From Rivularia sp. MS3 (GTDB lineage: Bacteria; Cyanobacteriota; Cyanobacteriia; Cyanobacteriales; Nostocaceae): a stretch of 64,000 nt of DNA. Shown one piece after another: positions 1-64,000 of this stretch (its first letter is position 1; each line of letters begins with the position of its first letter). Location: positions 1 to 64,000 of the forward strand of contig JAHCMI010000009.1 in the NCBI GenBank assembly GCA_019192545.1, in the 5' to 3' direction. Below the pieces are notes generated by a model. That model was not told where the DNA came from and made no database searches. It saw only the letters and a program-made list of their open reading frames with translations. The translations under genes were made by a program, and so were the position numbers.

Positions 1-103
1 GGGGAGTGGGGGAAGAAAATATTTTTTATATTTACGATATGCCCATCAAAACTAACGGGACAGACAGACCAGTAGGCGAACAAAATTATTTACTGTTCGC
101 TGT

Positions 104-310
104 TCACTGCTCGCTGTCTTGAAGCGTTTCAATCATCAAATCTACCTGTTGCTGTCGCTGCTGTAAAAAACTTTCGCATTCCCGCAAAGATTTTACAGCA
201 GCACCAAATTGTTCAAAAACTTCTTCTAACTGCAATTCTCCTGCTTCGATGCGAGATATTATAGTTTCAATTTCTTCGACTTTCGCTTCGTAATTCCAGT
301 TTTTTTTCAT
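104..310 (-). CDS. xseB: Exodeoxyribonuclease VII small subunit
   Basis: Small subunit of exonuclease VII, which degrades single-stranded DNA into oligonucleotides in the cytoplasm. At 68 residues it has the usual family length and the expected start pattern [19 protein letters not shown] followed by [15 protein letters not shown], the helical hairpin typical of XseB. It lies 56 bp downstream of xseA on the same strand, so the two are probably co-transcribed. The last codons and the stop lie in a heptamer-like repeat (CTGTTCGCTGTTCACTGCTC, about 92-118), so repeat spread may have reshaped the C-terminus (inference). Confidence 0.93.
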
Positions 311-366
311 AATTGTTTTTTATTGTTAGTCCGTATAATTGTACCTGGCGATTAACTGCTCGCTGC

Positions 367-1602
367 TCACTGTTCCTTTTTTTCAACAACTTTCACCTTC
401 GCAGCACCTTGACTCAACTGTATTAACAACTCTTCTCCTACTTCTAAATCCGCAGCATCGCGAGCAATTTTTCCATTTTCTTGTCTTACCACTGCATAAC
501 CGCGCTGTAAAACTGCTCTAGGATTTAAAGTTATTAATTTTTCTCTTAATAATTCTAATTTCTGCTTTGCTCGTTGCGACTTTGAACTCATTGCTTGCAC
601 CAATTTTTCTCGCTTCCAAGCTAAATCCTGTATTTCTCTTTGTACTTGTTTATCTAATTGATATCGCCCCAAACGATTCCTCAGTGTTTGCAATTTATTC
701 TGAGCAGCTTCCACGGAATAATTAACGACTTCAGATAAAGCCGCAATCCGAGCTTGATGTTGATAATACAAATCATCCAAAGACGGTACAACTATTTCTG
801 CCGCTGCTGTGGGAGTATGAACTCTTACATCTGCTGCCAAATCCGCTAAAGACTCATCCCGCTGATGTCCGATACCAGTAATTATCGGAATTGAACAATC
901 GGCGATCGCTCTGACTACCCTTTCATCATTGAAGCAGGCTAATTCTTCTACAGCACCACCTCCGCGCCCTAATATCAATACTTCCGCACGCCCATCATTG
1001 TCAACTCGTTGAATTGCTTTGACAATAGAAGCCGGTGCTTGCTCTCCCTGCACCGTCGCCGGAGAAAATAAAACTTGTAAGCCAGGATACCGGGACTTAA
1101 GTGTTTTCCTGATATCACCCCAAGCCGCAGCAGTAGGTGAAGTGACAACCGCAATGGTTTGAGGATGACTTGGAAGCTGTTGTTTTCTTTCTTCATCAAA
1201 TAAACCTTCTGCCGTCAAACGGTTTTTTAACTGCTGAAAACGTAAAGCCTGCAAACCCACACCAGCTGGTATCGCTTGCCATACGGTAAGCTGATATTCT
1301 CCCCGCGCCGGATAAAGCCTAATGCTACCCAAAAGAATTAACTGTTCGCCAACAGCAGGCATTTGAGCCAACTTCGGTATTACACTTCTCCAAGTAACGC
1401 ATTTAATCGAAGCAGTAGTATCGGTATCTTTTAAAGTAAAAAATAATCCCGCACGATGATTATTTGCACTAGAAACTTCACCAGTTACCCAAACTTGTCG
1501 TAAAACCGAATCTTCTTCTAACAGCGATTGGATATAGTCAGTTAAACCCGTCACAGAAAGAGCAGAATCGGGAATTAAAGATTTTTGTTGTTCGGAATAC
1601 AT
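367..1602 (-). CDS. xseA: Exodeoxyribonuclease VII large subunit
   Basis: Catalytic and DNA-binding subunit of exonuclease VII, which acts on single-stranded DNA in repair and recombination. An N-terminal OB-fold is seen at about residues 10-110 (VTGEVSSANNHRAGLFFTLK). The catalytic core carries GRGGGAVEELACFNDE, ITGIGHQRDESLADLAAD and VRVHTPTAAAE, all conserved in XseA, followed by a long coiled coil. The ATG at 1602 is preferred to an in-frame TTG two codons upstream. About 411 residues, a typical length. xseB follows downstream. The 3' end lies close to a CTGCTCGCTGCTCACTG repeat. Confidence 0.95.
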   Translation of the reverse strand: MYSEQQKSLIPDSALSVTGLTDYIQSLLEEDSVLRQVWVTGEVSSANNHRAGLFFTLKDTDTTASIKCVTWRSVIPKLAQMPAVGEQLILLGSIRLYPARGEYQLTVWQAIPAGVGLQALRFQQLKNRLTAEGLFDEERKQQLPSHPQTIAVVTSPTAAAWGDIRKTLKSRYPGLQVLFSPATVQGEQAPASIVKAIQRVDNDGRAEVLILGRGGGAVEELACFNDERVVRAIADCSIPIITGIGHQRDESLADLAADVRVHTPTAAAEIVVPSLDDLYYQHQARIAALSEVVNYSVEAAQNKLQTLRNRLGRYQLDKQVQREIQDLAWKREKLVQAMSSKSQRAKQKLELLREKLITLNPRAVLQRGYAVVRQENGKIARDAADLEVGEELLIQLSQGAAKVKVVEKKEQ

Positions 1603-2285
1603 TTTCAACGAGCAGTGAGCAGTTAAATATTTTTATAGTCTGATATTAGGTAAATAATCAACTTATACAATTTTTATGAAGTATTTATGCCTCTGAGGAA
1701 AGATTTTCTGTCGATCTTAAATGTTTTCTGAAATATTTTTTAATGAAATTAACCATTAGTATTCGTTTTCATTAAAATTGACGGGTTTGTAGTTGCGCTT
1801 CAGCGCCAAATATTTGGCGCTGAAGCGCAACTACGAACAATAATTTACCTATCACAAAACTAATGCAAAGGAGTATTAGTTTTGATAGGTAAAACAAAAA
1901 GACTAAAATAATTCTCCCCCACTCTCCCCCTCTCCCCCTCCCCCACTCCTAACCCTAACCCGTCAATTTTAATGATTTGGACTTACTAATCTGATTTATC
2001 AGACTTTGTATCTGAGCCGGAGAATTTATGAATACGGCGGTTGTTGAGCTTAGCGCAAGATATTAGCTTCAACGAACAATGCTATTTTGCCATAGCGTAT
2101 TTTTCGACATTCAGGACTTATTTTAATTAAAAATATAGAATTCTCCGATACAATTAACAATTAAGTATTTTCTCTGAAAAATAAGTATAAAAAATTTGAC
2201 ATAGATATATATCTAAGTAAAAATAACAGAAATTATTTTCGTTCAAGGGGTGTATTTGCCGAACTCATTTTTAGGAGAAAGATTT
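1603..2285. other. Intergenic region with a non-coding inverted-repeat element
   Basis: No gene is seen between xseA and the first beta-helix gene. The middle is taken up by the 1769-1975 element described separately. The last 300 bases are AT-rich and end in the leader and ribosome-binding site AGGAGAAAG (about 2273-2281) of the gene at 2286. Any promoter is presumably in 2100-2230, but no convincing -35/-10 pair was identified. Confidence 0.6.
1769..1975. repeat. MITE-like element with 19-bp inverted ends and nested hairpins
   Basis: The left end TCATTAAAATTGACGGGTT (1769-1787) is exactly the reverse complement of 1957-1975. Inside is a perfect 46-bp palindrome at 1789-1834 (GTAGTTGCGCTTCAGCGCC on its left side). 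A second inverted repeat follows, TTTACCTATCA..AAAACTAAT (about 1845-1865) against ATTAGTTTTGATAGGTAAA (about 1875-1893), then a C-rich tract (1916-1950). There is no ORF. Related GCGC-rich hairpins occur near 19770, 29000 and 45955, and a partial end-like motif ATTAAAACTGACGG lies near 25230. Confidence 0.75.
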
Positions 2286-5042
2286 ATGAATGGCTTCGAC
2301 ACAATACCAAGCAACGATTCGCTTTTAACTGAAGACTCTTTACAACTGCTTGCTGATAAAGGATTGAATAGTGGAAGTCCGCTACCACAGTCTAGTTCTT
2401 CATCTAGTTTTTCAATGCTACCTGTCCGTTATGAAGCAGAAGACTTAAATCTGAATAATTTTTTGATTGAGAGTAATAATGTTTCTTCGGGCGGCAAACA
2501 TGTTTCGATGTTGGGTAGTAATAGTAACACTGGAACCGCTGCGGGAATTTTCAACGGTTTGGCAGGAAGTTATTACGTAAATGTAGCTTATTACGATGAA
2601 AATGATGGTATTTCTTCTGCTACCGTAACCGTCGCGGGAGAAATTGAGAGTTTTCGTTTTGATAAAAATTTACCTGGAAATGCTGCTGCACCGGAAACTT
2701 TAACGTCTTATGTGACTCATCCGATATTGCAATTGCAGTCGGGAGATGCTTTTGAGATTGAAGCACAATATAACTTAGGTGAGTTTGCTCGTATTGACTA
2801 TATCGAATTTGTTCCCACACAAAATGCATCTGTGCCTGATGGAAGTTTACGTTACGAAGCTGAAAAGTTACAGCTTACAGGCTATCAAACAGCACCGATT
2901 TCAGGAGCTTCCGGTGGGCAGCAAATAAATTTAAACAATACAGACAATACATCTGGAGTTGCACGAGGTGTTTTTGCTGGTGAAGCTGGAATTTATAGGG
3001 TAAGGGTAGGTTATTACGATGAAAGTGATGGAGTCTCTTCTGCAACAGTAACAGTTGCAGGGCAAACTAGAAGCTTTAAATTCGATGAAGATTTTCCTTC
3101 TAGCGCTCCCGTACCCGAAACTTTAACATCTCGCGTAACTCATTCAGTCATCGGGTTGCAGCCCGGTGATACTTTTAAGATTGAAGGGCAATCTAATTTT
3201 GGTGAATTTGCTCGCGTTGATTATATAGAATTCGTTCCGATAAAAACTACAGTCGATACCACAACAGCTATACGCTATGAAGCAGAAGATTTCCAACAGC
3301 TTGACGATTATGTAATTAACTCCAATAGTAATTCCTCTGCTAGTAAGCATATTTCTGTATACAACTCAAATTATCAAACGATAAGCGATGTTTTTGATGG
3401 AGAAACAGGTTTTTATCAGGTAAAAGTAGGTTACTACGATGAAAATGACGGTGAGTCTACAGCATGGGTGACTGTAGGAGGGCAAAGCCGTAGAATATTG
3501 TTTGATAAAGATTTAGGCTCTGCTGGAGCAACTGCCGCAGCCTTAACCCAACGTGTAACCCATGAAGCTATTAGATTGCAAAAGGGAGAGAATTTTGTCA
3601 TTGACGCAATATCTAATGCTGCTGAGTTCGCCCGTCTTGACTATATAGAATTTGTTGCAGTAAATCCGCCAGATGGCTCTACATACTACGTTTCACCGAA
3701 TGGTAGCGATGATAATCCAGGCACGGAACAATTGCCTTGGAAGACTATTAATTATGCAGTTAGCCAAGGCTCTCCAGTCATCGCAGGAGATAAAATTTTA
3801 GTGAAACCGGGTACATATACTGAGCTAATTAACTTAGATAAATCCGGTGATGATGAACTAGGTCATATTACTCTGAAAGCTGATGGTGAGGTGATTTTAA
3901 AAGACCCAGACCCTATTAATGGTAACTTTAGAGAGGGTGTAATTCAATCTGCCTCAGAGGGTTTCTGGATTATCGATGGCTTCCGGATTGAAGATACATC
4001 TTGGGCTGGTATTTCCCTTAGAGATGCAAATAATATGATTGTGCAAAATAATCATACATTTGAGACAGGAGCTTCAGGCATTATTGTTATGCCCGATACT
4101 TATTTCTTTGGAGGAGAAAATGAAGTTACCAGCAAAGATATAAAAGTATTAGGCAATACGGTTGAACGAGCAAATTGGAGATGGGCAGGTTCAGGAGACA
4201 GCAGAGGTACTCAAGAAGCTTTGAGTATTTGGGGTGTAGATGGTTTTGAGGTTGCCAACAATCTTGTCAAAGAAGGAAAGCGCGAGGGAATCGATGCTAA
4301 AACAGGTTCTCGTAATGGTTCGATTCATAACAATACTGTAACTGGAGTTGCACAAGTTTCTGGTACTCCTACCGGTTACAACGCAGGTGCTGCAATCTAT
4401 GTAGAAGGAAACCGGGCTGATACTTTCAATATAGATGTTTACAACAATCTTGTTTACGATAACGTTGCTGAAGGTATCGTAGTGGCTGATGAAGTACCGG
4501 GTAAGGGTGATGTTAGCGATATTCGGGTTTTCAACAACGTAGTTTATGGAAATGGAAGACTAGGTATCAATAGCGGTATGGGTATTGCGGTAACTAGTAA
4601 CGTTAATAATGTTGAAGTCATTAACAATACGGTTGTTAACAATATTCAGTCGATTGTGGTTGACGGTACGGATTATACTGGCGGCTACAATACATACGAT
4701 GTATTGGTACGCAATAACATCTTTGCTGATGCTGTCTTTCGTAATGGTTTAATCGAAGATGCGAACAATGTAATCCTAGACAATAATTTATTTACCAACG
4801 ATTTCAACCAGCTTTACCAAGGTGGAAGTGGATTAGTTAACTTTGTCGAAACCAATAATACTCAGGTAGAAACAATTGGTTTCTTCGATGTTGCAGCTAA
4901 CAATTACCGTTTGTCTTCTAATTCAGCTGCAATTGATATTGGTTCGGATTTAATTCCCGATTATGCATCAATTGATAAAGACGGGATACAGCGAAACCAA
5001 GATGAGGCTCCCGATGTAGGTGCTTATGAGTATGTCGCTTAA
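2286..5042 (+). CDS. Three carbohydrate-binding modules fused to a right-handed beta-helix (DUF1565-like)
   Basis: Probable surface or extracellular polysaccharide-binding protein, possibly a lyase; the substrate is unknown. From the ATG at 2286 it has 918 residues. Three related CBM6/35-like modules start near residues 48, 188 and 328, each opening with RYEAE and containing VGYYDE.DG and EFAR.DYIEF. From about residue 466 comes YYVSPNGSDDNPGT..PWKTI, the DUF1565 opening, followed by parallel beta-helix repeats rich in NN and DGF. The C-terminus ends DVGAYEYVA, as in choice-of-anchor Q proteins. The start is set by AGGAGAAAG, not by the GTG at 2250. No Sec signal peptide or membrane segment is seen. 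Its nearest relative here is the next gene. Confidence 0.85.
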   Translation: MNGFDTIPSNDSLLTEDSLQLLADKGLNSGSPLPQSSSSSSFSMLPVRYEAEDLNLNNFLIESNNVSSGGKHVSMLGSNSNTGTAAGIFNGLAGSYYVNVAYYDENDGISSATVTVAGEIESFRFDKNLPGNAAAPETLTSYVTHPILQLQSGDAFEIEAQYNLGEFARIDYIEFVPTQNASVPDGSLRYEAEKLQLTGYQTAPISGASGGQQINLNNTDNTSGVARGVFAGEAGIYRVRVGYYDESDGVSSATVTVAGQTRSFKFDEDFPSSAPVPETLTSRVTHSVIGLQPGDTFKIEGQSNFGEFARVDYIEFVPIKTTVDTTTAIRYEAEDFQQLDDYVINSNSNSSASKHISVYNSNYQTISDVFDGETGFYQVKVGYYDENDGESTAWVTVGGQSRRILFDKDLGSAGATAAALTQRVTHEAIRLQKGENFVIDAISNAAEFARLDYIEFVAVNPPDGSTYYVSPNGSDDNPGTEQLPWKTINYAVSQGSPVIAGDKILVKPGTYTELINLDKSGDDELGHITLKADGEVILKDPDPINGNFREGVIQSASEGFWIIDGFRIEDTSWAGISLRDANNMIVQNNHTFETGASGIIVMPDTYFFGGENEVTSKDIKVLGNTVERANWRWAGSGDSRGTQEALSIWGVDGFEVANNLVKEGKREGIDAKTGSRNGSIHNNTVTGVAQVSGTPTGYNAGAAIYVEGNRADTFNIDVYNNLVYDNVAEGIVVADEVPGKGDVSDIRVFNNVVYGNGRLGINSGMGIAVTSNVNNVEVINNTVVNNIQSIVVDGTDYTGGYNTYDVLVRNNIFADAVFRNGLIEDANNVILDNNLFTNDFNQLYQGGSGLVNFVETNNTQVETIGFFDVAANNYRLSSNSAAIDIGSDLIPDYASIDKDGIQRNQDEAPDVGAYEYVA

Positions 5043-5925
5043 GAGATAAAGGGTGTTACCGCATCAAAATATCATAGGTTCGTAGTTGTGCTTACTCTGC
5101 GAGAAAGCTCCGCTTATAGCACCAAAAGTCTAATACATTTTTAACCTCACCCCGCCCTACGGGCACCGAGGGGAAGGGGTGAGGTTTCGAGTGTATTCTA
5201 CTCAACCAAAAACTGCTATATTGCTTAGTATGTAACGCTACAGGCATGATTGCTGCTTTAATTTTTTTCTCTACTCAAACCTTACATTAATAGTTTGCCA
5301 GCTATATCAATCTTGAATTTATCAATACACTTTATTTTATTTAATCTTCAATAGCGTATTTTAGTCTTTTAGATAAGTTTTGATAAACTCATATGATTAT
5401 CAAAGTTGTTTTATGAATCCCGATAATTTAAAACATTTCTCCGTTCAAAATTTGCGATCGCGCTTTTTGGAATCGGAAATTTTCTCATGTGCTGTAACCG
5501 CCTAAAACCCTGACACAACAATATGTATAGTAAAAAAATTAGATTGTGAATTGGCACAGATTGATAAAATCATAAATTCATGTAAATTATCGGCAATATC
5601 TAATCTTGTTTAACTAAGTCCTGTCTGCTTAAGTAAATACTCATGTTTTGCTGCAACGCACATATATATAAATATTAAAACAATTATTTTGCGTAATCTT
5701 GTTTTGAAAGAGATTTATGCTTTTTATTTTGAAAAATAATAATAAAACTTCGGTAATGAATTAAAGAATTTTATATAAGCATTTATTCTTAGGTATTTAT
5801 CTATATTTATTATATCTAGAGGTATTTAATATCACTTTAAAGGCTAATTTTTCTTGTTAAAACTGGAAGTGTCAGTTAAATATCAGCGTGTGTTTGCCGA
5901 ATTCATTTACAGGAGAAAGTTACTC
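5043..5925. other. Intergenic region between the two beta-helix paralogues
   Basis: This 880-bp AT-rich stretch has no supported gene. It contains a short inverted-repeat element at 5115-5220 and one HIP1 octamer GCGATCGC at about 5454-5461. The last 45 bases resemble the leader of the upstream paralogue (TTTGCCGAATTCATTT then AGGAGAAAG). Confidence 0.55.
5115..5220. repeat. CCTCACCCC hairpin element, copy 1
   Basis: The ends TATAGCA (5115-5121) and TGCTATA (5214-5220) are inverted. The core AACCTCACCCC...GGGGTGAGGTT forms a stem, and the right side reads CTACTCAACCAAAAACTGC. It shares ends and core with copies at 9634-9756 and 37568-37684. Non-coding, MITE-like. Confidence 0.65.
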
Positions 5926-8073
5926 ATGAATGATTTCGACATATCACTTAATAACGAATCCTCTTTGTCTGCGAATCCTCAAGAATTAGTTCCGAATTCA
6001 GGATTAGAAGCAGCAGGAATGGTTGGGGATAATTCGCAGAATTCCGCTAATTCCTCGATGTTGCCTACCTTAGAAGAAGATATTTTGCGCTACGAAGCGG
6101 AGGAATTAACCTTAAGCAACTATCAAATTGAGTCGAATAATGCTTCTTCAGAGGGAAAACATATTTCTCTTTTAGGTAGCGATAGTGATAGCGGCACCGC
6201 AACAGGGGTTTTTGATGGTGAAGCCGGAACTTACAAGGTAAATGTAGGTTTTTATGACGAAAACGATGGAGTCTCTTCTGTAGATATAACTGTTGCTGGT
6301 AAGCTAGAAAGCTTTTCATTCGATAAAGATTTGCCTGCGGATAAAGCGGCAGCAGAGGCTTTGACATCCCGCATTACCCATTCAGAAATTAAACTGCAAC
6401 CAGGTGATGATTTTAAGATTGAAGCGGAAAGTAATTTAGGCGAATTCGCTCGATTAGACTATGTCGAATTTATTCCACTAGATTCTTCTACTCCAAAAAA
6501 TATCGAACCTGCTGGCAATATAGAATCTCCTGTCGATAAGGATGCTGGCAAAGATGATGGTACAAAATCTCCTATGGATACTCAAACATACTATGTATCT
6601 CCGGATGGTAGCGATGAGAATCCAGGCACAAAAGCAGAGCCTTGGAAAACTGTTAACCGCGCCGTTCAAAAAGATTCGGCTGTCAAAGCTGGAGATACTA
6701 TCTTAGTGCAGCCCGGTACATATACAGAGTTGATTACTCTGGAGAAATCTGGGAATGAAGAACTAGGTCATATTACCTTAAAGGCTGATGGTGATGTAAC
6801 TTTACGCGATCCAGATCCGAATGTAGGAGATTTCAGAGAAGGTGTGATTCAATCGGCTAATCAAGGACATTGGATTATCGATGGTTTCCGAATTGAAAAT
6901 ACCTCTTGGGCTGGTATTTCCTTGAGAGATGCAAACAATATGATTGTTCAAAATAATCATACATTCGAGACTGGTGCTTCAGGTATTATTGTCTTACCTG
7001 AGAGTTATTACGAGGGTGGAGAAGCTGAAGTTACCAGTAAAGATATCAAAGTTATAGACAATAAGATTGAACGAGCAAATTGGAGATGGACTGGACTCGG
7101 TGATACTAGAGGTACGCAGGAAGCATTAAGTATTTGGGGTGTTGACGGTTTCGAGGTTGCTAACAACATTGTCAAAGAAGGAACCCGCGAAGGTATTGAT
7201 GTCAAAACAGGCTCTCGAAATGGTTCGATTCACAATAACACCGTGACAGAGGTTGCAAAAATAGGCGGTACTCCTAAAGGATATAACGGTGGCCCCGCTA
7301 TCTACGTTGATGGTAATCGTGCTGACACTTTCAATATCGATGTTTACAGCAATAAAGTCTACGGCAATACCTCGGAAGGAATCGTAATTAACGATGAAGA
7401 GCCTGGTGCTGGTGATGTCAGAGATATCCGCGTTTTTAATAACGTCGTTTATGACAACGGTACTCAAGGGGTTAACAGTGGCGCTGGAATTATGGTAGGT
7501 AGTAATGTCCGCGATGTTGAAATTACCAATAATACTTTGTCTGGAAACGTGCAATCATTTGTGATTGATGGCAGTGACTTCTTTGAAGGAGATAAAGTCT
7601 CTAATGTTGTACTGCGTAACAATATCTTTGCAGATGCTGGTTACCGCAACGGTTTTATTGAAGACGCAGAAGACATAGTATTGGACAATAACTTATTTAC
7701 AGACGGTGCTGAAAAATTATTTGAAACAGGTGATGGAACAAAAAATATTGAAGAAACAAATAACTTAGAAGTCAAATCAGTTGGCTTCTCGGATGCAAAA
7801 GCTAAAGACTACCACTTAACTTCTGATTCTCCCGCAGTTGATGCAGGTACAAATGGCATACCTGAATACCTAAAAGGTGATGCAGATAGCAAGCAGCGCA
7901 AAATAGGTAAAGCTGTTGATATGGGAAGCTTTGAATTTGGTAAGTCAGATGCCACAATCGATGATAAATCTGTAAAAGCTTACAATAAACGCAGGCAAGA
8001 AGATTCAGAAAAAGCAAGAAAATCTCAAGATTCTTCAGACGAGGAAATTGTCTTAAGAAATAAATTCTTCTAA
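5926..8073 (+). CDS. Single carbohydrate-binding module plus DUF1565-like beta-helix protein
   Basis: Paralogue of the preceding gene, 715 residues from the ATG at 5926, which is set by AGGAGAAAG; the reading frame opens earlier at a TTG but that part looks like leader. One CBM6/35-like module starts near residue 54 (RYEAEELTLSN, VGFYDENDGVSS, GEFARLDYVEF). A Lys/Asp/Pro-rich linker follows, then YYVSPDGSDENPGT at about residue 221 and the beta-helix. The stretch from SWAGISLRDANNMIVQNNHT is nearly identical to the first paralogue. After the usual MGSFEFG ending it has an extra charged tail (KKR/E/D/S-rich, about 45 residues). No signal peptide is visible. Likely binds or cleaves a polysaccharide (inference). 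Confidence 0.83.
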   Translation: MNDFDISLNNESSLSANPQELVPNSGLEAAGMVGDNSQNSANSSMLPTLEEDILRYEAEELTLSNYQIESNNASSEGKHISLLGSDSDSGTATGVFDGEAGTYKVNVGFYDENDGVSSVDITVAGKLESFSFDKDLPADKAAAEALTSRITHSEIKLQPGDDFKIEAESNLGEFARLDYVEFIPLDSSTPKNIEPAGNIESPVDKDAGKDDGTKSPMDTQTYYVSPDGSDENPGTKAEPWKTVNRAVQKDSAVKAGDTILVQPGTYTELITLEKSGNEELGHITLKADGDVTLRDPDPNVGDFREGVIQSANQGHWIIDGFRIENTSWAGISLRDANNMIVQNNHTFETGASGIIVLPESYYEGGEAEVTSKDIKVIDNKIERANWRWTGLGDTRGTQEALSIWGVDGFEVANNIVKEGTREGIDVKTGSRNGSIHNNTVTEVAKIGGTPKGYNGGPAIYVDGNRADTFNIDVYSNKVYGNTSEGIVINDEEPGAGDVRDIRVFNNVVYDNGTQGVNSGAGIMVGSNVRDVEITNNTLSGNVQSFVIDGSDFFEGDKVSNVVLRNNIFADAGYRNGFIEDAEDIVLDNNLFTDGAEKLFETGDGTKNIEETNNLEVKSVGFSDAKAKDYHLTSDSPAVDAGTNGIPEYLKGDADSKQRKIGKAVDMGSFEFGKSDATIDDKSVKAYNKRRQEDSEKARKSQDSSDEEIVLRNKFF

Positions 8074-8156
8074 TTTATCCATCGAAAATATAGCGGTTTT
8101 CCTTGTAGGGTGTGTTATAAACGAAACGTTTTAACGCACCGCTAACCCAAACCGAT

Positions 8157-8185
8157 TTGGTTCCTAGCTTCTAGCTGGGAACCAA
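8157..8185. repeat. Hairpin TTGGTTCC / GGAACCAA
   Basis: TTGGTTCC (8157-8164) and GGAACCAA (8178-8185) form an 8-bp stem downstream of the second beta-helix gene. It belongs to the CCTAGGCT..AGC..GGGA hairpin type also seen at 36319-36342 and 56862-56885. No T-tract follows, so it is better called a repeat than a terminator. Confidence 0.5.
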
Positions 8186-8241
8186 TCATTCACCCAGCTT
8201 TTGGCTACACATCAACCCATGAATTCATTTTTTTGTACTTT

Positions 8242-8463
8242 TTACATCTTATTTTTTCTGAAATGCTCTATCCAGTAAAAAGGTACGGCAAATAACCAAA
8301 ATACACTAATCATCAAAATGATGATAAAAGATATAAATTTATCTTCTGGATATAAACTGGGATGACGATATTTAAATCTGATCCAGTTAATTAAAAAAGA
8401 TATCGAGAATAAAGTATATATAATACTTAAATGATTAAATTTACTCTGTATTTCGATATTCAT
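8242..8463 (-). CDS. Small two-helix membrane protein, unknown function
   Basis: 73 residues with two hydrophobic segments (about 14-28, LSIIYTLFSISFLINWI, and 44-62, FISFIIILMISVFWLFAVPF) and a basic C-terminus HFRKNKM, consistent with a small integral membrane protein. No family was recognised. It is 37 bp from the Cache-like gene on the same strand. It could still be a chance ORF in AT-rich DNA, but the amphipathic layout and membrane-typical charges favour a real gene. Confidence 0.5.
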   Translation of the reverse strand: MNIEIQSKFNHLSIIYTLFSISFLINWIRFKYRHPSLYPEDKFISFIIILMISVFWLFAVPFYWIEHFRKNKM

Positions 8464-8500
8464 GAATATATATCTTACACATTAATATAAAATTACTTAG

Positions 8501-9031
8501 CTATTCTATTTTTTGGATATCTTCTAACCTTGCTAGCAAAAGGTCGCTGATGACAACACCAAACATGCTAGAATCTTTACTAAACACCGGTACGGAATAA
8601 GTTGTTAGCAAAATATCTTCACCGCTTTTGCCAATATCAAAATAAGGAACGCTCCACACTGGTTTTCTTTGCTTGACTGGAGCTTCATACCAAACTGCAT
8701 TAGAGTACATGAATGTATCTGCAATATCTTTACTAATAAACCGATCGACATCTCTCAATACAAAAGGGCAAGAACACATAATTTCCGGTGCAAAAGCGAA
8801 TGCGCTGCCAAGTATTTTGGGATTTTTTCGCAAATGATTTTTTAAACATGTAAAAACATCATTAATATTTGAAGGAATAGCCTCGAAAGAAGAAGCCAAC
8901 TCTTCAGTTGCTTCTTGAATTATTTTTCTTGTTCTATCTCTATGATTTACTACCTTTCTATTTTTCAAAATGGCAAGATAGCTTTTGATAAACGGAGTAT
9001 CAAAATTTACACTATTATGAATATTATTCAT
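8501..9031 (-). CDS. Stand-alone Cache/PDC-like sensor domain protein
   Basis: About 176 residues from the ATG at 9031; an in-frame GTG at 9076 would add 15. The half AVWYEAPVKQRKPVWSVPYF, ILLTTYSVPVF, MFGVVISDLLL resembles the ligand-binding part of double Cache (PDC) sensor domains of chemoreceptors and kinases, with the W-Y-x-x-A/P and S-V-P-Y/F signature. Unusually, there is no membrane helix, signal peptide or output domain. It may be a soluble fragment, a binding partner of a kinase, or a remnant of a larger receptor. Function is unknown beyond this resemblance. Confidence 0.6.
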   Translation of the reverse strand: MNNIHNSVNFDTPFIKSYLAILKNRKVVNHRDRTRKIIQEATEELASSFEAIPSNINDVFTCLKNHLRKNPKILGSAFAFAPEIMCSCPFVLRDVDRFISKDIADTFMYSNAVWYEAPVKQRKPVWSVPYFDIGKSGEDILLTTYSVPVFSKDSSMFGVVISDLLLARLEDIQKIE

Positions 9032-9831
9032 TTTTGTTAATGTTACTTCTACATTTACAATGAAGTAATAATGCACCGCGACTAATAATTAGTTGGGTGC
9101 ATCATTTTTGTAAAAAGCGTCCTAAAAGCTTGAGACACTTATTATTACTGAAAACTAGCCGAATTTAGGAACAGAAGGGAGGAAAGGAGAATCAACTCCT
9201 AAATTACTAATATCATATAAAGAGTTCATGCAATAAAAATATAAATTTACAAAAGATATATTTTTACGAATTTTTGGTAAATCTTTAGATATTTTCGATA
9301 TTCAATTTAGCAGAATCAATGTCTATACTAGGCTATTTAATACTTTCATCATGATTTATTTATCTAAGCTATATAAAAAATATTTGGTTGGGGATTAATA
9401 TTTTTATAACAATATTTTATTTTGTACTCGCTGTCAATGATAATTTTATCTCTTTATGTAGGTAAATTTTATAAATTAACAGGTAACTTGTAATTAATAA
9501 CAATTAGTTTTCAGCTATATAGCGAGCAATGATTTAAAGATAATCTTTAATATTTATATTAATAAATTATATGAAATAGCTGAATGATAGTAGGTTAATG
9601 ATAATAAATACCAATTGCTAAATTACAAAAAAAATATAGCGGTTTGGCCGTTGGATGAAATACAGATTTACCTCACCCCCTTCCCCTCTTCTTACTAAGG
9701 AGAGGGGAAGGGGGTGAGGTAAAAAATGTAGTGGACTCAACTGAAATTCGCTATATATTTCATGTCACAGCAACTAATGACATTTATGTTGCAATACCAT
9801 ATTTTTTCGGAATTAATTTGTAATTAATTAT
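9032..9831. other. Intergenic region, AT-rich, with one repeat element
   Basis: No gene is seen between the Cache-like protein and sbcD. The only clear structure is the element at 9634-9756. The remainder is very AT-rich with no convincing ORF, terminator or RNA fold. Confidence 0.55.
9634..9756. repeat. CCTCACCCC hairpin element, copy 2 (best preserved)
   Basis: The terminal inverted repeat ATATAGCG (9634-9641) / CGCTATAT (9749-9756) encloses a perfect 20-bp stem: 9670-9689 (ACCTCACCCCC...) pairs with 9701-9720. The right arm reads GTAGTGGACTCAACTGAAA. It matches copies at 5115 and 37568, indicating a dispersed non-autonomous family. Confidence 0.75.
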
Positions 9832-11142
9832 TTATAATAAACGTAACTGTTTATTTTCGTTATTTGCAGTATTTTGTGCTGGTGAATTACTTTTCTCCTC
9901 TATAGAATCAAGTAGGTCGTCATCATCTTCTCCTAATAGATTATGTGCTGCTTGTAACATAGAATCAGCTATATCCTGGAGGTCTTCTCGATTATTTAGA
10001 TAAGTTTTTAATGCTTCCATTGGATCTATGCTACTGCTAGCGCTCAATTCTGGAACGCGGGGGCGAGCTAACTGGCTTACTAATTCTGGGTGAATAGTAT
10101 AAGTATGGGCTAAGCTCAATATTTCCTGCAACGAAGAGTTATCAATTAAATCTAACTGTTCCGAACGCAGCTTGTAAACTAACCTCACAACTGCATCTTC
10201 AATATTGTTTTTGGCTACAGATTTAGCGATCGCTGCGAGTGGATCTTCAGTTTTTGACACGTCTACTTCGATAGTGCGAAAACTGCGAACTGCTAAAGGA
10301 CAAAATTCCCATTTAGCGCTGCCCGATTCGACTTCTACCATTACATAACCTTTATCTTCCTTTTCTTCGCTAAAATCAACTCGTTCGATGCTTCCGGGGT
10401 ATATAACCGGCGGTTTGTTAGATTTATTCAAATTTTGGTGTCGATGGACATGTCCTAAAGCGACATAATCAAAACAAGGACGTGTAAGTAAAGATAAAGG
10501 AAGAGTGAAACCTTTGCCCACAGCTAAAAACCGCTCTGCTCCCAAATTTGCTTTATCAGCCATTAAATGGGCTAAAAGCACAATGGGTATATCCGGATCG
10601 AGACGACGGATTTCTGCTTCTAGCACAACTTGCAAACGTTCGGTTAATAACTGATTGATTTCCCCAAGGGATAAACCTTGAGTTTCTTGACGAGTCATTA
10701 AAGCAGAACGAGTTAACCAAGGTAAAGTAATTACCTGTACTTCACCGCTACGAGTTTGAATATTATGCGTATCTAAAGTATCTCCGACAATAACTCCAGG
10801 AACCCCTAAAGTACGGTAAATACATAAGCTTGCTCCCCCTTGCCCTTGAGAATGCTGATCGTGATTGCCCACAAGTAAAACAGTAGGTATCCGAGCATCC
10901 ACCAAGCGGCGAAATTGACTAGCAAAAGCCTGCTGTACGTAGGGCGGGGGTGTTGCATCGGGAAAAGCATCCCCACCAAATAACACCAAATCTACTTCTG
11001 CTTCGATAGCGCGATCGATGCATACAGATAAAGTCGTGACAAAATCTTCCAATCGCGTATTTAATCCAGTTTCCGGATTGATGCGTCCGTGAGTGAAACC
11101 GCTTCCCATATGAATATCGGAAAGATGTAAGATTTTAATCAT
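9832..11142 (-). CDS. sbcD: SbcD/Mre11-type DNA double-strand break repair nuclease
   Basis: Metallophosphoesterase subunit of the SbcCD complex, which opens hairpins and processes double-strand breaks. 436 residues. Mre11 motifs appear in order: LSDIHMG (residues 7-13), FGGDAFPDATPP, LLVGNHDQHS, LLAHLMAD and LGHVHRHQ, which supply the two-metal site ligands. The C-terminal region is acidic (LLGEDDDDLLDS). sbcC is not adjacent, which is common in cyanobacteria. It starts at the ATG at 11142 and is followed by a long intergenic gap, so it is probably monocistronic. Confidence 0.92.
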   Translation of the reverse strand: MIKILHLSDIHMGSGFTHGRINPETGLNTRLEDFVTTLSVCIDRAIEAEVDLVLFGGDAFPDATPPPYVQQAFASQFRRLVDARIPTVLLVGNHDQHSQGQGGASLCIYRTLGVPGVIVGDTLDTHNIQTRSGEVQVITLPWLTRSALMTRQETQGLSLGEINQLLTERLQVVLEAEIRRLDPDIPIVLLAHLMADKANLGAERFLAVGKGFTLPLSLLTRPCFDYVALGHVHRHQNLNKSNKPPVIYPGSIERVDFSEEKEDKGYVMVEVESGSAKWEFCPLAVRSFRTIEVDVSKTEDPLAAIAKSVAKNNIEDAVVRLVYKLRSEQLDLIDNSSLQEILSLAHTYTIHPELVSQLARPRVPELSASSSIDPMEALKTYLNNREDLQDIADSMLQAAHNLLGEDDDDLLDSIEEKSNSPAQNTANNENKQLRLL

Positions 11143-11163
11143 GATTAGTTATTAGTTGATAGT

Positions 11164-11206
11164 GGTTAGTAGTTAGGAGTTAAGAGTTAGAAGTTAAGAG
11201 TTAGTT
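11164..11206. repeat. Heptamer short tandem repeat
   Basis: Tandem GTTAGTAGTTAGGAGTTAAG-like units with a period near seven, an STRR of the kind common in filamentous cyanobacteria. Just upstream of sbcD. Confidence 0.7.
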
Positions 11207-11305
11207 GTTTAATGAATCAGAAAATATTAATCTCAATAAATTATAGTTTTAAATTTATAACTATATTTTCATACCATTCCACCAAATTATCAATAAATAG
11301 AAATT

Positions 11306-11330
11306 AAAAAGACGTTGCACTGCAACGTCC
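11306..11330 (-). terminator. Probable intrinsic terminator downstream of cysH
   Basis: GACGTTGCA (11311-11319) pairs with TGCAACGTC (11321-11329). Read on the minus strand the stem is followed by TTTTTAATT, the layout of a rho-independent terminator, about 105 bp past the cysH stop. The same GACGTTG stem recurs at 60958-60981, and an AGAGACGT variant at 43996-44025. Confidence 0.55.
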
Positions 11331-11437
11331 ACACAATTGTTTTTATGTACCATCATTCATTCATACAAAGCGGTACAATTTTTCATCCAAAATCCAAAAT
11401 TATAATTTCTAACTCCTAACCTTTGACCTTTAACTTT

Positions 11438-12160
11438 CTAAATATGAATTCCACATTCAGTTTTACCGCTACCGCGCCATCTGCCATCGCGTTCGCTTTC
11501 ACCTTCAGCAACTTTAGTAGTGATAGGCTCATCACCAATGCTGGGATAACCTTGGTCGTGTAAAGGATTGTAAATAACTTTGTGTTCTTCAACAAAATCC
11601 CATGTTTCTTTACGAGTCCAGGTAGCCAAAGGATTAATTTTAAGACGACCTTTTTTATCTAATTCAAAAATTGGCATACTTGCACGAGTTGGGGCTTGAT
11701 CTCTTCTGCGTCCGGTAATCCAAGCAACAGTATCAAGTTCGTCTAAACCTCTTTGCAAAGGTTCTATTTTAGTAACGTCGTGGAATTTTGCAATATCTTT
11801 ATCCCAAAGCTCTTCGCCGTATTTAGCAGTAAAAGCTTCGCGGCTATCTACTTCCTCATTTTTATAAATTTTCAAATTAACGTTATACAACTGTTTTACT
11901 TTTTCCACCAATTCTAAAGTCTCGCGGAAGTGAAACAGCGTATCGAGAAAAATAACGGGTGTTTGCTGCTTAAGTTCGCGATAGAGAATGTCGGTAATGA
12001 CAATATCATCTACATTAAAAGCACTAGTTTGCACTAATCCAGTAGAAATATTCTCCGCAGACCATGCCAAAATTTCTCTTGGATGGGCAGTTTCATATTT
12101 TTGGTTTAATTCTTCCAAATTGAAATCGCTAGATTTGGTAGATGCGGTAGAAGTAGTCAT
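11438..12160 (-). CDS. cysH: Phosphoadenylyl-sulfate (PAPS) reductase
   Basis: Reduces PAPS to sulfite using thioredoxin, in assimilatory sulfate reduction in the cytoplasm. 240 residues. It shows the nucleotide-binding PAPS reductase fold (DTLFHFRETLELVEKV), TGRRRDQAPTRASMP, and the C-terminal catalytic ECGIH motif at the very end. The paired-cysteine 4Fe-4S motifs of APS reductases are absent, which favours PAPS over APS as substrate. It starts at the ATG at 12160. Neighbours are unrelated and it has its own likely terminator. Confidence 0.94.
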   Translation of the reverse strand: MTTSTASTKSSDFNLEELNQKYETAHPREILAWSAENISTGLVQTSAFNVDDIVITDILYRELKQQTPVIFLDTLFHFRETLELVEKVKQLYNVNLKIYKNEEVDSREAFTAKYGEELWDKDIAKFHDVTKIEPLQRGLDELDTVAWITGRRRDQAPTRASMPIFELDKKGRLKINPLATWTRKETWDFVEEHKVIYNPLHDQGYPSIGDEPITTKVAEGESERDGRWRGSGKTECGIHI

Positions 12161-12242
12161 GACAATTAATCGCTCAAATGCTTATATACCAAGGATAAAG
12201 TAATTTTACCGCACAAAGGCACATATTCCGGTCGGGATTTAG

Positions 12243-12286
12243 CAGTTAACAGCGAACAGTTAACAGTGAACAGTGAGCAGTTACCA
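12243..12286. repeat. Heptamer short tandem repeat
   Basis: Imperfect tandem array of AGTTAAC/AGTGAAC/AGTGAGC heptamers upstream of cysH. The same units recur at 16100-16140, 38575-38640, 39085-39127 and elsewhere in this window. Confidence 0.75.
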
Positions 12287-12517
12287 AAAATTTTTAGTCG
12301 TTTTAACTAATTGATGAGACTTAACCAAACGGTATATTTTGTTGTAGGGTGCTTGTACACTGACTGCCAATTGAACGTAATAATCAGGCAATTAATAATC
12401 AGGCAATTAGTGTACGGCACCATCCGAGTCTTGTGACAGTTACATAAGTCCTGTGAATATTACTCCACTACATCAATTATGACTAAGTGTTTAAATTAAA
12501 ACGAAGGAAGAAGGTTG

Positions 12518-12582
12518 GAATTAAGATAGGGATTTGACCCCAACTTAATTCTTGCACCGTATGACGGTGGGGTATTAAACCC
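12518..12582 (+). ncRNA. Candidate structured RNA: three adjacent hairpins
   Basis: Stem 1: GAATTAAG (12518-12525) pairs with CTTAATTC (12544-12551) and encloses GGG/CCC (12529-12531, 12538-12540). Stem 2: CACCGT (12555-12560) pairs with ACGGTG (12564-12569). Stem 3: GGGT (12570-12573) pairs with ACCC (12579-12582). No known RNA family was recognised. It lies about 170 nt upstream of the small ORF at 12749 and could be a leader, a small RNA or a decayed repeat. The strand is assumed. Confidence 0.3.
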
Positions 12583-12748
12583 ATATGTCTAAGTTAAATT
12601 TTTATATAGCTAACTAATTACTGTTGACTGCTCGCTATCATAATTGCTAAGTAAGTTTACGTAATTTTAAGATTTAATATGATTTTGTAGATAATTATAC
12701 GGAAAATTGGTAGTGTGGGAAAAGTTTAAAGTAAAAGGGTTATGAAAT

Positions 12749-12853
12749 ATGAAGGAATCAAAAGCTCCTAATGCACTCAAAGAATCCTTACTTATGGGTG
12801 TTTTTGTAATGATTACTGGCGCGAGTGTAATCACTATCATGAACATGTTTTAA
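12749..12853 (+). CDS. Putative 34-residue single-helix membrane peptide
   Basis: Short ORF with a polar start MKESKAPNALKES, one hydrophobic stretch LLMGVFVMITGASVITIM and a short tail. This is the layout of the many tiny membrane proteins of cyanobacterial thylakoid complexes, although no known subunit was matched. AAAGGG about ten bases upstream may serve as ribosome-binding site. A clean intrinsic terminator (12892-12919) follows 39 bp after the stop, which supports a short transcript ending here. Still a prediction. Confidence 0.45.
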   Translation: MKESKAPNALKESLLMGVFVMITGASVITIMNMF

Positions 12854-12891
12854 GATAAAGAAAATATTTTCGTTTAATATAAATTGATATT

Positions 12892-12919
12892 ACCCCGCTC
12901 ATCACTGAGAGGGGTTTTA
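12892..12919 (+). terminator. Intrinsic terminator after the 34-residue ORF
   Basis: ACCCCGCTC (12892-12900) and GAGAGGGGT (12907-12915) form a GC-rich stem with loop ATCACT, followed by TTTTAA on the plus strand. Confidence 0.6.
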
Positions 12920-13017
12920 AATTTTGGATTGTGGATTTTAGCAAAAGATAATTTGTTTTGATGTTTATAGGAATAACCGCAACCGGCACATTCCTATTTA
13001 CAATTACTAATTTCCGA

Positions 13018-16000
13018 TTATTTATGAACAATAGGAATCTCAATAATAAAACTTGTTCCTTTTTTAACTACAGAATCGCAAAACAACTTGCCAGCGTGTT
13101 TCTCTGTAATAATTTGATAGCTTATTGATAAACCTAAACCCGTACCTTTGCCTACTTCTTTAGTAGTGAAAAAAGGATTAAACAGTTTAGGTATAATATT
13201 TGAAGGAATGCCGGAGCCGTTATCGGAAATGCAAATTTGAGCAGTATTTTTAGCAATTTTTTGGGTTAAGATCGTAATTTTGGCCTTAAAACTGTTATTT
13301 CCGTATATTTGTTCTTCTAAAGCATCAATTGCATTAACTAAGATATTCATAAATACTTGATTTAACTGAGAAGGGTAGCATTCAATTAAAGGAAGATTAC
13401 CGTATTCTTTAATTACCGCAATACCAGAAAAATTATTTTTCGGCTTTAAACGGTTTTGTAAAATCATTAATGTAGATTCTAATCCTTCGTGGATATTTAC
13501 TTGCTTAAATTCAGCTTCATCTAAGCGTGAAAAATTGCGTAATGATAAAACGATTTCTCGGATACGTCTCGTACCTTCTTCCATTGAACGAATAATATTT
13601 TGCAAATCAATTTTGAGAAAATCTAGTTCTATATTGTCAATTTCTTCTTGAATTTCTGCTTCTGGATTTGGGTAATACTTTTGGTAAAGCTCTGTAAGCC
13701 GAATTAAGTCTTGGCTGTATTCGTTAATGAAAGAAACATTTGCATGAATAAAATTTGCAGGGTTATTAATTTCATGAGCAACCCCTGCTACCATTTGTCC
13801 TAAACCGGACATTTTTTCAGTTTGAATCAGTTGAGCTTGAGTTTCTTGCAATTTTTTGAGAGTATTTTCTAACTCAATAGCTTTTTGCTGTGCCTTGATT
13901 TCTGCTTGTTTGCGTTTGGTGATATCGGTTGCGACACCTAGTGATTGTTTAACCGTACCATCTTCTTTACGATTAAAAACCATTTGTCGATTATAAAACC
14001 AGTGCCATTCTTCATTTGAATCTTTGAGACGATATTCAAATTCTAAAATATCTCCATCAGCAGCAGCAAGCATTTTTTGCTGTTGAGCAACAATTTTATC
14101 TAAGTCTTCTCGATGAGTTCTTTCAAACATTCGTTCGTCTATAGAAGCTAGAATATCTTTTTGCAAGTAGCCTAAAAAACTCACAGCTTCTTTATTAATA
14201 TAAATCGTTTTTTGTTTTTCAAAATCGTAGATATAAAGAAAGTTAGGAGAATAATCTGTAATACTTTGAATAAAGTGCTGACTTGCTCTAAGTTCTTCTT
14301 CTGCTTGCTTGCGTTCGGTAATATTTAAAGTAGTTCCTATCAATCGATAAACTTTTCCTTGACTATCTTTGATTGGATTAAGAGTCGTCAAAAAACACAT
14401 TTCTTGTTCTTGCAACATCAAATTTTCTTCATAAGTAATAGCCTTACCAGCTTCTATACATTTTTTGCATCTTTGATATATATTTGCTGCTGCTTGGGCA
14501 CCAAATATTTCTTGTACTGTTTTACCAATAACTTCAGCAGCAGGTAAGCCCATGATTCGCAGTCCGAAAGAATTGATGCCTACACAATGTAATTTGTCAT
14601 CTTCAAGATCGAGAACGTATATATTATGTTCCAATCCATCATAAATACTGCGTAAAAATTGCTCTTGTTCTCGTAATTTAGCTTCAGTTTTTTTGTGTTC
14701 CGAAATATCAATTACGCAACCGAACCATAGTATAGAATTATCCGCTTGTAATTCTGGCTTCGCAATACCTTTTAACCATTTATGTTTATTGCTATCGGTA
14801 ATAATTCGCCACTCATGTTCCCAATTTCTTAAAGTTTGAGCAGAAGCTGTAATACTTGCTTGTACTTTAGGAAGATCGTCGGGATGGACACCATTAAATA
14901 ATAGGTAGCTATTTTGCGGTATTGTTAATTGTGATGGTTTAATTTCAAAAATGTCTTCACACCCCGAAGAAACATAAGGAAATGACATTGTCTCGTCGGA
15001 ATGTAAACAAAATTCGTAAATCATTCCCGGTACGTTATCTGTCAGTTTTTTTAATCTTGCTTCAGCTTGATAAAGTGCGGTGGTACGTTGCTCAACTCTT
15101 GCTTCTAATTCTTCATTAAGCTGATGAAGTGCATCTTCAGTTTGTTTGCGCCGAGTAATATCAACTATGCAGCCATCCCACACAGTAGAGTTATCTGCTT
15201 GTAAATGGGGCTTTGAAATACCTTTTAACCATTTTTGCTTACCACTCGGAGTTTTTATCCGCCATTCATATTCCCAATTTTGCGAAGTTTGAGCAGAATT
15301 TGCAATTGCCTGTTTTAATTTTGGTAAATCATCGGGATGAACCATTGTAAATACTGACTCGGCATCGTCATATATTTTTTGCGGTTCAATTTCCCAAATG
15401 TCTCGACAGCCAGAAGAAACGTAGGGAAAAGACATCCTACCATCGGGGTTTAGTTGAAACTGATAAATCATCCCCGGTACGTTATCTGCTAATCGAGAAA
15501 GGCGATTTTCTGTTTCACGTAACTTTGCTGTACGTCTTTCAACCCTCGCTTCTAATGTCTCGTTTAATTTTTTGAGGTTTTCTTCTACTTGTTTTCTTTC
15601 GGTAATGTTTTCGTAAGTACCAAAAATTCCTACTACATTACCTTCACCATCCCGCAGAGGAATTTTATTTGTATCTAACCAGAAAAGATTTCCATCTGCT
15701 TGAACTTGAGTTTCAATAATATTGATTTCGGGTACACCATTATCCATAACCCGCTTATCGCATTCCCTAAAAAAATCCGATTCCTCTTTAGTCCAAGGTA
15801 AATCGTAATCGTTTTTACCTATTATATTTTCCGGTTCATCAACACTAGCATCTTCAGCAAAATTGCGATTACAGCCTAAAAAAACCGAATTCCGATCTTT
15901 CCAGAATACCGAATGGGGGATATTATCAACCGTAAGTTGAAATAATTGTTGTGACCATTTTAATTCTGCTTTTAGCTGCTGATTTTCTTGCTTAAGGGAT

Positions 16001-16041
16001 TCATAAATACTTTTATCAATAGTGATAAAATTTTCATTCAT
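13018..16041 (-). CDS. Sensor histidine kinase with five PAS domains
   Basis: Soluble two-component kinase of 1007 residues; no membrane helix is seen. PAS domains begin near residues 28, 180, 328, 462 and 590, most followed by the PAC ending (N/D)ITERK. PAS2 and PAS3 are close copies (both open RL..L.DNVPGMIY) and are separated by coiled coils L(E)ARVE.RT. The phosphoacceptor is in VAGVAHEINNPANFI (His near residue 756), and the ATPase region carries DNGSGIP, FNPFFTTKEVGKGTGLGLSI. The class with HEINNP is that of NtrB/cyanobacterial Hik kinases. No response regulator is adjacent. The ligand is unknown. Confidence 0.9.
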   Translation of the reverse strand: MNENFITIDKSIYESLKQENQQLKAELKWSQQLFQLTVDNIPHSVFWKDRNSVFLGCNRNFAEDASVDEPENIIGKNDYDLPWTKEESDFFRECDKRVMDNGVPEINIIETQVQADGNLFWLDTNKIPLRDGEGNVVGIFGTYENITERKQVEENLKKLNETLEARVERRTAKLRETENRLSRLADNVPGMIYQFQLNPDGRMSFPYVSSGCRDIWEIEPQKIYDDAESVFTMVHPDDLPKLKQAIANSAQTSQNWEYEWRIKTPSGKQKWLKGISKPHLQADNSTVWDGCIVDITRRKQTEDALHQLNEELEARVEQRTTALYQAEARLKKLTDNVPGMIYEFCLHSDETMSFPYVSSGCEDIFEIKPSQLTIPQNSYLLFNGVHPDDLPKVQASITASAQTLRNWEHEWRIITDSNKHKWLKGIAKPELQADNSILWFGCVIDISEHKKTEAKLREQEQFLRSIYDGLEHNIYVLDLEDDKLHCVGINSFGLRIMGLPAAEVIGKTVQEIFGAQAAANIYQRCKKCIEAGKAITYEENLMLQEQEMCFLTTLNPIKDSQGKVYRLIGTTLNITERKQAEEELRASQHFIQSITDYSPNFLYIYDFEKQKTIYINKEAVSFLGYLQKDILASIDERMFERTHREDLDKIVAQQQKMLAAADGDILEFEYRLKDSNEEWHWFYNRQMVFNRKEDGTVKQSLGVATDITKRKQAEIKAQQKAIELENTLKKLQETQAQLIQTEKMSGLGQMVAGVAHEINNPANFIHANVSFINEYSQDLIRLTELYQKYYPNPEAEIQEEIDNIELDFLKIDLQNIIRSMEEGTRRIREIVLSLRNFSRLDEAEFKQVNIHEGLESTLMILQNRLKPKNNFSGIAVIKEYGNLPLIECYPSQLNQVFMNILVNAIDALEEQIYGNNSFKAKITILTQKIAKNTAQICISDNGSGIPSNIIPKLFNPFFTTKEVGKGTGLGLSISYQIITEKHAGKLFCDSVVKKGTSFIIEIPIVHK

Positions 16042-16099
16042 TGTAAAAATGGGATTTTAAAGAATAAATAGCCTTCAATATTTATAGTTCCCAATTTTC

Positions 16100-16140
16100 A
16101 GTTAACAGTGAGCAGTTAACAGTGAACAGCGAGCAGTTTT
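16100..16140. repeat. Heptamer short tandem repeat
   Basis: AGTTAACAGTGAGCAGTTAAC-type heptamers between the PAS kinase and the glutaredoxin gene, directly followed by the CCCTATGCCCAATTCCCCATG repeat. Confidence 0.7.
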
Positions 16141-16177
16141 CAATGCCCTATGCCCAATTCCCCATGCCCTAATAATT

Positions 16178-16444
16178 ATGAAACTAATCTTATACAGTAA
16201 GCCGGGATGTCATTTATGCGAGGGTTTGCAGGAAAAGTTAGAAACTATACTGCAAACTCAAGATTTTGCTGCTCTCGATTTAGAGGTGCGAGATATTACC
16301 ACTCGCGAAGATTGGTTTGCTGCTTATCAGTATGAAGTACCCGTACTTTGTGTAGCAAAAGATGATAGTTTGCAAACAATTCCCCGCCCTTCTCCCCGTA
16401 CTTCGGTTAGTCAGTTAGAAAAAACTCTCCGGAAGTATATTTAA
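16178..16444 (+). CDS. Glutaredoxin-like protein (DUF836 family)
   Basis: Small thiol-redox protein of 88 residues with thioredoxin fold. It opens MKLILYSKPGCHLCEGL, where C10-x-x-C13 is the redox centre, and has the cis-proline region YEVPVLCV and the helix TSVSQLEKTLRKYI. This matches the glutaredoxin 2-like/DUF836 family found beside cell-wall genes in cyanobacteria. It is 66 bp upstream of murE on the same strand, so the two probably form an operon. The physiological partner is unknown. Confidence 0.85.
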   Translation: MKLILYSKPGCHLCEGLQEKLETILQTQDFAALDLEVRDITTREDWFAAYQYEVPVLCVAKDDSLQTIPRPSPRTSVSQLEKTLRKYI

Positions 16445-16510
16445 GTGTTTGTATATCGTGAAAAATGTTGCAGAATAAGCGCAAGCAATGCGTGTGACGA
16501 GGATGACGAA

Positions 16511-18031
16511 ATGAAACTGCGTGAATTACTAGGTGCTATTGATAGTTTGTCCCAATTACCACAACATCCCGCAATGGATGCCGAGGTAAAGGGTTTGACA
16601 ACAAATTCCCATGCTACTAATGTCGGGGATGTGTTTATTGGAATGCCGGGTACGCGAGTTGATGGCGGAGATTTTTGGGAAAGCGCGATTAAAGCTGGCG
16701 CGATCGCTGCTGTAATTTCTCCCCAAGCTGCCGAAAAGTATCCTCCCCTGGCTCCTCCTTATCAAGAAGGAGTTGACGGAAATGCTCCTTTGGTTATTGT
16801 GGCGGCTGATATGACAAAAGCCTGCGCTCAGCTAGCTGCGGCTTTTTACGATTATCCCGGACATAAATTACAGTTAATTGGGGTTACTGGAACTAACGGT
16901 AAAACTACTACCAGCCATTTAATTGAATATTTTCTAGGGCAAGCTGAGCTACCAGCTGCTTTGATGGGAACTTTGTATACCCGTTGGAAGGGTTTTGTTC
17001 AAACTGCTGCTTACACTACTCCGTTTGCGGTTGAGTTACAAAAACAATTAAAAGCTGCTCTCGATGCTGGTAATGAGTATGGAACTATGGAAGTGAGTTC
17101 CCATGCTTTGGCACAAGGAAGAGTTTTGGGTTGCAAATTTGATGTTGCTGTATTTACCAATTTGACTCAAGATCACCTTGATTACCACAAGGATATGGAA
17201 GATTATTTTGCCGCTAAGAGCCTACTATTTGGTTCCGATTATCTTACCGGCAGAGCAATAATTAACGCTGATGACGTTTATGGTAAGCGATTAATAAAAT
17301 CTTTAAGTGATAGCAAGGTATGGAGTTACAGCGTTAATGATTCTACTGCTGACTTATACATGAGCGGGTTGAATTACGAACCTAATGGAGTTAACGGCAC
17401 TTTACATACTCCAGAAGGTGAAGTAGCTTTTAATTCGCCTCTTGTAGGACAGTTTAATCTAGAAAATTTACTTGCCGCTGTAGGAGCCGTTTTACACTTC
17501 GGTGTAGATTTACAATTAATAGCTGCGGCTATACCCGAATTTGAGGGAGTTCCCGGACGTATGGAAAGAGTACAAATTAGCTCAAACCAAGATGTCAGCG
17601 TCATCGTAGATTATGCTCATACTCCCGATAGTTTGGAAAATTTATTAAAAGCATCGCGCCCATTTATTCCGGGTAAAATGATTTGCGTATTTGGTTGCGG
17701 TGGAGATAGAGACAAAACCAAGCGTCCTAAAATGGGTAAAATCGCCGCTGAGAAAGCCGATTTAGCCGTAGTCACTTCCGATAATCCCCGCACTGAAGAT
17801 CCAGAAGCCATTTTACAGGATGTTTTAACTGGAATTCCCGATACAGTAAAGCCAATGGTGATTGGCGATAGAGCCACCGCTATCCGTACTGCAATTATGG
17901 AAGCAAAATCCGGAGACGGAATACTATTAGCCGGTAAAGGACACGAAGATTATCAAATACTCGGTACCGAAAAAATACATTTTGATGACAGAGAACACGC
18001 TCGGGAAGCTTTAGAGCAAAGAATGAAGTAG
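16511..18031 (+). CDS. murE: UDP-MurNAc-L-Ala-D-Glu:meso-diaminopimelate ligase
   Basis: Adds meso-diaminopimelate to UDP-MurNAc-dipeptide in cytoplasmic peptidoglycan synthesis, using ATP. 506 residues from the ATG at 16511, which has GAGG about 10 bases upstream; the in-frame GTG at 16445 directly after the glutaredoxin stop gives a non-conserved extension. The Mur ligase P-loop GVTGTNGKTTTSH lies near residue 123. The DAP-specifying DNPRTEDP motif is near residue 424, and HEDYQ and FDDREHAREAL near the end are typical. It follows the glutaredoxin-like gene. Confidence 0.95.
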   Translation: MKLRELLGAIDSLSQLPQHPAMDAEVKGLTTNSHATNVGDVFIGMPGTRVDGGDFWESAIKAGAIAAVISPQAAEKYPPLAPPYQEGVDGNAPLVIVAADMTKACAQLAAAFYDYPGHKLQLIGVTGTNGKTTTSHLIEYFLGQAELPAALMGTLYTRWKGFVQTAAYTTPFAVELQKQLKAALDAGNEYGTMEVSSHALAQGRVLGCKFDVAVFTNLTQDHLDYHKDMEDYFAAKSLLFGSDYLTGRAIINADDVYGKRLIKSLSDSKVWSYSVNDSTADLYMSGLNYEPNGVNGTLHTPEGEVAFNSPLVGQFNLENLLAAVGAVLHFGVDLQLIAAAIPEFEGVPGRMERVQISSNQDVSVIVDYAHTPDSLENLLKASRPFIPGKMICVFGCGGDRDKTKRPKMGKIAAEKADLAVVTSDNPRTEDPEAILQDVLTGIPDTVKPMVIGDRATAIRTAIMEAKSGDGILLAGKGHEDYQILGTEKIHFDDREHAREALEQRMK

Positions 18032-18260
18032 TTTTAGGTAATAGGGAATTGGTAATAGGTAATGAGGGACATATTAACCCAAGTTGCTATTCCTAACTCA
18101 ATGCCCAATTCCCAATCCCCGATTACCAATTACCCAATTACCTATTTTTAATTTTCTATCTTTTTGTAAAAAAATCACACTTAGGGGGGAGAATCTAAGA
18201 AAGTATTATTTATTGCTAGATACTTCTTAGGTTTTCCTTCTTTTGTTTTCTCTAGTTGTT

Positions 18261-19688
18261 ATGAATTTATCTCCACCTCAGAACTTATCTATTTATCAGT
18301 TGGCAATGAAAGTGCAACTGCCTCCAAAACCTTTAAATCTTAGTTGTGCAACTTTGCTGTCTATGGTGAAGTCACAAATTGATTTACTAATTGAACAGAA
18401 AATTTCAGCTACTGTTGTGGCTAAATTTCCTCCGTTAAATATTTTTAACTCGCAATTAAAGCGGTATCGGCAGCATTTTGACAATGCGCTTATTCACAAT
18501 TGTCAACTAGCTGAGGTTGGAGAAATAAATACAGAGCTTGACTCAGAAATTTTGTCATCCGCTAACAATGATTCTGCTTCTGAGTCAAAGACAAAGCATA
18601 ATGTAATACAATTAATCACAGATAATCGCCAGATTGCACGAGAATATTTTTTAATTGTTTTATCCGAACAATTTTGCAGCTTGCTTTTGGTGCATCGTCC
18701 CCTCAAAAAAGTTAAACAGCAAGTTTTAGAACGCAAAAGTAATAATCAGAATCCGTCGCTGTTAACCATCCAGACTTTTGACGGTGAAGTGATTCAACAA
18801 GTTTTAAATGCGATAAAAAATATAAGTAGTTCAGAAGAAGCTTTCGTAACACCTGAATTTATTTATCCCCAAGAGCCAAAACCGGCTTTAACCAGCCAAC
18901 TGTTTCTGGCACAAATTAAAAGACAAGAGGAAATAAATTCCCGCAAATATAAAAGTCGTTTCAGTAGTTTCAAAGAACAAAATAGAACACTCCGGACGAA
19001 GTTACAAGCAAAGGATGAATATCTCAGAAATGTGTGTCAAGAATTACTTTCACCCCTCACACATATAAAAACTGCACTTTCTCTATTAAATTCTCCTAGT
19101 ATCAAAAATACCCAGCGACAACGTTACCTGGATATGATTAAACGAGAGTGCGATCGCCAAAATTATTTGATGACTGGTGTAATGGATTTAGTAGAATTAG
19201 AACGTAATTTAGAATCCACTTCTCTAGAACCCGTATGTTTGTCTGAGGTAGTTCCAGGTGTCGTTAGCACTTACCAACCTTTGGCACAGGAAAGAGGTAT
19301 CATGTTAGCTTACACCGTACCTAACGACCTACCATATATTTGGTGTGTTAGCGGTGGATTAAGGCAAATAGTGATTAATCTTTTATCTAACTGTATTAAA
19401 TTTACTCCAAACGGCGGTCAAGTTTGGGTAAGAACCCGTATTATATCAAATTACGTACAGTTAGAATTCCGCGATACCGGTATAGGTATTCCAGACAATG
19501 AGATTCCTAAAATATTTAATCGCTTTTACAAAGTGCGTCCGATTGTCAACGAAGAAACAGGAAGCGCTGGTTTAGGTTTAACTATTGTAGAAAAGTTACT
19601 CCAACGTTGCGGGGGAAGCATATCTGTTTCTTCTATACCTGGAGAAGGTTCTAGTTTTAAAGTACTTCTGCCTAGCGTCTCGCAATAA
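18261..19688 (+). CDS. DICT-like sensor kinase with Gln in place of the H-box histidine
   Basis: 475 residues from the ATG at 18261; the frame also opens at a TTG at 18243. The N-terminal half (about 1-210, with REYFLIVLSEQFCSLLLVHRP and FDGEVIQQVLNAI) resembles the DICT sensory domain. Then come a coiled coil and a HisKA-like hairpin reading VCQELLSPLTHIKTALSLL: the usual H of HELRTPL is Q260. The ATPase domain is complete: NLLSNCIKFTPNGG, DTGIGIPDNEIPKIFNRF and GSAGLGLTIVEKLL. It may bind ATP yet not autophosphorylate in the normal way, or may act on a partner. It is convergent with a related kinase (19878-21410). Gln here could be a family trait. Confidence 0.75.
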   Translation: MNLSPPQNLSIYQLAMKVQLPPKPLNLSCATLLSMVKSQIDLLIEQKISATVVAKFPPLNIFNSQLKRYRQHFDNALIHNCQLAEVGEINTELDSEILSSANNDSASESKTKHNVIQLITDNRQIAREYFLIVLSEQFCSLLLVHRPLKKVKQQVLERKSNNQNPSLLTIQTFDGEVIQQVLNAIKNISSSEEAFVTPEFIYPQEPKPALTSQLFLAQIKRQEEINSRKYKSRFSSFKEQNRTLRTKLQAKDEYLRNVCQELLSPLTHIKTALSLLNSPSIKNTQRQRYLDMIKRECDRQNYLMTGVMDLVELERNLESTSLEPVCLSEVVPGVVSTYQPLAQERGIMLAYTVPNDLPYIWCVSGGLRQIVINLLSNCIKFTPNGGQVWVRTRIISNYVQLEFRDTGIGIPDNEIPKIFNRFYKVRPIVNEETGSAGLGLTIVEKLLQRCGGSISVSSIPGEGSSFKVLLPSVSQ

Positions 19689-19877
19689 TGTGGGTAATTG
19701 GTAACTAGTACTCCACCACATTAATTTTGATGGGGTTATTAATTGCAAGGTGATTCGTCTCCAGATGCCATATATTGGCGCTGTAAGCGCAACTACGAAC
19801 AATCATTTACCCCTAATTTATGTGGTGAACCATACTAATGAGGTAATTCATAATTTTCTACTCATTACCTTTAACCT

Positions 19878-21410
19878 TTAACCTTTAACCTTCAACCTTT
19901 GCCCTTTAAGTTTCTTCAATCCATATTGCCCATATTTATCGAAGCAAGAATTTGTATTATTTACTCCTTCTAAAGGTAGATAAATCGTCAAAACTTCACC
20001 ATGCTGGGGACGCTCGCGTACAATCAACTTACCGCCAATAGCTTGAAACAAATGCTTAGTAGCAGCTAAATTCAAGCTGATTGTACCGGTTTCCGGTTGG
20101 AACATTAAAAGTTGCCCAATTGCTTTGCGAATGGGTGGCGTATTAGAACATTGTGCTTGTTTTATACCTTGCGAAGAATTTGGCAGCAATTGCAGCTTTA
20201 GGCGATCGCCAGCTTGAATGACTCGAACTTGGATATTACTACCTGCGGGTAAATTACGAGTAAAGTTTTCCATCAAACCCGTAAGTACTCTATCAAGCAT
20301 TCCCGGATTAGTTACTACTGCGGGTAACTGCTGCGGTAGAAGTACATCCAGCGTTAAATTTCTGCGATTTGCGGCTTGCTGCCAGCGAGGAATGCTTTGC
20401 TGCAACATTTGCTCCAAGCACATCGACGTTAGTTGAGAACTAGAAGGGTTCTGAGAAGAAGATGTTTCTAATTCGGCTGCTCTAAATAGCAACTCCATTC
20501 TATCGATTTGCTCGGTACATTCGCGATCTATAGATTGCAATCTTTTGACAACATTAGCGGGCAAATCTTTTTGCTTCAACAACAAACGGGTAGTAGTACG
20601 AATTGTTGTTAAAGGAGTACGCACTTCATGAGCAAAAGCCTGCAATAATTCAACATCCGAACGAGATGAGGATTTAGTTGAGGTAGCACCAGAATAACTA
20701 GAGCAATTTGATTCTTCAGCCTTGCTTTTATCTCCTACACCTTTACCGTGAAACTTTGTTCCTTTATCTTCAGACTCCGGATACTTCGCCAATAACAATT
20801 GACTGAACTGCATAACCAATCGATAATCAGGTGCAACCGGATAATATTCATGTACTAAATTATCCAACTCCACGAATAAATCGGGATTAGTTAGCATTAC
20901 CCTGCCCGCAAGAGCCTGCCATGCCTGGTTAATTACTTCTGGATCGAAAGAAAATAAAAACTTACTTTTATCATTGTTTTCTTCAGCTAAAACTAATATT
21001 AATGAAAACTTTTTTGTAAAAATTAAACAGAACTGCTCTTTTGCCAATGGATCTACCTTCAGCAAAGGTAATACTGATTCATCGGAAATATTTTTCTGTG
21101 TAGCTTCGCGACTCTCAGACATCCTAAAAGGCATCAAAGCCAAAGGGTTAAATGGCTTTGCCGTAAAAGTTACAGTCCGCAAACACTCCAAGAGCGTTGA
21201 CTCGCACAACACAGGTGCAGGTGCAGCCAAAACTAATCCTTGATTAGTCACAGGTGCAACAGATAAAGATTTTAACAGCAATTCTTGAGCAGCAGAAGCA
21301 GCAGTACGCCATTGTTGTCGTGCTTTATACAACGAACATTCAGCCAGTGATGCTCCACTTGCAACTAAAATTTCCTTTAAACTCGGCAAAATCCACTTAT
21401 ACTCATACAC
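19878..21410 (-). CDS. DICT-like histidine kinase with degenerate ATP-binding domain
   Basis: 510 residues with a GTG start; no better ATG is near. The N-terminal sensory region contains KEQFCLIFTKKFSLILVLAEE and FSFDPEVINQAWQAL, matching the upstream convergent gene. The H-box is intact, LQAFAHEVRTPLTTIRT, with His261, almost the same position as Q260 of the neighbour. The C-terminal ATPase part keeps an N-box-like LMENFTRNLPAG but lacks the DxGxG and GxGxG boxes (it reads RLKLQLLPNSSQG and GTISLNLAATKHLF). So it probably cannot phosphorylate itself and needs a partner, or it is a conserved pseudokinase. The end is followed by pyrimidine-rich heptamer repeats. Confidence 0.72.
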   Translation of the reverse strand: MYEYKWILPSLKEILVASGASLAECSLYKARQQWRTAASAAQELLLKSLSVAPVTNQGLVLAAPAPVLCESTLLECLRTVTFTAKPFNPLALMPFRMSESREATQKNISDESVLPLLKVDPLAKEQFCLIFTKKFSLILVLAEENNDKSKFLFSFDPEVINQAWQALAGRVMLTNPDLFVELDNLVHEYYPVAPDYRLVMQFSQLLLAKYPESEDKGTKFHGKGVGDKSKAEESNCSSYSGATSTKSSSRSDVELLQAFAHEVRTPLTTIRTTTRLLLKQKDLPANVVKRLQSIDRECTEQIDRMELLFRAAELETSSSQNPSSSQLTSMCLEQMLQQSIPRWQQAANRRNLTLDVLLPQQLPAVVTNPGMLDRVLTGLMENFTRNLPAGSNIQVRVIQAGDRLKLQLLPNSSQGIKQAQCSNTPPIRKAIGQLLMFQPETGTISLNLAATKHLFQAIGGKLIVRERPQHGEVLTIYLPLEGVNNTNSCFDKYGQYGLKKLKGQRLKVKG

Positions 21411-21706
21411 AAGGTTTCACCCCTTTATTTCAAAGCGACAAACAGCTTCAGAAACTGGTGATTCACTACCTATGAGCTTACCTAAAATATGTCTTCTAAC
21501 GAAAGGAGTAGAACCGAACAACTATAGGGGCGATTTCCGTTTTCAGTTATCATTCATGCATAAATAATCTGGCATTGCTATGCAGTGAGACATTCCCCAT
21601 ACATATGATGCGGGGGTTTGAAGGGGGCTTTTATTCCCTCCTTTTTAAGGAGGGTTAGGGAGGATCTCCTCTTAACCGAGTAGTATTGACTTGGTTATTT
21701 AATCCG

Positions 21707-22339
21707 CTATTTCAAGTAAACACTATCATCGATGGTGTCACCGTCTGGCATCGTGGTATTGCATAAATGGGTGCCTTCTTTATTTATAGTATCCAAAGGC
21801 ATAGCGCTTCCCAGATTTAAAGCGCTTGGCTTAACATTATTTATATAAGAATCAAATAGGGTGACATCGGCTAAATCGGCATAGCTTAAATCGGTACCAT
21901 CTAACTTAATCCAAATCAAGCTAGCACCAGTAAAATTTGCATATTTGAGATTGGCATTTCTTAAGACGGAACCACCTAAATCGGCATTTACTAAATAGGC
22001 ACGTTCCATATTCGCACCAGTTAAATCGGCACAAGTAAGATTCGCTGCATTCATCTTGACTGCAATTAAATTACATTTGGTTAAGTTAGCTTCACTGAGG
22101 TTTGCACCACTGAAATTTGCATGACTGAGGTTTGCGCTATTAAAGTTCGCATGACTGAGGTTAGCATTACTGAAGTTAACGCCACTAAGATTAACACAAC
22201 TAAAGTTAGCGCCACTGAGGTTTGCGCCACTAAGGTTTGCAGGGCGTTTATTATAGCCTTTGACTTTAATTCCAGAAAAGTCTCTTTCTCCCTTCTCATA
22301 GTGTCTAAGAATATCTTCAGCATTCATAAATTTAGTCAT
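21707..22339 (-). CDS. Pentapeptide-repeat protein
   Basis: 210 residues. After a short head (EDILRHYEKGERDFSGIKV) come about 25 tandem A(N/D)LSx units, such as NLSGANLSGANFS, predicted to fold as a right-handed quadrilateral beta-helix. The tail leaves the repeat (DSYINNVKPSALNLGS). Such proteins are abundant in cyanobacteria and mostly lack known biochemical roles. Starts are possible at Met1 or Met5. No signal peptide, so probably cytoplasmic. Minus strand, with its neighbour at 22670 diverging. Confidence 0.85.
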   Translation of the reverse strand: MTKFMNAEDILRHYEKGERDFSGIKVKGYNKRPANLSGANLSGANFSCVNLSGVNFSNANLSHANFNSANLSHANFSGANLSEANLTKCNLIAVKMNAANLTCADLTGANMERAYLVNADLGGSVLRNANLKYANFTGASLIWIKLDGTDLSYADLADVTLFDSYINNVKPSALNLGSAMPLDTINKEGTHLCNTTMPDGDTIDDSVYLK

Positions 22340-22499
22340 AGTAAGAAATTATGTAGAAATGAAGAGGCGAAAGAGTAGTAATTTATTAGTCAATGATTAT
22401 TAAAACAAGAAGGGCTTTTGCTCCATATTGATTCATAATCTTAATCGGCAACGCCGAAAATCCACGCCCAAAACAAACCCGGCTTCTTTATTATTTATC

Positions 22500-22564
22500 T
22501 TTTATTTACTACTCGCTACTTACTACTTACTACTTACTACTTACTACTTACTACTCGCTACTCC
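22500..22564. repeat. Heptamer repeat TACTACT
   Basis: Near-perfect tandem array of CTTACTA-type heptamers flanked by ACTCGCTACT, between the pentapeptide gene and the stress-protein gene. Confidence 0.8.
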
Positions 22565-22669
22565 TAAATTTCCTCCTAAAGATAAATGCATATATAAACC
22601 AGAGATTGATTACAGTTCGAGTTTCTTAAGCAAGAACTTAATTATGACATTGCTAAACGGAGAATTTAA

Positions 22670-23314
22670 ATGAGTTTGAGCGAACATAAGCGCGCTGTGG
22701 GAACATTTTCGAGCCGCAAGAATATTGAAGATGCACTCCGAGAACTTAAGGATGCTGGTTTCGATATGAATAAAGCTTCCGTAATTGCTAGGAATAATGA
22801 TGCTGATGTCGATAATCAAGTAGCCGGGATAGAAACTAACGAACAGATAGGAAATACAACCGATGAAGTTGCGACTACCGGAGCGGTTACAGGTGGAGTT
22901 TTTGGAGGTATAACAGGTTTACTTGTGGGCTTGGGTAGTTTGGCTATTCCGGGTGTCGGTCCGATATTGCTTGCTGGCGAAATTGCTACGACTTTGATTA
23001 CAACCGTCGCTGGTGCTAGCATTGGCGCTGCTGCTGGCGGTTTATTAGGCGCGCTGGTGAGTTTAGGAATTCCGGAAGAACGAGCAAAAATATACAATCA
23101 ACGGATTGAGCGCGGTGATTATCTATTAATTTTAGATGGAAGTGAAGCTTCGATTAGTAGTGCTGAGGTGATTGTAAAAAATCACGGGATTGAAGAATTT
23201 GAAATTTACAACGTTCCTAATTCTTCAGCTAATGAGATTGAACAAAATCCGCAGCCAATCGCCGATAAGGATTCTAAAGTTGTAATTATCGACCATCGCG
23301 AGTCTGGTTTCTAA
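22670..23314 (+). CDS. General stress protein (YflT/GSP17M-like) with glycine-zipper core
   Basis: 214 residues. The N-terminus KRAVGTFSSRKNIEDALREL resembles the GSP17M/YflT-type alpha-beta domain. Residues about 65-125 form a Gly/Ala-rich hydrophobic double segment (GAVTGGVFGGITGLLVGLGS, GASIGAAAGGLLGALVSLG), likely membrane-associated. The second alpha-beta repeat follows (GDYLLILDGSEASISSAEVIVKNHGIEEFEIYN). The start is set by GGAG seven bases upstream of the ATG at 22670. Proteins of this type are induced by osmotic or heat stress in other bacteria; here the function is inferred. Confidence 0.78.
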   Translation: MSLSEHKRAVGTFSSRKNIEDALRELKDAGFDMNKASVIARNNDADVDNQVAGIETNEQIGNTTDEVATTGAVTGGVFGGITGLLVGLGSLAIPGVGPILLAGEIATTLITTVAGASIGAAAGGLLGALVSLGIPEERAKIYNQRIERGDYLLILDGSEASISSAEVIVKNHGIEEFEIYNVPNSSANEIEQNPQPIADKDSKVVIIDHRESGF

Positions 23315-23402
23315 TCAAGTTTGTTCGCTGACATCGTACACCGTTTTCAGCAGGAGGCAGAGCCTAGGCTGTTGACTTTGTGCTTTTTTGAGTATAAAAA
23401 TC

Positions 23403-23580
23403 CATGCAAAAAATCTGTTGTAACACAAAATATTGCCCTCTCCCCCTTCCCCTCTACGCCACTTGCTACAAGTCGGGGAACCCGCCCAAAGCAGTGGCTC
23501 CCCAAACTTGGGAGAGGGGTGCCCGCAAGGGCGGGGTGAGGGAGAAAGATTATGATTTTTACCGACATAAAAGTTGCATG
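23403..23580. repeat. MITE-like element with CATGCAA ends
   Basis: CATGCAA (23403-23409) is inverted as TTGCATG (23574-23580). The interior is a G/C-rich imperfect stem (TTGCCCTCTCCCCCTTCCCC against GGGAGAGGGG...GGTGAGGGAG). No ORF with support is seen in it. Confidence 0.5.
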
Positions 23581-23781
23581 AACGAAAAATGTCTAAATTT
23601 TATCAAAGTACATAGCCTAGGCAGAGCCTCCAAACCCTATCTCTCAATTTTTAATTATTTTTTTATCTTCTATCTTCTATAAAATTCTTTTTTACAGGTA
23701 ATACGCATCATATATTACTTGGCTTAATGTCTAACATAATTTTGGTTTAATTTATAGAACTCTCCGATAGGAACTGCTTTG

Positions 23782-23952
23782 ATGAAAAGCATGTCTTATA
23801 TAAATGTATCTATGATTTTTTTTGTAATTGTTTCCCTTCACTATTTCAGGATTTACAGTAAAATTATTCGCTTCTCAAAATATATTGAAACTGTCAAGAG
23901 TGTAAAGGGTGAAATTAGGAATGTTTTTTACCACATGAATAATCCTAAATAA
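23782..23952 (+). CDS. Putative 56-residue membrane-anchored peptide
   Basis: ATG at 23782 with AGGA about a dozen bases upstream. One hydrophobic segment (INVSMIFFVIVSLHYF) is followed by a basic stretch (RIYSKIIRFSKYIETVKSVK). No homologue was recognised. In such AT-rich DNA an ORF of this size can arise by chance, so confidence is low. Confidence 0.25.
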   Translation: MKSMSYINVSMIFFVIVSLHYFRIYSKIIRFSKYIETVKSVKGEIRNVFYHMNNPK

Positions 23953-24550
23953 CTAAATTTCAAAAATAAAGTATTTTTTTGTTGAGACTGAAGCAGCAAT
24001 TAGTTGTTAATTATTAATGATTAGTGCAATCATTTATTAAGCTTTTATATATACGAGTATTGTTTTTTACTTTTTCTTGAGCATTAACACTTAATTGCAG
24101 GCAAAAAAAGTTGCAGAAAACTACTTCAGTGTAAAGATAGATGAATTTGCTGTATTTAAGTTGTGCAAACTGTTTTAAAGTTTGATTCTCAATTAGATTT
24201 AGCAAACTAACAGCAACCTTGAAAAAAATGTGGCTAACTTTCACAAATTTGCTAACATCAAATAGCTGCTGTCCGGCGACATTACATATAAGCATTTAAG
24301 GTTATTGGCAGACGTGCCAAAACTTGAAAATGCAGTTATCTATTGTTGTGTCGTATATATCTAATGGTTAGTTGTGGAAATTCAAGGCAAGTAGTTCCGA
24401 ACTAAGGTAATACTGTCTTTGGTTTTCGTTAAATTTAGTGCCTAAAGCGGTGCTTAATCAAACTCATCTTCGATTGTTTTTTAACATTCGCTCCTCCACA
24501 CAACACACCGATTAATTTAATTGCTTTGAAGGACCTATTAGGAGATTCAA

Positions 24551-25057
24551 ATGAAAAAATTTATTCCTCTTCTCATTAGCGGTATTTTGGTTACAGGTGC
24601 AGTTGGTTGTGGTGAAGAAGCCGCTAACACTGGTTCGGAGAATCCTAGTGCTACTAACGAGGCTTTACAACCTTCGGCAAGAGAAGCTAGTGAAACAGAA
24701 GGTTTAAATCAGCCTTTAGGTGAATCTGGTTCTGTTCCTGGAGCAGAAACCGTACCTGGAGATACTGCTGCTGTAGGTGAAGGAGCAGATGCGTTAACAA
24801 GCGATTTATCAAAAGAAGTTAGTAAGAAGCTCAAAGAGAATTTACCAGCTAGCAACTTAGAAGTTAAAGAGCAAGAAGGAGTTGTTACCGTTGGCGGTAC
24901 AGTTTCTTCTCAAGAAGAACTTCAACAAGTTGAACCTTTGACTAAAGGAGTTAAGGGTGTCAAAGGGGTAAATGTAGAAGCAAATGTTGAAGGTGCTGTT
25001 CCTGGTGCTGAAGGTACTGTTCCTGGTGCTGCTCCCGAAGGTGCTAATCCTCAGTAA
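24551..25057 (+). CDS. BON-domain lipoprotein
   Basis: 168 residues. The signal peptide MKKFIPLLISGILVTGAVGC ends in a lipobox (TGAVGC, lipidated Cys20), so it is exported and membrane-anchored. A Glu/Ser/Thr/Pro-rich linker is followed by one BON domain at about residues 80-145 (LSKEVSKKLKENLPASNLEV, VVTVGGTVSSQEELQQVEPL, GVKGVNVEANV), a fold that binds phospholipid or periplasmic partners. The C-terminus repeats VPGAEG/VPGAAPEG. AGGAG sits just upstream of the ATG. It ends 48 bp before a strong terminator, so the unit is monocistronic. Confidence 0.85.
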   Translation: MKKFIPLLISGILVTGAVGCGEEAANTGSENPSATNEALQPSAREASETEGLNQPLGESGSVPGAETVPGDTAAVGEGADALTSDLSKEVSKKLKENLPASNLEVKEQEGVVTVGGTVSSQEELQQVEPLTKGVKGVKGVNVEANVEGAVPGAEGTVPGAAPEGANPQ

Positions 25058-25105
25058 AAAATTTAAGTTTCACTCAATAATGTTGAGTCGAATTGTTATC
25101 CGAAA

Positions 25106-25137
25106 CGGGACTTACGGTTAGTTAAGTCCTGTTTTTC
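25106..25137 (+). terminator. Intrinsic terminator of the BON lipoprotein gene
   Basis: CGGGACTTA (25106-25114) pairs with TAAGTCCTG (25123-25131), nine pairs with one G-U, loop CGGTTAGT, followed by TTTTT (25132-25136). Confidence 0.8.
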
Positions 25138-25596
25138 TATGAGTATAGGTAATTGGTAATTGGTAATTGGTAATTGGTAATTGGTAATGGGTTATAAAAA
25201 ATTTTAAATCCTTAGTGTTTTGTCCCATTAAAACTGACGGCTTAGATTTGTTTCTTATTTATCTAATATAGGTCTACGCAATTAGATTAAGATATTAGCA
25301 AAGACTAAAACCTATAATTCATAAACCTTTGACTTTGAACCCTTGCTATTTGCTTTCGTTTTACTTTGGAAGAAACCTATTTAATAGTTCCTCGCGAGAT
25401 AGCTGTAGTAACAAAGGAGTAAATTCTTGGGGTGTTAGTTTTTTTGTACGTTTCCTTTACCTAATAATCGCAGCCACAGGGTTTCTAGAATGCGTGGTAG
25501 TTGATGGATAACGACTAAGGGAACCTTGTCATAAAAAATTGTTAATTTTATAGTTTCAATTCTTGCTGCTTTATGGATTTTACTGTTAATAGAACA
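25138..25596. other. Intergenic region with GGTAATT heptamers
   Basis: It begins with a tandem GGTAATT array (about 25144-25190). ATTAAAACTGACGG near 25230 resembles the ends of the 1769-1975 element. The rest shows no supported gene; a 60-codon ORF at 25329 lacks coding character. Confidence 0.5.
25144..25190. repeat. Heptamer repeat GGTAATT
   Basis: Six tandem, nearly perfect GGTAATT units ending in GGTAATGGG. Confidence 0.85.
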
Positions 25597-26616
25597 TTAA
25601 TTACTCAAACCGCGACAAGTTGTTAAGTAAATAGCAAAAGTCCCCAACCAGTGGCTACCAGCATAATGTTCGCATACTGCATTTGCTAAGCCAATTTGAC
25701 GATGAATATCGGCTACTTTTTTTAATGTATTAATTCGCTTATCATCATCAGGTAAACCAGAAATTATTCCCTCAATCATCCAAGCTCTACTTAAATTTAG
25801 CCCGTAGAAATGAGCTTGCATATAATCTTCAGAATCTTTAACTTCGACGGGTTTTAACCAATTTTCAGAATCATCTATTGGTATATCTGGAAGAAATTCA
25901 GTTAACCAGTCAGCAAAAGTATTTTGAGCTAAAATTCTTCGCATTAAGTCAGCTTCAGCCAGACAGGGTGAAAGAAAATCGTATCCCAACGGTTCAAATC
26001 TTAAAGAATAGTTTTTATCGTTTAAATAAAACTGTTTTGCTTTATCCTCAATTAAATGAATAAAAGCAGTATTTTTTACAGTTTTAGCCCAGTCTAAAAT
26101 CAAACATAAACCAAAAGCAGTTTGCTTGTGCATCCCACTGCGATCGCAAACTGTTAGTTTTTCTAACCAAAGTCGCAAATTCTCAGCTACTCGACTTTCC
26201 AAAGGTTGTAATATTGTTCGCCATTGTTGGGCTTTATCATCATTCCATTCGTATAGTTCCGCAGCAAGCTGTAACAACCAAGCCACACCGTAAGGAATTT
26301 CAAATCGAGGATGATGTTCTAAATAAGACACTTCTCCTTTGATTTTTTCGGGAGTTAAACTTTTATTTAAAGCTTCCTTTGCTGAAAAACTAAAAGCTGC
26401 TTCGGGAAAATACCGAGCTAAACGAGCAAGCAACCAATGCCCGTGTACTGAAGAATGCCAATCTAAGCAACCATAAAAAGCGGGAGTTAATTCTCGGGGT
26501 GGTTTGACATCTTCATCACTATTAAGCCAATAGATATTACTGTGAGGGTATTCGCATTCGACGCAGTTTAAAACTAATTTTACTAATTTTGATGCGGTGA
26601 TTTCGTTGATTTTCAT
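25597..26616 (-). CDS. DUF2891 family protein
   Basis: 339 residues from the ATG at 26616; the frame reaches a TTG at 26631. The sequence shows the DUF2891 signature: TPAFYGCLDWHSSVHGHWLL early, FEIPYGVAWLLQLAAELYEW in the middle, and GYDFLSPCLAEADLMRRIL and HYAGSHWLGTFAIY near the end. The conserved His/Asp/Trp pattern and all-helical layout suggest an alpha/alpha-barrel enzyme, but no activity is established. No signal peptide. It follows the Rieske gene on the same strand, separated by a 34-bp palindrome. Confidence 0.82.
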   Translation of the reverse strand: MKINEITASKLVKLVLNCVECEYPHSNIYWLNSDEDVKPPRELTPAFYGCLDWHSSVHGHWLLARLARYFPEAAFSFSAKEALNKSLTPEKIKGEVSYLEHHPRFEIPYGVAWLLQLAAELYEWNDDKAQQWRTILQPLESRVAENLRLWLEKLTVCDRSGMHKQTAFGLCLILDWAKTVKNTAFIHLIEDKAKQFYLNDKNYSLRFEPLGYDFLSPCLAEADLMRRILAQNTFADWLTEFLPDIPIDDSENWLKPVEVKDSEDYMQAHFYGLNLSRAWMIEGIISGLPDDDKRINTLKKVADIHRQIGLANAVCEHYAGSHWLGTFAIYLTTCRGLSN

Positions 26617-26663
26617 TTTATTAATTATCAATTTCTATTTGTTTATTCCATGCTATGAGAATC

Positions 26664-26697
26664 AATAAACCCGGTTTTTTAAAAAACCGGGTTTATT
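26664..26697. repeat. Perfect 34-bp palindrome
   Basis: AATAAACCCGGTTTTTT (26664-26680) is followed immediately by its exact reverse complement (26681-26697). It lies between the Rieske oxygenase and DUF2891 genes and could work as a terminator or a cruciform. A related CCCGG..CCGGG hairpin lies at 52087-52116. Confidence 0.7.
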
Positions 26698-26722
26698 AAT
26701 TTAAATTTTTGACTTTCCTTCA

Positions 26723-27691
26723 TCACCATTCATGATAAAGTCTCTCCACATAGGACATAATTTCTTCTTTCGGCAATCGAATCTTAGGCTTTTGCTGCGG
26801 ATATAAGCTTTCTATAGCTTGACTATCTTGTTGTACTATTTTAGCTGTTGATTCTAGAAGTGAACGTTTAATCAAATCTGCTAATCCGGGTACATTCATT
26901 ATAGGATTCCGCCAATTCGCATACAAAAGTACAAATGTCCGGGTTATATTTTCTGTTTCTGGGTAAAGGATGAAAAATTGTAGAATTTCTCCGAGGGGAA
27001 CTTCAGCTTTAAATAAAGTAGTTGATGGGAAAGTGTACACCAACTGATTTTTAATCTTTTTCGGAAAAGTTATTAATGACGGATTCTGGAAAAGTTCCTG
27101 TATTGTATTATCTTCCCGGAGAAAGGTTTGCACAACTTTCGCGCAATAACCATCCTTTTCAAAACTTTCTACTGGATTGTCTTTAATTTTAAAAGTCTCG
27201 CTATGAACTCCATTCTGGTGGTTAAAATCATAGTTAATCTTAATGCACTGTAAAAATTCAGCTTGAATAGTTGTATTACCTGCAATGCCTATAAAACTTA
27301 ATCCCTTGGTTTCCTCAGCAATCAAAGTAGGAATAGGTAAACGAGGCTCAAGATTACCATAAGTCCAAATTAAGTCATCTTGAATAATTAAATTCAAGTT
27401 TTTTGCAATCGGTTCTCCCTTAGCTTCTCCATCTTTAATAAGTCTACCTTTTCCATCAAATTCCAAAGCATGAAACGGACAGGTAATAGAGTTCCTTTCC
27501 TTACAAATCCAACCATTAGTAAGAGGAGCTTGCATGTGTGGACATACATTTTCTAATGCAAAAATTTCACCTGTTTGATTTTGCCAAAGTACATAATCGT
27601 AGTTATTAAGCGTAATTTTATAAGGCTTATTTACACCCAATATCGAACGATGAGCAATTAACCAAGGGGCACCCGGAAGAATAGAATTCAT
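26723..27691 (-). CDS. Rieske-type ring-hydroxylating oxygenase, alpha-subunit-like
   Basis: 322-residue mononuclear iron oxygenase. The N-terminal Rieske domain binds 2Fe-2S through CPHMQAPL and TCPFHALEF (about residues 50-75). The catalytic iron site is NYDFNHQNGVHSETF, with the D-x-x-H-x4-H pattern near residue 175. This architecture is shared by pheophorbide-a/carotenoid-type oxygenases and demethylases in cyanobacteria, so the substrate cannot be fixed from sequence. AGGAG precedes the ATG at 27691. It is followed on the minus strand by the DUF2891 gene, and an ester cyclase and regulator lie upstream. Confidence 0.85.
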   Translation of the reverse strand: MNSILPGAPWLIAHRSILGVNKPYKITLNNYDYVLWQNQTGEIFALENVCPHMQAPLTNGWICKERNSITCPFHALEFDGKGRLIKDGEAKGEPIAKNLNLIIQDDLIWTYGNLEPRLPIPTLIAEETKGLSFIGIAGNTTIQAEFLQCIKINYDFNHQNGVHSETFKIKDNPVESFEKDGYCAKVVQTFLREDNTIQELFQNPSLITFPKKIKNQLVYTFPSTTLFKAEVPLGEILQFFILYPETENITRTFVLLYANWRNPIMNVPGLADLIKRSLLESTAKIVQQDSQAIESLYPQQKPKIRLPKEEIMSYVERLYHEW

Positions 27692-27816
27692 TTAAAAATT
27701 CTCCTAATATCAAGGAATTAAAATTAAATTGTTTACGAATTATCTTGTGTAGTGGGAGCATCTTGCTCCCTATTTATTTAATATCGAACAACTTTTTATT
27801 TTATGCAATGACTTTT

Positions 27817-28221
27817 TCAAACACTTAACTGCTGCATTATTCCAAAAATATCAGCTTGACCCCAATGTTCTGTAACTTTGCCATCTACAATAGTGTCAAT
27901 ATGTACTACCGAAAATTTTACCTGTTTACCAGTCGGTGGAATTCCCATCAATTCCCCTTGATGAGTACCGTTGAAAAATCCACAAGTCACAACTTTATTA
28001 TTTTCAGCAATTACTTCTTCAAACACATGATAACCATCTGGAAATGCATTAAATAAAGACATCGCATATTGTATAAACTCATCAATCCCTTTGCGGGGAG
28101 TTGTATCCAATCCATGTCCAACTATATCAGCAGACATAAATTTTTTACCCTGCTCAATATCTTGTTTATCAAAAGCTTCATACATTTGAAGTACGATTGC
28201 TTTGTTTTGTTCGATTAACAT
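27817..28221 (-). CDS. SnoaL-like ester cyclase family protein
   Basis: 134-residue alpha+beta-barrel protein. IVLQMYEAFDKQDIEQGKKF, FNAFPDGYHVFEEVIAENNK, TGKQVKFSVVHIDTIVDGKV and EHWGQADIFGIMQQL match the ester cyclase/SnoaL-like family, whose members close polyketide rings or act as uncharacterised small-molecule enzymes. The usual acidic residue in the HWGQAD pocket is present. It lies between the Rieske oxygenase and a Crp-like regulator on the same strand, which suggests joint regulation (inference). Confidence 0.8.
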   Translation of the reverse strand: MLIEQNKAIVLQMYEAFDKQDIEQGKKFMSADIVGHGLDTTPRKGIDEFIQYAMSLFNAFPDGYHVFEEVIAENNKVVTCGFFNGTHQGELMGIPPTGKQVKFSVVHIDTIVDGKVTEHWGQADIFGIMQQLSV

Positions 28222-28298
28222 ATTTTCTACAAAAATTTCTACAAAAATCTACTTTTAATCACTATAATTTGCAGATTTTTGACTTTCATTGACTTTGG

Positions 28299-28880
28299 TT
28301 AAGATTTTTTATTTTTATTCACTCTTCGCTTTAATCTACTTAGCGATTCCGGTTCAATAGCAAGATATGAAGCGAGATAATATTGAGGAATCCTTTGTAA
28401 AAGTTGGGGTTCAGTTTCTATCAACTTGAGATAGCGTTCTTGCGGAGTATCAATCAAAAGGGAAAGTAGTTTATCTCTCAATAGAAATGCTAAATCTTCA
28501 GCAACAAGTCTGAGTAATTTTTGTCCCCCCGGTGCATTTTCAAACAAGAGCATTGTTTGATGATTAAAAACCATAATTTCTGAATCTTCAATTGCTTGAC
28601 AAGAAAAACAAGCAGGTTTTCGCTTTTGGAAACTTTCATAATCTCCAAAAGTTTGATTTTCAGTATGAAAGAAAAGAGTGTATTCTTTATCGTCTTTTAA
28701 AACAAAGCTTCTTAAACAGCCTTTGTAAGTAAAAGCAACAAAATCGCAAATATCACCTTTATGAAACAAGAATTCTCCTTTACCTACCTTTCTAAATTTT
28801 AAGCTAGATTCGAGAAGGTTTATATCAATCTTGAATTCAGGTGATAGTTTCTGAATAAATCCATAAAATAATTCATGCAT
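28299..28880 (-). CDS. Crp/Fnr-type transcriptional regulator
   Basis: 193 residues. The N-terminal cyclic-nucleotide-binding-like jelly roll spans about residues 15-125 (FRKVGKGEFLFHKGDICDFV, EYTLFFHTENQTFGDYESF). A dimer helix and a C-terminal helix-turn-helix follow (IPQYYLASYLAIEPESLSRL). The cAMP-binding phosphate cassette is not conserved, so it probably senses another ligand, as do many Bacteroidetes/cyanobacterial short Crp proteins. It sits upstream of the ester cyclase and Rieske genes and may control them. Confidence 0.82.
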   Translation of the reverse strand: MHELFYGFIQKLSPEFKIDINLLESSLKFRKVGKGEFLFHKGDICDFVAFTYKGCLRSFVLKDDKEYTLFFHTENQTFGDYESFQKRKPACFSCQAIEDSEIMVFNHQTMLLFENAPGGQKLLRLVAEDLAFLLRDKLLSLLIDTPQERYLKLIETEPQLLQRIPQYYLASYLAIEPESLSRLKRRVNKNKKS

Positions 28881-28980
28881 GAAATTTTATCTTATTCTTT
28901 TATTCGATTAACTTACACCAAAATTCAATATCATAAATAATTAATTTCAATTTATTTAAATAAAATTATACTTGAATAAA

Positions 28981-29038
28981 TAGGGTTTGTAATTGCGCTT
29001 TAGCAATTTCTATAAGAGGCGCTAAAGCGCAACTACTA
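28981..29038. repeat. Dispersed GCGC-rich hairpin repeat
   Basis: GGGTTTGTAATTGCGCTTTA (28982-29001) and GGCGCTAAAGCGCAACTAC (about 29017-29035) form an imperfect inverted repeat related to the 46-bp palindrome at 1789-1834. Confidence 0.55.
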
Positions 29039-29040
29039 AC

Positions 29041-29700
29041 TTAATCTATATACTCCACCACATCTTCCGTCTTAAAGCGAACTTTCGGCATATTCGCATA
29101 TTTATCATTAGCAGAACGATATCCAGCAGTACAAGCAACTGCTGTACTATATCCTTTATCTTTCAATCCCAAAACTTCATCATATTTAGCAGGTTCGATA
29201 CCTTCCATTGCACAGGTATCAACTTTTAACATTGCCGCAGTAAACATAAAAAACCCTAAAGCAATGTAAACTTGTTTAGCAGACCATGCATCTTTATCAA
29301 AAACTTCAGAAGGTTGATTGAGATAACCTTTAACCATATTAGCAAGTCCTTCAAGCTTATCTAAAGAAACATTTCGGACTTCCGACATTCGCTGTAGATA
29401 AGTATCAACATCTTTTTTGTCAACATCTTCTTTTATAGCTAACACTACTAAATGTGAAGCATCTACAACCTGTTTCTGTCCCCAGGAATGTTCTACTAAT
29501 TGCTGACGAATTTCAGGATTGCGAATTACGAAGAATTTCCAAGGTTGCAATCCGAAGGATGAGGGTGAAAGTACCAAACTTTGTTCTAATACTTGCCAAA
29601 CATCTTCGGGAATCTTTTTGCTCGAATCAAATTCTTTGGTAGCGTAACGCCATTCTAGTTGCTTGAGAACTTCTTGGGGTGCAAATGTTGTTGCGTTCAT
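29041..29700 (-). CDS. Nitroreductase family NAD(P)H-dependent oxidoreductase
   Basis: 219-residue FMN-dependent reductase of the NfsB type. FMN contacts are seen in LEWRYATKEFDSSKKIP (R-x-x-x-K-F/E-F) and LSPSSFGLQPWKFFVI. GFFMFTAAMLKVDTCAMEGI and VACTAGYRSANDKYANMPKV are typical of the C-terminal half. These enzymes reduce nitroaromatics or quinones, or act as dihydropteridine reductases; the in vivo substrate is unknown. Single gene, minus strand. Confidence 0.88.
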   Translation of the reverse strand: MNATTFAPQEVLKQLEWRYATKEFDSSKKIPEDVWQVLEQSLVLSPSSFGLQPWKFFVIRNPEIRQQLVEHSWGQKQVVDASHLVVLAIKEDVDKKDVDTYLQRMSEVRNVSLDKLEGLANMVKGYLNQPSEVFDKDAWSAKQVYIALGFFMFTAAMLKVDTCAMEGIEPAKYDEVLGLKDKGYSTAVACTAGYRSANDKYANMPKVRFKTEDVVEYID

Positions 29701-29825
29701 GTATAAGTTAAAAAAACAGCCAGTTTTAAAGATAAACGTAATTACAAATAATGGCTAGTGGATATTTTATAGAAATTGTTAATTATATTGTTGGGAAATT
29801 TTTCAACTAACTGTCTTACGTATTA

Positions 29826-30551
29826 TTAAGTTTTACAAGTAATAAATGCTGCATGATTTGGCGGGAGATTAAACTCACCATAACCGTCTGCAATTTCAAC
29901 TTGAAAGCCGATTCTATGAAGTAATTGTGCAATCTCTTTCTCCTTGTATAATTGCTGGTAATGTATTTCCTCGTCTCTTTTGTAATGTTCTCCTATCTGA
30001 CGAAAAGTTATTATTCTACGAGTTAATATTTGCTGATTTTCCTTTTTTTCAACCAATACTATCCAATCTTCTCCTTCGGTAAATCCTTTGGTTGTAGTTT
30101 CCAGATTTTCCTGTGTTTGTGTCGCAATATCGAAGATGAAAACACCTCCGGGAATCAAAGCTTTATATATACGACTGAATAACTCAGCTAGTTTTTGATT
30201 ATTGTTTTCTGAATCAAACAGATAATTGAAGCATTCACCGATAGATGTAACAGCATTGCACTGTGGGATTGCTACATTGAATATCGAAGCTACACGAAAA
30301 TCTGCTTGCGGTACTTTTTTTCTGGCAATATCAATAAATGCTTCAGAAATATCAATTCCAATCGCTTGATAACCAGATTTTACAAGTTCTTGCGCCCATA
30401 ATCCGCTTCCACAACCTAAATCGACTACTAAACCTGTATTAATATTGTTTGTTCGTAAGATTTTTAAAATACCTGGTGCGGATTTAAGGCAATAATCGCT
30501 GAAACCTACATCATGAATATATGCTAAGTCTTGCTTGTAATATTCTTTCAT
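29826..30551 (-). CDS. Class I SAM-dependent methyltransferase
   Basis: 241 residues from the ATG at 30551; a TTG at 30581 would overlap the upstream gene by 10 bp. The Rossmann motif I LVVDLGCGSGLWAQELVKSG and the acidic motif II AIGIDISEAFIDIARK mark the SAM site. ITSIGECFNYLF and PGGVFIFDIATQ follow. The substrate is unknown. It sits 20 bp downstream of an APH-type kinase gene on the same strand, so the pair is probably an operon. Confidence 0.85.
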   Translation of the reverse strand: MKEYYKQDLAYIHDVGFSDYCLKSAPGILKILRTNNINTGLVVDLGCGSGLWAQELVKSGYQAIGIDISEAFIDIARKKVPQADFRVASIFNVAIPQCNAVTSIGECFNYLFDSENNNQKLAELFSRIYKALIPGGVFIFDIATQTQENLETTTKGFTEGEDWIVLVEKKENQQILTRRIITFRQIGEHYKRDEEIHYQQLYKEKEIAQLLHRIGFQVEIADGYGEFNLPPNHAAFITCKT

Positions 30552-30571
30552 ATTTAAATGATGAAAACCGT

Positions 30572-31561
30572 TTATATACAAGGGATTATATCTTTCAATT
30601 TTGCAACATAAGACGGTATGTATTTCAATGCAGTTTCTTTAAAACCAGATTCTTGCTGAAATTTACCTGCAAGAAATAGCGCAAGACAAATATACCTTGC
30701 TGCCATAAATAATGAAAGTTGATTTTCTATTTCAATTGAAATTTTTCTAATACTTCTATATCCTTGCAGCAAATTTGCTTTAATTGCGGAATATTCTGTC
30801 ATTTCTGAATAGTTTGTTAAAATAACCGCTAAATCGTAAATATAATACCCATAACCGGAATCATCGAAGTCAATGGGAATTAAAGCATTTTGATGCAAAA
30901 TAACGTTTTTTAAATGCAAATCACCGTGAATAATGCCATAAATATTTGTTTCCTTCCCAGCTACAGCTTCAAAATCAATTAAACGTTGATAAACTGACTC
31001 AAATAAACTTACTGTTTCCCTATCAAAATATTTGTAACCTGAATTTGCATATCTGAAAGCCCCATTTCTGCCAATTAAATTCTCGGCATCGAATATTGGA
31101 CGCTGAAAATCAATAGGCTTTTGCCACTCTGCTAATTTATTATGAATGCGAGCAAGTAACTTACCAAGTTGATTAAACAAGCTTATATCGTTGATTTGAT
31201 GTCCGATAATTGAGGAATTAATCCAGGAAAGTATTGAAACAGGCTTAGATATTCCCTCAGCTTCACCAATAGTAACAAACCTATTTGAATTGTTGTAAAT
31301 AGGCTTTTGATATTCGTAATGATTGCAACTAGCTAAATATTCGATAATTTTTGCTTCAGATTCTATATCTTGAACGGTATTCTGTAATCCGCAGTATACT
31401 CGAATTAAAAAATCACCCTGTTCGGTAGATAATCTAAAGGTTGTATTTTCTAAATGCTTGATTAAATGGAGTTTAGAGCTTTTGAAATTATATTGTTTAA
31501 TTGCATTACGTGCGATTTCTGTGTTGAGATTAATTTGCTCTGTTGATGATTTTTGTCTCAT
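30572..31561 (-). CDS. APH/choline kinase-like phosphotransferase
   Basis: 329 residues with the aminoglycoside phosphotransferase/homoserine kinase type fold. The catalytic loop is IYGIIHGDLHLKNVILHQNA (H-G-D-x-H-x-x-N) and the metal motif is ALIPIDFDDSGYGYYIYDLA. The nucleotide-binding N-lobe includes TTFRLSTEQGDFLIRVYC. Substrates of this family include small alcohols, amino acids and antibiotics, and this protein cannot be assigned further. The methyltransferase gene follows immediately, so the two probably act together. Confidence 0.85.
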   Translation of the reverse strand: MRQKSSTEQINLNTEIARNAIKQYNFKSSKLHLIKHLENTTFRLSTEQGDFLIRVYCGLQNTVQDIESEAKIIEYLASCNHYEYQKPIYNNSNRFVTIGEAEGISKPVSILSWINSSIIGHQINDISLFNQLGKLLARIHNKLAEWQKPIDFQRPIFDAENLIGRNGAFRYANSGYKYFDRETVSLFESVYQRLIDFEAVAGKETNIYGIIHGDLHLKNVILHQNALIPIDFDDSGYGYYIYDLAVILTNYSEMTEYSAIKANLLQGYRSIRKISIEIENQLSLFMAARYICLALFLAGKFQQESGFKETALKYIPSYVAKLKDIIPCI

Positions 31562-31943
31562 AGCCGTAAAAAGTTTTGAACCACGAATTAATCATATGTA
31601 CTTCTGACTAGAGTCTATATTTCTATGACCAATAGTTTGATTTTTTTAGTAAATTATTCTCATCCTTTATATATGTATTTCGAGCAATATTAAATAAATT
31701 GAATCGTATTAGTAAGTGAATCAAATGATAGATATAACATTCTTCTCAATCCCTTTGTATAAGAATCGCCGGAAAGCTGTACAACTAAGGACTTTTATTA
31801 ATCTAAGCTTATAAATATTACCTCTAAATATAAGCTAAGTTTATATGTTGCTTTATAAATTGACATTTTACGAATTGAATATTTCAGGTCAAGATAATAA
31901 GTAATAACACCGCCGTAAATGAAATCTTGATTGGATTAAAACA
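31562..31943. other. Promoter region of the flv4-2 type operon
   Basis: 380 bp of AT-rich DNA between the divergent APH-type kinase gene and flv4. It must carry both promoters. No regulator box could be named. In Synechocystis this operon responds to CO2 and is controlled by an antisense RNA; nothing in the sequence confirms that here. Confidence 0.45.
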
Positions 31944-33677
31944 ATGGTTCAACTCACACAGTCAACTCAAGCTACAACCAACCCAGGGCGTTTAACAATT
32001 GAAACAGTTGAAATTGCTCCTCAAACTACTGCTATTCGCTGTTTAGATTGGGATAGAGAACGTTTTGATGTCGAGTTCGGTTTACGCAATGGAACAACCT
32101 ATAATTCTTTCTTGATTGAGAGTGAAAAAGTTGCTTTAGTTGATACTTCTCACCGTAAGTTTGAGGAGTTATATATGGAAATAATTACGGGATTAATTGA
32201 TGTAAATAAAATAGATTATTTGATTATTAGCCATACAGAACCAGACCATAGTGGCTTGGTTAAAAATATTCTGAAATTAGCTCCTTCTATTACCGTTGTT
32301 GGTGCTAAGGTAGCGATTCAATTTTTAGAAAATATGGTTCACCAACCTTTTGAATCAATGGTGGTGAAAAGCGGACAAAAGTTAGATTTAGGCAACGGAC
32401 ACGAATTAGAATTTGTTTCTGCACCTAATTTACATTGGCCCGATACAATCTTTACTTTCGACCATAAAACCAACATTCTTTATACTTGTGATGTATTTGG
32501 AATGCATTACTGTGATGACCGTACTTACGATGAAAATTTCAGCATTATAGAAGAAGATTACAAATATTATTATGATTGTTTGATGGGACCAAATGCAAGG
32601 TCTGTATTATCGGCTTTAAAGCGGATTCAAAAATTAGAAATAGGAACAGTGGCAACGGGACATGGCCCTTTATTAAAACACCATATTCCGGAATGGACTG
32701 GACGCTATCAAGATTGGAGTTCGGAGAAAACGAAAAAAGAAACATTAGTCGCTTTATTTTACGCAGAAGATTACGGTTATAGCGAAGAATTAGTCAGAGC
32801 CGTTGCACATGGTACTGATAAAACAGATGTAATCGTAGAATTGGTCGATATTAATAATACTGAGCTTCAAGAAGTCCGAGAAATAGTTACACAAGCTGCT
32901 GGTTTAGTTATTGGAATGCCTGCCCAATCTTCAGAGGTAGCTCAAGTTGCTTTAAACACTATTCTCGCGACTGCTCATAACAAGCAAGCAATTGGTTTAT
33001 TAGAGTCGGGAGGGGGAGAAGACGAACCTATTTATCCCTTACGCAATAAGTTTCAAGAATTGGGATTAACCGAAGCTTTCCCTCCGATATTAATTAAAGA
33101 AACTCCCACCAAAGCCATAGAACAGCTTTGCGATGAAGCCGGAACCGATTTAGGGCAATGGTTGAATCGCGATCGCAACATTAAAAAAATCAAATCCATC
33201 GATAACGAATTAGAAAAATCATTAGGACGAATTAGTACGGGATTATATATCATCACCGCTAAAAAAGGAGAAGTTCAAAGTGCAATGCTGGCTTCTTGGG
33301 TGACACAAGCGAGCGTTAATCCATTAGGAGTTGCAATTGCAGTTGCTAAAGATAGAGCAATTGAATCTTTACTGCATGTTGGAGACAGCTTTGTTTTAAA
33401 TGTTTTAGAAGAAGGTAAATATCAAGGATTAATGAGACATTTTCTTAAACGTTTTCCTCCTGGTGCAGATAGGTTTGCTGAAGTAAAAACATATCCCGCT
33501 CAAACTAATGAATCTCCGATTTTAGCTGAAGCTCTGGCTTATATGGAATGTGAAATCACCAGCCGCATGGATTGTGGAGATCATTGGGTGATTTACAGTA
33601 CCGTCCATACTGGAAGAGTTGCTCAGGTAAATGCGTTAACTGCCGTGCATCACCGCAAAATTGGCAATCATTATTAG
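31944..33677 (+). CDS. flv4: Flavodiiron protein Flv4 (diflavin type)
   Basis: 577 residues. A metallo-beta-lactamase-like diiron domain (about 30-260) is followed by a flavodoxin (about 275-400) and a C-terminal flavin reductase domain (about 425-577), the three-part layout of cyanobacterial Flv. Canonical diiron ligands are present: SHTEPDHSG, HWPDTIFTF, YTCDVFGMH and TGHGPLLKHH. Soluble protein that takes electrons from the photosynthetic chain. The Flv4 rather than Flv3 assignment rests on the gene order flv - PsiE-like membrane protein - flv, as in Synechocystis sll0217-sll0219. STRR heptamers follow the stop. Confidence 0.8.
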   Translation: MVQLTQSTQATTNPGRLTIETVEIAPQTTAIRCLDWDRERFDVEFGLRNGTTYNSFLIESEKVALVDTSHRKFEELYMEIITGLIDVNKIDYLIISHTEPDHSGLVKNILKLAPSITVVGAKVAIQFLENMVHQPFESMVVKSGQKLDLGNGHELEFVSAPNLHWPDTIFTFDHKTNILYTCDVFGMHYCDDRTYDENFSIIEEDYKYYYDCLMGPNARSVLSALKRIQKLEIGTVATGHGPLLKHHIPEWTGRYQDWSSEKTKKETLVALFYAEDYGYSEELVRAVAHGTDKTDVIVELVDINNTELQEVREIVTQAAGLVIGMPAQSSEVAQVALNTILATAHNKQAIGLLESGGGEDEPIYPLRNKFQELGLTEAFPPILIKETPTKAIEQLCDEAGTDLGQWLNRDRNIKKIKSIDNELEKSLGRISTGLYIITAKKGEVQSAMLASWVTQASVNPLGVAIAVAKDRAIESLLHVGDSFVLNVLEEGKYQGLMRHFLKRFPPGADRFAEVKTYPAQTNESPILAEALAYMECEITSRMDCGDHWVIYSTVHTGRVAQVNALTAVHHRKIGNHY

Positions 33678-33727
33678 GCAGTGAGCAGTTAACTGTTAGG
33701 AGTTAGGAGTTAGGAGTTAGAAGTTAA
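33678..33727. repeat. Heptamer short tandem repeat
   Basis: CAGTGAGCAGTTAACTGTTAG then GGAGTTA units between flv4 and the membrane-protein gene. Confidence 0.75.
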
Positions 33728-33818
33728 TAATTTAATCTCCCCCAATCTTTTTGTTCCCTTGTATCCACCTCTTCCGCCTTTTCCCATCATCCTATAAACT
33801 CATCATCCCTTCTTATCT

Positions 33819-34334
33819 ATGTACAATCCTGCTGAAGATACCCCGAATTCCATGTACTACATCAATCGGGAGCGTGTAGTCAAAAGTTTAGAATTTATTC
33901 AAGACGCAATCGTAATTTGCTTGTGTATCGGTTTATTTAGCTTTATGGTGCTTGAGGTGAGAGATATGTTTCTCTCTTTGCTTCCACCTCTAGAGTTTCA
34001 AGCTGTTACTGCCGATATTCTGTTTTTGTTGATTTTAGTTGAGTTATTCCGACTGCTGATTATTTACTTGCAGGAACATCGAGTATCTATCGGTGTAGCC
34101 GTTGAAGTTTCTATAGTTTCTGCTTTGCGAGAAATTATTGTTAAAGGTGTTCTAGAAATTAGTTGGACTCAAGTTTTAGCAACTTGTGCCTTTTTATTAG
34201 TGCTAGGAGTACTATTAGTTCTCCGAGTTTGGCTACCTCCTACTTTTGATGGTATCGATCCAGAACAAGCTGTATCTCAACGCTATCGAAATCGACAACA
34301 TAAATCAGAATTGCTAGAAACCAATGGACGTTAA
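33819..34334 (+). CDS. PsiE/Sll0218-like membrane protein of the flv4-2 operon
   Basis: 171 residues with four predicted helices: DAIVICLCIGLFSFMVLEV, AVTADILFLLILVELFRLLI, SIGVAVEVSIVSALREIIV and VLATCAFLLVLGVLLVLRV, and a polar C-terminus. This is the phosphate-starvation-inducible PsiE fold. The position between two flavodiiron genes is that of Synechocystis sll0218, a thylakoid protein that supports PSII in this electron-sink pathway. Equivalence is inferred mainly from context; confidence that it is a membrane protein is high. Confidence 0.78.
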   Translation: MYNPAEDTPNSMYYINRERVVKSLEFIQDAIVICLCIGLFSFMVLEVRDMFLSLLPPLEFQAVTADILFLLILVELFRLLIIYLQEHRVSIGVAVEVSIVSALREIIVKGVLEISWTQVLATCAFLLVLGVLLVLRVWLPPTFDGIDPEQAVSQRYRNRQHKSELLETNGR

Positions 34335-34395
34335 CAGTCAGCAGTGAGCAGTGAACAGTGAAGAGTTAAGAGTTAGGAGTTAGGAGTTAGGAGTA
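34331..34395. repeat. Heptamer short tandem repeat
   Basis: AACAGTCAGCAGTGAGCAGTG units followed by GTTAGGA units before flv2. A further CCAATTA array lies at 34496-34522. Confidence 0.75.
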
Positions 34396-34531
34396 GTGAG
34401 TATAAAAAATGTAGTGGGAGTGTCTCGCTTCTTAGAAAAATTCTTTTCCTGCTCTCCCTATCCTCAACGCCCTATGCCCTATGCCCAATCCCCAGTGCCC
34501 AATTACCAATTACCAATTACCAAAATTAATC

Positions 34532-36268
34532 ATGTCAACTACTACCACAACCATAAACCGTAAAAGAGATGTCCAAGTTGCTGAAATTGGACGAGATACA
34601 ATAGTTTTGCGATCGCGAACTTGGGAACGATTAAAGTTTGAGATTGAATATTCTCGTCAAAAGGGAACTACTGCAAATTCTTATCTCATCCAAGCTGATA
34701 AAAAAGCTTTAATCGATCCTCCCGGCGAATCTTTTACTGAAATTTACCTCCAGCAATTAAGACAGCATGTTGATTTCACTACATTAGATTACATTATTCT
34801 CGGTCACGTCAACCCTAACCGCAGAGCTACTTTAGAAGCATTACTGCCAATTGCCCCTCAAGCTACTATAATTTGTTCTCGTCCGGCTGCAAAAGCCCTT
34901 AAAGCTGTTTTTCCCGAATGGGAATCGCGTATTCAAACTGTACGCTCGGAGGATACTCTAGATTTAGGAGGGGGACATCAGCTAAGATTTGTTACCATAC
35001 CAACTCCCCGTTGGGCTGATGGACTTTGTACTTATGATGCTGCGACAAATATTCTCTATACAGATAAGTTATTTGGCGCTCATATTTGCGAAGATACCTT
35101 GTTTGATAAAGACTGGAAAAGTTTAGATGTAGAACGTCGTTACTATTTCGACTGTCTCCACGCACCCCAAGCCAAACAAGTCGAAGCTATTTTAGATAAG
35201 ATTGCGGTTTTTCCTGCAAAAACTTATGCTCCCGGTCATGGCCCAATCGTTAACTATAGTACCAGTAGGTTCACTTATGATTACAGTCAATGGTGCCAAA
35301 ATCAAAAATCTCAGGAATTGAGCGTTGCTTTGCTTTATGCTTCTGCTTATGGGAATACAGCGATTTTGGCAGGGGCGATCGCTCAAGGTTTAGTTGAAAA
35401 TGGAGTCAATGTAAAATCTATTAACTGCGAACTAGCAGATACTGAGGAAATTACCAGCACTGTAGAATCTTGCGATGGATTGATTATTGGTTCACCGACA
35501 TTGGGTGGACATGCACCAACTCAAATTCAAACCGCTTTAGGGATTATTCTTTCAACAGCAGCGAAAACCAAATTAGCAGGAGTGTTTGGTTCCTACGGTT
35601 GGAGTGGAGAAGCAGTTGATTTAATCGAAAACAAGTTTAAAGATGCCAATTACCGTTTAGGATTTGAATCAATTCGAGTCCGTTTCACTCCTACAGCTGA
35701 AATTCTCAAACAGTGTCAAGAATCTGGGGCATTATTTGCTGAAAACTTGAAAAAAGATAAGAAACTACGTACTTCTCGTCAAATTGTCACCGAAACCCAT
35801 ATAGATCGTACCGAACAAGCGGTAGGGCGGATTATTGGTTCCTTGTGTGTAGTAACAACTCGTGACGGAGACACCCACAAAGGTGTTTTGACTTCTTGGG
35901 TATCTCAAGCCAGCTTTAATCCACCAGGAATAATGATTGCGATTGCTGACGAACAAAATGCAGATTTGATATCTAATATTGGCGATAAATTTGTATTGAA
36001 TATCCTTAAAGAAGGTAGAAATGTGCGCCGATATTTTGCTCGTCACAGTACTTTAGGAGATAATCCATTCGTCAATCTTTCTACAAAAACTGCTGACAAT
36101 GGTTGTTTGATTCTTAACGAAGCATTATCTTACTTAGAATGTACCGTACAAAATCGAACTAAGTGCGGTGAAAGATGGTTAATTTATGCTGTAGTTGATA
36201 ACGGTGAAGTTTTGGAAGATGAAGGTTTAACTGCTGTAGAACACCGGAAATCTGGTAGTCATTGTTAA
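34532..36268 (+). CDS. flv2: Flavodiiron protein Flv2 (diflavin type, non-canonical metal site)
   Basis: 579 residues from the ATG at 34532; the frame upstream to 34481 is repeat-derived and not conserved. It has the same three-domain layout as the first gene. The diiron motif is altered: LGHVNPNRRATL replaces H-x-E-x-D-H, so E, D and H are N, N and R, while APGHGPIV keeps one His. Such ligand loss is known for the Flv1/Flv2 class, which works as a heterodimer partner of Flv3/Flv4. Flavodoxin (VALLYASAYGNTAIL) and flavin reductase domains are intact, so it is not a pseudogene. Confidence 0.8.
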   Translation: MSTTTTTINRKRDVQVAEIGRDTIVLRSRTWERLKFEIEYSRQKGTTANSYLIQADKKALIDPPGESFTEIYLQQLRQHVDFTTLDYIILGHVNPNRRATLEALLPIAPQATIICSRPAAKALKAVFPEWESRIQTVRSEDTLDLGGGHQLRFVTIPTPRWADGLCTYDAATNILYTDKLFGAHICEDTLFDKDWKSLDVERRYYFDCLHAPQAKQVEAILDKIAVFPAKTYAPGHGPIVNYSTSRFTYDYSQWCQNQKSQELSVALLYASAYGNTAILAGAIAQGLVENGVNVKSINCELADTEEITSTVESCDGLIIGSPTLGGHAPTQIQTALGIILSTAAKTKLAGVFGSYGWSGEAVDLIENKFKDANYRLGFESIRVRFTPTAEILKQCQESGALFAENLKKDKKLRTSRQIVTETHIDRTEQAVGRIIGSLCVVTTRDGDTHKGVLTSWVSQASFNPPGIMIAIADEQNADLISNIGDKFVLNILKEGRNVRRYFARHSTLGDNPFVNLSTKTADNGCLILNEALSYLECTVQNRTKCGERWLIYAVVDNGEVLEDEGLTAVEHRKSGSHC

Positions 36269-36810
36269 TTGTAGGATTTAATTAACCAGGATTTATGAAA
36301 CCTTCTTTTTCTACTCTCGTTCCTAGGCTCCAGCCTGGGAATGTAGTCCTAGAAGCCTCTGCCTTCGTTATGATTGTAAGGCAGAGATTTATGATATGCA
36401 TTTCTAACCAGAGACTAAGAACGATAAAAAAATCTGTTAGCATTGAAATTATGTATTTTTGAACGCAGAGGAGCGCAAAGGTACAGCCTCGGAGCGCAGA
36501 GTTTTTGACTCATCCTTTAAATAATTCATAATTAACAATACCTTTGCCAATTTACGAGGGTGAATTGATGCTCAAACTCTCATTTAGATGAAGCTGGGCA
36601 AAATAATTAGTCCTAAAAATTCTTTCCAGGTTTCTCGCAAGACTTTTTTAGCATATTTAAAGTACAATAAACGGTTTAGGAGTCTAAACTTTCTTGTCAG
36701 CTAAACGCTTATACGCGAGTTATTTTGCTCGTTTTGCCAAAATTTGTGTAGGCTCTTCTTTTGGCAAAGGTGTTGAATTAAGAAGAAAATTAGAAATCTC
36801 AAGAATATTT
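36269..36810. other. Intergenic region with two hairpin repeats
   Basis: Between the convergent flv2 and DUF7003-like genes. It holds CCTAGGCTCCAGCCTGGGA (36322-36340) and CTCTGCCTT (36357-36365) pairing with AAGGCAGAG (36378-36386), both parts of dispersed repeats, then an ACGCAGAGGAGCGCAAAGG fragment (about 36464-36481). No gene is seen. Confidence 0.5.
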
Positions 36811-37554
36811 TTATTTAATAATCCATTTTCGCCAATCAACGTTATTCTCCTCACACGGTTGATATAATTCTGCCTTACCAGATACAAGCACTTGAGCAAT
36901 CATCTGCATCGATTTAGTTTTACTGGGCACATAAAATTCAGAACTAGGATTATATACATCGGGATGATGCCAATTATCTAGTTGAATAATTTGAGTTAAT
37001 TCTGAAGGTACTATTTCTCTAAATTCTGTTTCGGTTGCTAGAATTTGCGTGCGATATTTATTTGCTAAATGAATTATCAAGTCAAAATTAAAGTTATCTT
37101 TTATCTTGGGATGTCTGGGAATTTCACTTGAGTTAATTATAATTTTTTTACCGCGAATCGCGACTACTAAATATTCCGGGATTTCTTGCTCATTTTCTTC
37201 CCATACATCAAATCCTTCCCCACAAATAATTCCTGCAACAGACATATCTTGATAATCTTGTTTGTTTCTTTCTAATTCACTCAATAGATATTTAACCGGA
37301 TAATAAATTGCAAACGGTTCATTTATCAAAACACGGCTGCTAAATGCAGAAACCACCAGCACTGGTTCAACACCATTTAAACCATACCAAATAACTATTT
37401 CTTCTATCGTCAAAGCCCAATCGATATCATTCCTAAATCCGGTAAGACGAGCAGTAACCATATCATAATTCATATTATTAAAACCTGGAAAATCAAGATT
37501 AGCCGCAGCTTTGTCCAGACAATTAAGAATATCTTCTGTAGTAAAATTTTTCAT
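36811..37554 (-). CDS. DUF7003-like protein
   Basis: 247 residues, ATG at 37554. The N-terminal pattern ILNCLDKAAANLDFPGF, TARLTGFRNDIDWALTIEEI and VLVVSAFS resembles the DUF7003 group, though this is from memory of the pattern. No catalytic motif, signal peptide or membrane segment is visible. It ends QPCEENNVDWRKWIIK. It stands alone on the minus strand. Function unknown. Confidence 0.6.
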   Translation of the reverse strand: MKNFTTEDILNCLDKAAANLDFPGFNNMNYDMVTARLTGFRNDIDWALTIEEIVIWYGLNGVEPVLVVSAFSSRVLINEPFAIYYPVKYLLSELERNKQDYQDMSVAGIICGEGFDVWEENEQEIPEYLVVAIRGKKIIINSSEIPRHPKIKDNFNFDLIIHLANKYRTQILATETEFREIVPSELTQIIQLDNWHHPDVYNPSSEFYVPSKTKSMQMIAQVLVSGKAELYQPCEENNVDWRKWIIK

Positions 37555-37567
37555 TTGATATCAAACA

Positions 37568-37684
37568 TACAGCACTTTTCAAGCTTCATAGAATACAGAT
37601 TAACCTCACCCCTCTCATTAATAAGGAGAGAGGAAGGGGGTGAGGTTTCCACATGTGTAGAACTAAATTGAAAACCGTTAAATT
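37568..37684. repeat. CCTCACCCC hairpin element, copy 3
   Basis: TTAACCTCACCCCTCTC (37590-37606) pairs with the segment ending in GGGGGTGAGGTTT (37637-37649), and the flanks GAATACAGAT and GTAGAACTAAATTGAAAAC match copy 2 (9634-9756). The outer TATAGCG ends have decayed. Confidence 0.6.
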
Positions 37685-37780
37685 ATTTTAAAATAGCATT
37701 CAGCACCAATAACTACATTAATCTTTCACTAAAATTGTTAAATCTAATATAAATCATGATTTGCTTCCCGATTTATAACT

Positions 37781-38530
37781 ATGATTAACCCCCGTGAAAT
37801 TTACGATTTAATGTTAGATTATGGCAATAAAAATACTCAAATAAAAGAAATAATTATCGGTTTAACTTGGACTTTATGTTTAACTGAAGGTGCTGGTTTA
37901 TGCATGAGTCCGGGGATGCTGACTCGAACATTACCTTTCTCCGGAACTTTAGTAAACAAATCAATTTCTGAATTAGCTCCTTGGTTACATTCGTGGAATC
38001 CTTTTCAGGCAACTATCGGAATGGCAGCGATTAATTCTGTTATAAATTCTAATTCTAATTTACCCGATACTGGTACGCTTTTATCTCCCGATAGTTCTGC
38101 AAATTTAGCTGTATTTGAGCATTTTTTACCACAAATTCGCAACAAAAATGTTTGTATAATTGGACGCTATCCGGGATTAAATAAGTATTCCGAAGAAATG
38201 CAAATGCAAGTAATAGAACTTAATCCAGGCCCAGAAGATTTTCCCGCACCAGCTTCAGAATATTTGCTACCAGAAGCCGAATGGGTATTTTTAACTGCTA
38301 CTTCTATTGCTAATAAAACCTTTCCTCGCTTGGTTCAATTAGCGAAAAATTCTAAATTAGTTTTAATGGGACCTACTCTTCCTTGGCTGCCAGATTTAAA
38401 ACAAATAGGAATCGATTATTTAGCAGGAGTTAAAGTTACCAATTTGCCAGCTTTAAGAGAAACAGTTGCCGAAGGTGGTGGTGTGAGAATTTTTGAAACT
38501 GGGATTCAATATTCCGTGGTTGAATTATAA
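37781..38530 (+). CDS. DUF364/DUF4213 family protein
   Basis: 249 residues. The N-terminal part (ITGLTW-like IIIGLTWTLCLTEGAGLCMS) corresponds to the DUF4213 enolase-like region. The C-terminal part (NVCIIGRYPGL, EWVFLTATSIANKTFPRLVQ, LVLMGPTLPWLPDLKQIGID) is the DUF364 Rossmann-like domain. These proteins are thought to bind metals or metal chelates, but the activity is unproven. Short heptamer repeats follow the stop. Probably monocistronic. Confidence 0.78.
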   Translation: MINPREIYDLMLDYGNKNTQIKEIIIGLTWTLCLTEGAGLCMSPGMLTRTLPFSGTLVNKSISELAPWLHSWNPFQATIGMAAINSVINSNSNLPDTGTLLSPDSSANLAVFEHFLPQIRNKNVCIIGRYPGLNKYSEEMQMQVIELNPGPEDFPAPASEYLLPEAEWVFLTATSIANKTFPRLVQLAKNSKLVLMGPTLPWLPDLKQIGIDYLAGVKVTNLPALRETVAEGGGVRIFETGIQYSVVEL

Positions 38531-38564
38531 GTAATTAAGGTTAAAGGTTAAAGGTTAGGATTTA

Positions 38565-38640
38565 TAAGTTACTTGCTTAGTGTTAACTGTTCACTGTTGA
38601 CTGCTCACTGCTCACTGCTCACTGCTCACTGCTCACTGCT
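38565..38640. repeat. Heptamer repeat CTGCTCA
   Basis: About ten tandem CTGCTCA/CTGTTCA units ending exactly at the stop codon of the deaminase gene on the minus strand, whose last codons are therefore adjacent to the array. Confidence 0.85.
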
Positions 38641-39083
38641 CAAAGCGGATATTTACTATGAAGTTGTTTACATTCTGCTTTTAATATTCCCGATTTGATT
38701 TTTATGGAAGCTGGGGATTTAGTTACTACTTCTTCACATGACATATTAATCATATTGGGATTGTAATCATCTTCAAAATCCCCAGCACCTGCACCATAAA
38801 CTATTTCGGAAATACCAGCCCAAAAGATAGTCGCAGCACACATTGCACAGGGTTCGCAGGTTGAATATAGTGTATATCCCGATTCTAAAGCAGCAGTTTT
38901 CAAGCGTTTAGTTAATTTACGTAGAACATTAACTTCCGCGTGACAGGTTGGATCGGCATCTGATTCTACAGTATTACCGGCTTTCTCAACTATTTCGTTA
39001 TTCTTCACAATCACCGCACCAAAAGGGGTTTCGCTTTTCTCTGCTTCGGCGATCGCTATTTGCATTATTTCTTCAGGAGACAT
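38640..39083 (-). CDS. Nucleoside deaminase (guanine deaminase/TadA-like)
   Basis: 147-residue zinc deaminase of the CDA superfamily. The zinc and catalytic motifs are TCHAEVNVL (C-H-A-E) and STCEPCAMCAATIFWAGI (P-C-x-x-C). The family hydrolyses the amino group of guanine, cytosine or related bases. TadA is usually longer and N-terminally different, and the YGAGAGDFEDDYNP insertion fits guanine-deaminase-like members, so the substrate is left open. Starts at the ATG at 39083 with AGGAGA close upstream. Confidence 0.85.
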   Translation of the reverse strand: MSPEEIMQIAIAEAEKSETPFGAVIVKNNEIVEKAGNTVESDADPTCHAEVNVLRKLTKRLKTAALESGYTLYSTCEPCAMCAATIFWAGISEIVYGAGAGDFEDDYNPNMINMSCEEVVTKSPASIKIKSGILKAECKQLHSKYPL

Positions 39084-39084
39084 A

Positions 39085-39127
39085 ATCAGTTATCAGTGAA
39101 CAGTGAACAGTGAACAGTGAACTGTTA
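39085..39127. repeat. Heptamer short tandem repeat
   Basis: AGTGAACAGTGAACAGTGAAC array between the divergent deaminase and DUF2157 genes. Confidence 0.8.
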
Positions 39128-39168
39128 AATTACGACTATAACAATCATAGGTCTAATTGTTAACTATT

Positions 39169-40563
39169 ATGATAATAGACAGTTTCAGGGCTAAATTACG
39201 CAAGGAAGCTCAAATTTGGCGAGATGAGGGAATAATAGAGGATTCGCAATACGAACAGTTATCCCAAAGGTATCAGTTTGATAGTTTAGATAATGTTGCT
39301 CAAGACCGATTTATTTTTATTTTGATTGGAGTTGGTTGTATACTTGTTGGTCTGGGAGCAATTACTTTTGTCGCTGCGAATTGGCAAGCATGGTCTCGTG
39401 AAGTAAAGTTAGTTTTACTATTAAGTCTATTCTTCGCAACAAATATTATTGGTTTTTTCTTGTGGAGAGAACCTGTTTTTGATAATGCTGGTAAAAAACG
39501 CCGACAGCGCAAGCGAATATTTGGACATGGTTTATTACTTTTAGGCGCTCTACTTTTAGGCGCAAATATGGCTTTTATGGCGCAGACATTCCATATAAGC
39601 GGTGCCGATTACGAACTGTATTTATTTTGGGGAATTGGCGTTTTGGTAATGGCTTATGGTTTGCGCTTGGCTTCTTTAGGGGTGTTTGCTTTTGTTTTGA
39701 TTAATATCGGTTATTTTATCGGGTTAGGAAGATTATGGAGCGATTTTTATGAATTGTCTTTATCAACTCTAATGTTGGAACATATGCCAATTCTTTGGTT
39801 GGGGCTATTTGTTCCCTTAGCGTATATGAGTAAGTCACGATGGATTTTTGCATTATCTACAATTGCTTTTGCTATTTCGCTGCAATTTAATCTAGGTAGA
39901 TATTACGGAACATCTTGGATAATTCCTTTTGCTTTTGCACTACCAGGAGCTTTACTGTGGAGCTATGACGATTTACTTTTTCCCAAAGTTAACCAAAGAT
40001 GGTTTCAATCGGTTGCGCGTAATGTAGCGCTGTTGTTTTTCAGTGTTTTATTTTATATCCTTTCTTTCCGGTTATATTGGCGATTTGCTGATTATTCTAA
40101 CGAATACAACTCAATATCAAACTTATTTTTATTAATAGATTTGCTAATTCTTACGGCTTTAAGCTTATATCAGTGGTTTAATTTACTTCGTCCCAAACGT
40201 AACCGTCAACTGCAAATAATCGGTATAAATAATATTACAATTGCTATATTCGTAATCATGGCTGCTTTTGCACCAATTTTAAAACAAAACATTGGTGAAA
40301 TGTGGTTTTTAGCAATTTGTATTTTCAATATACTCTTAGCAATATTAGCTTGCGGCATGATTCGCGAAGGGTTGGAATCCAACCAAAGACGTGCTTTTTG
40401 GGGAGGAATGATTTTATTAACGCTGCAAATTATTTCCCGAATGCTGGAATACGATACAGCTTTATTACTCAAATCTTTAGTTTTCGTTTTATGCGGAGTT
40501 GCTGTGATTGGCGCAGGATTATGGTTTGAACGACATCTAAATTCAGTGAACAGTCATCAGTGA
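39169..40563 (+). CDS. DUF2157 integral membrane protein
   Basis: 464 residues from the ATG at 39169 (a TTG lies 12 bp upstream). The cytoplasmic head (FRAKLRKEAQIWRDEGIIED) is the DUF2157 opening with its YEQLSQRY segment. About a dozen hydrophobic helices follow, starting at FIFILIGVGCILVGLGAITF. The protein resembles inner-membrane proteins that occur with GDYXXLXY partners in cyanobacteria and proteobacteria; the role is unknown. The next gene begins 31 bp downstream and is its expected partner. Confidence 0.83.
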   Translation: MIIDSFRAKLRKEAQIWRDEGIIEDSQYEQLSQRYQFDSLDNVAQDRFIFILIGVGCILVGLGAITFVAANWQAWSREVKLVLLLSLFFATNIIGFFLWREPVFDNAGKKRRQRKRIFGHGLLLLGALLLGANMAFMAQTFHISGADYELYLFWGIGVLVMAYGLRLASLGVFAFVLINIGYFIGLGRLWSDFYELSLSTLMLEHMPILWLGLFVPLAYMSKSRWIFALSTIAFAISLQFNLGRYYGTSWIIPFAFALPGALLWSYDDLLFPKVNQRWFQSVARNVALLFFSVLFYILSFRLYWRFADYSNEYNSISNLFLLIDLLILTALSLYQWFNLLRPKRNRQLQIIGINNITIAIFVIMAAFAPILKQNIGEMWFLAICIFNILLAILACGMIREGLESNQRRAFWGGMILLTLQIISRMLEYDTALLLKSLVFVLCGVAVIGAGLWFERHLNSVNSHQ

Positions 40564-40594
40564 ATTACTAACTACTAACTACTAATAACTAATT

Positions 40595-41251
40595 ATGAAA
40601 TCTCAACCTTTTCCAGATGAATCTTCAGAGAAACAACTTATTCCCGATTTTAAGGCAGATTCGTTGCCAAATAATAAACCAATTCCAATTCTTAGATTTG
40701 TAATACCTTTATTAATCCAAGCTGGTTTACTTTTCTCGATACCAGCGCAATCAGCTTATACCTACATTACAGGTAGAACTGTTATTTTACAAACTGTACC
40801 TGTAGACCCTTATAGCTTATTAACAGGTTATTATCAAGTTCTCAGTTACGACATTTCTACACGAAGTACTTTAGAGCAACTCCCTGGTAGCAAAGACATA
40901 TTAAAAGATGGAAAAAGTTTTTATGTAATTCTTCAAGAAGTTAAATCAACTGACAGAGAAATTCCCAAAGCATGGAAACCAGTACGTTTAACTAAAGAAA
41001 TTCCCGATTCTCTTCCAGATAATCAAGTCGCTTTGAAAGGTAATTATCAATATGGACGAGTTAAATATGGTTTAGAACAATATAATATGCCAGAAGACCA
41101 GCGCAATCAAATTAATCGTAATATATCTCAAGCAAGACGAAGCGCAGCCCAAAGAGACAAACAGCCCATAGTAGTAGAAATCAAGGTTGATTCGCGAGGT
41201 AAATCAGTACCTGTAAGCATGTGGGTGAAAGAAAAAAATTATCGGTTTTAA
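40595..41251 (+). CDS. GDYXXLXY-domain membrane-anchored protein
   Basis: 218 residues with one N-terminal membrane helix (LRFVIPLLIQAGLLFSIP) and an extracytoplasmic domain. The family motif appears as TGYYQVLSYDIS, i.e. GYYxxLxY rather than GDYxxLxY, as is also the case for some members. RTVILQTVPVDPYSLLTG precedes it. This gene regularly follows DUF2157, as here with 31 bp spacing, so the two probably form one complex. Activity unknown. Confidence 0.78.
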   Translation: MKSQPFPDESSEKQLIPDFKADSLPNNKPIPILRFVIPLLIQAGLLFSIPAQSAYTYITGRTVILQTVPVDPYSLLTGYYQVLSYDISTRSTLEQLPGSKDILKDGKSFYVILQEVKSTDREIPKAWKPVRLTKEIPDSLPDNQVALKGNYQYGRVKYGLEQYNMPEDQRNQINRNISQARRSAAQRDKQPIVVEIKVDSRGKSVPVSMWVKEKNYRF

Positions 41252-41418
41252 CAGTTAACAGCGAACAGTGCATAATTAATAACTCAAATGTTCTTGATAA
41301 GAGCTTAAACCCTTAGATTTAAGACTTTAGCTAAAAAAAATCTATAAAAATTATCAAAACCACAGCCTCATTTTTAACTTTGTAAACTAGCTACTGCCCA
41401 CTGCTAACTGTTCACTGT

Positions 41419-41667
41419 TTACTGCTCCTTGTCTTCATGACGCAATTGCCAAGCTGCACCAAAAGCGGCACCGGCTCCTGCTAATAAGCCAGTACTCATT
41501 CCTTGCATTGTTTTACTAATGGGATCTTGAGTCAAACATTCACTTGTTACCTTAGTTGCATTAATACACATGCTGCTTTCCGCCCAGCTTGAAGTACCTC
41601 CAAGCACTACACCAGCCATACTACAAGAGACAACTAACATTAACAGTCGCTGATTTTTTCTATCCAT
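41419..41667 (-). CDS. Small secreted protein, unknown function
   Basis: 82 residues. The cleavable signal peptide MDRKNQRLLMLVVSCSMAG through GGTSSWAES is clear. The mature part is short, has two cysteines (CINATKVTSEC) and a Gly/Ala-rich possible membrane stretch (GMSTGLLAGAGAAFGAAW), then a charged end. No family recognised. The heptamer repeat CTGCTAACTGTTCACTG lies just past its stop. Confidence 0.6.
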   Translation of the reverse strand: MDRKNQRLLMLVVSCSMAGVVLGGTSSWAESSMCINATKVTSECLTQDPISKTMQGMSTGLLAGAGAAFGAAWQLRHEDKEQ

Positions 41668-41823
41668 AGATAGTTTTTAAAATATCTTTAGTATTAATTC
41701 TTCATTCAATGTACATAAAAGTTCATATTTTGTCAGCATAGTTTGTATAAAACAGTGAATTTTTTTGAAATAATTTTGAGTTCCTGTCTGTGAGGTTTAT
41801 GTAGCGCTGTCTCATGCAGAATA

Positions 41824-41914
41824 GCGAAACCTGCATAGGCGGGTTTCGCTTGTTGGTTTATTTAAACGCCTTAAGATCCCCCCAACCCCCCTTATAAAGG
41901 GGGGCTTGCTTAAG
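41824..41914. repeat. Two hairpin repeats, including a GATCCCCC element
   Basis: GCGAAACC (41824-41831) pairs with GGTTTCGC (41842-41849). CTTAAG (41870-41875) and CTTAAG (41909-41914) bracket CCCCCC/GGGGGG (41886-41891, 41899-41904). The second sits directly past the stop of the PEP-CTERM-like gene and may end its transcript, though no T-tract is seen. The GATCCCCC core recurs in the 53759-53940 element. Confidence 0.5.
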
Positions 41915-41922
41915 TCCTAATA

Positions 41923-42636
41923 TTACAAAAATCTAATTTTCGATTTAGTTAAAACCACTGTGGCAGCTAATCCGACAAATATAGTCGCGGGCAAGCCTGA
42001 CTCTGGTACTTTCCTTCTACGTGGTGGTTCATCTTTCTTAGCGTAGGTATAGGTAACGGATACTGAAGCACCAGCAAAAGTTTCAAAACCTGCTACTAGA
42101 TTACCAGGCCCGGTAGCTTTTGAGTTACCGATAGCTTCAACAAATAGATTAAAACTACCATCGCCGACGAAGGGAGTAAAGTCATCCGGCACGGTGAAAA
42201 GTGCTGATTCTTTTTCAGAATCAGATATTCCTGTTAGTTTTACGCCGGAGGTGCCATCAAAATCTAAAACTTCATCGTATGCTTCTAAATTTTGTTCAAT
42301 TGATGCAGTGGGTAAAGCTACAAGTAATAAAGAACTATCAGGCTTTTTTAAACTGATTTCTGCGGCAAGATTCCCCGTAACCAAAGCTGCTTGAGCATCT
42401 CTGTTTTCTAATTCAACAGAACCTTCGACGTTACCACTCATTTCAAATAAAACGCTTTCTAGCTCTCCTAATCTGCTGTCAAATTTAGGTAAGTTAATTT
42501 GTTTTGAAAAATTAGTTTTCTCTAAATCAATCGAACTTTCGTATTGCAGCGTAGATGCTTGTGCGGCATTAATAGGCGCTAATATTGCAGCAAAAGCTGC
42601 TACCATCACCTTAGTTTTGGAAATGGATAGATGCAT
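41923..42636 (-). CDS. Secreted protein with PEP-CTERM-like sorting tail (choice-of-anchor E-like)
   Basis: 237 residues. An N-terminal signal peptide (VMVAAFAAILAPINAAQAST) leads to a beta-rich exported domain: ESSIDLEKTNFSKQINLPKF, ELESVLFEMSGNVEGSVELE and SVSVTYTYAK, resembling the choice-of-anchor E group. The end is KVPESG, a hydrophobic helix (LPATIFVGLAATVVL) and basic residues KSKIRF, the tripartite PEP-CTERM type signal processed by exosortase. Substrate of the sorting system and role are unknown. Confidence 0.72.
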   Translation of the reverse strand: MHLSISKTKVMVAAFAAILAPINAAQASTLQYESSIDLEKTNFSKQINLPKFDSRLGELESVLFEMSGNVEGSVELENRDAQAALVTGNLAAEISLKKPDSSLLLVALPTASIEQNLEAYDEVLDFDGTSGVKLTGISDSEKESALFTVPDDFTPFVGDGSFNLFVEAIGNSKATGPGNLVAGFETFAGASVSVTYTYAKKDEPPRRRKVPESGLPATIFVGLAATVVLTKSKIRFL

Positions 42637-42926
42637 AATTATTTAACCTATATATTGTTTGCGTTTTTATGATTTTTTTTCAACGCACCCTTGTTTCTTA
42701 AAAAGAGATTAATTGAGTTAATTATTTTAAGCAATATTACTTAAGTATATTCATGAAATATTTACAAAAAAACTCCGGATACATCCAGATATATATTTTT
42801 TTTGTAAGTAATTACCCAATTATTGAAGTTGAGTAGATTCAATTAGTAAAAACTTTATAAATGAACGGTTAATATTTTACAAACTTAACTGTTCAAATCA
42901 AATATATTCTTTGAAATAGTCAGCGT

Positions 42927-43712
42927 CTATGGTGTTTGTACTGATTTTAGAACCTTATTCTTTTTTATAATCATGGGAAGCTGCCACCAAGCGAGATAAG
43001 GATACTTGTGATGTTCTTCGTGGTAGCCGAAATGATAGCAAGTAATAAATGACCAAATAAATGGACGGTAAATGCTTTGAGTGCGGTGAGAATTTTGATA
43101 TCCTTCTGATGGTTCTTTGTGTGGTAAATACGTTCCGAAATAGAATAATTGAATAGAACTTAGTAGTAATGGTAAAGCCCAAAATACAAGTAAATTAATT
43201 TCTGGAATATTGAATATAATTCTTACAGAATGATAAGCGATTGTCATTCCTAAAAAACGCAACCAACTCCAATAGCGGAACATAAAATAAAAATACCAAG
43301 CAAAGAAGTTTTTATATTTACCATTATGATAATCTGGGTCAAGTTTGCTCGCAGGGTATTGATGGTGTTGATGATGTCTTTTTAGTAGTTTGCGGTAAGA
43401 AAAAAACGCATATAAAATTACACATAAATAGCCAATATAATTATTTATTTGAGAGTTTTTCGGAAACACTACACCATGCATTGCATCATGAGCAGTTATA
43501 AACAGCCCCGTAAACAAAAATGCCTGCCATAGAATTGCCAATGCAATCAATATTTTATTAGTTTCAAAAATACTTATATTAATACATTCTCCCAGGCTTA
43601 TTGTCCAGACAGCTACAATTATAAAAGCAATTATCAATCCAATAAAGTTTTTACTATATTGAATAAGTTTTTCAAATTTATTTGAGAAGAGAATGAATAA
43701 TAATAAAACCAT
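42927..43712 (-). CDS. crtW: Beta-carotene ketolase (CrtW type)
   Basis: Membrane diiron enzyme that adds 4-keto groups to beta-carotene or its derivatives, giving echinenone, canthaxanthin or ketomyxol pigments. About 261 residues if the ATG at 43712 is used; a TTG at 43736 also opens the frame. CrtW signatures are ITAHDAMHGVVFP, LLKRHHQHHQYPAS and YHFGYHEEHHKYPYLAWWQL, which supply the three His clusters; FYFGTYLPHKEP is also diagnostic. Hydrophobic helices flank them. Monocistronic, in AT-rich surroundings; two genes upstream (46121) is an isoprenoid isomerase. Confidence 0.9.
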   Translation of the reverse strand: MVLLLFILFSNKFEKLIQYSKNFIGLIIAFIIVAVWTISLGECINISIFETNKILIALAILWQAFLFTGLFITAHDAMHGVVFPKNSQINNYIGYLCVILYAFFSYRKLLKRHHQHHQYPASKLDPDYHNGKYKNFFAWYFYFMFRYWSWLRFLGMTIAYHSVRIIFNIPEINLLVFWALPLLLSSIQLFYFGTYLPHKEPSEGYQNSHRTQSIYRPFIWSFITCYHFGYHEEHHKYPYLAWWQLPMIIKKNKVLKSVQTP

Positions 43713-44069
43713 AAGATAGGGTTCAAAACATCCCAATTAGAGAATATAATCAAAAATATATCGTAGCGAAAGTATTTTACTCTTTTGATATATTGAGAGC
43801 AAGATAATCCCACTACAAATTTCGATAAGTACAACGATCAACTTATTTACTTAAATAGTTATATTGATTACATCTAAATTGAATTAGTTCGCAAACGGAT
43901 GTAGTTCGTAGAACAATTTTTTTCATAAGCAATTAAGCTAACTTAATGTTATTTATAATTTCAACGATAATTTTTATGTTGACTTAAAACTAATTAAAAG
44001 AGACGTAGCAGTGCGCCACGTCTCTACATTTTTCAATTAATATTCATGATTAGCAACTGTTAACTGATT
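43713..44069. other. Intergenic region between sppA and crtW
   Basis: AT-rich and without a gene; it includes the likely sppA terminator (43996-44025) and must hold the crtW promoter on its minus strand, for which no motif was identified. Confidence 0.5.
43996..44025 (-). terminator. Probable terminator downstream of sppA
   Basis: AGAGACGT (43999-44006) pairs with ACGTCTCT (44018-44025). On the minus strand the stem is followed by TTTAATT. A member of the same repeat family as 11306 and 60958. Confidence 0.5.
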
Positions 44070-45902
44070 CTACTCAATCACTAAGTTAAAAGGTAAACGA
44101 GCATATACGTCTAATGGGTCATTCATACTTTGTACGGCTGCTATTTCTGCTTTTAATTTCTCAAATTCAACCGTCAAAGGATGATTTGATTCGAGTAAAT
44201 TTTTGTTGTTACTACTTTTAAAAACAGTTTGAGTTTCTTCTGAAACCTTTCCGAAAAATCTTTCGCTGAAACTGCTGCGTCTGGGATACTCTTGTAATTG
44301 CCATTTATCCCCTAACTTTGCTTCTGTTGCAGCATATTCGATAGCTGCATCTAAACCACCAATTTCATCCACCAAACCAATGTCTTTTGCAGCTTTACCA
44401 GACCAAACTCTTCCCTGAGCAATTTCTGCAACCTTCGCTTGAGGCAAATTTCGACCTTTAGCGACTTTTTCTAAAAATTTATTATAAATTCGGTTGACGC
44501 TGCTTTGAAAAATAGCTAATTCCGCATCAGATTGGGGACGAGTCGCCGTTCCGATATCGGCATATTTTGCTGTTTTGACACTATCCCAAGTAATACCGTT
44601 GTCGTTAGCTAATTTTTGAATATTGGGTATGCTGCCAAATACACCAATCGAACCCGTAATCGTATTTGGTTCGGCAAAAATGCGGTTGGAATCTACAGCT
44701 ATCCAATAACCACCGGATGCCGCTGTATCGCCCATTGATACCACAACTGGCTTCACATCGCGAGTTAATCTAATTTCTCGTTGAATTATTTCCGATGCAG
44801 TAGCGCTACCACCAGGAGAATTTACCCGCAAAACCACTGCTTTGACATCTTTATCTTGACGAAGACGGCGGAAAATCTTAGCAAAGCGGGTTCCTCCGAC
44901 TTCTCCACCTTCACCATCGCCGTTAACTATAGCGCCCTCTGCATAAACTACTGCTATTTTATTTTCAGAATCTCTACTCAAACTCTTATCGGCAATTTGA
45001 GCATATTCATCTAAATCGATTTGTTTAAAGGATTTTTCCTTACTGTCAGTTTTGGTTAACTGTTTTAATTGTGTAACTACTTCATCAAAATATGCTACTT
45101 TATCCACCAAACGGTTGGTTTTAGCTTCATCTGGTTCTAAAAGACCTTTAGTATCGGCAATTGATTGTAGCTGCTGCGGAGTCATTTTACGACTTTTACC
45201 TACAGTACCGCGCCATTCACCCCATAAATCGTTTAATAATATTTGAATTTGCTCGCGGTTTTCTGGACTTAACTGTTTTAAAACCAAAGGCTCAACTGCA
45301 CCTTTGAATTTTCCTACACGAACAATCTGCACTCCAACACCAAACTTTTCCAAAGCTCCAGCTAAAAACATCGGTTGCGAACTGAAACCGTTAATTTCCA
45401 TTCCTCCATAAGGATTAACCATAACGGTATTCGCCACCGAACTGAGGTAATATTCTTTTTCACCCCATCCCACACCGTAAGCAACAACTTTTTTACCAGA
45501 ATCGCGGAATTTTCCTAACGCTTTACGAATCTCTTTAAGAGTTGCAAAACCCGCACTTCCTGCTCCCGATGCGTTTCTTGCATCCAAATAAACCCCAACA
45601 ATTCGCTTGTCAGTACGAGCTTTTTCTAAAGCATCTAAAACCGAACGTAATGTCATCTGCTTCTGATAATTACCCGAAAGCGCTTGCTGTAAAACTAAAC
45701 CGGAATCGGGTTTTCCATCAGTAATTTGAGTTGATAAATCAAATACCAACATTGAAGAATCTTTTACTTTCGGTTCCGAATCTGAAGAAGCAGCAGCAAA
45801 AACTAGTAGGAAAAATCCTACAGTACTTATACTTCCAAAAATAAACAGCCCTAATAAACTTCCAATTAAACTAGCAAAAGTTTGTTTAATAAAATTACCC
45901 AT
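44070..45902 (-). CDS. sppA: Signal peptide peptidase SppA, 67-kDa type
   Basis: Membrane-bound serine protease that clears signal peptides; in cyanobacteria it is linked to light acclimation and phycobilisome turnover. 610 residues. One N-terminal transmembrane helix (FIFGSISTVGFFLLVFAAAS) anchors two tandem S49 domains. The Ser/Lys dyad is visible: Lys in VGKFKGAVEPL of the first domain and Ser in GDTAASGGYWIAV of the second, as in the 67-kDa E. coli form. The last residues RLPFNLVIE lie close to a heptamer-like CAACTGTTAACTG repeat. Confidence 0.93.
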   Translation of the reverse strand: MGNFIKQTFASLIGSLLGLFIFGSISTVGFFLLVFAAASSDSEPKVKDSSMLVFDLSTQITDGKPDSGLVLQQALSGNYQKQMTLRSVLDALEKARTDKRIVGVYLDARNASGAGSAGFATLKEIRKALGKFRDSGKKVVAYGVGWGEKEYYLSSVANTVMVNPYGGMEINGFSSQPMFLAGALEKFGVGVQIVRVGKFKGAVEPLVLKQLSPENREQIQILLNDLWGEWRGTVGKSRKMTPQQLQSIADTKGLLEPDEAKTNRLVDKVAYFDEVVTQLKQLTKTDSKEKSFKQIDLDEYAQIADKSLSRDSENKIAVVYAEGAIVNGDGEGGEVGGTRFAKIFRRLRQDKDVKAVVLRVNSPGGSATASEIIQREIRLTRDVKPVVVSMGDTAASGGYWIAVDSNRIFAEPNTITGSIGVFGSIPNIQKLANDNGITWDSVKTAKYADIGTATRPQSDAELAIFQSSVNRIYNKFLEKVAKGRNLPQAKVAEIAQGRVWSGKAAKDIGLVDEIGGLDAAIEYAATEAKLGDKWQLQEYPRRSSFSERFFGKVSEETQTVFKSSNNKNLLESNHPLTVEFEKLKAEIAAVQSMNDPLDVYARLPFNLVIE

Positions 45903-45954
45903 ATTATCCCCGGTTTTACTAATAAATATTTACGCTTATCTATATTGTAAAAAT

Positions 45955-45990
45955 TGTAGTAGCGCATAAGCGCGTCAGCGCAACTACCCG
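45955..45990. repeat. GCGC-rich dispersed hairpin fragment
   Basis: TTGTAGTAGCGCATAAGCGC followed by GTCAGCGCAACTAC, an imperfect relative of the 1789-1834 palindrome, upstream of sppA. Confidence 0.5.
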
Positions 45991-46120
45991 ATCAAAATTT
46001 TCCTCCGTGCATTACTTCGTATTGCAAAAATTATCCTTGATTATTTACGTTATATTTCTAATGTCTCCTAAAAATATTGTTCCTAACACCGAAAAAATGC
46101 TCAATAATTGAAACATACAA

Positions 46121-47173
46121 TTATCCAACTGTTTTAATTAAACTATCAGAATGTTGAAGTTGTTCTAGTGTAGCGTTACCAGTACAAAATAGTACGGTGC
46201 TAATTTCGGCGATTAAAACTTTTGCTAAATCGTAAAGTGTAGCCTCAGAAGACGTTGCAGCTTGCAAAAACGGCATCGCCAATCCAGCTATATCCGCTCC
46301 CAAGGCAATAGCTTTTGCCACATCCACACCGTGACGCAAACCCCCCGAAGCAATCAAAGGTATCTCCGGTGCGATCGCGCGGATTCCGGTAATACAATCA
46401 GCCGTTGGTACGCCCCAATCAGCAAAGGTTCTACCCAAACGCCGCTGTAAAATATTATCAGCACGCTCGCTTTCTACCAAAGCCCAAGAAGTGCCCCCCG
46501 CACCAGCCACATCAATCGCCGTTACTCCTGCACCAATCAGTTTATGAGCCATTTTCGCCGAGATGCCATTACCAACTTCTTTAACAATTACAGGTACCGG
46601 TAATTTTTCGCATAAAGTCGCAATTTTGTCTAATACTCCCCGGAAATTAGTATCACCCTTGGGCTGAATGCATTCTTGTAAAGGATTGAGATGTAAAATC
46701 AATGCATCAGCTTCGAGAAGATCGACAACTCGCAGACATTCATCCAAACCGTAACTGTAATTAAGTTGAATCGCACCCAAATTAGCAAATAAAAGTATAT
46801 CGGGAGCATATTTACGAACTGCAAAAGTATCGGAAACGGCAGGATTCTCTACCGCAACCCGCTGAGAGCCCACACCCATAGCTAACCTGTAATGTTGAGC
46901 AACTTTCGCCAAACGAGTATTAATCGTTTTAGCTTCTTGGGTACCCCCAGTCATCGAAGAAATTAGCAATGGTGCATTCATAGGTTTACCTAAAAATGTA
47001 GTACTAATATCAATTTCCGAGCGGTCAATTTCTGGTAGACAACAATGGTCAAAATGATATCTTTCTAACCCATTAGTAGTTTGCCGAAACTGAACATCTT
47101 CCTCCAGACAGATGCGGATGTGGTCGGCTTTACGGGATTCGGTTGCTGCTGAGTAATTTGTAGAAATCTTCAC
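46121..47173 (-). CDS. fni: Isopentenyl-diphosphate delta-isomerase, type 2 (FMN-dependent)
   Basis: Interconverts IPP and DMAPP for carotenoid, phytol and quinone synthesis, using FMN and NAD(P)H. 350 residues with a GTG start, since no ATG precedes [17 protein letters not shown], the conserved opening. Flavin and substrate motifs: [87 protein letters not shown]. The type 2 enzyme is the usual one in cyanobacteria. sppA follows on the same strand but 220 bp away, so co-transcription is uncertain. Confidence 0.95.
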
Positions 47174-47996
47174 GGTGGAGACTGGAATTAATATTAACTG
47201 CTATTTTTTCAGTCTCCGGTATTTTGGGATTTTTTGGAGTCAAATACTAACTTATTAACAATTGGGGATTGGGCATAGAGAATTGGGGATTGGGAATTGG
47301 GCATGGGTAATCTTTTTTAGTTGTAGGGTATGTTACGGCTATGAGATATTGCAGCGAGTAGCTAATAAAACTGTGCAATCAGTAATTTATCGTAGGGTGT
47401 GTTACGGCTACAAGATATTGCAGCGAGTAGCTAATAAATTTGTTAATGCCGTAACGCACCATCGATTATTTTGAAACGAAGAAGATATATAATAGAAAAC
47501 TTCTTACAATTCATTTAGGATTGCTATATTAAATTATAGGATTACTCCGCAGATTTTTGTTAGCGCAGCGTGCCCAGAGGGCATAAAACACGTAGGGGAG
47601 GCAGATTGGGAGGACACTGCGTTGCGGAGGTTCCCGCAGTACGAGCAAGTGTCCGGGTGTGGATTTTCCTCCCCCAATACTGCCGTTGTGTTGCTTGCTG
47701 CGCGCAACGCACCATCATATATACATTTAGGTGCGCTCACGGCTGAAGCCATAACACACCCTACAAGTACTTAATTTTTTTCAATATTCAAACCGGATTC
47801 CTATAGATGAAGAAACCAGAGTAGTAAACCCTGGTGAAAAAATTATTTTATTCTTTACATTTCAAAATTTCGGAAATTTAATCGCTGTCGTTTGTTTAAA
47901 AACTGTTAACGGAGTCAGCACCAGCAGCAATATGAAGTTAAGCAGCGTTACGATTGCTCCGCATTTTGAGAAGATGCCTAGAAGGAAAAACCACTC
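47174..47996. other. Repeat-rich intergenic region
   Basis: No gene is supported. It begins with a GGGGATTGGG heptamer-like tract (about 47262-47310), then a direct duplication of GTAGGGTGTGTTACGGCTA units (47323-47457), and a GC-rich patch (47560-47700, with CCTCCCCCAATACTGCCG). Near 47730-47765 a GGTGCGCTCACGGCTGAAGC ... ACACACCCTACAA copy in reverse closes it. The GC content of the patch is unlike the flanks, suggesting inserted repeat material. Confidence 0.55.
47323..47457. repeat. Tandem duplication of about 69 bp
   Basis: 47323-47391 and 47392-47457 share GTAGGGT(A/G)TGTTACGGCTA, GATATTGCAGCGAGTAGCTA and ATAAA. The second copy ends GCCGTAACGCACC, which pairs with GGGTGTGTTACGGC at its start. 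Confidence 0.7.
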
Positions 47997-48836
47997 TTAC
48001 ACAGCAAGATTCATTATAGAATTTGCAGCTGAATTTACCGTATCTATTAGAAATTCATGAGACATCCTTTGTATCTCAGCCTGCATTTGTAAATCATACA
48101 ATTGGCTATAGAAATCATCATAACTACTAGGTGTATAAGTCTCTTTTTCAACTGTTCCCAACCAGACACCATCACCATATTCCACATCAACTAATTCGTA
48201 TCCTTCATTCCAAAAATCTTGAACATCTGTCTGAAGTTGATCGAAAGTACTTGCGGTTATGTAACCACTTGTAATACTGGAATCGTCTTCAAAAAATCCA
48301 ACCCATGTATTATCGACATATTCAACATTAACCAAGTCATATCCTTGATTCCATTGCTGTTGAATCTGTTGTGTAAAGTCACCGATATTGCTTTCAAACG
48401 AATAAGCTGTACTATTAGGAACATCTTGAAAAAGTCCAAACCAGACACCATCACCGTATTCAATATCAGTTAAGCTATATCCCAGATTATGCATCTGTAC
48501 AATATCTTCTGTAAATTCATTCACACTGCTTGAGTTGCTATACAAATGAGTATCATAACTTTGTTCAAAAGTGCCAAACCATTTACCATCACCGTATTCA
48601 ACATCAATTAAGCTATACCCTAGATTCGCTGCTTGCTGAATAGTTTGTGCTAGTTCATCAGCACTGCTTTCGCTACTAAAAGCAGTATTATCTGGTGTGT
48701 CTTGGTAGACTCCAAACCAGCTACCATCATCACCATATGCAACATTAACCAAGTCATATCCTTGGTTCAAATCTTCTAAAACACTTTCTTCAAATTCATT
48801 CAAATTTTCATGAATAGTGTAGGCATTATTAGACAT
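47997..48836 (-). CDS. Protein of five 46-residue Trp-Gly repeats, unknown function
   Basis: 279 residues from the ATG at 48836, set by AGGAACAG; the open frame upstream to 48959 is unlikely to be translated. Five tandem repeats carry the pattern GY-x-L-x-(D/N)-V-x-Y-G-D-x-x-W-x-G, for example GYDLVNVAYGDDGSWFGVY, GYSLIDVEYGDGKWFGTF and GYELVDVEYGDGVWLGTV, each followed by an acidic Ser-rich linker and a short helix. This resembles DUF7477-like beta repeats. No signal peptide is seen. A C-terminal helix (LYDLQMQAEIQRMSHEFLI) may oligomerise it. Confidence 0.75.
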   Translation of the reverse strand: MSNNAYTIHENLNEFEESVLEDLNQGYDLVNVAYGDDGSWFGVYQDTPDNTAFSSESSADELAQTIQQAANLGYSLIDVEYGDGKWFGTFEQSYDTHLYSNSSSVNEFTEDIVQMHNLGYSLTDIEYGDGVWFGLFQDVPNSTAYSFESNIGDFTQQIQQQWNQGYDLVNVEYVDNTWVGFFEDDSSITSGYITASTFDQLQTDVQDFWNEGYELVDVEYGDGVWLGTVEKETYTPSSYDDFYSQLYDLQMQAEIQRMSHEFLIDTVNSAANSIMNLAV

Positions 48837-49155
48837 AATTCTGTTCCTGTAAGAAAAAGTTTTGTATATGTTCGGAGGGTTTCGCAGTTTTAAGAGCTTT
48901 ATGAACATGAATGCTATTGTATAAATTGTTAATCGGGATGGGTATGTAGTTTTATGCAATACTTGATAAGCAAGAGTTCTTATTGCTACTTAATTCCCTA
49001 TAAAGTTAAGCGCGATCGCTGCTCGCGGTATTGCAGTCGCTTGCTCTGTGCGCCTCCACGCTTACCTTTGCGCTACTCTGCGTTAAAGTTAAAAATTTAT
49101 CTAATCTAAAATGCTACCTTAAAGAATGTCTTTCGGTGCTTAAACTAAAAACTAA
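48837..49155. other. Promoter region of hen1, with one HIP1 site and a GCGCAAAG repeat
   Basis: About 320 bp. CGCGATCGCT occurs near 49011. It also contains a GCGCCTCCACGC...TTTGCGCTACTCTGCGTT repeat (about 49048-49083) related to that near 36464. No other gene. Confidence 0.5.
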
Positions 49156-50544
49156 ATGCTACTAACCATTTCCACCACCCACCAACCTGCAACAGATTTA
49201 GGTTATCTTCTCCACAAACACCCAAATCGCTGTCAGTCGTTTTCGCTTCCTTTTGGAGAAGCACATGTTTTCTATCCAGAAGCGAGCAACGAACAATGTA
49301 CGGCAGCATTATTACTAGATATTAATCCAGTAAAACTAGTTAGAAAAAGAACTTTGACGCTGGATGCTTATGTAAACGATCGCCCTTATGTAGCTTCTTC
49401 GTTTTTCAGCGTTGCCATATCTCAAGTTTTTGGTACAGCTTTGGGTGGACGTTGTAAAGATAAACCGGAATTAGTAGAAACTGCGATACCGTTAATAGCA
49501 AAAATATCGGTTTTATCTAGTCGTAAGGGTGAAGATTTTTTACGAGAATTGTTTGAGCCTTTGGGTTATCAAGTTAGCTTACAAAATTATCCTTTGGATG
49601 AAACGTTCCCAGAGTGGGGAGAAAGTAAATACTTCACTGTAGAATTAGAAAACACTTTACCGCTTTCGCTTTTACTCAGCCATCTTTATGTTTTAATACC
49701 AGTTTTAGATAACAACAAACACTACTGGGTAAACGAAGAAGAAATAGACAAATTATTGCGTCACGGCGAAGGTTGGTTAAAGGAACATCCACTAAAAGAA
49801 GAAATTACCAAACGCTATTTAAAACGTCAGTATCGGTTGACTCGTGCGGCATTAGCTCAACTAACCGAACCCAACGAAACAGATCCAGATAGTGCCCAAG
49901 AAAATCACGATAAAGAAGAAGCAGCAGTTGAAAAGCCATTAAGTTTAAATCAACAGCGTTTGAATTGTGTTGTAGCAGCTTTAAAACAGCATAATGCTAG
50001 AAAAATAGTTGATTTAGGTTGCGGGCAAGGTAATTTACTAAAAATACTTTTAAAAGACAACTACTTTGAAAAAATTACCGGAGTAGACGTTTCTTATCGC
50101 TCTTTAGAAATTACTAAAGAAAGATTAGATAGATTGCATTTACCCCGCCATCAATGGGAAAAATTACAGTTAATTCAAGGTAGTTTAACTTATAAAGATA
50201 ACAGAATTTCAGGATATGATGCTGCTGCGGTAGTTGAAGTTATAGAACATCTAGATTTATATAGATTAAATGCGTTTGAAAGAGTTTTATTTGAGTTTGC
50301 AAGACCGCAGAAGGTGATAGTAACCACACCAAATATAGAATATAACGTTAATTTTGAAAACCTACCTGCCGGAAAATTACGTCATAAAGACCACCGCTTT
50401 GAATGGACGAGAGAAGAATTTCAAAACTGGGCTAAACAAGTGGGAGAAAACTTTAGTTATAGCGTGGAATTCCAAAATATAGGTGACGAAGATTTAGAAG
50501 TTGGCTCTCCAACACAAATGGCAGTTTTTTCAGTTAACAGTTAG
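49156..50544 (+). CDS. hen1: Bacterial Hen1: 3'-terminal RNA ribose 2'-O-methyltransferase
   Basis: Methylates the 2'-OH of the 3' end of cleaved RNA before ligation by Pnkp, so that the repaired site resists the same nuclease. 462 residues. The N-terminal ligase-activating domain (about 1-245) opens MLLTISTTHQPATDLGYLLHK and contains RKRTLTLDAYVNDRPYVASS. The C-terminal methyltransferase has VDLGCGQGNLLKILL (near residue 289), and metal ligands in VVEVIEHL (near 360) and RHKDHRFEWTREEF, the E-E-H-H set of Hen1. Followed by the Pnk-like kinase and thg1; pnkp lies 4 kb away on the same strand. Confidence 0.93.
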   Translation: MLLTISTTHQPATDLGYLLHKHPNRCQSFSLPFGEAHVFYPEASNEQCTAALLLDINPVKLVRKRTLTLDAYVNDRPYVASSFFSVAISQVFGTALGGRCKDKPELVETAIPLIAKISVLSSRKGEDFLRELFEPLGYQVSLQNYPLDETFPEWGESKYFTVELENTLPLSLLLSHLYVLIPVLDNNKHYWVNEEEIDKLLRHGEGWLKEHPLKEEITKRYLKRQYRLTRAALAQLTEPNETDPDSAQENHDKEEAAVEKPLSLNQQRLNCVVAALKQHNARKIVDLGCGQGNLLKILLKDNYFEKITGVDVSYRSLEITKERLDRLHLPRHQWEKLQLIQGSLTYKDNRISGYDAAAVVEVIEHLDLYRLNAFERVLFEFARPQKVIVTTPNIEYNVNFENLPAGKLRHKDHRFEWTREEFQNWAKQVGENFSYSVEFQNIGDEDLEVGSPTQMAVFSVNS

Positions 50545-50739
50545 TAGTTAGCAGCGAGCAGCGAACAGTCAAAAAGTTAACAGTTAATAATTATCAACAA
50601 AAAGTTCTATATGACGACTTGAGCCTTTTACATCTCGAAATAACAATTACTAAATAAACTTAACTCGATTCTATTCTCTATTCCCTGTTCCCTGTTCCCT
50701 CTAATTCTTGAGAGAGATAATTTGCTTACTAAAAACAAA

Positions 50740-51189
50740 ATGCAGGCAATTATATTTATTGGTATCCAAGGTGCGGGTAAATCAACTTTTTACCGCGAAT
50801 ATTTTCTTGATACGCACATCAGAATTAATCTTGATATGCTCAAAACTCGTCACCGAGAAAAGCTGATTTTTCAAGCTTGTTTATCAGCCAGACAAAGATT
50901 CGTGATAGATAACACTAATCCTACAGCAGAAGATAGAAAAAAATATATTATCCCAGCTAAAGAGCAAGGTTTTCAAGTATTAGGATACTACTTTGATTCA
51001 AAATTAGCAGATTGTAAACAACGCAACAGTCAACGCACTGGGAAAAAAGTAATTCCTTTAGTAGGAATATTATCAACTTATAAAAAGCTAACTTTACCAA
51101 GTTACACCGAAGGATTTGATGCAATATACTCGGTAAAAACCCGTTCAGATTATTCGTTCATTGTTGAGGAGTGGAATCGTGAAATTTGA
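50740..51189 (+). CDS. Stand-alone polynucleotide-kinase-like P-loop kinase
   Basis: 149 residues from the ATG at 50740; a TTG at 50722 is less likely. The P-loop FIGIQGAGKSTFYREYF is near the start. FVIDNTNPTAEDRKKYI matches the lid region of T4-type 5'-OH polynucleotide kinases and is nearly the same as IDATNVQREDRKYYV in the kinase domain of pnkp in this window. R-rich SARQRF and RNSQRTGKK can serve as lid/phosphate contacts. It therefore probably phosphorylates RNA 5'-OH ends or a related substrate. Its stop overlaps the proposed start of thg1 (GTGAAATTTGA), so the two are translationally coupled. Confidence 0.82.
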   Translation: MQAIIFIGIQGAGKSTFYREYFLDTHIRINLDMLKTRHREKLIFQACLSARQRFVIDNTNPTAEDRKKYIIPAKEQGFQVLGYYFDSKLADCKQRNSQRTGKKVIPLVGILSTYKKLTLPSYTEGFDAIYSVKTRSDYSFIVEEWNREI

Positions 51190-51936
51190 CGAACTTGATA
51201 CTAAAATGCGGGTATTTGAAACCGCTTGCGATTATTGCGTATACCGGGAATTTATATCGTAGCAAGATTGGATGGAAGAGGTTTTACTCGGTTAACAAAA
51301 GACGTGCATAAATTTAGCGCACCTTACGACGAAGGTTTTCGCGACTATATGTTAGATACCGTCGAGCATTTAATGAATAGCGGCTTCGATATTACTTACG
51401 GTTACACTCAAAGCGATGAAATTTCTCTGCTTTTTAACTTAGAAGATGAAACATTCAATCGTAAAACTCGCAAAATCAATTCAGTATTAGCAGGAGAAGC
51501 CAGCGCTAAATTTTCCTTACTTTTAGGAGATATGGCTTGTTTTGACTGTCGAATTTCTCAACTAGCTAATATTCAACAAGTAATAGATTATTTCCGCTGG
51601 AGACAGCAAGATGCTCATCGAAATTCTCTCAATTCTCACAGTTATTGGTGCTTGCGTGGAGACGGAGAAACAGCCCGGAAAGCTACCAGTATTATGGATG
51701 GTTTATCGGTAGCCGATAAAAACGAATTATTATTTCAGCACGGAATCAACTTTAACGAATTACCCAATTGGCAAAAACGGGGCATGGGGTTGTATTGGGA
51801 AGAATACGAAAAACAAGGATACAACCCCGTTAAAGATGAAACTGTATTTACAACAAGGAGACGGATAAAAAGAGAATTGGATTTACCGATGAAAGATGAT
51901 TACAGTCAGTTTATTGGGCAATTGCTTGAATGTTGA
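51179..51936 (+). pseudogene. thg1: Thg1-family tRNA(His) guanylyltransferase-like gene with a frameshift near the start
   Basis: Thg1-like proteins add nucleotides 3'-5' to repair or complete tRNA 5' ends. Catalytic parts are all present: VARLDGRGFTRLTK and YTQSDEISLLF supply the metal-binding Asp, Asp and Glu, and the C-terminal WQKRGMGLYWEEY is typical. The conserved head begins at the GTG at 51179 (VKFDELDTKMRVFETACDYC) but is in another frame. A one-base deletion at about 51239-51241 separates it from PGIYIVARLDG, which runs from 51226 to 51936. Slipping back one base there would give ...CVIPGIYIVARL, as in homologues. It may be truly broken, translated from the internal TTG at 51226, or a sequencing error. 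Confidence 0.85.
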
Positions 51937-52086
51937 AGTTATCGCAATTTTATTAAAATTAATATTAATATTGCAATCCTATATGACTCGTGAGAAAGAT
52001 AAGTGTCTCTATTCCCGGTTTTTGGGAAAAACTGGGTTTCTCAAATCTCCCAAATGATTTAGAAATGTTATCCATCAAGAATATAT

Positions 52087-52116
52087 AAAAAACCCGGCTT
52101 TTCAAACACCGGGCTT
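52087..52116 (-). terminator. Terminator-like hairpin past the TPR gene
   Basis: CCCGG (52093-52097) and CCGGG (52109-52113) form a stem; on the minus strand it is followed by TTTTTT (52087-52092), just past the stop of the TPR gene. A related hairpin, CCCGGTTTTTGGGAAAAACT, lies at about 52015-52034. Confidence 0.6.
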
Positions 52117-52124
52117 AACTGTTG

Positions 52125-53555
52125 CTAGAAGCTGTTTAAAAATAAAGCTTGGAACCTCATATCGTGGCGAATTTTTCTAAAATCTGAACTAAGTTTGACT
52201 TTTTGATGAAATTCTTCAGGATTAATATTGATAGCTTTTTTGAGATTCTCGATTGCTAATTCTATATGATTTAAAGCTACGTAACAGCAAGCTTTGTCAT
52301 ATAAAATATTTGGTTGATCTGGACGCAAGTCTAAAGCTTTGTCAAAAAACAAAATTGCTTCTTCATTTCTTTCCAATTTCTGAAGTACCGAACCGTAAAT
52401 TTTCCATGCTAAATCATAAGTAGGATTGATTTCTATTGCTTTATTTAAAGTTGTAATCGCATCTTCATTTCTTCCTAATTTGTGAAGCGTATAACCTCTA
52501 AAGCAATGTGCCGCGTAGTTTTGCGAGTCAATTTCTATTACTTTATCAAAAGCGACAATTGCATCTCCATATCTTTCTGATTTTCCTAATGTTGTTCCTA
52601 GACGATTGCGAACTTGACAATTTCGTGGTTCTAATTTTAAAACTTTATTAAAAGTATCAATTGTATCTTCTAACTTTCCTAAACTATATAGTATTTCAGC
52701 CTTCCTACATAAAGCCTCTGGAAAATTTGGCTGAATTTCGATTGCCTTTTCAAAACTAGTTAAAGCTGACTCAAAATTTCCTAAATCTAAAAAAACAAGA
52801 CCTTTTTGATACCAAGCCAAGTATAGATTTGGATTATATTTTACTGCATTTTCAAAGCAAACAATGGCATCTTCTAATTTTTCAGTTTTCCATAGAGTAC
52901 AGCCTTTTTCATACCAAGCATTTGCATAATTTGGCTGAACTTCGATAGCTTTATCAAAACAAAGCAAAGCAGCTTCTAATTGTTCTAAATCAAATAAGGT
53001 AATACCTTTATGGTACCAAGCTAAATCAAATTTTGGTTTATACTGAATTGCTTTATCAAAGCACATAAGAGCATCTTCTAATTGACCTAACTCATGCAGA
53101 GTTAAGCCTTTCTCATACCAAGCTTTAGGATAATTAGGCTTAATTAAAATAATTTTTTCAAAATTAATTAATGCTGGTTCTAATTTTTTTTGCTCTAATA
53201 GCACAATACCTTGTAATAACAAAGCTTTGAGGTAATCTGGCTGAATTTCTATAGCTATATCGAGAGATGAGAGGGCTTCTGGCAATTTTCCCAGTTGAAA
53301 TAAAGTTACCCCTCGTTCATACCAAACATATTGAGACTCGGATGAATGTGCTATTGCCCTTTCAAAATCAATTAGAGCTTCATCAAAATGTTCTAAACCT
53401 TGTAGTGCCATTCCCCGAAAGACTAAAGCATCATAAAGATTTGGTTTAGACTCTAAAATTTCATTATAAATTAATAATGCTTCTTCAAAGCGTTTTAATT
53501 CTATAAGAGTCACCCCTAAATGGTGCAAGCCTTGCCAATTTTCAAATGAATTCAT
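52125..53555 (-). CDS. TPR-repeat protein
   Basis: 476 residues, almost wholly made of about 13 tetratricopeptide repeats of 34 residues with the pattern W-x2-(K/R)-G-x2-L-x8-A-x3-F-D-K-A-I-x-(I/V)-x-P, for example AWYEKGLTLHELGQLEDALM. They form a right-handed superhelix for protein-protein binding. No signal peptide or catalytic domain. It lies antisense between thg1 and the interrupted gene upstream of pnkp, interrupting the RNA-repair neighbourhood. A functional link to RNA repair is not shown by sequence. A terminator is on its 3' side. Confidence 0.86.
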   Translation of the reverse strand: MNSFENWQGLHHLGVTLIELKRFEEALLIYNEILESKPNLYDALVFRGMALQGLEHFDEALIDFERAIAHSSESQYVWYERGVTLFQLGKLPEALSSLDIAIEIQPDYLKALLLQGIVLLEQKKLEPALINFEKIILIKPNYPKAWYEKGLTLHELGQLEDALMCFDKAIQYKPKFDLAWYHKGITLFDLEQLEAALLCFDKAIEVQPNYANAWYEKGCTLWKTEKLEDAIVCFENAVKYNPNLYLAWYQKGLVFLDLGNFESALTSFEKAIEIQPNFPEALCRKAEILYSLGKLEDTIDTFNKVLKLEPRNCQVRNRLGTTLGKSERYGDAIVAFDKVIEIDSQNYAAHCFRGYTLHKLGRNEDAITTLNKAIEINPTYDLAWKIYGSVLQKLERNEEAILFFDKALDLRPDQPNILYDKACCYVALNHIELAIENLKKAININPEEFHQKVKLSSDFRKIRHDMRFQALFLNSF

Positions 53556-53702
53556 TTTTAATTTGAAAATGTATGATGTAAAAAATTTAGCTTTAAGCGT
53601 TTTTTTATTAACTCATTTATAACAGATATTAACTTCATTATCTATAATGCAAACGTCGCTTAATCAAATCAATATATAAACTAATACTTAAGAGATAAAA
53701 CA

Positions 53703-54166
53703 ATGAAGAATTTAGAAAGAAAATATGAAATATGGCTCGAAGTAGAACAATACTCTAAGAGGATGTAATGATGCGCTATAAATGATACTTGAAACTTTTG
53801 AGATCCCCCTAAATCCCCCGCTAAATTGGGGGACTTTTACTCCCCTTTTTAAGGGGGGACTCGGGGCCCCCTCTGGGGATAGGGGGGAAGGGGGGATCAT
53901 CCGAGAATTATGATAAAAACTATACTTTTCAAACATCCTCTAATGCAATAATAATTTTCTCCGACGGTTTACAAATCGGGATTAATATTTACAGCGAAAA
54001 ATATTTTGAAAACAATCTTAATCAACTTAATTGGATAGATGAAGAATTCGCTATCTTGCCAGATGTTATTGTAAAGAATTATCAAGCAGATTCAATAAGG
54101 AAAGCTATCATAAATTTAATTGAAAAACAAAAATTTTTTGAAGGCAGAGGTTTTCCTTGTATTTAA
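53703..54166 (+). pseudogene. 92-codon hypothetical gene split by a 182-bp MITE-like insertion
   Basis: The ATG at 53703 gives MKNLERKYEIWLEVEQYS before the frame runs into the element. Downstream of the element, NAIIIFSDGLQIGINIYSEK through EGRGFPCI runs to a stop at 54164-54166. Deleting 53759-53943 joins the two parts in frame with TCT-AAT-GCA, giving a continuous 92-residue protein. TAA flanks the element on both sides (53756-53758 and 53941-53943). The protein family is not recognised. It is 77 bp upstream of pnkp on the same strand and may have been part of the repair operon. Confidence 0.8.
53759..53940. mobile_element. Non-autonomous element (MITE) with GAGGATGT ends
   Basis: Terminal inverted repeat GAGGATGT (53759-53766) / ACATCCTC (53933-53940), flanked by TAA on each side, the likely target duplication. 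Length 182 bp, no ORF. The interior is a GATCCCCCT...GGGGGGATC hairpin and C/G-rich tracts (CCCCCTAAATCCCCCGC, GGGGGGACTCGGGGCCCC). The internal GATCCCCC hairpin is like repeats near 21600-21660 and 41870-41914. Confidence 0.8.
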
Positions 54167-54243
54167 TCCTCTAAAACCTTTTACCTGAGCGTCTTGCGCG
54201 TAAGTCCTGGGTTTATTTATTCAAAATATTCTAAAACTAAACT

Positions 54244-56838
54244 ATGAAAATAACTATCCCCGAATTATCATTAGTGACGCTCATCGGTGCATCAGGCTCC
54301 GGTAAATCAAGCTTTGCCAAAAAACATTTTCAACCCTTTGAAGTTATATCATCCGATTTTTGTCGGGGATTGGTTTCCAATGACGAAAACAGCCAAGCAG
54401 CTTCCAAAGATGCTTTCGACGTACTTCATTACATTGCTCGCAAACGTTTAGCAGCAGCAAAACTTACGGTAATTGACGCAACCAACGTTCAAAGAGAAGA
54501 CCGCAAATATTATGTAAACTTAGCAAGAGAATATCACTGCTTACCTGTTGCTATAGTTTTAAATTTACCCGAACATATCTGTCATCAACGCAACCAACAA
54601 CGTCCAGATAGACAATTTGGTTCTTATGTAGTGCAGCGTCACGTGCAAAATCTAAGACGTTCTTTGAGAGGTTTACAAAAAGAAGGTTTTCGCTATGTTT
54701 ACGTACTTAATTCTATCGAAGAAATTGAAGCCGTAGAAATCCAACGTCAACGATTATGGAACAACCGCAAACACGAACATGGTCCCTTTGATATCATCGG
54801 TGACATTCACGGTTGCTGCGATGAATTAGAAATATTATTACAAAAACTAGGATATCAGAAGTCAGTTAACAATAATAATTCTACCCCTTCTACCCCATCT
54901 TCCCCCTCCCATCTTTACTCCCACCCAGAAGGACGCAAAGCCTTATTTCTCGGTGATTTAGTAGACAGAGGTCCCCGGATTCTCGATACTGTCAAACTCG
55001 TAAAAAGCATGGTGGAAGCGGATGCTGCAATTTGCGTTCCTGGTAATCACGAACATAAGCTGTTACGTAAGATACGCGGTAAAAAAGTTAAGATTAATCA
55101 CGGTTTAGAGCAAACTGTAGCCGAAATTGAAGCTTTATCTCCAGAAGTACGCGAACCTTTTCTTAAAGAAGTTGAAAAATTCATTGATTCCTTAGTAAGT
55201 CATTTCGTTTTAGATGATGGAAAGTTGGTAGTTGCTCATGCAGGAATGCGTGAAGAAATGCAGGGAAGGGGTTCGGGCAAGGTGCGGAGTTTTGCGCTGT
55301 ATGGTGAAACTACCGGCGAAATCGATGAATTCGGTTTACCCGTGCGCTACGATTGGGCTTCCGAATATCGCGGTGAAGCGATGGTGGTTTACGGACATAC
55401 TCCCGTACCGGAAGCGGAATGGTTGAATAATACAATTGATATTGATACCGGTTGCGTTTTTGGTGGAAAGCTAACGGCTTTGCGCTATCCGGAAAGGGAA
55501 TTAGTAAGTGTTGAAGCTGCGAAGGTTTATTGCGAACCCGTGAAACCTTTGGGATATGTAACAGGTACGGGAATAAGTTCTCAGCAGCAGCTAGATGATG
55601 TTTTGAATATTGATGATGTCTTGGGTAAGCGGATTATTAATGTTCGTTTGCAAAATAAAATTACCATCCGCGAAGAAAACTCCATTGCGGCTTTGGAAGT
55701 GATGAGTCGGTTTGCTGCTAACCCTAAATGGTTGATTTATCTTCCTCCTACGATGTCACCTGTGGAAACTTCTCAGTTACCCGGATATTTAGAGCATCCC
55801 AAACAAGCTTTTGCTTATTATAAAAATCAAGGAGTTACCGAAGTTATTTGCGAAGAAAAACACATGGGTTCGCGAGCGGTGGTTATTGTATGTCGCGATG
55901 AGGAAGCTGTTAAAAGAAAATTCGGAATTGTTAATGAAGGAATCGGTATTTGTTACACTCGCACCGGAAGACGGTTTTTTAATAATTCGGAATTAGAAAC
56001 GGAGTTTTTAGCAGGAGTAAATAATGCTCTTTCTAAAAGTAATTTTTGGTCAAGATTAAACACCGATTGGGTATGTCTCGATTGCGAACTTATGCCTTGG
56101 TCGGCAAAAGCTCAAGGATTAATCCGCAGCCAATATGCAGCAGTCGGTGCAGCTTCTCGCCCCGCTTTAAGTAATGCCATAAATGTACTTACAGAAGCTA
56201 TTCAAAATGGTGTTGAAGTTAACTCATTACTGAGTAAATTTCAAGAACGTCAGCAAATGGCAAGTCAATATGTAGACGCTTATCGTCGCTACTGTTGGGA
56301 AGTTAACGATATTTCCGATATCAAACTTGCACCATTCCATATTTTAGCTACAGAAGGCGCGGTACATACGGATAAAAACCATCGCTGGCATATGGAACAA
56401 GCTGCCATTATAGAAACAGCCAATCCCGAATTATTAATGACAACTAATTACAAAATTATAGATTTAAACGACCCTAGCAGCGAAGCAGAAGCAACCCACT
56501 GGTGGGAAGAAATGACTTGTAAAGGTGGTGAGGGGATGGTTGTGAAACCCTTGGAATTTATTGTTCGTGGTAAACGCGGAATTTTGCAACCAGCTGTAAA
56601 ATGTCGCGGTAGGGAATATCTGCGGATAATTTACGGCGCGGAATATACTACTGAAGAGAACTTAGAAAGATTAAGAAAGCGCGGGTTATCTTTGAAACGT
56701 TCCTTAGCGATGCGGGAATTTGCTTTGGGTGTGGAAGCATTAGAGAGATTTGTCAAAGATTCTCCATTGCGACGGGTTCATGAATGCGTTTTTGGGGTTT
56801 TGGCATTGGAAAGTGAAGCGGTAGATCCAAGGTTGTAA
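54244..56838 (+). CDS. pnkp: Bacterial Pnkp: polynucleotide kinase-phosphatase-ligase
   Basis: 864-residue RNA-repair enzyme that heals and seals cleaved RNA. Domain 1 (about 1-170), the 5' kinase, has P-loop LIGASGSGKSSF and IDATNVQREDRKYY. Domain 2 (about 180-440), the 2',3'-cyclic phosphatase of the calcineurin type, shows DIIGDIHGCCDELE, FLGDLVDRGP, PGNHEHKL and VVYGHTPVP. Domain 3 (about 450-864), the adenylyltransferase/ligase, has Lys in CEEKHMGSRAVVI (near residue 539), DCELMPW and GEGMVVKP. This is the partner of Hen1. It starts at the ATG at 54244 and is preceded by the disrupted 92-codon gene. Confidence 0.94.
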   Translation: MKITIPELSLVTLIGASGSGKSSFAKKHFQPFEVISSDFCRGLVSNDENSQAASKDAFDVLHYIARKRLAAAKLTVIDATNVQREDRKYYVNLAREYHCLPVAIVLNLPEHICHQRNQQRPDRQFGSYVVQRHVQNLRRSLRGLQKEGFRYVYVLNSIEEIEAVEIQRQRLWNNRKHEHGPFDIIGDIHGCCDELEILLQKLGYQKSVNNNNSTPSTPSSPSHLYSHPEGRKALFLGDLVDRGPRILDTVKLVKSMVEADAAICVPGNHEHKLLRKIRGKKVKINHGLEQTVAEIEALSPEVREPFLKEVEKFIDSLVSHFVLDDGKLVVAHAGMREEMQGRGSGKVRSFALYGETTGEIDEFGLPVRYDWASEYRGEAMVVYGHTPVPEAEWLNNTIDIDTGCVFGGKLTALRYPERELVSVEAAKVYCEPVKPLGYVTGTGISSQQQLDDVLNIDDVLGKRIINVRLQNKITIREENSIAALEVMSRFAANPKWLIYLPPTMSPVETSQLPGYLEHPKQAFAYYKNQGVTEVICEEKHMGSRAVVIVCRDEEAVKRKFGIVNEGIGICYTRTGRRFFNNSELETEFLAGVNNALSKSNFWSRLNTDWVCLDCELMPWSAKAQGLIRSQYAAVGAASRPALSNAINVLTEAIQNGVEVNSLLSKFQERQQMASQYVDAYRRYCWEVNDISDIKLAPFHILATEGAVHTDKNHRWHMEQAAIIETANPELLMTTNYKIIDLNDPSSEAEATHWWEEMTCKGGEGMVVKPLEFIVRGKRGILQPAVKCRGREYLRIIYGAEYTTEENLERLRKRGLSLKRSLAMREFALGVEALERFVKDSPLRRVHECVFGVLALESEAVDPRL

Positions 56839-57166
56839 GAGAATTACTTTTAGTACCCATAAATGCCTAGGAATGAATTCCCAGGCTCATAGGCAAAGTC
56901 GTCTTTAGACGACTAGGTAAAGTTTTTAGTGCGTTTGAAAGTACTTTGTTTATTAGCCGATGATTTTGATTTCTCTGCGAGAAAGCCTCCGGCTTACAAG
57001 GCGGGAATCGAGATCGACTTTTTTTGATAATAATAATTGTAGGGTGCTGTTATCGCGCAAGCGTGACGCACCATAATTTTCATCAACGACATAAGATTAA
57101 AATGATGCCTTAGACGCGAAAACAAATTCGTCACCAGTATAATTATTTTTCGCGTCATAATACACC
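56839..57166. other. Intergenic region with dispersed repeats
   Basis: About 330 bp without a gene. It holds GCCTAGGAATGAATTCCCAG and GGCAAAGTCGTCTTTAGACG hairpins (about 56866-56918) and GTAGGGTGCTGTTATCGCGC ... GACGCACC (57040-57072), both dispersed repeat types. Confidence 0.5.
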
Positions 57167-57643
57167 CTACAATTCTCTTTGCTTCATCTTTTCTCGATTC
57201 TTCTTCTCAAAATACTGCTGATGCTCATCACTTGCTAACCAGTAATCCGAAGCCGGTTTAATCTCGGTGACAATATCTTTTTCATACTTTCCAGAATGCT
57301 GTAACTGCTGCTTGGAATTTTTGGCGATCAACTCTTGCTCTGGAGTATGAAAAAATATCACAGAACGATATTGGTCTCCTTTATCTGCTCCTTGACAATT
57401 TAAACTTGTAGGGTCGTGAATCTTCCAAAATATTTCTAATAACTCTTCATAACTAATAATATCTGAGTCGTATTCAACTTGTGCAACTTCAGCATGTCCA
57501 GTAATTCGAGAAAGTACATCAAGATAACAGGGATTTTCAAAATGTCCCCCCATATATCCCACCGAAGTAGAAGTAACACCATTTAACCGACGAAAAGCAG
57601 CTTCTACTCCCCAAAAACAACCAGCACCAAATGTAGCTTTCAT
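57167..57643 (-). CDS. msrA: Peptide-methionine (S)-S-oxide reductase
   Basis: Repairs the S-epimer of methionine sulfoxide in proteins with thioredoxin. 158 residues. The catalytic motif GAGCFWGVEAAFRR carries the nucleophile Cys9 close to the N-terminus, followed by SVGYMGG, GHAEVAQVEYD and GDQYRSVIFFHTPEQ, all typical of MsrA. It ends in a basic tail NREKMKQREL without a resolving-Cys pair. It is 17 bp past the HAD gene on the same strand, so probably co-transcribed. Confidence 0.93.
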   Translation of the reverse strand: MKATFGAGCFWGVEAAFRRLNGVTSTSVGYMGGHFENPCYLDVLSRITGHAEVAQVEYDSDIISYEELLEIFWKIHDPTSLNCQGADKGDQYRSVIFFHTPEQELIAKNSKQQLQHSGKYEKDIVTEIKPASDYWLASDEHQQYFEKKNREKMKQREL

Positions 57644-57660
57644 AGTAATTCTTATATTAA

Positions 57661-58362
57661 CTATATTAACTCTTGTAAATCTTTAATAATTAAATCGGGA
57701 ATTGCCATACTTTCATTTAGCTGTTTTCCGCGTTTGTTAATCCAAATTGATGACAATCCTGCTGTTTTTGCTCCACCAATATCACGCATGATATGGTCGC
57801 CAATATAAACTATTTTTTCGCGTTCAATATCAAAGTGTTCAATTGCTTGATTAAATAACTTAGTTGATGGCTTAATCCAACCGAAATCTGATGAAAATAC
57901 GATTATCTCAAATAAATCGCGAATCCCAACTCTATCAAATTCTTTGATAAATATATCTTTCTTAGACCAAATATTGGAAATAATCCCTAAACGATGAGTT
58001 TTTCGTAATTTATGCAAAACTTCTACATGATTTTGAGATATAACTCCAACTTCATGAGTTGCAAAAACCGGCTCTAATAAATTTAGTTCGCTTGCTGGTA
58101 AAGATGAAGCTTGAGGATGTTTTTGTAAATAACTAATGACTGAAGGTAAACATTCGTAGTATGCTGGATTTTTACCGTCAGTTTTAATTTTCCTCGACAG
58201 TGTAAATATAATCTCATTTACTAATTCATCTGTCAGTAAAATTCCGCCCAAACTACGATAAGTAGCTGCAAAATTTTCAGTATTAAAGAAACGATAACCC
58301 CCAAACATAAAAGTGTGTCCTACGTCTAGGATAATAACATCAAATTTATTTATGAAACTCAT
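57661..58362 (-). CDS. HAD-superfamily hydrolase
   Basis: 233 residues. Motif I is ILDVGHTFM, with the nucleophile Asp but Gly at the second Asp position of DxD, as in several HAD subgroups (DVGxT). Motif II lies in LGIISNIWSK, motif III is at the Lys in FGWIKPSTKLF, and motif IV is VYIGDHIMRDIGGAK. A helical cap (about 25-90) sits between motifs I and II, as in the dehalogenase/phosphatase class C1. The substrate is unknown. msrA follows 17 bp later. Confidence 0.85.
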   Translation of the reverse strand: MSFINKFDVIILDVGHTFMFGGYRFFNTENFAATYRSLGGILLTDELVNEIIFTLSRKIKTDGKNPAYYECLPSVISYLQKHPQASSLPASELNLLEPVFATHEVGVISQNHVEVLHKLRKTHRLGIISNIWSKKDIFIKEFDRVGIRDLFEIIVFSSDFGWIKPSTKLFNQAIEHFDIEREKIVYIGDHIMRDIGGAKTAGLSSIWINKRGKQLNESMAIPDLIIKDLQELI

Positions 58363-58498
58363 TTGTAATTGTTTTAGACATTAGAAGAACCATATTTATC
58401 AAAAAACGTCTCCTTCCATACTACTAAAGGTGGAAGCATACAGTTGAATGCTTTATCAAAACTGTTTAATATAAACTTTCGGTTTTCAGGGGGGCTTT

Positions 58499-59935
58499 AT
58501 GACAAATACTTTTTCATTTCAACCGGAAACAACCTTCGAGGTTATAGACGGTGGGTTTGATGGTGAATTTGATGGTAGTGGAGATAGCGTTTTTCCCGGT
58601 AATTTTTTTACTATAATTCTTGGTAGCAGTGGTGAAGCGGCGGAATTTGCTGAATTTGATATTAGTAACTTATCGCTTCCGGAAGGAGAAACTATTACGA
58701 ATGCAAGATTTGATGTCAAGATTACTAGTTTAGAAGTAGGTGGGTTAGGGGCTTCTTTTGGCGATAATCCTGATAGTATCGGCGCATTTGGGTATGTGGG
58801 TAATGGAGTTGCTGATGCTTCCGATTTTGAAGCAGGGGTACTTTTAGATACGGAAGATACTTCAAATCCATCTGTGGGACAACAGCTTTCTTTTGATGTT
58901 ACCGATTTTGTGCAAAACTTAGTTAACAGTGGTGAATCTTTTGCAGGAATCGGTTTACGTGCTTTGGAATTAGGAGGTGTTGCAGTAGATCCTTCTTCTG
59001 TTAGTATGCCAACTTTAATAATTGAAACTGCTCCTAGCAACAATATTCCGGTAGCTACTGAAGATGTTGTTACGACTCTGGAGAATACTGCTGTTACTAT
59101 TCCCGTTGCTAATTTACTTGTTAACGATACCGACTCAGACGGCGATACTTTAGCTATTGCTGCTGTTAATAACGCTGTTAATGGTACTGTAGCCTTGAAC
59201 GATCGCGGTACTCCAGATGATTCAACAGACGATACGATAATTTTTACCCCCAACCAAGACTTTAACGGTAATGCCAGCTTTGAATATACAATTAGCGATC
59301 GCCAGGGTGGTACCGATGTTGGTTTAGTCACTGTTATTATCCCCAATCAAATCGACGGTACGAAGAATGACGACGATTTAGAAGGTACCGATAGCAAAGA
59401 TATTATTCTAGGATTTGAGGGTGATGACATCCTTAAAGGTTTAGGGGGAGACGATATCCTTAAAGGTGGCGAAGGAAAAAACGAATTATCTGGCGGTTTT
59501 GGAGATGATTTGTTATTCGGAGGGAAGGAAAGAGATATCGTGTTTGGAAACGAAGGAAACGATTTTCTCGATGGTGGTGACGGCGAAAATCAATTATATG
59601 GGGGCATTGGCAATGATGGTCTTTTAGGAGGAAAAAATTCTGATATTCTCATAGGTAACGATGGAGATGATTTTCTCAATGGTGGCGCTGGTGCTGATAT
59701 TCTGACTGGTGGTACGGGTGCTGATAACTTCTATCTTGACGGTAATAGTTCTACAAAAGATGTAATCACCGATTTTAATTTAGGAGAAGGTGATAGATTA
59801 ACTAGTTTCAACAACCTTTTGTTTAGAGATTTATCTTTCTCTGGAAATGATATTCTATTCGGAGATAAAGTATTAGCAACTTTAGAAGGATTTGATACAA
59901 CTTCTCTCAATGAAAGTCACTTCTATGCCATTTGA
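58499..59935 (+). CDS. RTX-type calcium-binding protein with cadherin-like domain
   Basis: 478 residues, preceded by a GGGGGG Shine-Dalgarno-like site. Residues 1-180 are a DNRLRE-like/unknown beta domain (EFDISNLSLPEGETITNARF). About 185-290 form a cadherin-like tandem-95 domain (NLLVNDTDSDGDTLAIAAVN, DFNGNASFEYTISDRQGG). About 290-430 carry six to seven GGxGxDxLxGG nonapeptide calcium-binding repeats (LGGDDILKGGEGKNELSGG, GNDFLDGGDGENQLYGG), and the C-terminal 45 residues (KDVITDFNLGEGDRLTS) are as in type I secreted RTX proteins. No Sec signal, consistent with type I export; no ABC exporter is in the window. Confidence 0.88.
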   Translation: MTNTFSFQPETTFEVIDGGFDGEFDGSGDSVFPGNFFTIILGSSGEAAEFAEFDISNLSLPEGETITNARFDVKITSLEVGGLGASFGDNPDSIGAFGYVGNGVADASDFEAGVLLDTEDTSNPSVGQQLSFDVTDFVQNLVNSGESFAGIGLRALELGGVAVDPSSVSMPTLIIETAPSNNIPVATEDVVTTLENTAVTIPVANLLVNDTDSDGDTLAIAAVNNAVNGTVALNDRGTPDDSTDDTIIFTPNQDFNGNASFEYTISDRQGGTDVGLVTVIIPNQIDGTKNDDDLEGTDSKDIILGFEGDDILKGLGGDDILKGGEGKNELSGGFGDDLLFGGKERDIVFGNEGNDFLDGGDGENQLYGGIGNDGLLGGKNSDILIGNDGDDFLNGGAGADILTGGTGADNFYLDGNSSTKDVITDFNLGEGDRLTSFNNLLFRDLSFSGNDILFGDKVLATLEGFDTTSLNESHFYAI

Positions 59936-59962
59936 GGAAAGAGAGTAGAAAAGTGATGTTTT

Positions 59963-60077
59963 ATATCATATCCGGTAAAATGCTTATCATATCTGTGGAG
60001 CTTGGTAATAGGTAAATAATAGATAAAAAGGTGACAATATCTCTATTTTATTGTTAGTAATTAACCGGATTTAGTAC
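59963..60077. repeat. Inverted-end repeat, copy 1
   Basis: The left end ATATCATATCCGGTAAAATG and the following CTTATCATATCTGTGG match copy 2. The right end TTAACCGGATTTAGTAC is a decayed inverse. Confidence 0.6.
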
Positions 60078-60140
60078 CCGAAGTTAAGAGTTGATAATGT
60101 GTTCCCTTAGCTTTGATACAGCGCCTTGCAAGTATATATA

Positions 60141-60286
60141 ATATCATGTCCGGTTAAACCGTTATCATATCTGTGGGGGCAAAGTAATGAGTAATGAGTA
60201 ATGAGTAATGAGTAAAAAGTTCTTTTGGTAAGGCACGCCATATTTTCAATAGGATTATATCGTAAGTAATTAACCGGACTTGATAT
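60141..60286. repeat. Inverted-end repeat, copy 2
   Basis: ATATCATGTCCGGTTAA (60141-60157) is inverted at 60270-60286 with 16 of 17 matches (TTAACCGGACTTGATAT). Inside are CGTTATCATATCTGTGG, shared with copy 1, and a TAATGAG heptamer array. Confidence 0.7.
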
Positions 60287-60593
60287 AACAACACATCAAG
60301 AAGAACCGCAAGTGTCACAAAAATTGGGTAGTACGTGACTACAATCAAATATGCCGGTTGCGGTCATTTCTACTCACAATTCTTAACTCTGACTACTATA
60401 TTGATTGAAAATAAAAATAATAAATTTAAAATTTCAAACTCTAATAAAATAAATTAAATACTAGCTCAGTAAATGCACGTAATTTTAATGGAATTTTATA
60501 CTTATATATCACATATTTTAACTTAAATGACATCCGAAATAAGTACGATTATGATTGTAGAAGTATATAGAAATTATAGTAAAAGTTTGTGAT

Positions 60594-60929
60594 ATGGAAA
60601 ACGCCGACCAACGTAAATTATTATCTGGGCTATGTCATGGAGCTATATTTTTTAGTTCTATGGTTGTTTCTGTTGCAATACCAATTGTAATTTTATTTGT
60701 GACAAAAGATTCTGTTGTCAAGGCTAATGCTAAAGAATCCTTGAATTTTCACATTAATCTCTACATATATGGATTAGTCGCTGGAATGTTAACTATAGTT
60801 CTGATTGGTATTCCACTGTTATTTGCTTTAGGCATAATCAGTATCGTAATGCCAATTATTGCCTTAATCAAAGTTTTAGACTCACCAGACGAACCTTATC
60901 GCTATCCGTTTATTTTTCGTTTAGTTTAG
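60594..60929 (+). CDS. DUF4870 small membrane protein
   Basis: 111 residues. The opening RKLLSGLCHGAIFFSSMVVSV and the middle VKANAKESLNFHINLYIYGL are the DUF4870 signature; three predicted helices (14-36, 56-78, 80-98) alternate with conserved Asn/His. DUF4870 proteins are common, of unknown biochemical role and likely bind membranes or partners. A strong terminator follows 30 bp later. Confidence 0.82.
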   Translation: MENADQRKLLSGLCHGAIFFSSMVVSVAIPIVILFVTKDSVVKANAKESLNFHINLYIYGLVAGMLTIVLIGIPLLFALGIISIVMPIIALIKVLDSPDEPYRYPFIFRLV

Positions 60930-60957
60930 TAATTTGTTTTTGCAAATATAAACGTAG

Positions 60958-60983
60958 AGACGTTGTCGAATGCAACGTCTTTT
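60958..60983 (+). terminator. Intrinsic terminator of the DUF4870 gene
   Basis: AGACGTTG (60958-60965) pairs with CAACGTCT (60973-60980), loop TCGAATG, followed by TTTGTTTTT. Confidence 0.75.
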
Positions 60984-61091
60984 GTTTTTATGAGAATCAT
61001 AATTTTTGATACTAATGTATTTAATTAAAAAATAAGCGTCACATACCTGATATACTCTGACCAATAGATAAGGATAAGATTCATAAATATT

Positions 61092-61628
61092 ATGGACGGT
61101 GTCGATCGGCTACAAAAAATTTTGGCTGATTCTCCTATAGGTGAGGTATTGCCAGCTATTTCTAAATTAAATCTTCCCGATTGTTGGTTGGCTGGGGGAG
61201 CTTTACGAAACACGGTTTGGCGTTCAATTTTTGGCGAAAACTGCCAGTTGTTCATCAATGACTTTGACATTGCTTTTTTTGACGAAGCGGGAGATAGAAA
61301 TCAAGAATTAGCAGCCAAAGCCACTTTAAATCAGCAGTTTCCCGATTATCTATTTGATATAAAAAATCAATCCAGCTTTGCTCGATGGCGCTCCGGTAAA
61401 AAAACTTTCATCAGCACTGAAGACGGAATCAAAAACTGGCTGCACACTACAGCAGCCATAGGTGTGCGTTTAGATAGTCAACAGAATTGGGAATATTTTA
61501 CTCCTTATGGATTGGATGACTTATTCAATGGCATTGTCAGAGCAACTCCAACAAATATAGATAATCCCGATGCTCAACGTAAAGCTGATGGGTATTTGCA
61601 AAAATGTCCTTGCTTGCGATTGCTGTGA
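61092..61628 (+). CDS. Nucleotidyltransferase-family protein (NTP_transf_6/DUF925)
   Basis: 178 residues. The Gly-Gly helix CWLAGGALRNTVWRSIFGE and the acidic motif INDFDIAFFDEAGDRN (D-F-D) match the DUF925 group of the polymerase-beta-like nucleotidyltransferase fold. FARWRSGKKTFISTEDGI and TTAAIGVRL complete it. The protein is cytoplasmic and the substrate unknown. The family is widespread in bacteria. It starts at the ATG at 61092. Confidence 0.8.
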   Translation: MDGVDRLQKILADSPIGEVLPAISKLNLPDCWLAGGALRNTVWRSIFGENCQLFINDFDIAFFDEAGDRNQELAAKATLNQQFPDYLFDIKNQSSFARWRSGKKTFISTEDGIKNWLHTTAAIGVRLDSQQNWEYFTPYGLDDLFNGIVRATPTNIDNPDAQRKADGYLQKCPCLRLL

Positions 61629-61790
61629 CGGAGAGCAGGTAGATAACTTAACTCCTAACTCTTAATTGCTCGCTGTTGACTGACAACCAAATGTATGATA
61701 CAAATGTACTGTAATTATTGATTTAAATATAAATTTAGTAGTTGGGATTGAGAGATTCCACTTACGTCTGTTAATAGGAGAGCAGAATTT

Positions 61791-62207
61791 ATGAAGTTTA
61801 GCAAGGTTGATTTAACTAAGTTATTAGGTGTGTCTCATTCTGACGGATATTTACAGTTATTACTCGACAGAGGAGACGAGTTAGAGTTTTTAGAAATACC
61901 GGCTCCAATTCAGGCTTATGAGGGATTGCAGGATTTAAATGAACTGATTGCCGAGCCTCCGCCATTGTTAGAGGAGGAAGAATCATGTGCCATGTTACCA
62001 GTAGCTTCCACAATGGCAAGTGCTATTGGATACGATTCTGAAAATGAAGTTCTACAAATAGAGTTTAATAGCGGTGCAGTCTATCAATATTCGGATATTG
62101 ACGAGGATACATGGGAGGATTTATATTCTTCCGATGCGGTAGGCAAGTATTATAACCAATATATAAAAGGTAAATATCAATCTCAACGTATAGACAATTC
62201 TTGCTGA
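61791..62207 (+). CDS. KTSC-domain protein
   Basis: 138 residues; AGGAGAGCAG lies upstream of the ATG. The C-terminal part (about 75-135) SAIGYDSENEVLQIEFNSGA, VYQYSDIDEDTWEDL and YNQYIKGKYQS matches the KTSC domain, often found beside lysyl-tRNA synthetases or phage genes and possibly nucleic-acid binding. The N-terminal half is acidic (LLDRGDELEFLEIP, PPPLLEEEESC). Its transcript ends at the terminator at 62274. Confidence 0.82.
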   Translation: MKFSKVDLTKLLGVSHSDGYLQLLLDRGDELEFLEIPAPIQAYEGLQDLNELIAEPPPLLEEEESCAMLPVASTMASAIGYDSENEVLQIEFNSGAVYQYSDIDEDTWEDLYSSDAVGKYYNQYIKGKYQSQRIDNSC

Positions 62208-62273
62208 AATTGATTTACAAAGAGTTTGAGATACATATATTAAATAAAAAATTTTAAAGTTTCCTGGTGCTAC

Positions 62274-62306
62274 GGCTAATTGCTTTTATGAAGCGGTTAG
62301 CCTTTA
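62274..62306 (+). terminator. Intrinsic terminator of the KTSC gene
   Basis: GGCTAATTGCTT (62274-62285) pairs with AAGCGGTTAGCC (62291-62302) with two G-U pairs, then TTTACTTTT. Confidence 0.7.
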
Positions 62307-62348
62307 CTTTTAGTCATCAGTTAGCAGCGAGTAGTTAACAGTAAATTT

Positions 62349-62840
62349 TTATGATGTGATATCTTTATTTTCTCTGTAAAAATTTAAATCTCGAATTGAT
62401 GATTTTAATAGTTTTTCTTTACTTTTATCATCATTAACTTGTTCTACAATTGCGTCCGTACTGTTCCATTCTAAAGCTCTTAAGACAAGATTTACTGTAT
62501 GCAATATGCTCCAAAATTCATCTTTTGAGATAGATGGATACTTTTCTTTAATTTCCTTTGGTACAGTTTCTAATGCTGCTAATTCATAAATGAAGTCGGA
62601 AATAAACTCATCTAAATTGTCTATAAATATTCCTTGTCTTTTTCCTGTGCCATATTCACTATCTTTGGATTTTCTGTAGTAAATATTGGTAACGCATTCA
62701 AAATTATCTGGAGTATGAGAGCCGTGCAGCAGTAAAGCGGCTGTGATAATATCTGAAATTTCCTTTTCATCTTTTTCGTTAATTTCGTTTAATGATAAAT
62801 GAAATAGTTTTTCTATTAAAATTTGTTTTCCGCTGGGCAT
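62349..62840 (-). CDS. Hypothetical soluble protein
   Basis: 163 residues from the Met at 62840 (MPSGKQILIEKLFHLSLNEI). The frame runs on to 62915, but that part (ISKPLLCIINICSYKIL) is not conserved in style. It is helical and acidic, with EKDEKEISDIITAALLLHGS and NIYYRKSKDSEYGTGKRQGI. No known motif, signal or membrane helix. It diverges from the neighbouring HESVH protein gene. Function not recognised. Confidence 0.5.
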   Translation of the reverse strand: MPSGKQILIEKLFHLSLNEINEKDEKEISDIITAALLLHGSHTPDNFECVTNIYYRKSKDSEYGTGKRQGIFIDNLDEFISDFIYELAALETVPKEIKEKYPSISKDEFWSILHTVNLVLRALEWNSTDAIVEQVNDDKSKEKLLKSSIRDLNFYRENKDITS

Positions 62841-62957
62841 ATTGACTATATTTAATATTTTGTAGCTACAAATATTGATTATACATAGCAATGGCTTTGA
62901 TATAGTTGTTACCATTGATAGGTTTGTATATTTATAATAAATAGTAAAACCTATACT

Positions 62958-63398
62958 GTGTTAAAGATTACTGCTATTTTTGCTTCATTATTAATTGCTC
63001 AAACTCCTGCTCCATCACAACAATTTTTAGATTTAAAAGCTCAATTAGAAAAACATGGATTTCAGGTAGTGCTTGAATTACCACCAAAGCGGGGAGCTTA
63101 TGGTTTATTAAGCGCAAGTCGTAAAAAAATATGGATTAATCCAGTAGTTTTTGATTTAAATATTGCAAATCCGACTTTAATTCATGAATCCGTTCACGCA
63201 GCCCAAGTTTGTGCGGGTAACGGAAAAATTAAACCATTGGGTTTGAAAATTCAGCCAATTACCAATGCTCGACGGCTTTTTCTACGATATAAAGATACTC
63301 ATCGGCAAGATTTGGAAAGAGAAGCTTATGCTGTACAAACTCAATCTAACAGTTTTGATTTAGCTATGAATCTTTTGAATAAATATTGTAAAAAGTAA
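62958..63398 (+). CDS. Small secreted zincin-like protein (HExxH)
   Basis: 146 residues with a GTG start. A short hydrophobic N-terminus (MLKITAIFASLLIAQTPA) may be a signal peptide. The core NPTLIHESVHAAQVCAGNGK carries an HExxH metal-binding helix (H-E-S-V-H), and LEREAYAVQTQ supplies a possible third ligand, E-x2-A, as in M-family peptidases of the DUF-type found in cyanobacteria. The order suggests a metallopeptidase; catalytic activity is not shown. It is not part of an evident operon. Confidence 0.72.
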   Translation: MLKITAIFASLLIAQTPAPSQQFLDLKAQLEKHGFQVVLELPPKRGAYGLLSASRKKIWINPVVFDLNIANPTLIHESVHAAQVCAGNGKIKPLGLKIQPITNARRLFLRYKDTHRQDLEREAYAVQTQSNSFDLAMNLLNKYCKK

Positions 63399-63559
63399 GG
63401 GAATGGGGCATGGGGGATTGGTAGTTGGTAATTGGAAATTTTAATAAAAGGTAAGAAGAGCGTGAATTCTGAGATAATAGCGGGCAAGATGCCCCGAATT
63501 TTGGGGGTAAGAACATCTCACCCCTCAAATTCTCTTCGCACCACAAGAGTAAGTTTTAC

Positions 63560-64000
63560 TTAAGAAACACCTCCACCTGCTGATTCAATCAAGACTCCGG
63601 GCTGATATCCGTAGGGGCGATCGCCAACTGTTGCACCTCCATGAATCATTCCTTGAATCTGAGCATCAAAAAAGGTGTAAGGAAACTGTGAAGAAGGTTT
63701 ACTAACGCTTTCCAAACGATTTGCAAACTCTGGGGGAATGTCAAAATCCAAGGCTTTAAGATTGTCTTCAAGCTGCGATAACTTAGAAGCACCGACAATT
63801 ACCGACGCAATACCGGGGCGATTTACCGTCCAATTTACGGCGACTTGTGCCATGCTGTGCCCTACTTCCTTGGCTACAGTTTCTAATTCTGCAACAATTT
63901 TCCAATTTCTCTCACTTATCTTTTTAAAAGCTGGATTATCAACATCGCGAGTTGCATCGAGTCTGCCTTCTCCAGAGAATCCACCTTGGCTAGGCTTGTA
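63560..64000 (-). CDS. Aldo/keto reductase, C-terminal part (continues beyond the window)
   Basis: The frame stays open to the window end, so the N-terminal part is missing and only 146 codons are seen. The segment YKPSQGGFSGEGRLDATRDV, KIVAELETVAKEVGHSMAQV, NWTVNRPGIASVIVGASKLS and QLEDNLKALDFDIP is the typical C-terminal third of the AKR/Tas family: the NADPH phosphate-binding loop (IVGASK..QLEDNL) and the terminal helix. It reduces aldehydes, ketones or sugars with NADPH; the substrate is unknown. Confidence 0.88.
   Translation of the reverse strand, partial: YKPSQGGFSGEGRLDATRDVDNPAFKKISERNWKIVAELETVAKEVGHSMAQVAVNWTVNRPGIASVIVGASKLSQLEDNLKALDFDIPPEFANRLESVSKPSSQFPYTFFDAQIQGMIHGGATVGDRPYGYQPGVLIESAGGGVS

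Follow-up and report, generated by a model that had tools for sequence, protein, structure and literature searches.

The window analyzed here, 64,000 nt of Rivularia sp. MS3 (GCA_019192545.1, contig JAHCMI010000009.1, positions 1-64,000, + strand), carries what is probably an RNA-repair locus of two modules: an outer one formed by hen1 and pnkp, and an inner one in which a stand-alone PNK-type kinase and a Thg1-like protein are predicted to be translationally coupled. The linkage of the kinase-thg1 pair to hen1-pnkp is real, conserved and beyond chance. In the window genome, the thg1 reading frame is broken, and the kinase-Thg1 module is therefore probably impaired or lost there. The features of the locus are collected in Table 1.

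Table 1. Features of the RNA-repair locus and of the genes and repeat within it
Feature	Position	Strand	Remarks
hen1, 3'-terminal RNA ribose 2'-O-methyltransferase, complete	49156-50544	+	TIGR04074, PF12623
Stand-alone PNK-type P-loop kinase, 149 aa	ATG 50740 to stop 51189	+	AAA_33, profile match to PNKP kinase domains
thg1 N-terminal piece, ~21 codons from GTG 51179	51179-51241	+	Frame differs from body; overlaps kinase stop
thg1 body, Thg1 + Thg1C domains, first listed start TTG 51226	51226-51936	+	PF04446, PF14413
TPR-repeat gene between thg1 and pnkp	52125-53555	-	Homologue in same place in L037, G555
Small gene, split by repeat element	~53703-54166	+	Intact homologue L037:12581-12859
184-bp repeat element, 9-bp inverted ends	53758-53941	not assigned	Interrupts small gene
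pnkp, kinase-phosphatase-ligase, complete	54244-56838	+	TIGR04075, PNKP_ligase

Results

The outer genes hen1 and pnkp

In bacterial RNA repair, Pnkp carries out both the healing and the resealing of cleaved RNA, and the 3' end at the break site receives a 2'-O-methyl group from Hen1. The earlier note had described both genes as complete, and this was borne out by whole-protein matches to the curated bacterial families: Hen1 matched TIGR04074 at 717.6 bits (cut-off 340) and Hen1_L (PF12623) at 381 bits, while Pnkp matched TIGR04075 at 1466.6 bits (cut-off 750) and contains the AAA_33, Metallophos and PNKP_ligase domains (628 bits for PNKP_ligase). At the window locus the two genes are not adjacent in one operon; 3.7 kb separate them, with several genes in between, one of them antisense. 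About 2.3 kb of this, holding the antisense TPR gene and the split small gene, cuts off pnkp from thg1, and the interruption of the cluster by these two genes, also noticed earlier, was confirmed. The small gene has no Pfam match, and the repeat element that splits it has 60 full or partial matches in its own genome. Promoter-like sites were about as frequent as chance would give (19 vs 18.0 expected); terminator-like sites numbered 7 vs 3.5 expected, and 3 of the 5 on the + strand lie inside the repeat element. None of the PADLOC models matched the kinase, thg1 or pnkp; the methyltransferase region of hen1 had a single weak match, and the TPR gene matched TPR models.

A single-domain kinase of the PNK family

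The stand-alone kinase matched AAA_33 at 52.5 bits (cut-off 27) and, by profile, the PNKP kinase domains (E 5.6e-19). Its best NCBIfam match, PNK-3'Pase TIGR01663, reached 52.3 bits, far under the whole-protein cut-off of 502.8, and the match to full Pnkp (TIGR04075) reached 33.9 bits against a cut-off of 750, so the protein consists of a single domain only. G13, K14, D32, D57, T59, N60, R66, R95 and R99 are invariant. The P-loop, the Asp, which we take to be the catalytic residue, and the DNTNP/Arg segments are present as in PNKP kinase domains, and the DNTNP...R segment resembles its counterpart in the Pnkp kinase domain, in agreement with the mirroring reported in the earlier note. The closest solved structures are mammalian PNKP domains, which also act on DNA; T4 PNK and Pnkp1 are among the further profile matches. 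These nearest solved relatives, together with the diversity of AAA_33 kinases, would be compatible with a substrate different from damaged RNA termini, such as a DNA end or a small molecule. We consider this quite unlikely, given that the profile matches take in T4 PNK and Pnkp1 and that the kinase is constantly paired with Thg1, whose known substrates bear a 5'-phosphate (available part of PMC2904730).

The thg1 gene is frameshifted in the window

The thg1 body matched PF04446 at 100.3 bits (cut-off 29.2) and PF14413 at 61.8 bits, and the nearest solved structure is the Thg1-like protein 5axk, presumably from Methanosarcina. The catalytic carboxylates D16, D64 and E65, whose roles in metal binding we in part assume, are retained, as in Thg1-like protein domains. 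The available part of PMC6471195 covers some of the roles of the metal-binding carboxylates of Thg1. A single complete reading frame, however, was not found in the window: the frame from GTG 51179 runs for about 21 conserved codons to an early stop, the catalytic body lies in a different frame, and DNA alignment with seven relatives showed that the gene is one nucleotide short near 51,241. Thus, of the thg1 gene described previously the Thg1-like body stands (PF04446), but the frameshift that leaves about 21 codons out of frame had been overlooked. Likewise, the kinase stop does overlap the thg1 start, by 11 nt at GTG 51179, but this start does not open a single thg1 frame.

For comparison we used the best 80 of at least 537 confirmed Thg1 relatives, drawn from genome_contigs (33 cyanobacterial and 47 other loci), a choice by which close relatives are over-represented. 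Of ten further regions, L194 was included in the analysis. In all 80 of these loci thg1 starts in frame at the homologous codon, as it does in G555, of the same genus, and the start/stop overlap is therefore the ancestral arrangement. Programmed frameshifting was rejected as an explanation for the two frames, since by reading the junction has no slippery heptamer and the relatives are single-framed in 80 of the best 80 (of at least 537).

The window frameshift is probably a recent mutation or an assembly error. It is a serious possibility that the shift arose in sequencing or assembly and that the cluster of four genes is functional here: the thg1 body is strongly conserved (dN/dS 0.064 vs L037), replacement changes are in excess on the branch leading to the window, but not significantly so (12 N, 25 S vs 4 N, 23 S; p 0.15), and the kinase, hen1 and pnkp are all intact. 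However, the frameshift site has no long single-base run, and breaks in thg1 are recurrent, being found in 5 of the 48 family genomes with the gene, that is, in the window genome and in 4 further copies. In G381 and G472, the Thg1 reading frame is kept and the first metal-binding Asp motif is lost.

The kinase-thg1 pair is conserved and recurrently linked to hen1-pnkp

Around the relatives' thg1 genes we followed the kinase, hen1, pnkp, RlaP and RNA ligase, using crude ORF calls. A PNK-family gene was found directly beside bacterial thg1 across lineages. In 63 of the best 80 loci (of at least 537), the kinase lies directly 5' of thg1, and the two genes overlap by 11 nt in 55 loci, by 4 nt in 5 and by 14 nt in 3; the other 17 have no kinase directly upstream. 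The same pairing was present in 34 of the 48 family genomes with thg1. Among phages and plasmids, Thg1 relatives were found in 120 and 17 records, respectively, all with less than 60% identity.

In the family survey (217 genomes, 48 with thg1 and 169 without), pnkp was present in 34/48 genomes with thg1 vs 46/169 without it (p 6.5e-8, ancestry not corrected), and 14 of the 48 have no pnkp. Scored within the extracted flanks of the thg1 loci, hen1 was found in 11 of the 33 cyanobacterial and 2 of the 47 other loci, and was missing from 67 of these best 80 (of at least 537). The frequent absence of hen1 from the flanks and the thg1 genomes devoid of pnkp indicate that kinase and thg1 form a self-standing module. 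The survey of co-occurrence that the earlier note had called for revealed all four genes together, with kinase and thg1 beside hen1 and pnkp, in 15 of the 48 thg1 genomes, 5 of these 15 being damaged. The claim of a linkage thus withstood the refuting condition set in the earlier note, a lack of co-occurrence in other genomes.

It may well be that the two modules merely share an island and work independently, with no hand-over of substrate. Each pair is found alone, as seen in the thg1 genomes without pnkp and in the thg1-less genomes with it, and in G437, G438, G440, G442 and G443 about 10-35 kb separate hen1-pnkp from the kinase-thg1 pair upstream of it. Simple co-location is harder to reconcile with the position of the pair, which is inserted on the same strand between the two outer genes: of the 17 genomes in which pnkp lies no more than 5 kb away, 13 have a gap to it of 47-224 nt, measured between match ends. 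The same holds for a planctomycete MAG (L086), where the pair is likewise flanked by hen1 and pnkp, in a similar order. A Bacteroidota MAG has a variant of the window gene order. The two genes of the pair can also come apart: G418 and G419 retain the kinase between hen1 and pnkp but carry thg1 on a different contig. A long open frame in G566 had suggested that thg1 and pnkp were fused there; this was rejected, as they proved to be two separate genes.

tRNA-His already encodes G-1

The Thg1 family is named after the addition of G-1 to tRNA-His, as it occurs in eukaryotes. This role is very remote here, and maturation of tRNA-His was rejected as a function of thg1, since both tRNA-His genes found already encode G-1 and C73; moreover, Thg1 is missing from 372 of the 388 genomes of the class, a survey whose fragment match in G010 was left out of the locus analysis. 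With G-1 encoded in both genes found, 5'-end repair is the likelier function. In vitro, the preferred substrates of bacterial Thg1-like proteins are 5'-truncated tRNAs, according to the available parts of PMC6471195 and PMC3701042.

Discussion

In the two-module locus that we favour, the most likely task of the kinase is to phosphorylate the 5'-OH on a damaged RNA, which is probably a tRNA; Thg1 would activate the resulting 5'-phosphate and add missing nucleotides 3'-5' against the opposite strand. Together, the two enzymes could rebuild a 5' end beyond what ligation alone could restore, and with the pair nested inside hen1-pnkp, the two kinds of repair would be co-expressed.

The earlier note had tentatively joined the four enzymes in one pathway. 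The repair role that it assigned fits the encoded G-1 and C73 and the preference for 5'-truncated tRNAs, but one obligatory pathway is disfavoured by the many loci and genomes in which hen1 or pnkp is missing. We hold it to be rather unlikely, though conceivable, that the kinase and Thg1 regrow the 5' side of a break 3'-5', after which Pnkp would seal and Hen1 would mark the RNA. Because Hen1-Pnkp alone only reseals, this reading would amount to a cut-fill-seal repair of RNA and, if true, would serve against nuclease damage that removes nucleotides and not one bond.

The conserved place of the pair inside a characterised RNA-repair operon offers a concrete setting in which to test what Thg1-like proteins do in living bacteria, and raises the question of what kind of RNA damage would call on all four activities, those of a kinase, a 3'-5' polymerase, a ligase and a methyltransferase. 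Relatives with intact copies suit such tests; the window's own thg1 is unsuitable for use.

Comparison with known systems

Like the bacterial and archaeal Thg1-like proteins involved in tRNA 5'-end repair, the window protein keeps the catalytic carboxylates and has no need for G-1 addition; it differs from them in its broken frame and in having a kinase as operon partner. Burroughs and Aravind reportedly described in 2016 modular RNA-repair systems with RlaP nucleotidyltransferases, in which ligases, kinases and nucleotidyltransferases are shuffled. Our loci resemble these in that RlaP nucleotidyltransferases or an RNA ligase stand beside thg1 in loci other than the window; RlaP lies close to the kinase-thg1 pair in L059 and L086, and close to thg1 in L071 and L074.

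With the bacterial Pnkp-Hen1 operon the window shares two proteins that match the curated families. In the available part of PMC4411300, pnkp and hen1 are said to always share one operon, whereas in the window the kinase, thg1, the antisense TPR gene and the split gene lie in between. The nesting of kinase-thg1 inside hen1-pnkp was not found in the literature searched, which did not cover Burroughs and Aravind 2016.

The closest precedent is the Thg1-PNK neighbourhood of Anantharaman, Iyer and Aravind (2010; PMC2904730). The available part of that paper already sets a PNK-family kinase beside bacterial thg1, as in the window, proposes PNK as the source of the 5'-phosphate that Thg1 uses, and reports RNA ligase and MACRO genes in some of the neighbourhoods. 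That part names neither hen1 nor pnkp, whereas the window pair is nested between these two genes and its thg1 is frameshifted.

Gene content of the locus

The four genes that the earlier note had listed (hen1, a small kinase, thg1 and pnkp) are all present on the + strand at their claimed positions, and the products of hen1 and pnkp fully belong to their curated families. The listed start of the kinase ORF is TTG 50722, and ATG 50740 agrees with the start in relatives (e.g. comparison loci L017 and L018). The product is a PNK-type P-loop protein of 149 residues, whose best matches in a profile search of solved structures were PNKP kinase domains (E 5.6e-19), followed by structures titled 'Metallophosphoesterase', which we take to be the Clostridium Pnkp kinase domain; T4 PNK and Pnkp1 were weaker. 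For Thg1, the closest solved structure was the Thg1-like protein 5axk.

Features of the hen1-pnkp locus in the window
Feature	Position	Strand	Remark
hen1	49156-50544	+	
kinase	50740-51189	+	
thg1	51179-51936	+	frame broken
TPR gene	52125-53555	-	
small gene	~53703-54166	+	split
repeat element	53758-53941		184 bp, 9-bp inverted ends
pnkp	54244-56838	+	

Both genes said to interrupt the set, the antisense TPR gene and the split gene, were found between thg1 and pnkp. The small gene is split by the repeat element, which has 60 matches, full or partial, in its own genome, and is unsplit in L037 (Calothrix parasitica, also G553). The TPR gene is at the same place in G553 and G555, both of the window's genus. 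Among the 17 family genomes with pnkp no more than 5 kb downstream of thg1, the spacing between match ends is 47-224 nt in 13 and larger in the window, G553, G555 and G561; the TPR insertion is therefore a trait of the window's close relatives.

The reading frame of thg1

The kinase stop had been reported to overlap the thg1 start. A GTG does overlap this stop, but its frame is not that of the catalytic body: it yields ~21 conserved residues and a stop soon after, and the first listed start of the body is TTG 51226. In relatives the N-terminal piece and the body share one frame, and a DNA alignment with seven relatives revealed a single-nucleotide loss near 51,241. The start at the homologous codon is in frame in 80/80 loci of the all-bacteria survey (the best 80 of at least 537 confirmed thg1 loci, with flanks fetched up to 8 kb), and thg1 of G555 is intact. 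The body remains conserved (dN/dS 0.064 against L037; hen1 0.098, kinase 0.153, pnkp 0.071), and the window branch carries 12 replacement and 25 silent changes, that of G555 4 and 23 (p 0.15, not significant). Together, the conserved body and the lack of a significant replacement excess suggest that the loss is either a recent event or an assembly error.

The family survey revealed four more broken copies among 48: thg1 is frame-shifted in G501 (L205) and G513 (L206), has its end replaced in G533 (L207) and is a remnant in G416 (L199), and the kinase alongside looks intact in each. From these loci, decay of thg1 seems to precede that of its kinase partner. Separately, the ~276-aa Thg1 frames of G381 (L019) and G472 (L204) lack the first metal-binding Asp motif, and no matching kinase was found in either genome; judged from sequence, these are possible pseudoenzymes.

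Linkage of the kinase-thg1 pair to hen1 and pnkp

Our three surveys (class, family, all bacteria) share some genomes (L045 is G107; L037 is G553). Among the best 80 of at least 537 loci across bacteria, the kinase lies immediately 5' of thg1 in 63, overlapping it by 11 nt in 55, 4 nt in 5 and 14 nt in 3. Full-length hen1 was present in the fetched flanks of 13 of these 80 and pnkp in 11, hen1 accompanying 11/33 cyanobacterial and 2/47 other loci as sorted by record title. The two latter are L086 (Planctomycetota), where a DUF5677 gene and then two RlaP nucleotidyltransferase genes separate hen1 from the kinase, thg1 and pnkp, in that order, and L108 (Bacteroidota), where the kinase-thg1 pair comes before hen1 and pnkp with two other ORFs in between. 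In L059 (Prochloraceae) the pair is preceded by two RlaP genes and an unassigned gene and followed by an RNA ligase gene, and so has a different ligase as neighbour. Four Calothrix-type genomes encode a ~300-aa protein immediately 5' of the pair (L042:6584-7489, with counterparts at this position in L038, L039 and L041); the L042 copy matched no Pfam family.

In the class (388 genomes), thg1 was found in 16 (15 above cut-off), and pnkp and hen1 above cut-off in 15 each. thg1 and pnkp occur together in five (Fisher p 1.4e-4, kinship ignored), linked in three, all from the window's family, and unlinked in G381 and G211. The kinase was immediately 5' of thg1 in 12 of the 14 fetched loci, window excluded. 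In the family (217 genomes, 48 with thg1 and 80 with pnkp), pnkp is present in 34/48 genomes with thg1 versus 46/169 without (p 6.5e-8, kinship ignored). Of the 48, the kinase is immediately 5' of thg1 in 34, pnkp no more than 5 kb downstream in 17 and hen1 no more than 5 kb upstream in 19. The co-occurrence that the earlier note asked to be surveyed is seen within the family, where 15/48 thg1 genomes carry all four genes together; in the all-bacteria survey hen1 is missing from the fetched flanks in 67 of the best 80 of at least 537 loci.

Five of these 15 loci are damaged: the window (thg1), G416 (thg1 and pnkp), G570 (hen1), G404 (pnkp) and G572 (pnkp). The G572 pnkp (L202, G572:C1) is split, with model positions 1-569 at the cluster and 570-851 ~6.1 Mb off on the same contig. 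In G560, G561 and G459 no kinase separates hen1 from the thg1 downstream of it. In G418 and G419 the kinase is flanked by hen1 and pnkp, and thg1 is found on a separate contig.

When linkage to hen1 is mapped on a quick tree of 81 Thg1 rows, it requires 10 changes, versus a mean of 13.1 for shuffled labels, and starred branches force at least six; L086 and L108 sit apart from the cyanobacterial cases. One old event followed by repeated losses would fit the cyanobacterial linkage, the tree not separating gain from loss. Within the window's genus, G554, G556, G557 and G558 keep idi, yet none of the four repair genes was seen in the ~10 kb inspected on the side concerned, and the family survey gave no thg1 or pnkp match for these genomes; G559 (84% complete) has pnkp alone. 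The block seems to have been gained or lost there as a unit.

A putative repair module and its relation to known systems

Both tRNA-His genes found in the window's own genome encode G-1 opposite C73, as read from sequence, so Thg1 is not required here for tRNA-His identity. The second lies among 21 predicted tRNA genes in ~2.1 kb (L155, G000:C160:28200-30400). Bacterial Thg1-like proteins prefer, in vitro, to rebuild 5'-truncated tRNAs (PMC6471195, PMC3701042); characterised Thg1 enzymes use a 5'-phosphate, for which a PNK neighbour has been proposed as the source (PMC2904730). The pair is best read as a module, housed within the Hen1-Pnkp locus, in which the kinase would act first on shortened 5'-OH ends and Thg1 after it on the same ends. 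Because the pair lies ~10-35 kb from hen1-pnkp in five family genomes, and 67 of the best 80 of at least 537 loci lack hen1 in their flanks, we argue that substrate hand-over between the pair and Hen1-Pnkp is not obligatory.

Gapped lesions do exist, RloC taking one nucleotide out of tRNA (PMC2610378), but the nucleotide is lost from the anticodon loop, and a templated Thg1 would have nothing to copy there; this speaks against damage of the RloC type as what the module repairs. Thg1 together with Hen1 was not found in the literature searched, which covers few subscription papers, and the nesting of the pair inside hen1-pnkp may perhaps be new. The kinase-Thg1 pair itself has already been published; compared with that Thg1-PNK pair, as described in the available text (PMC2904730), the window's pair is nested inside hen1-pnkp.
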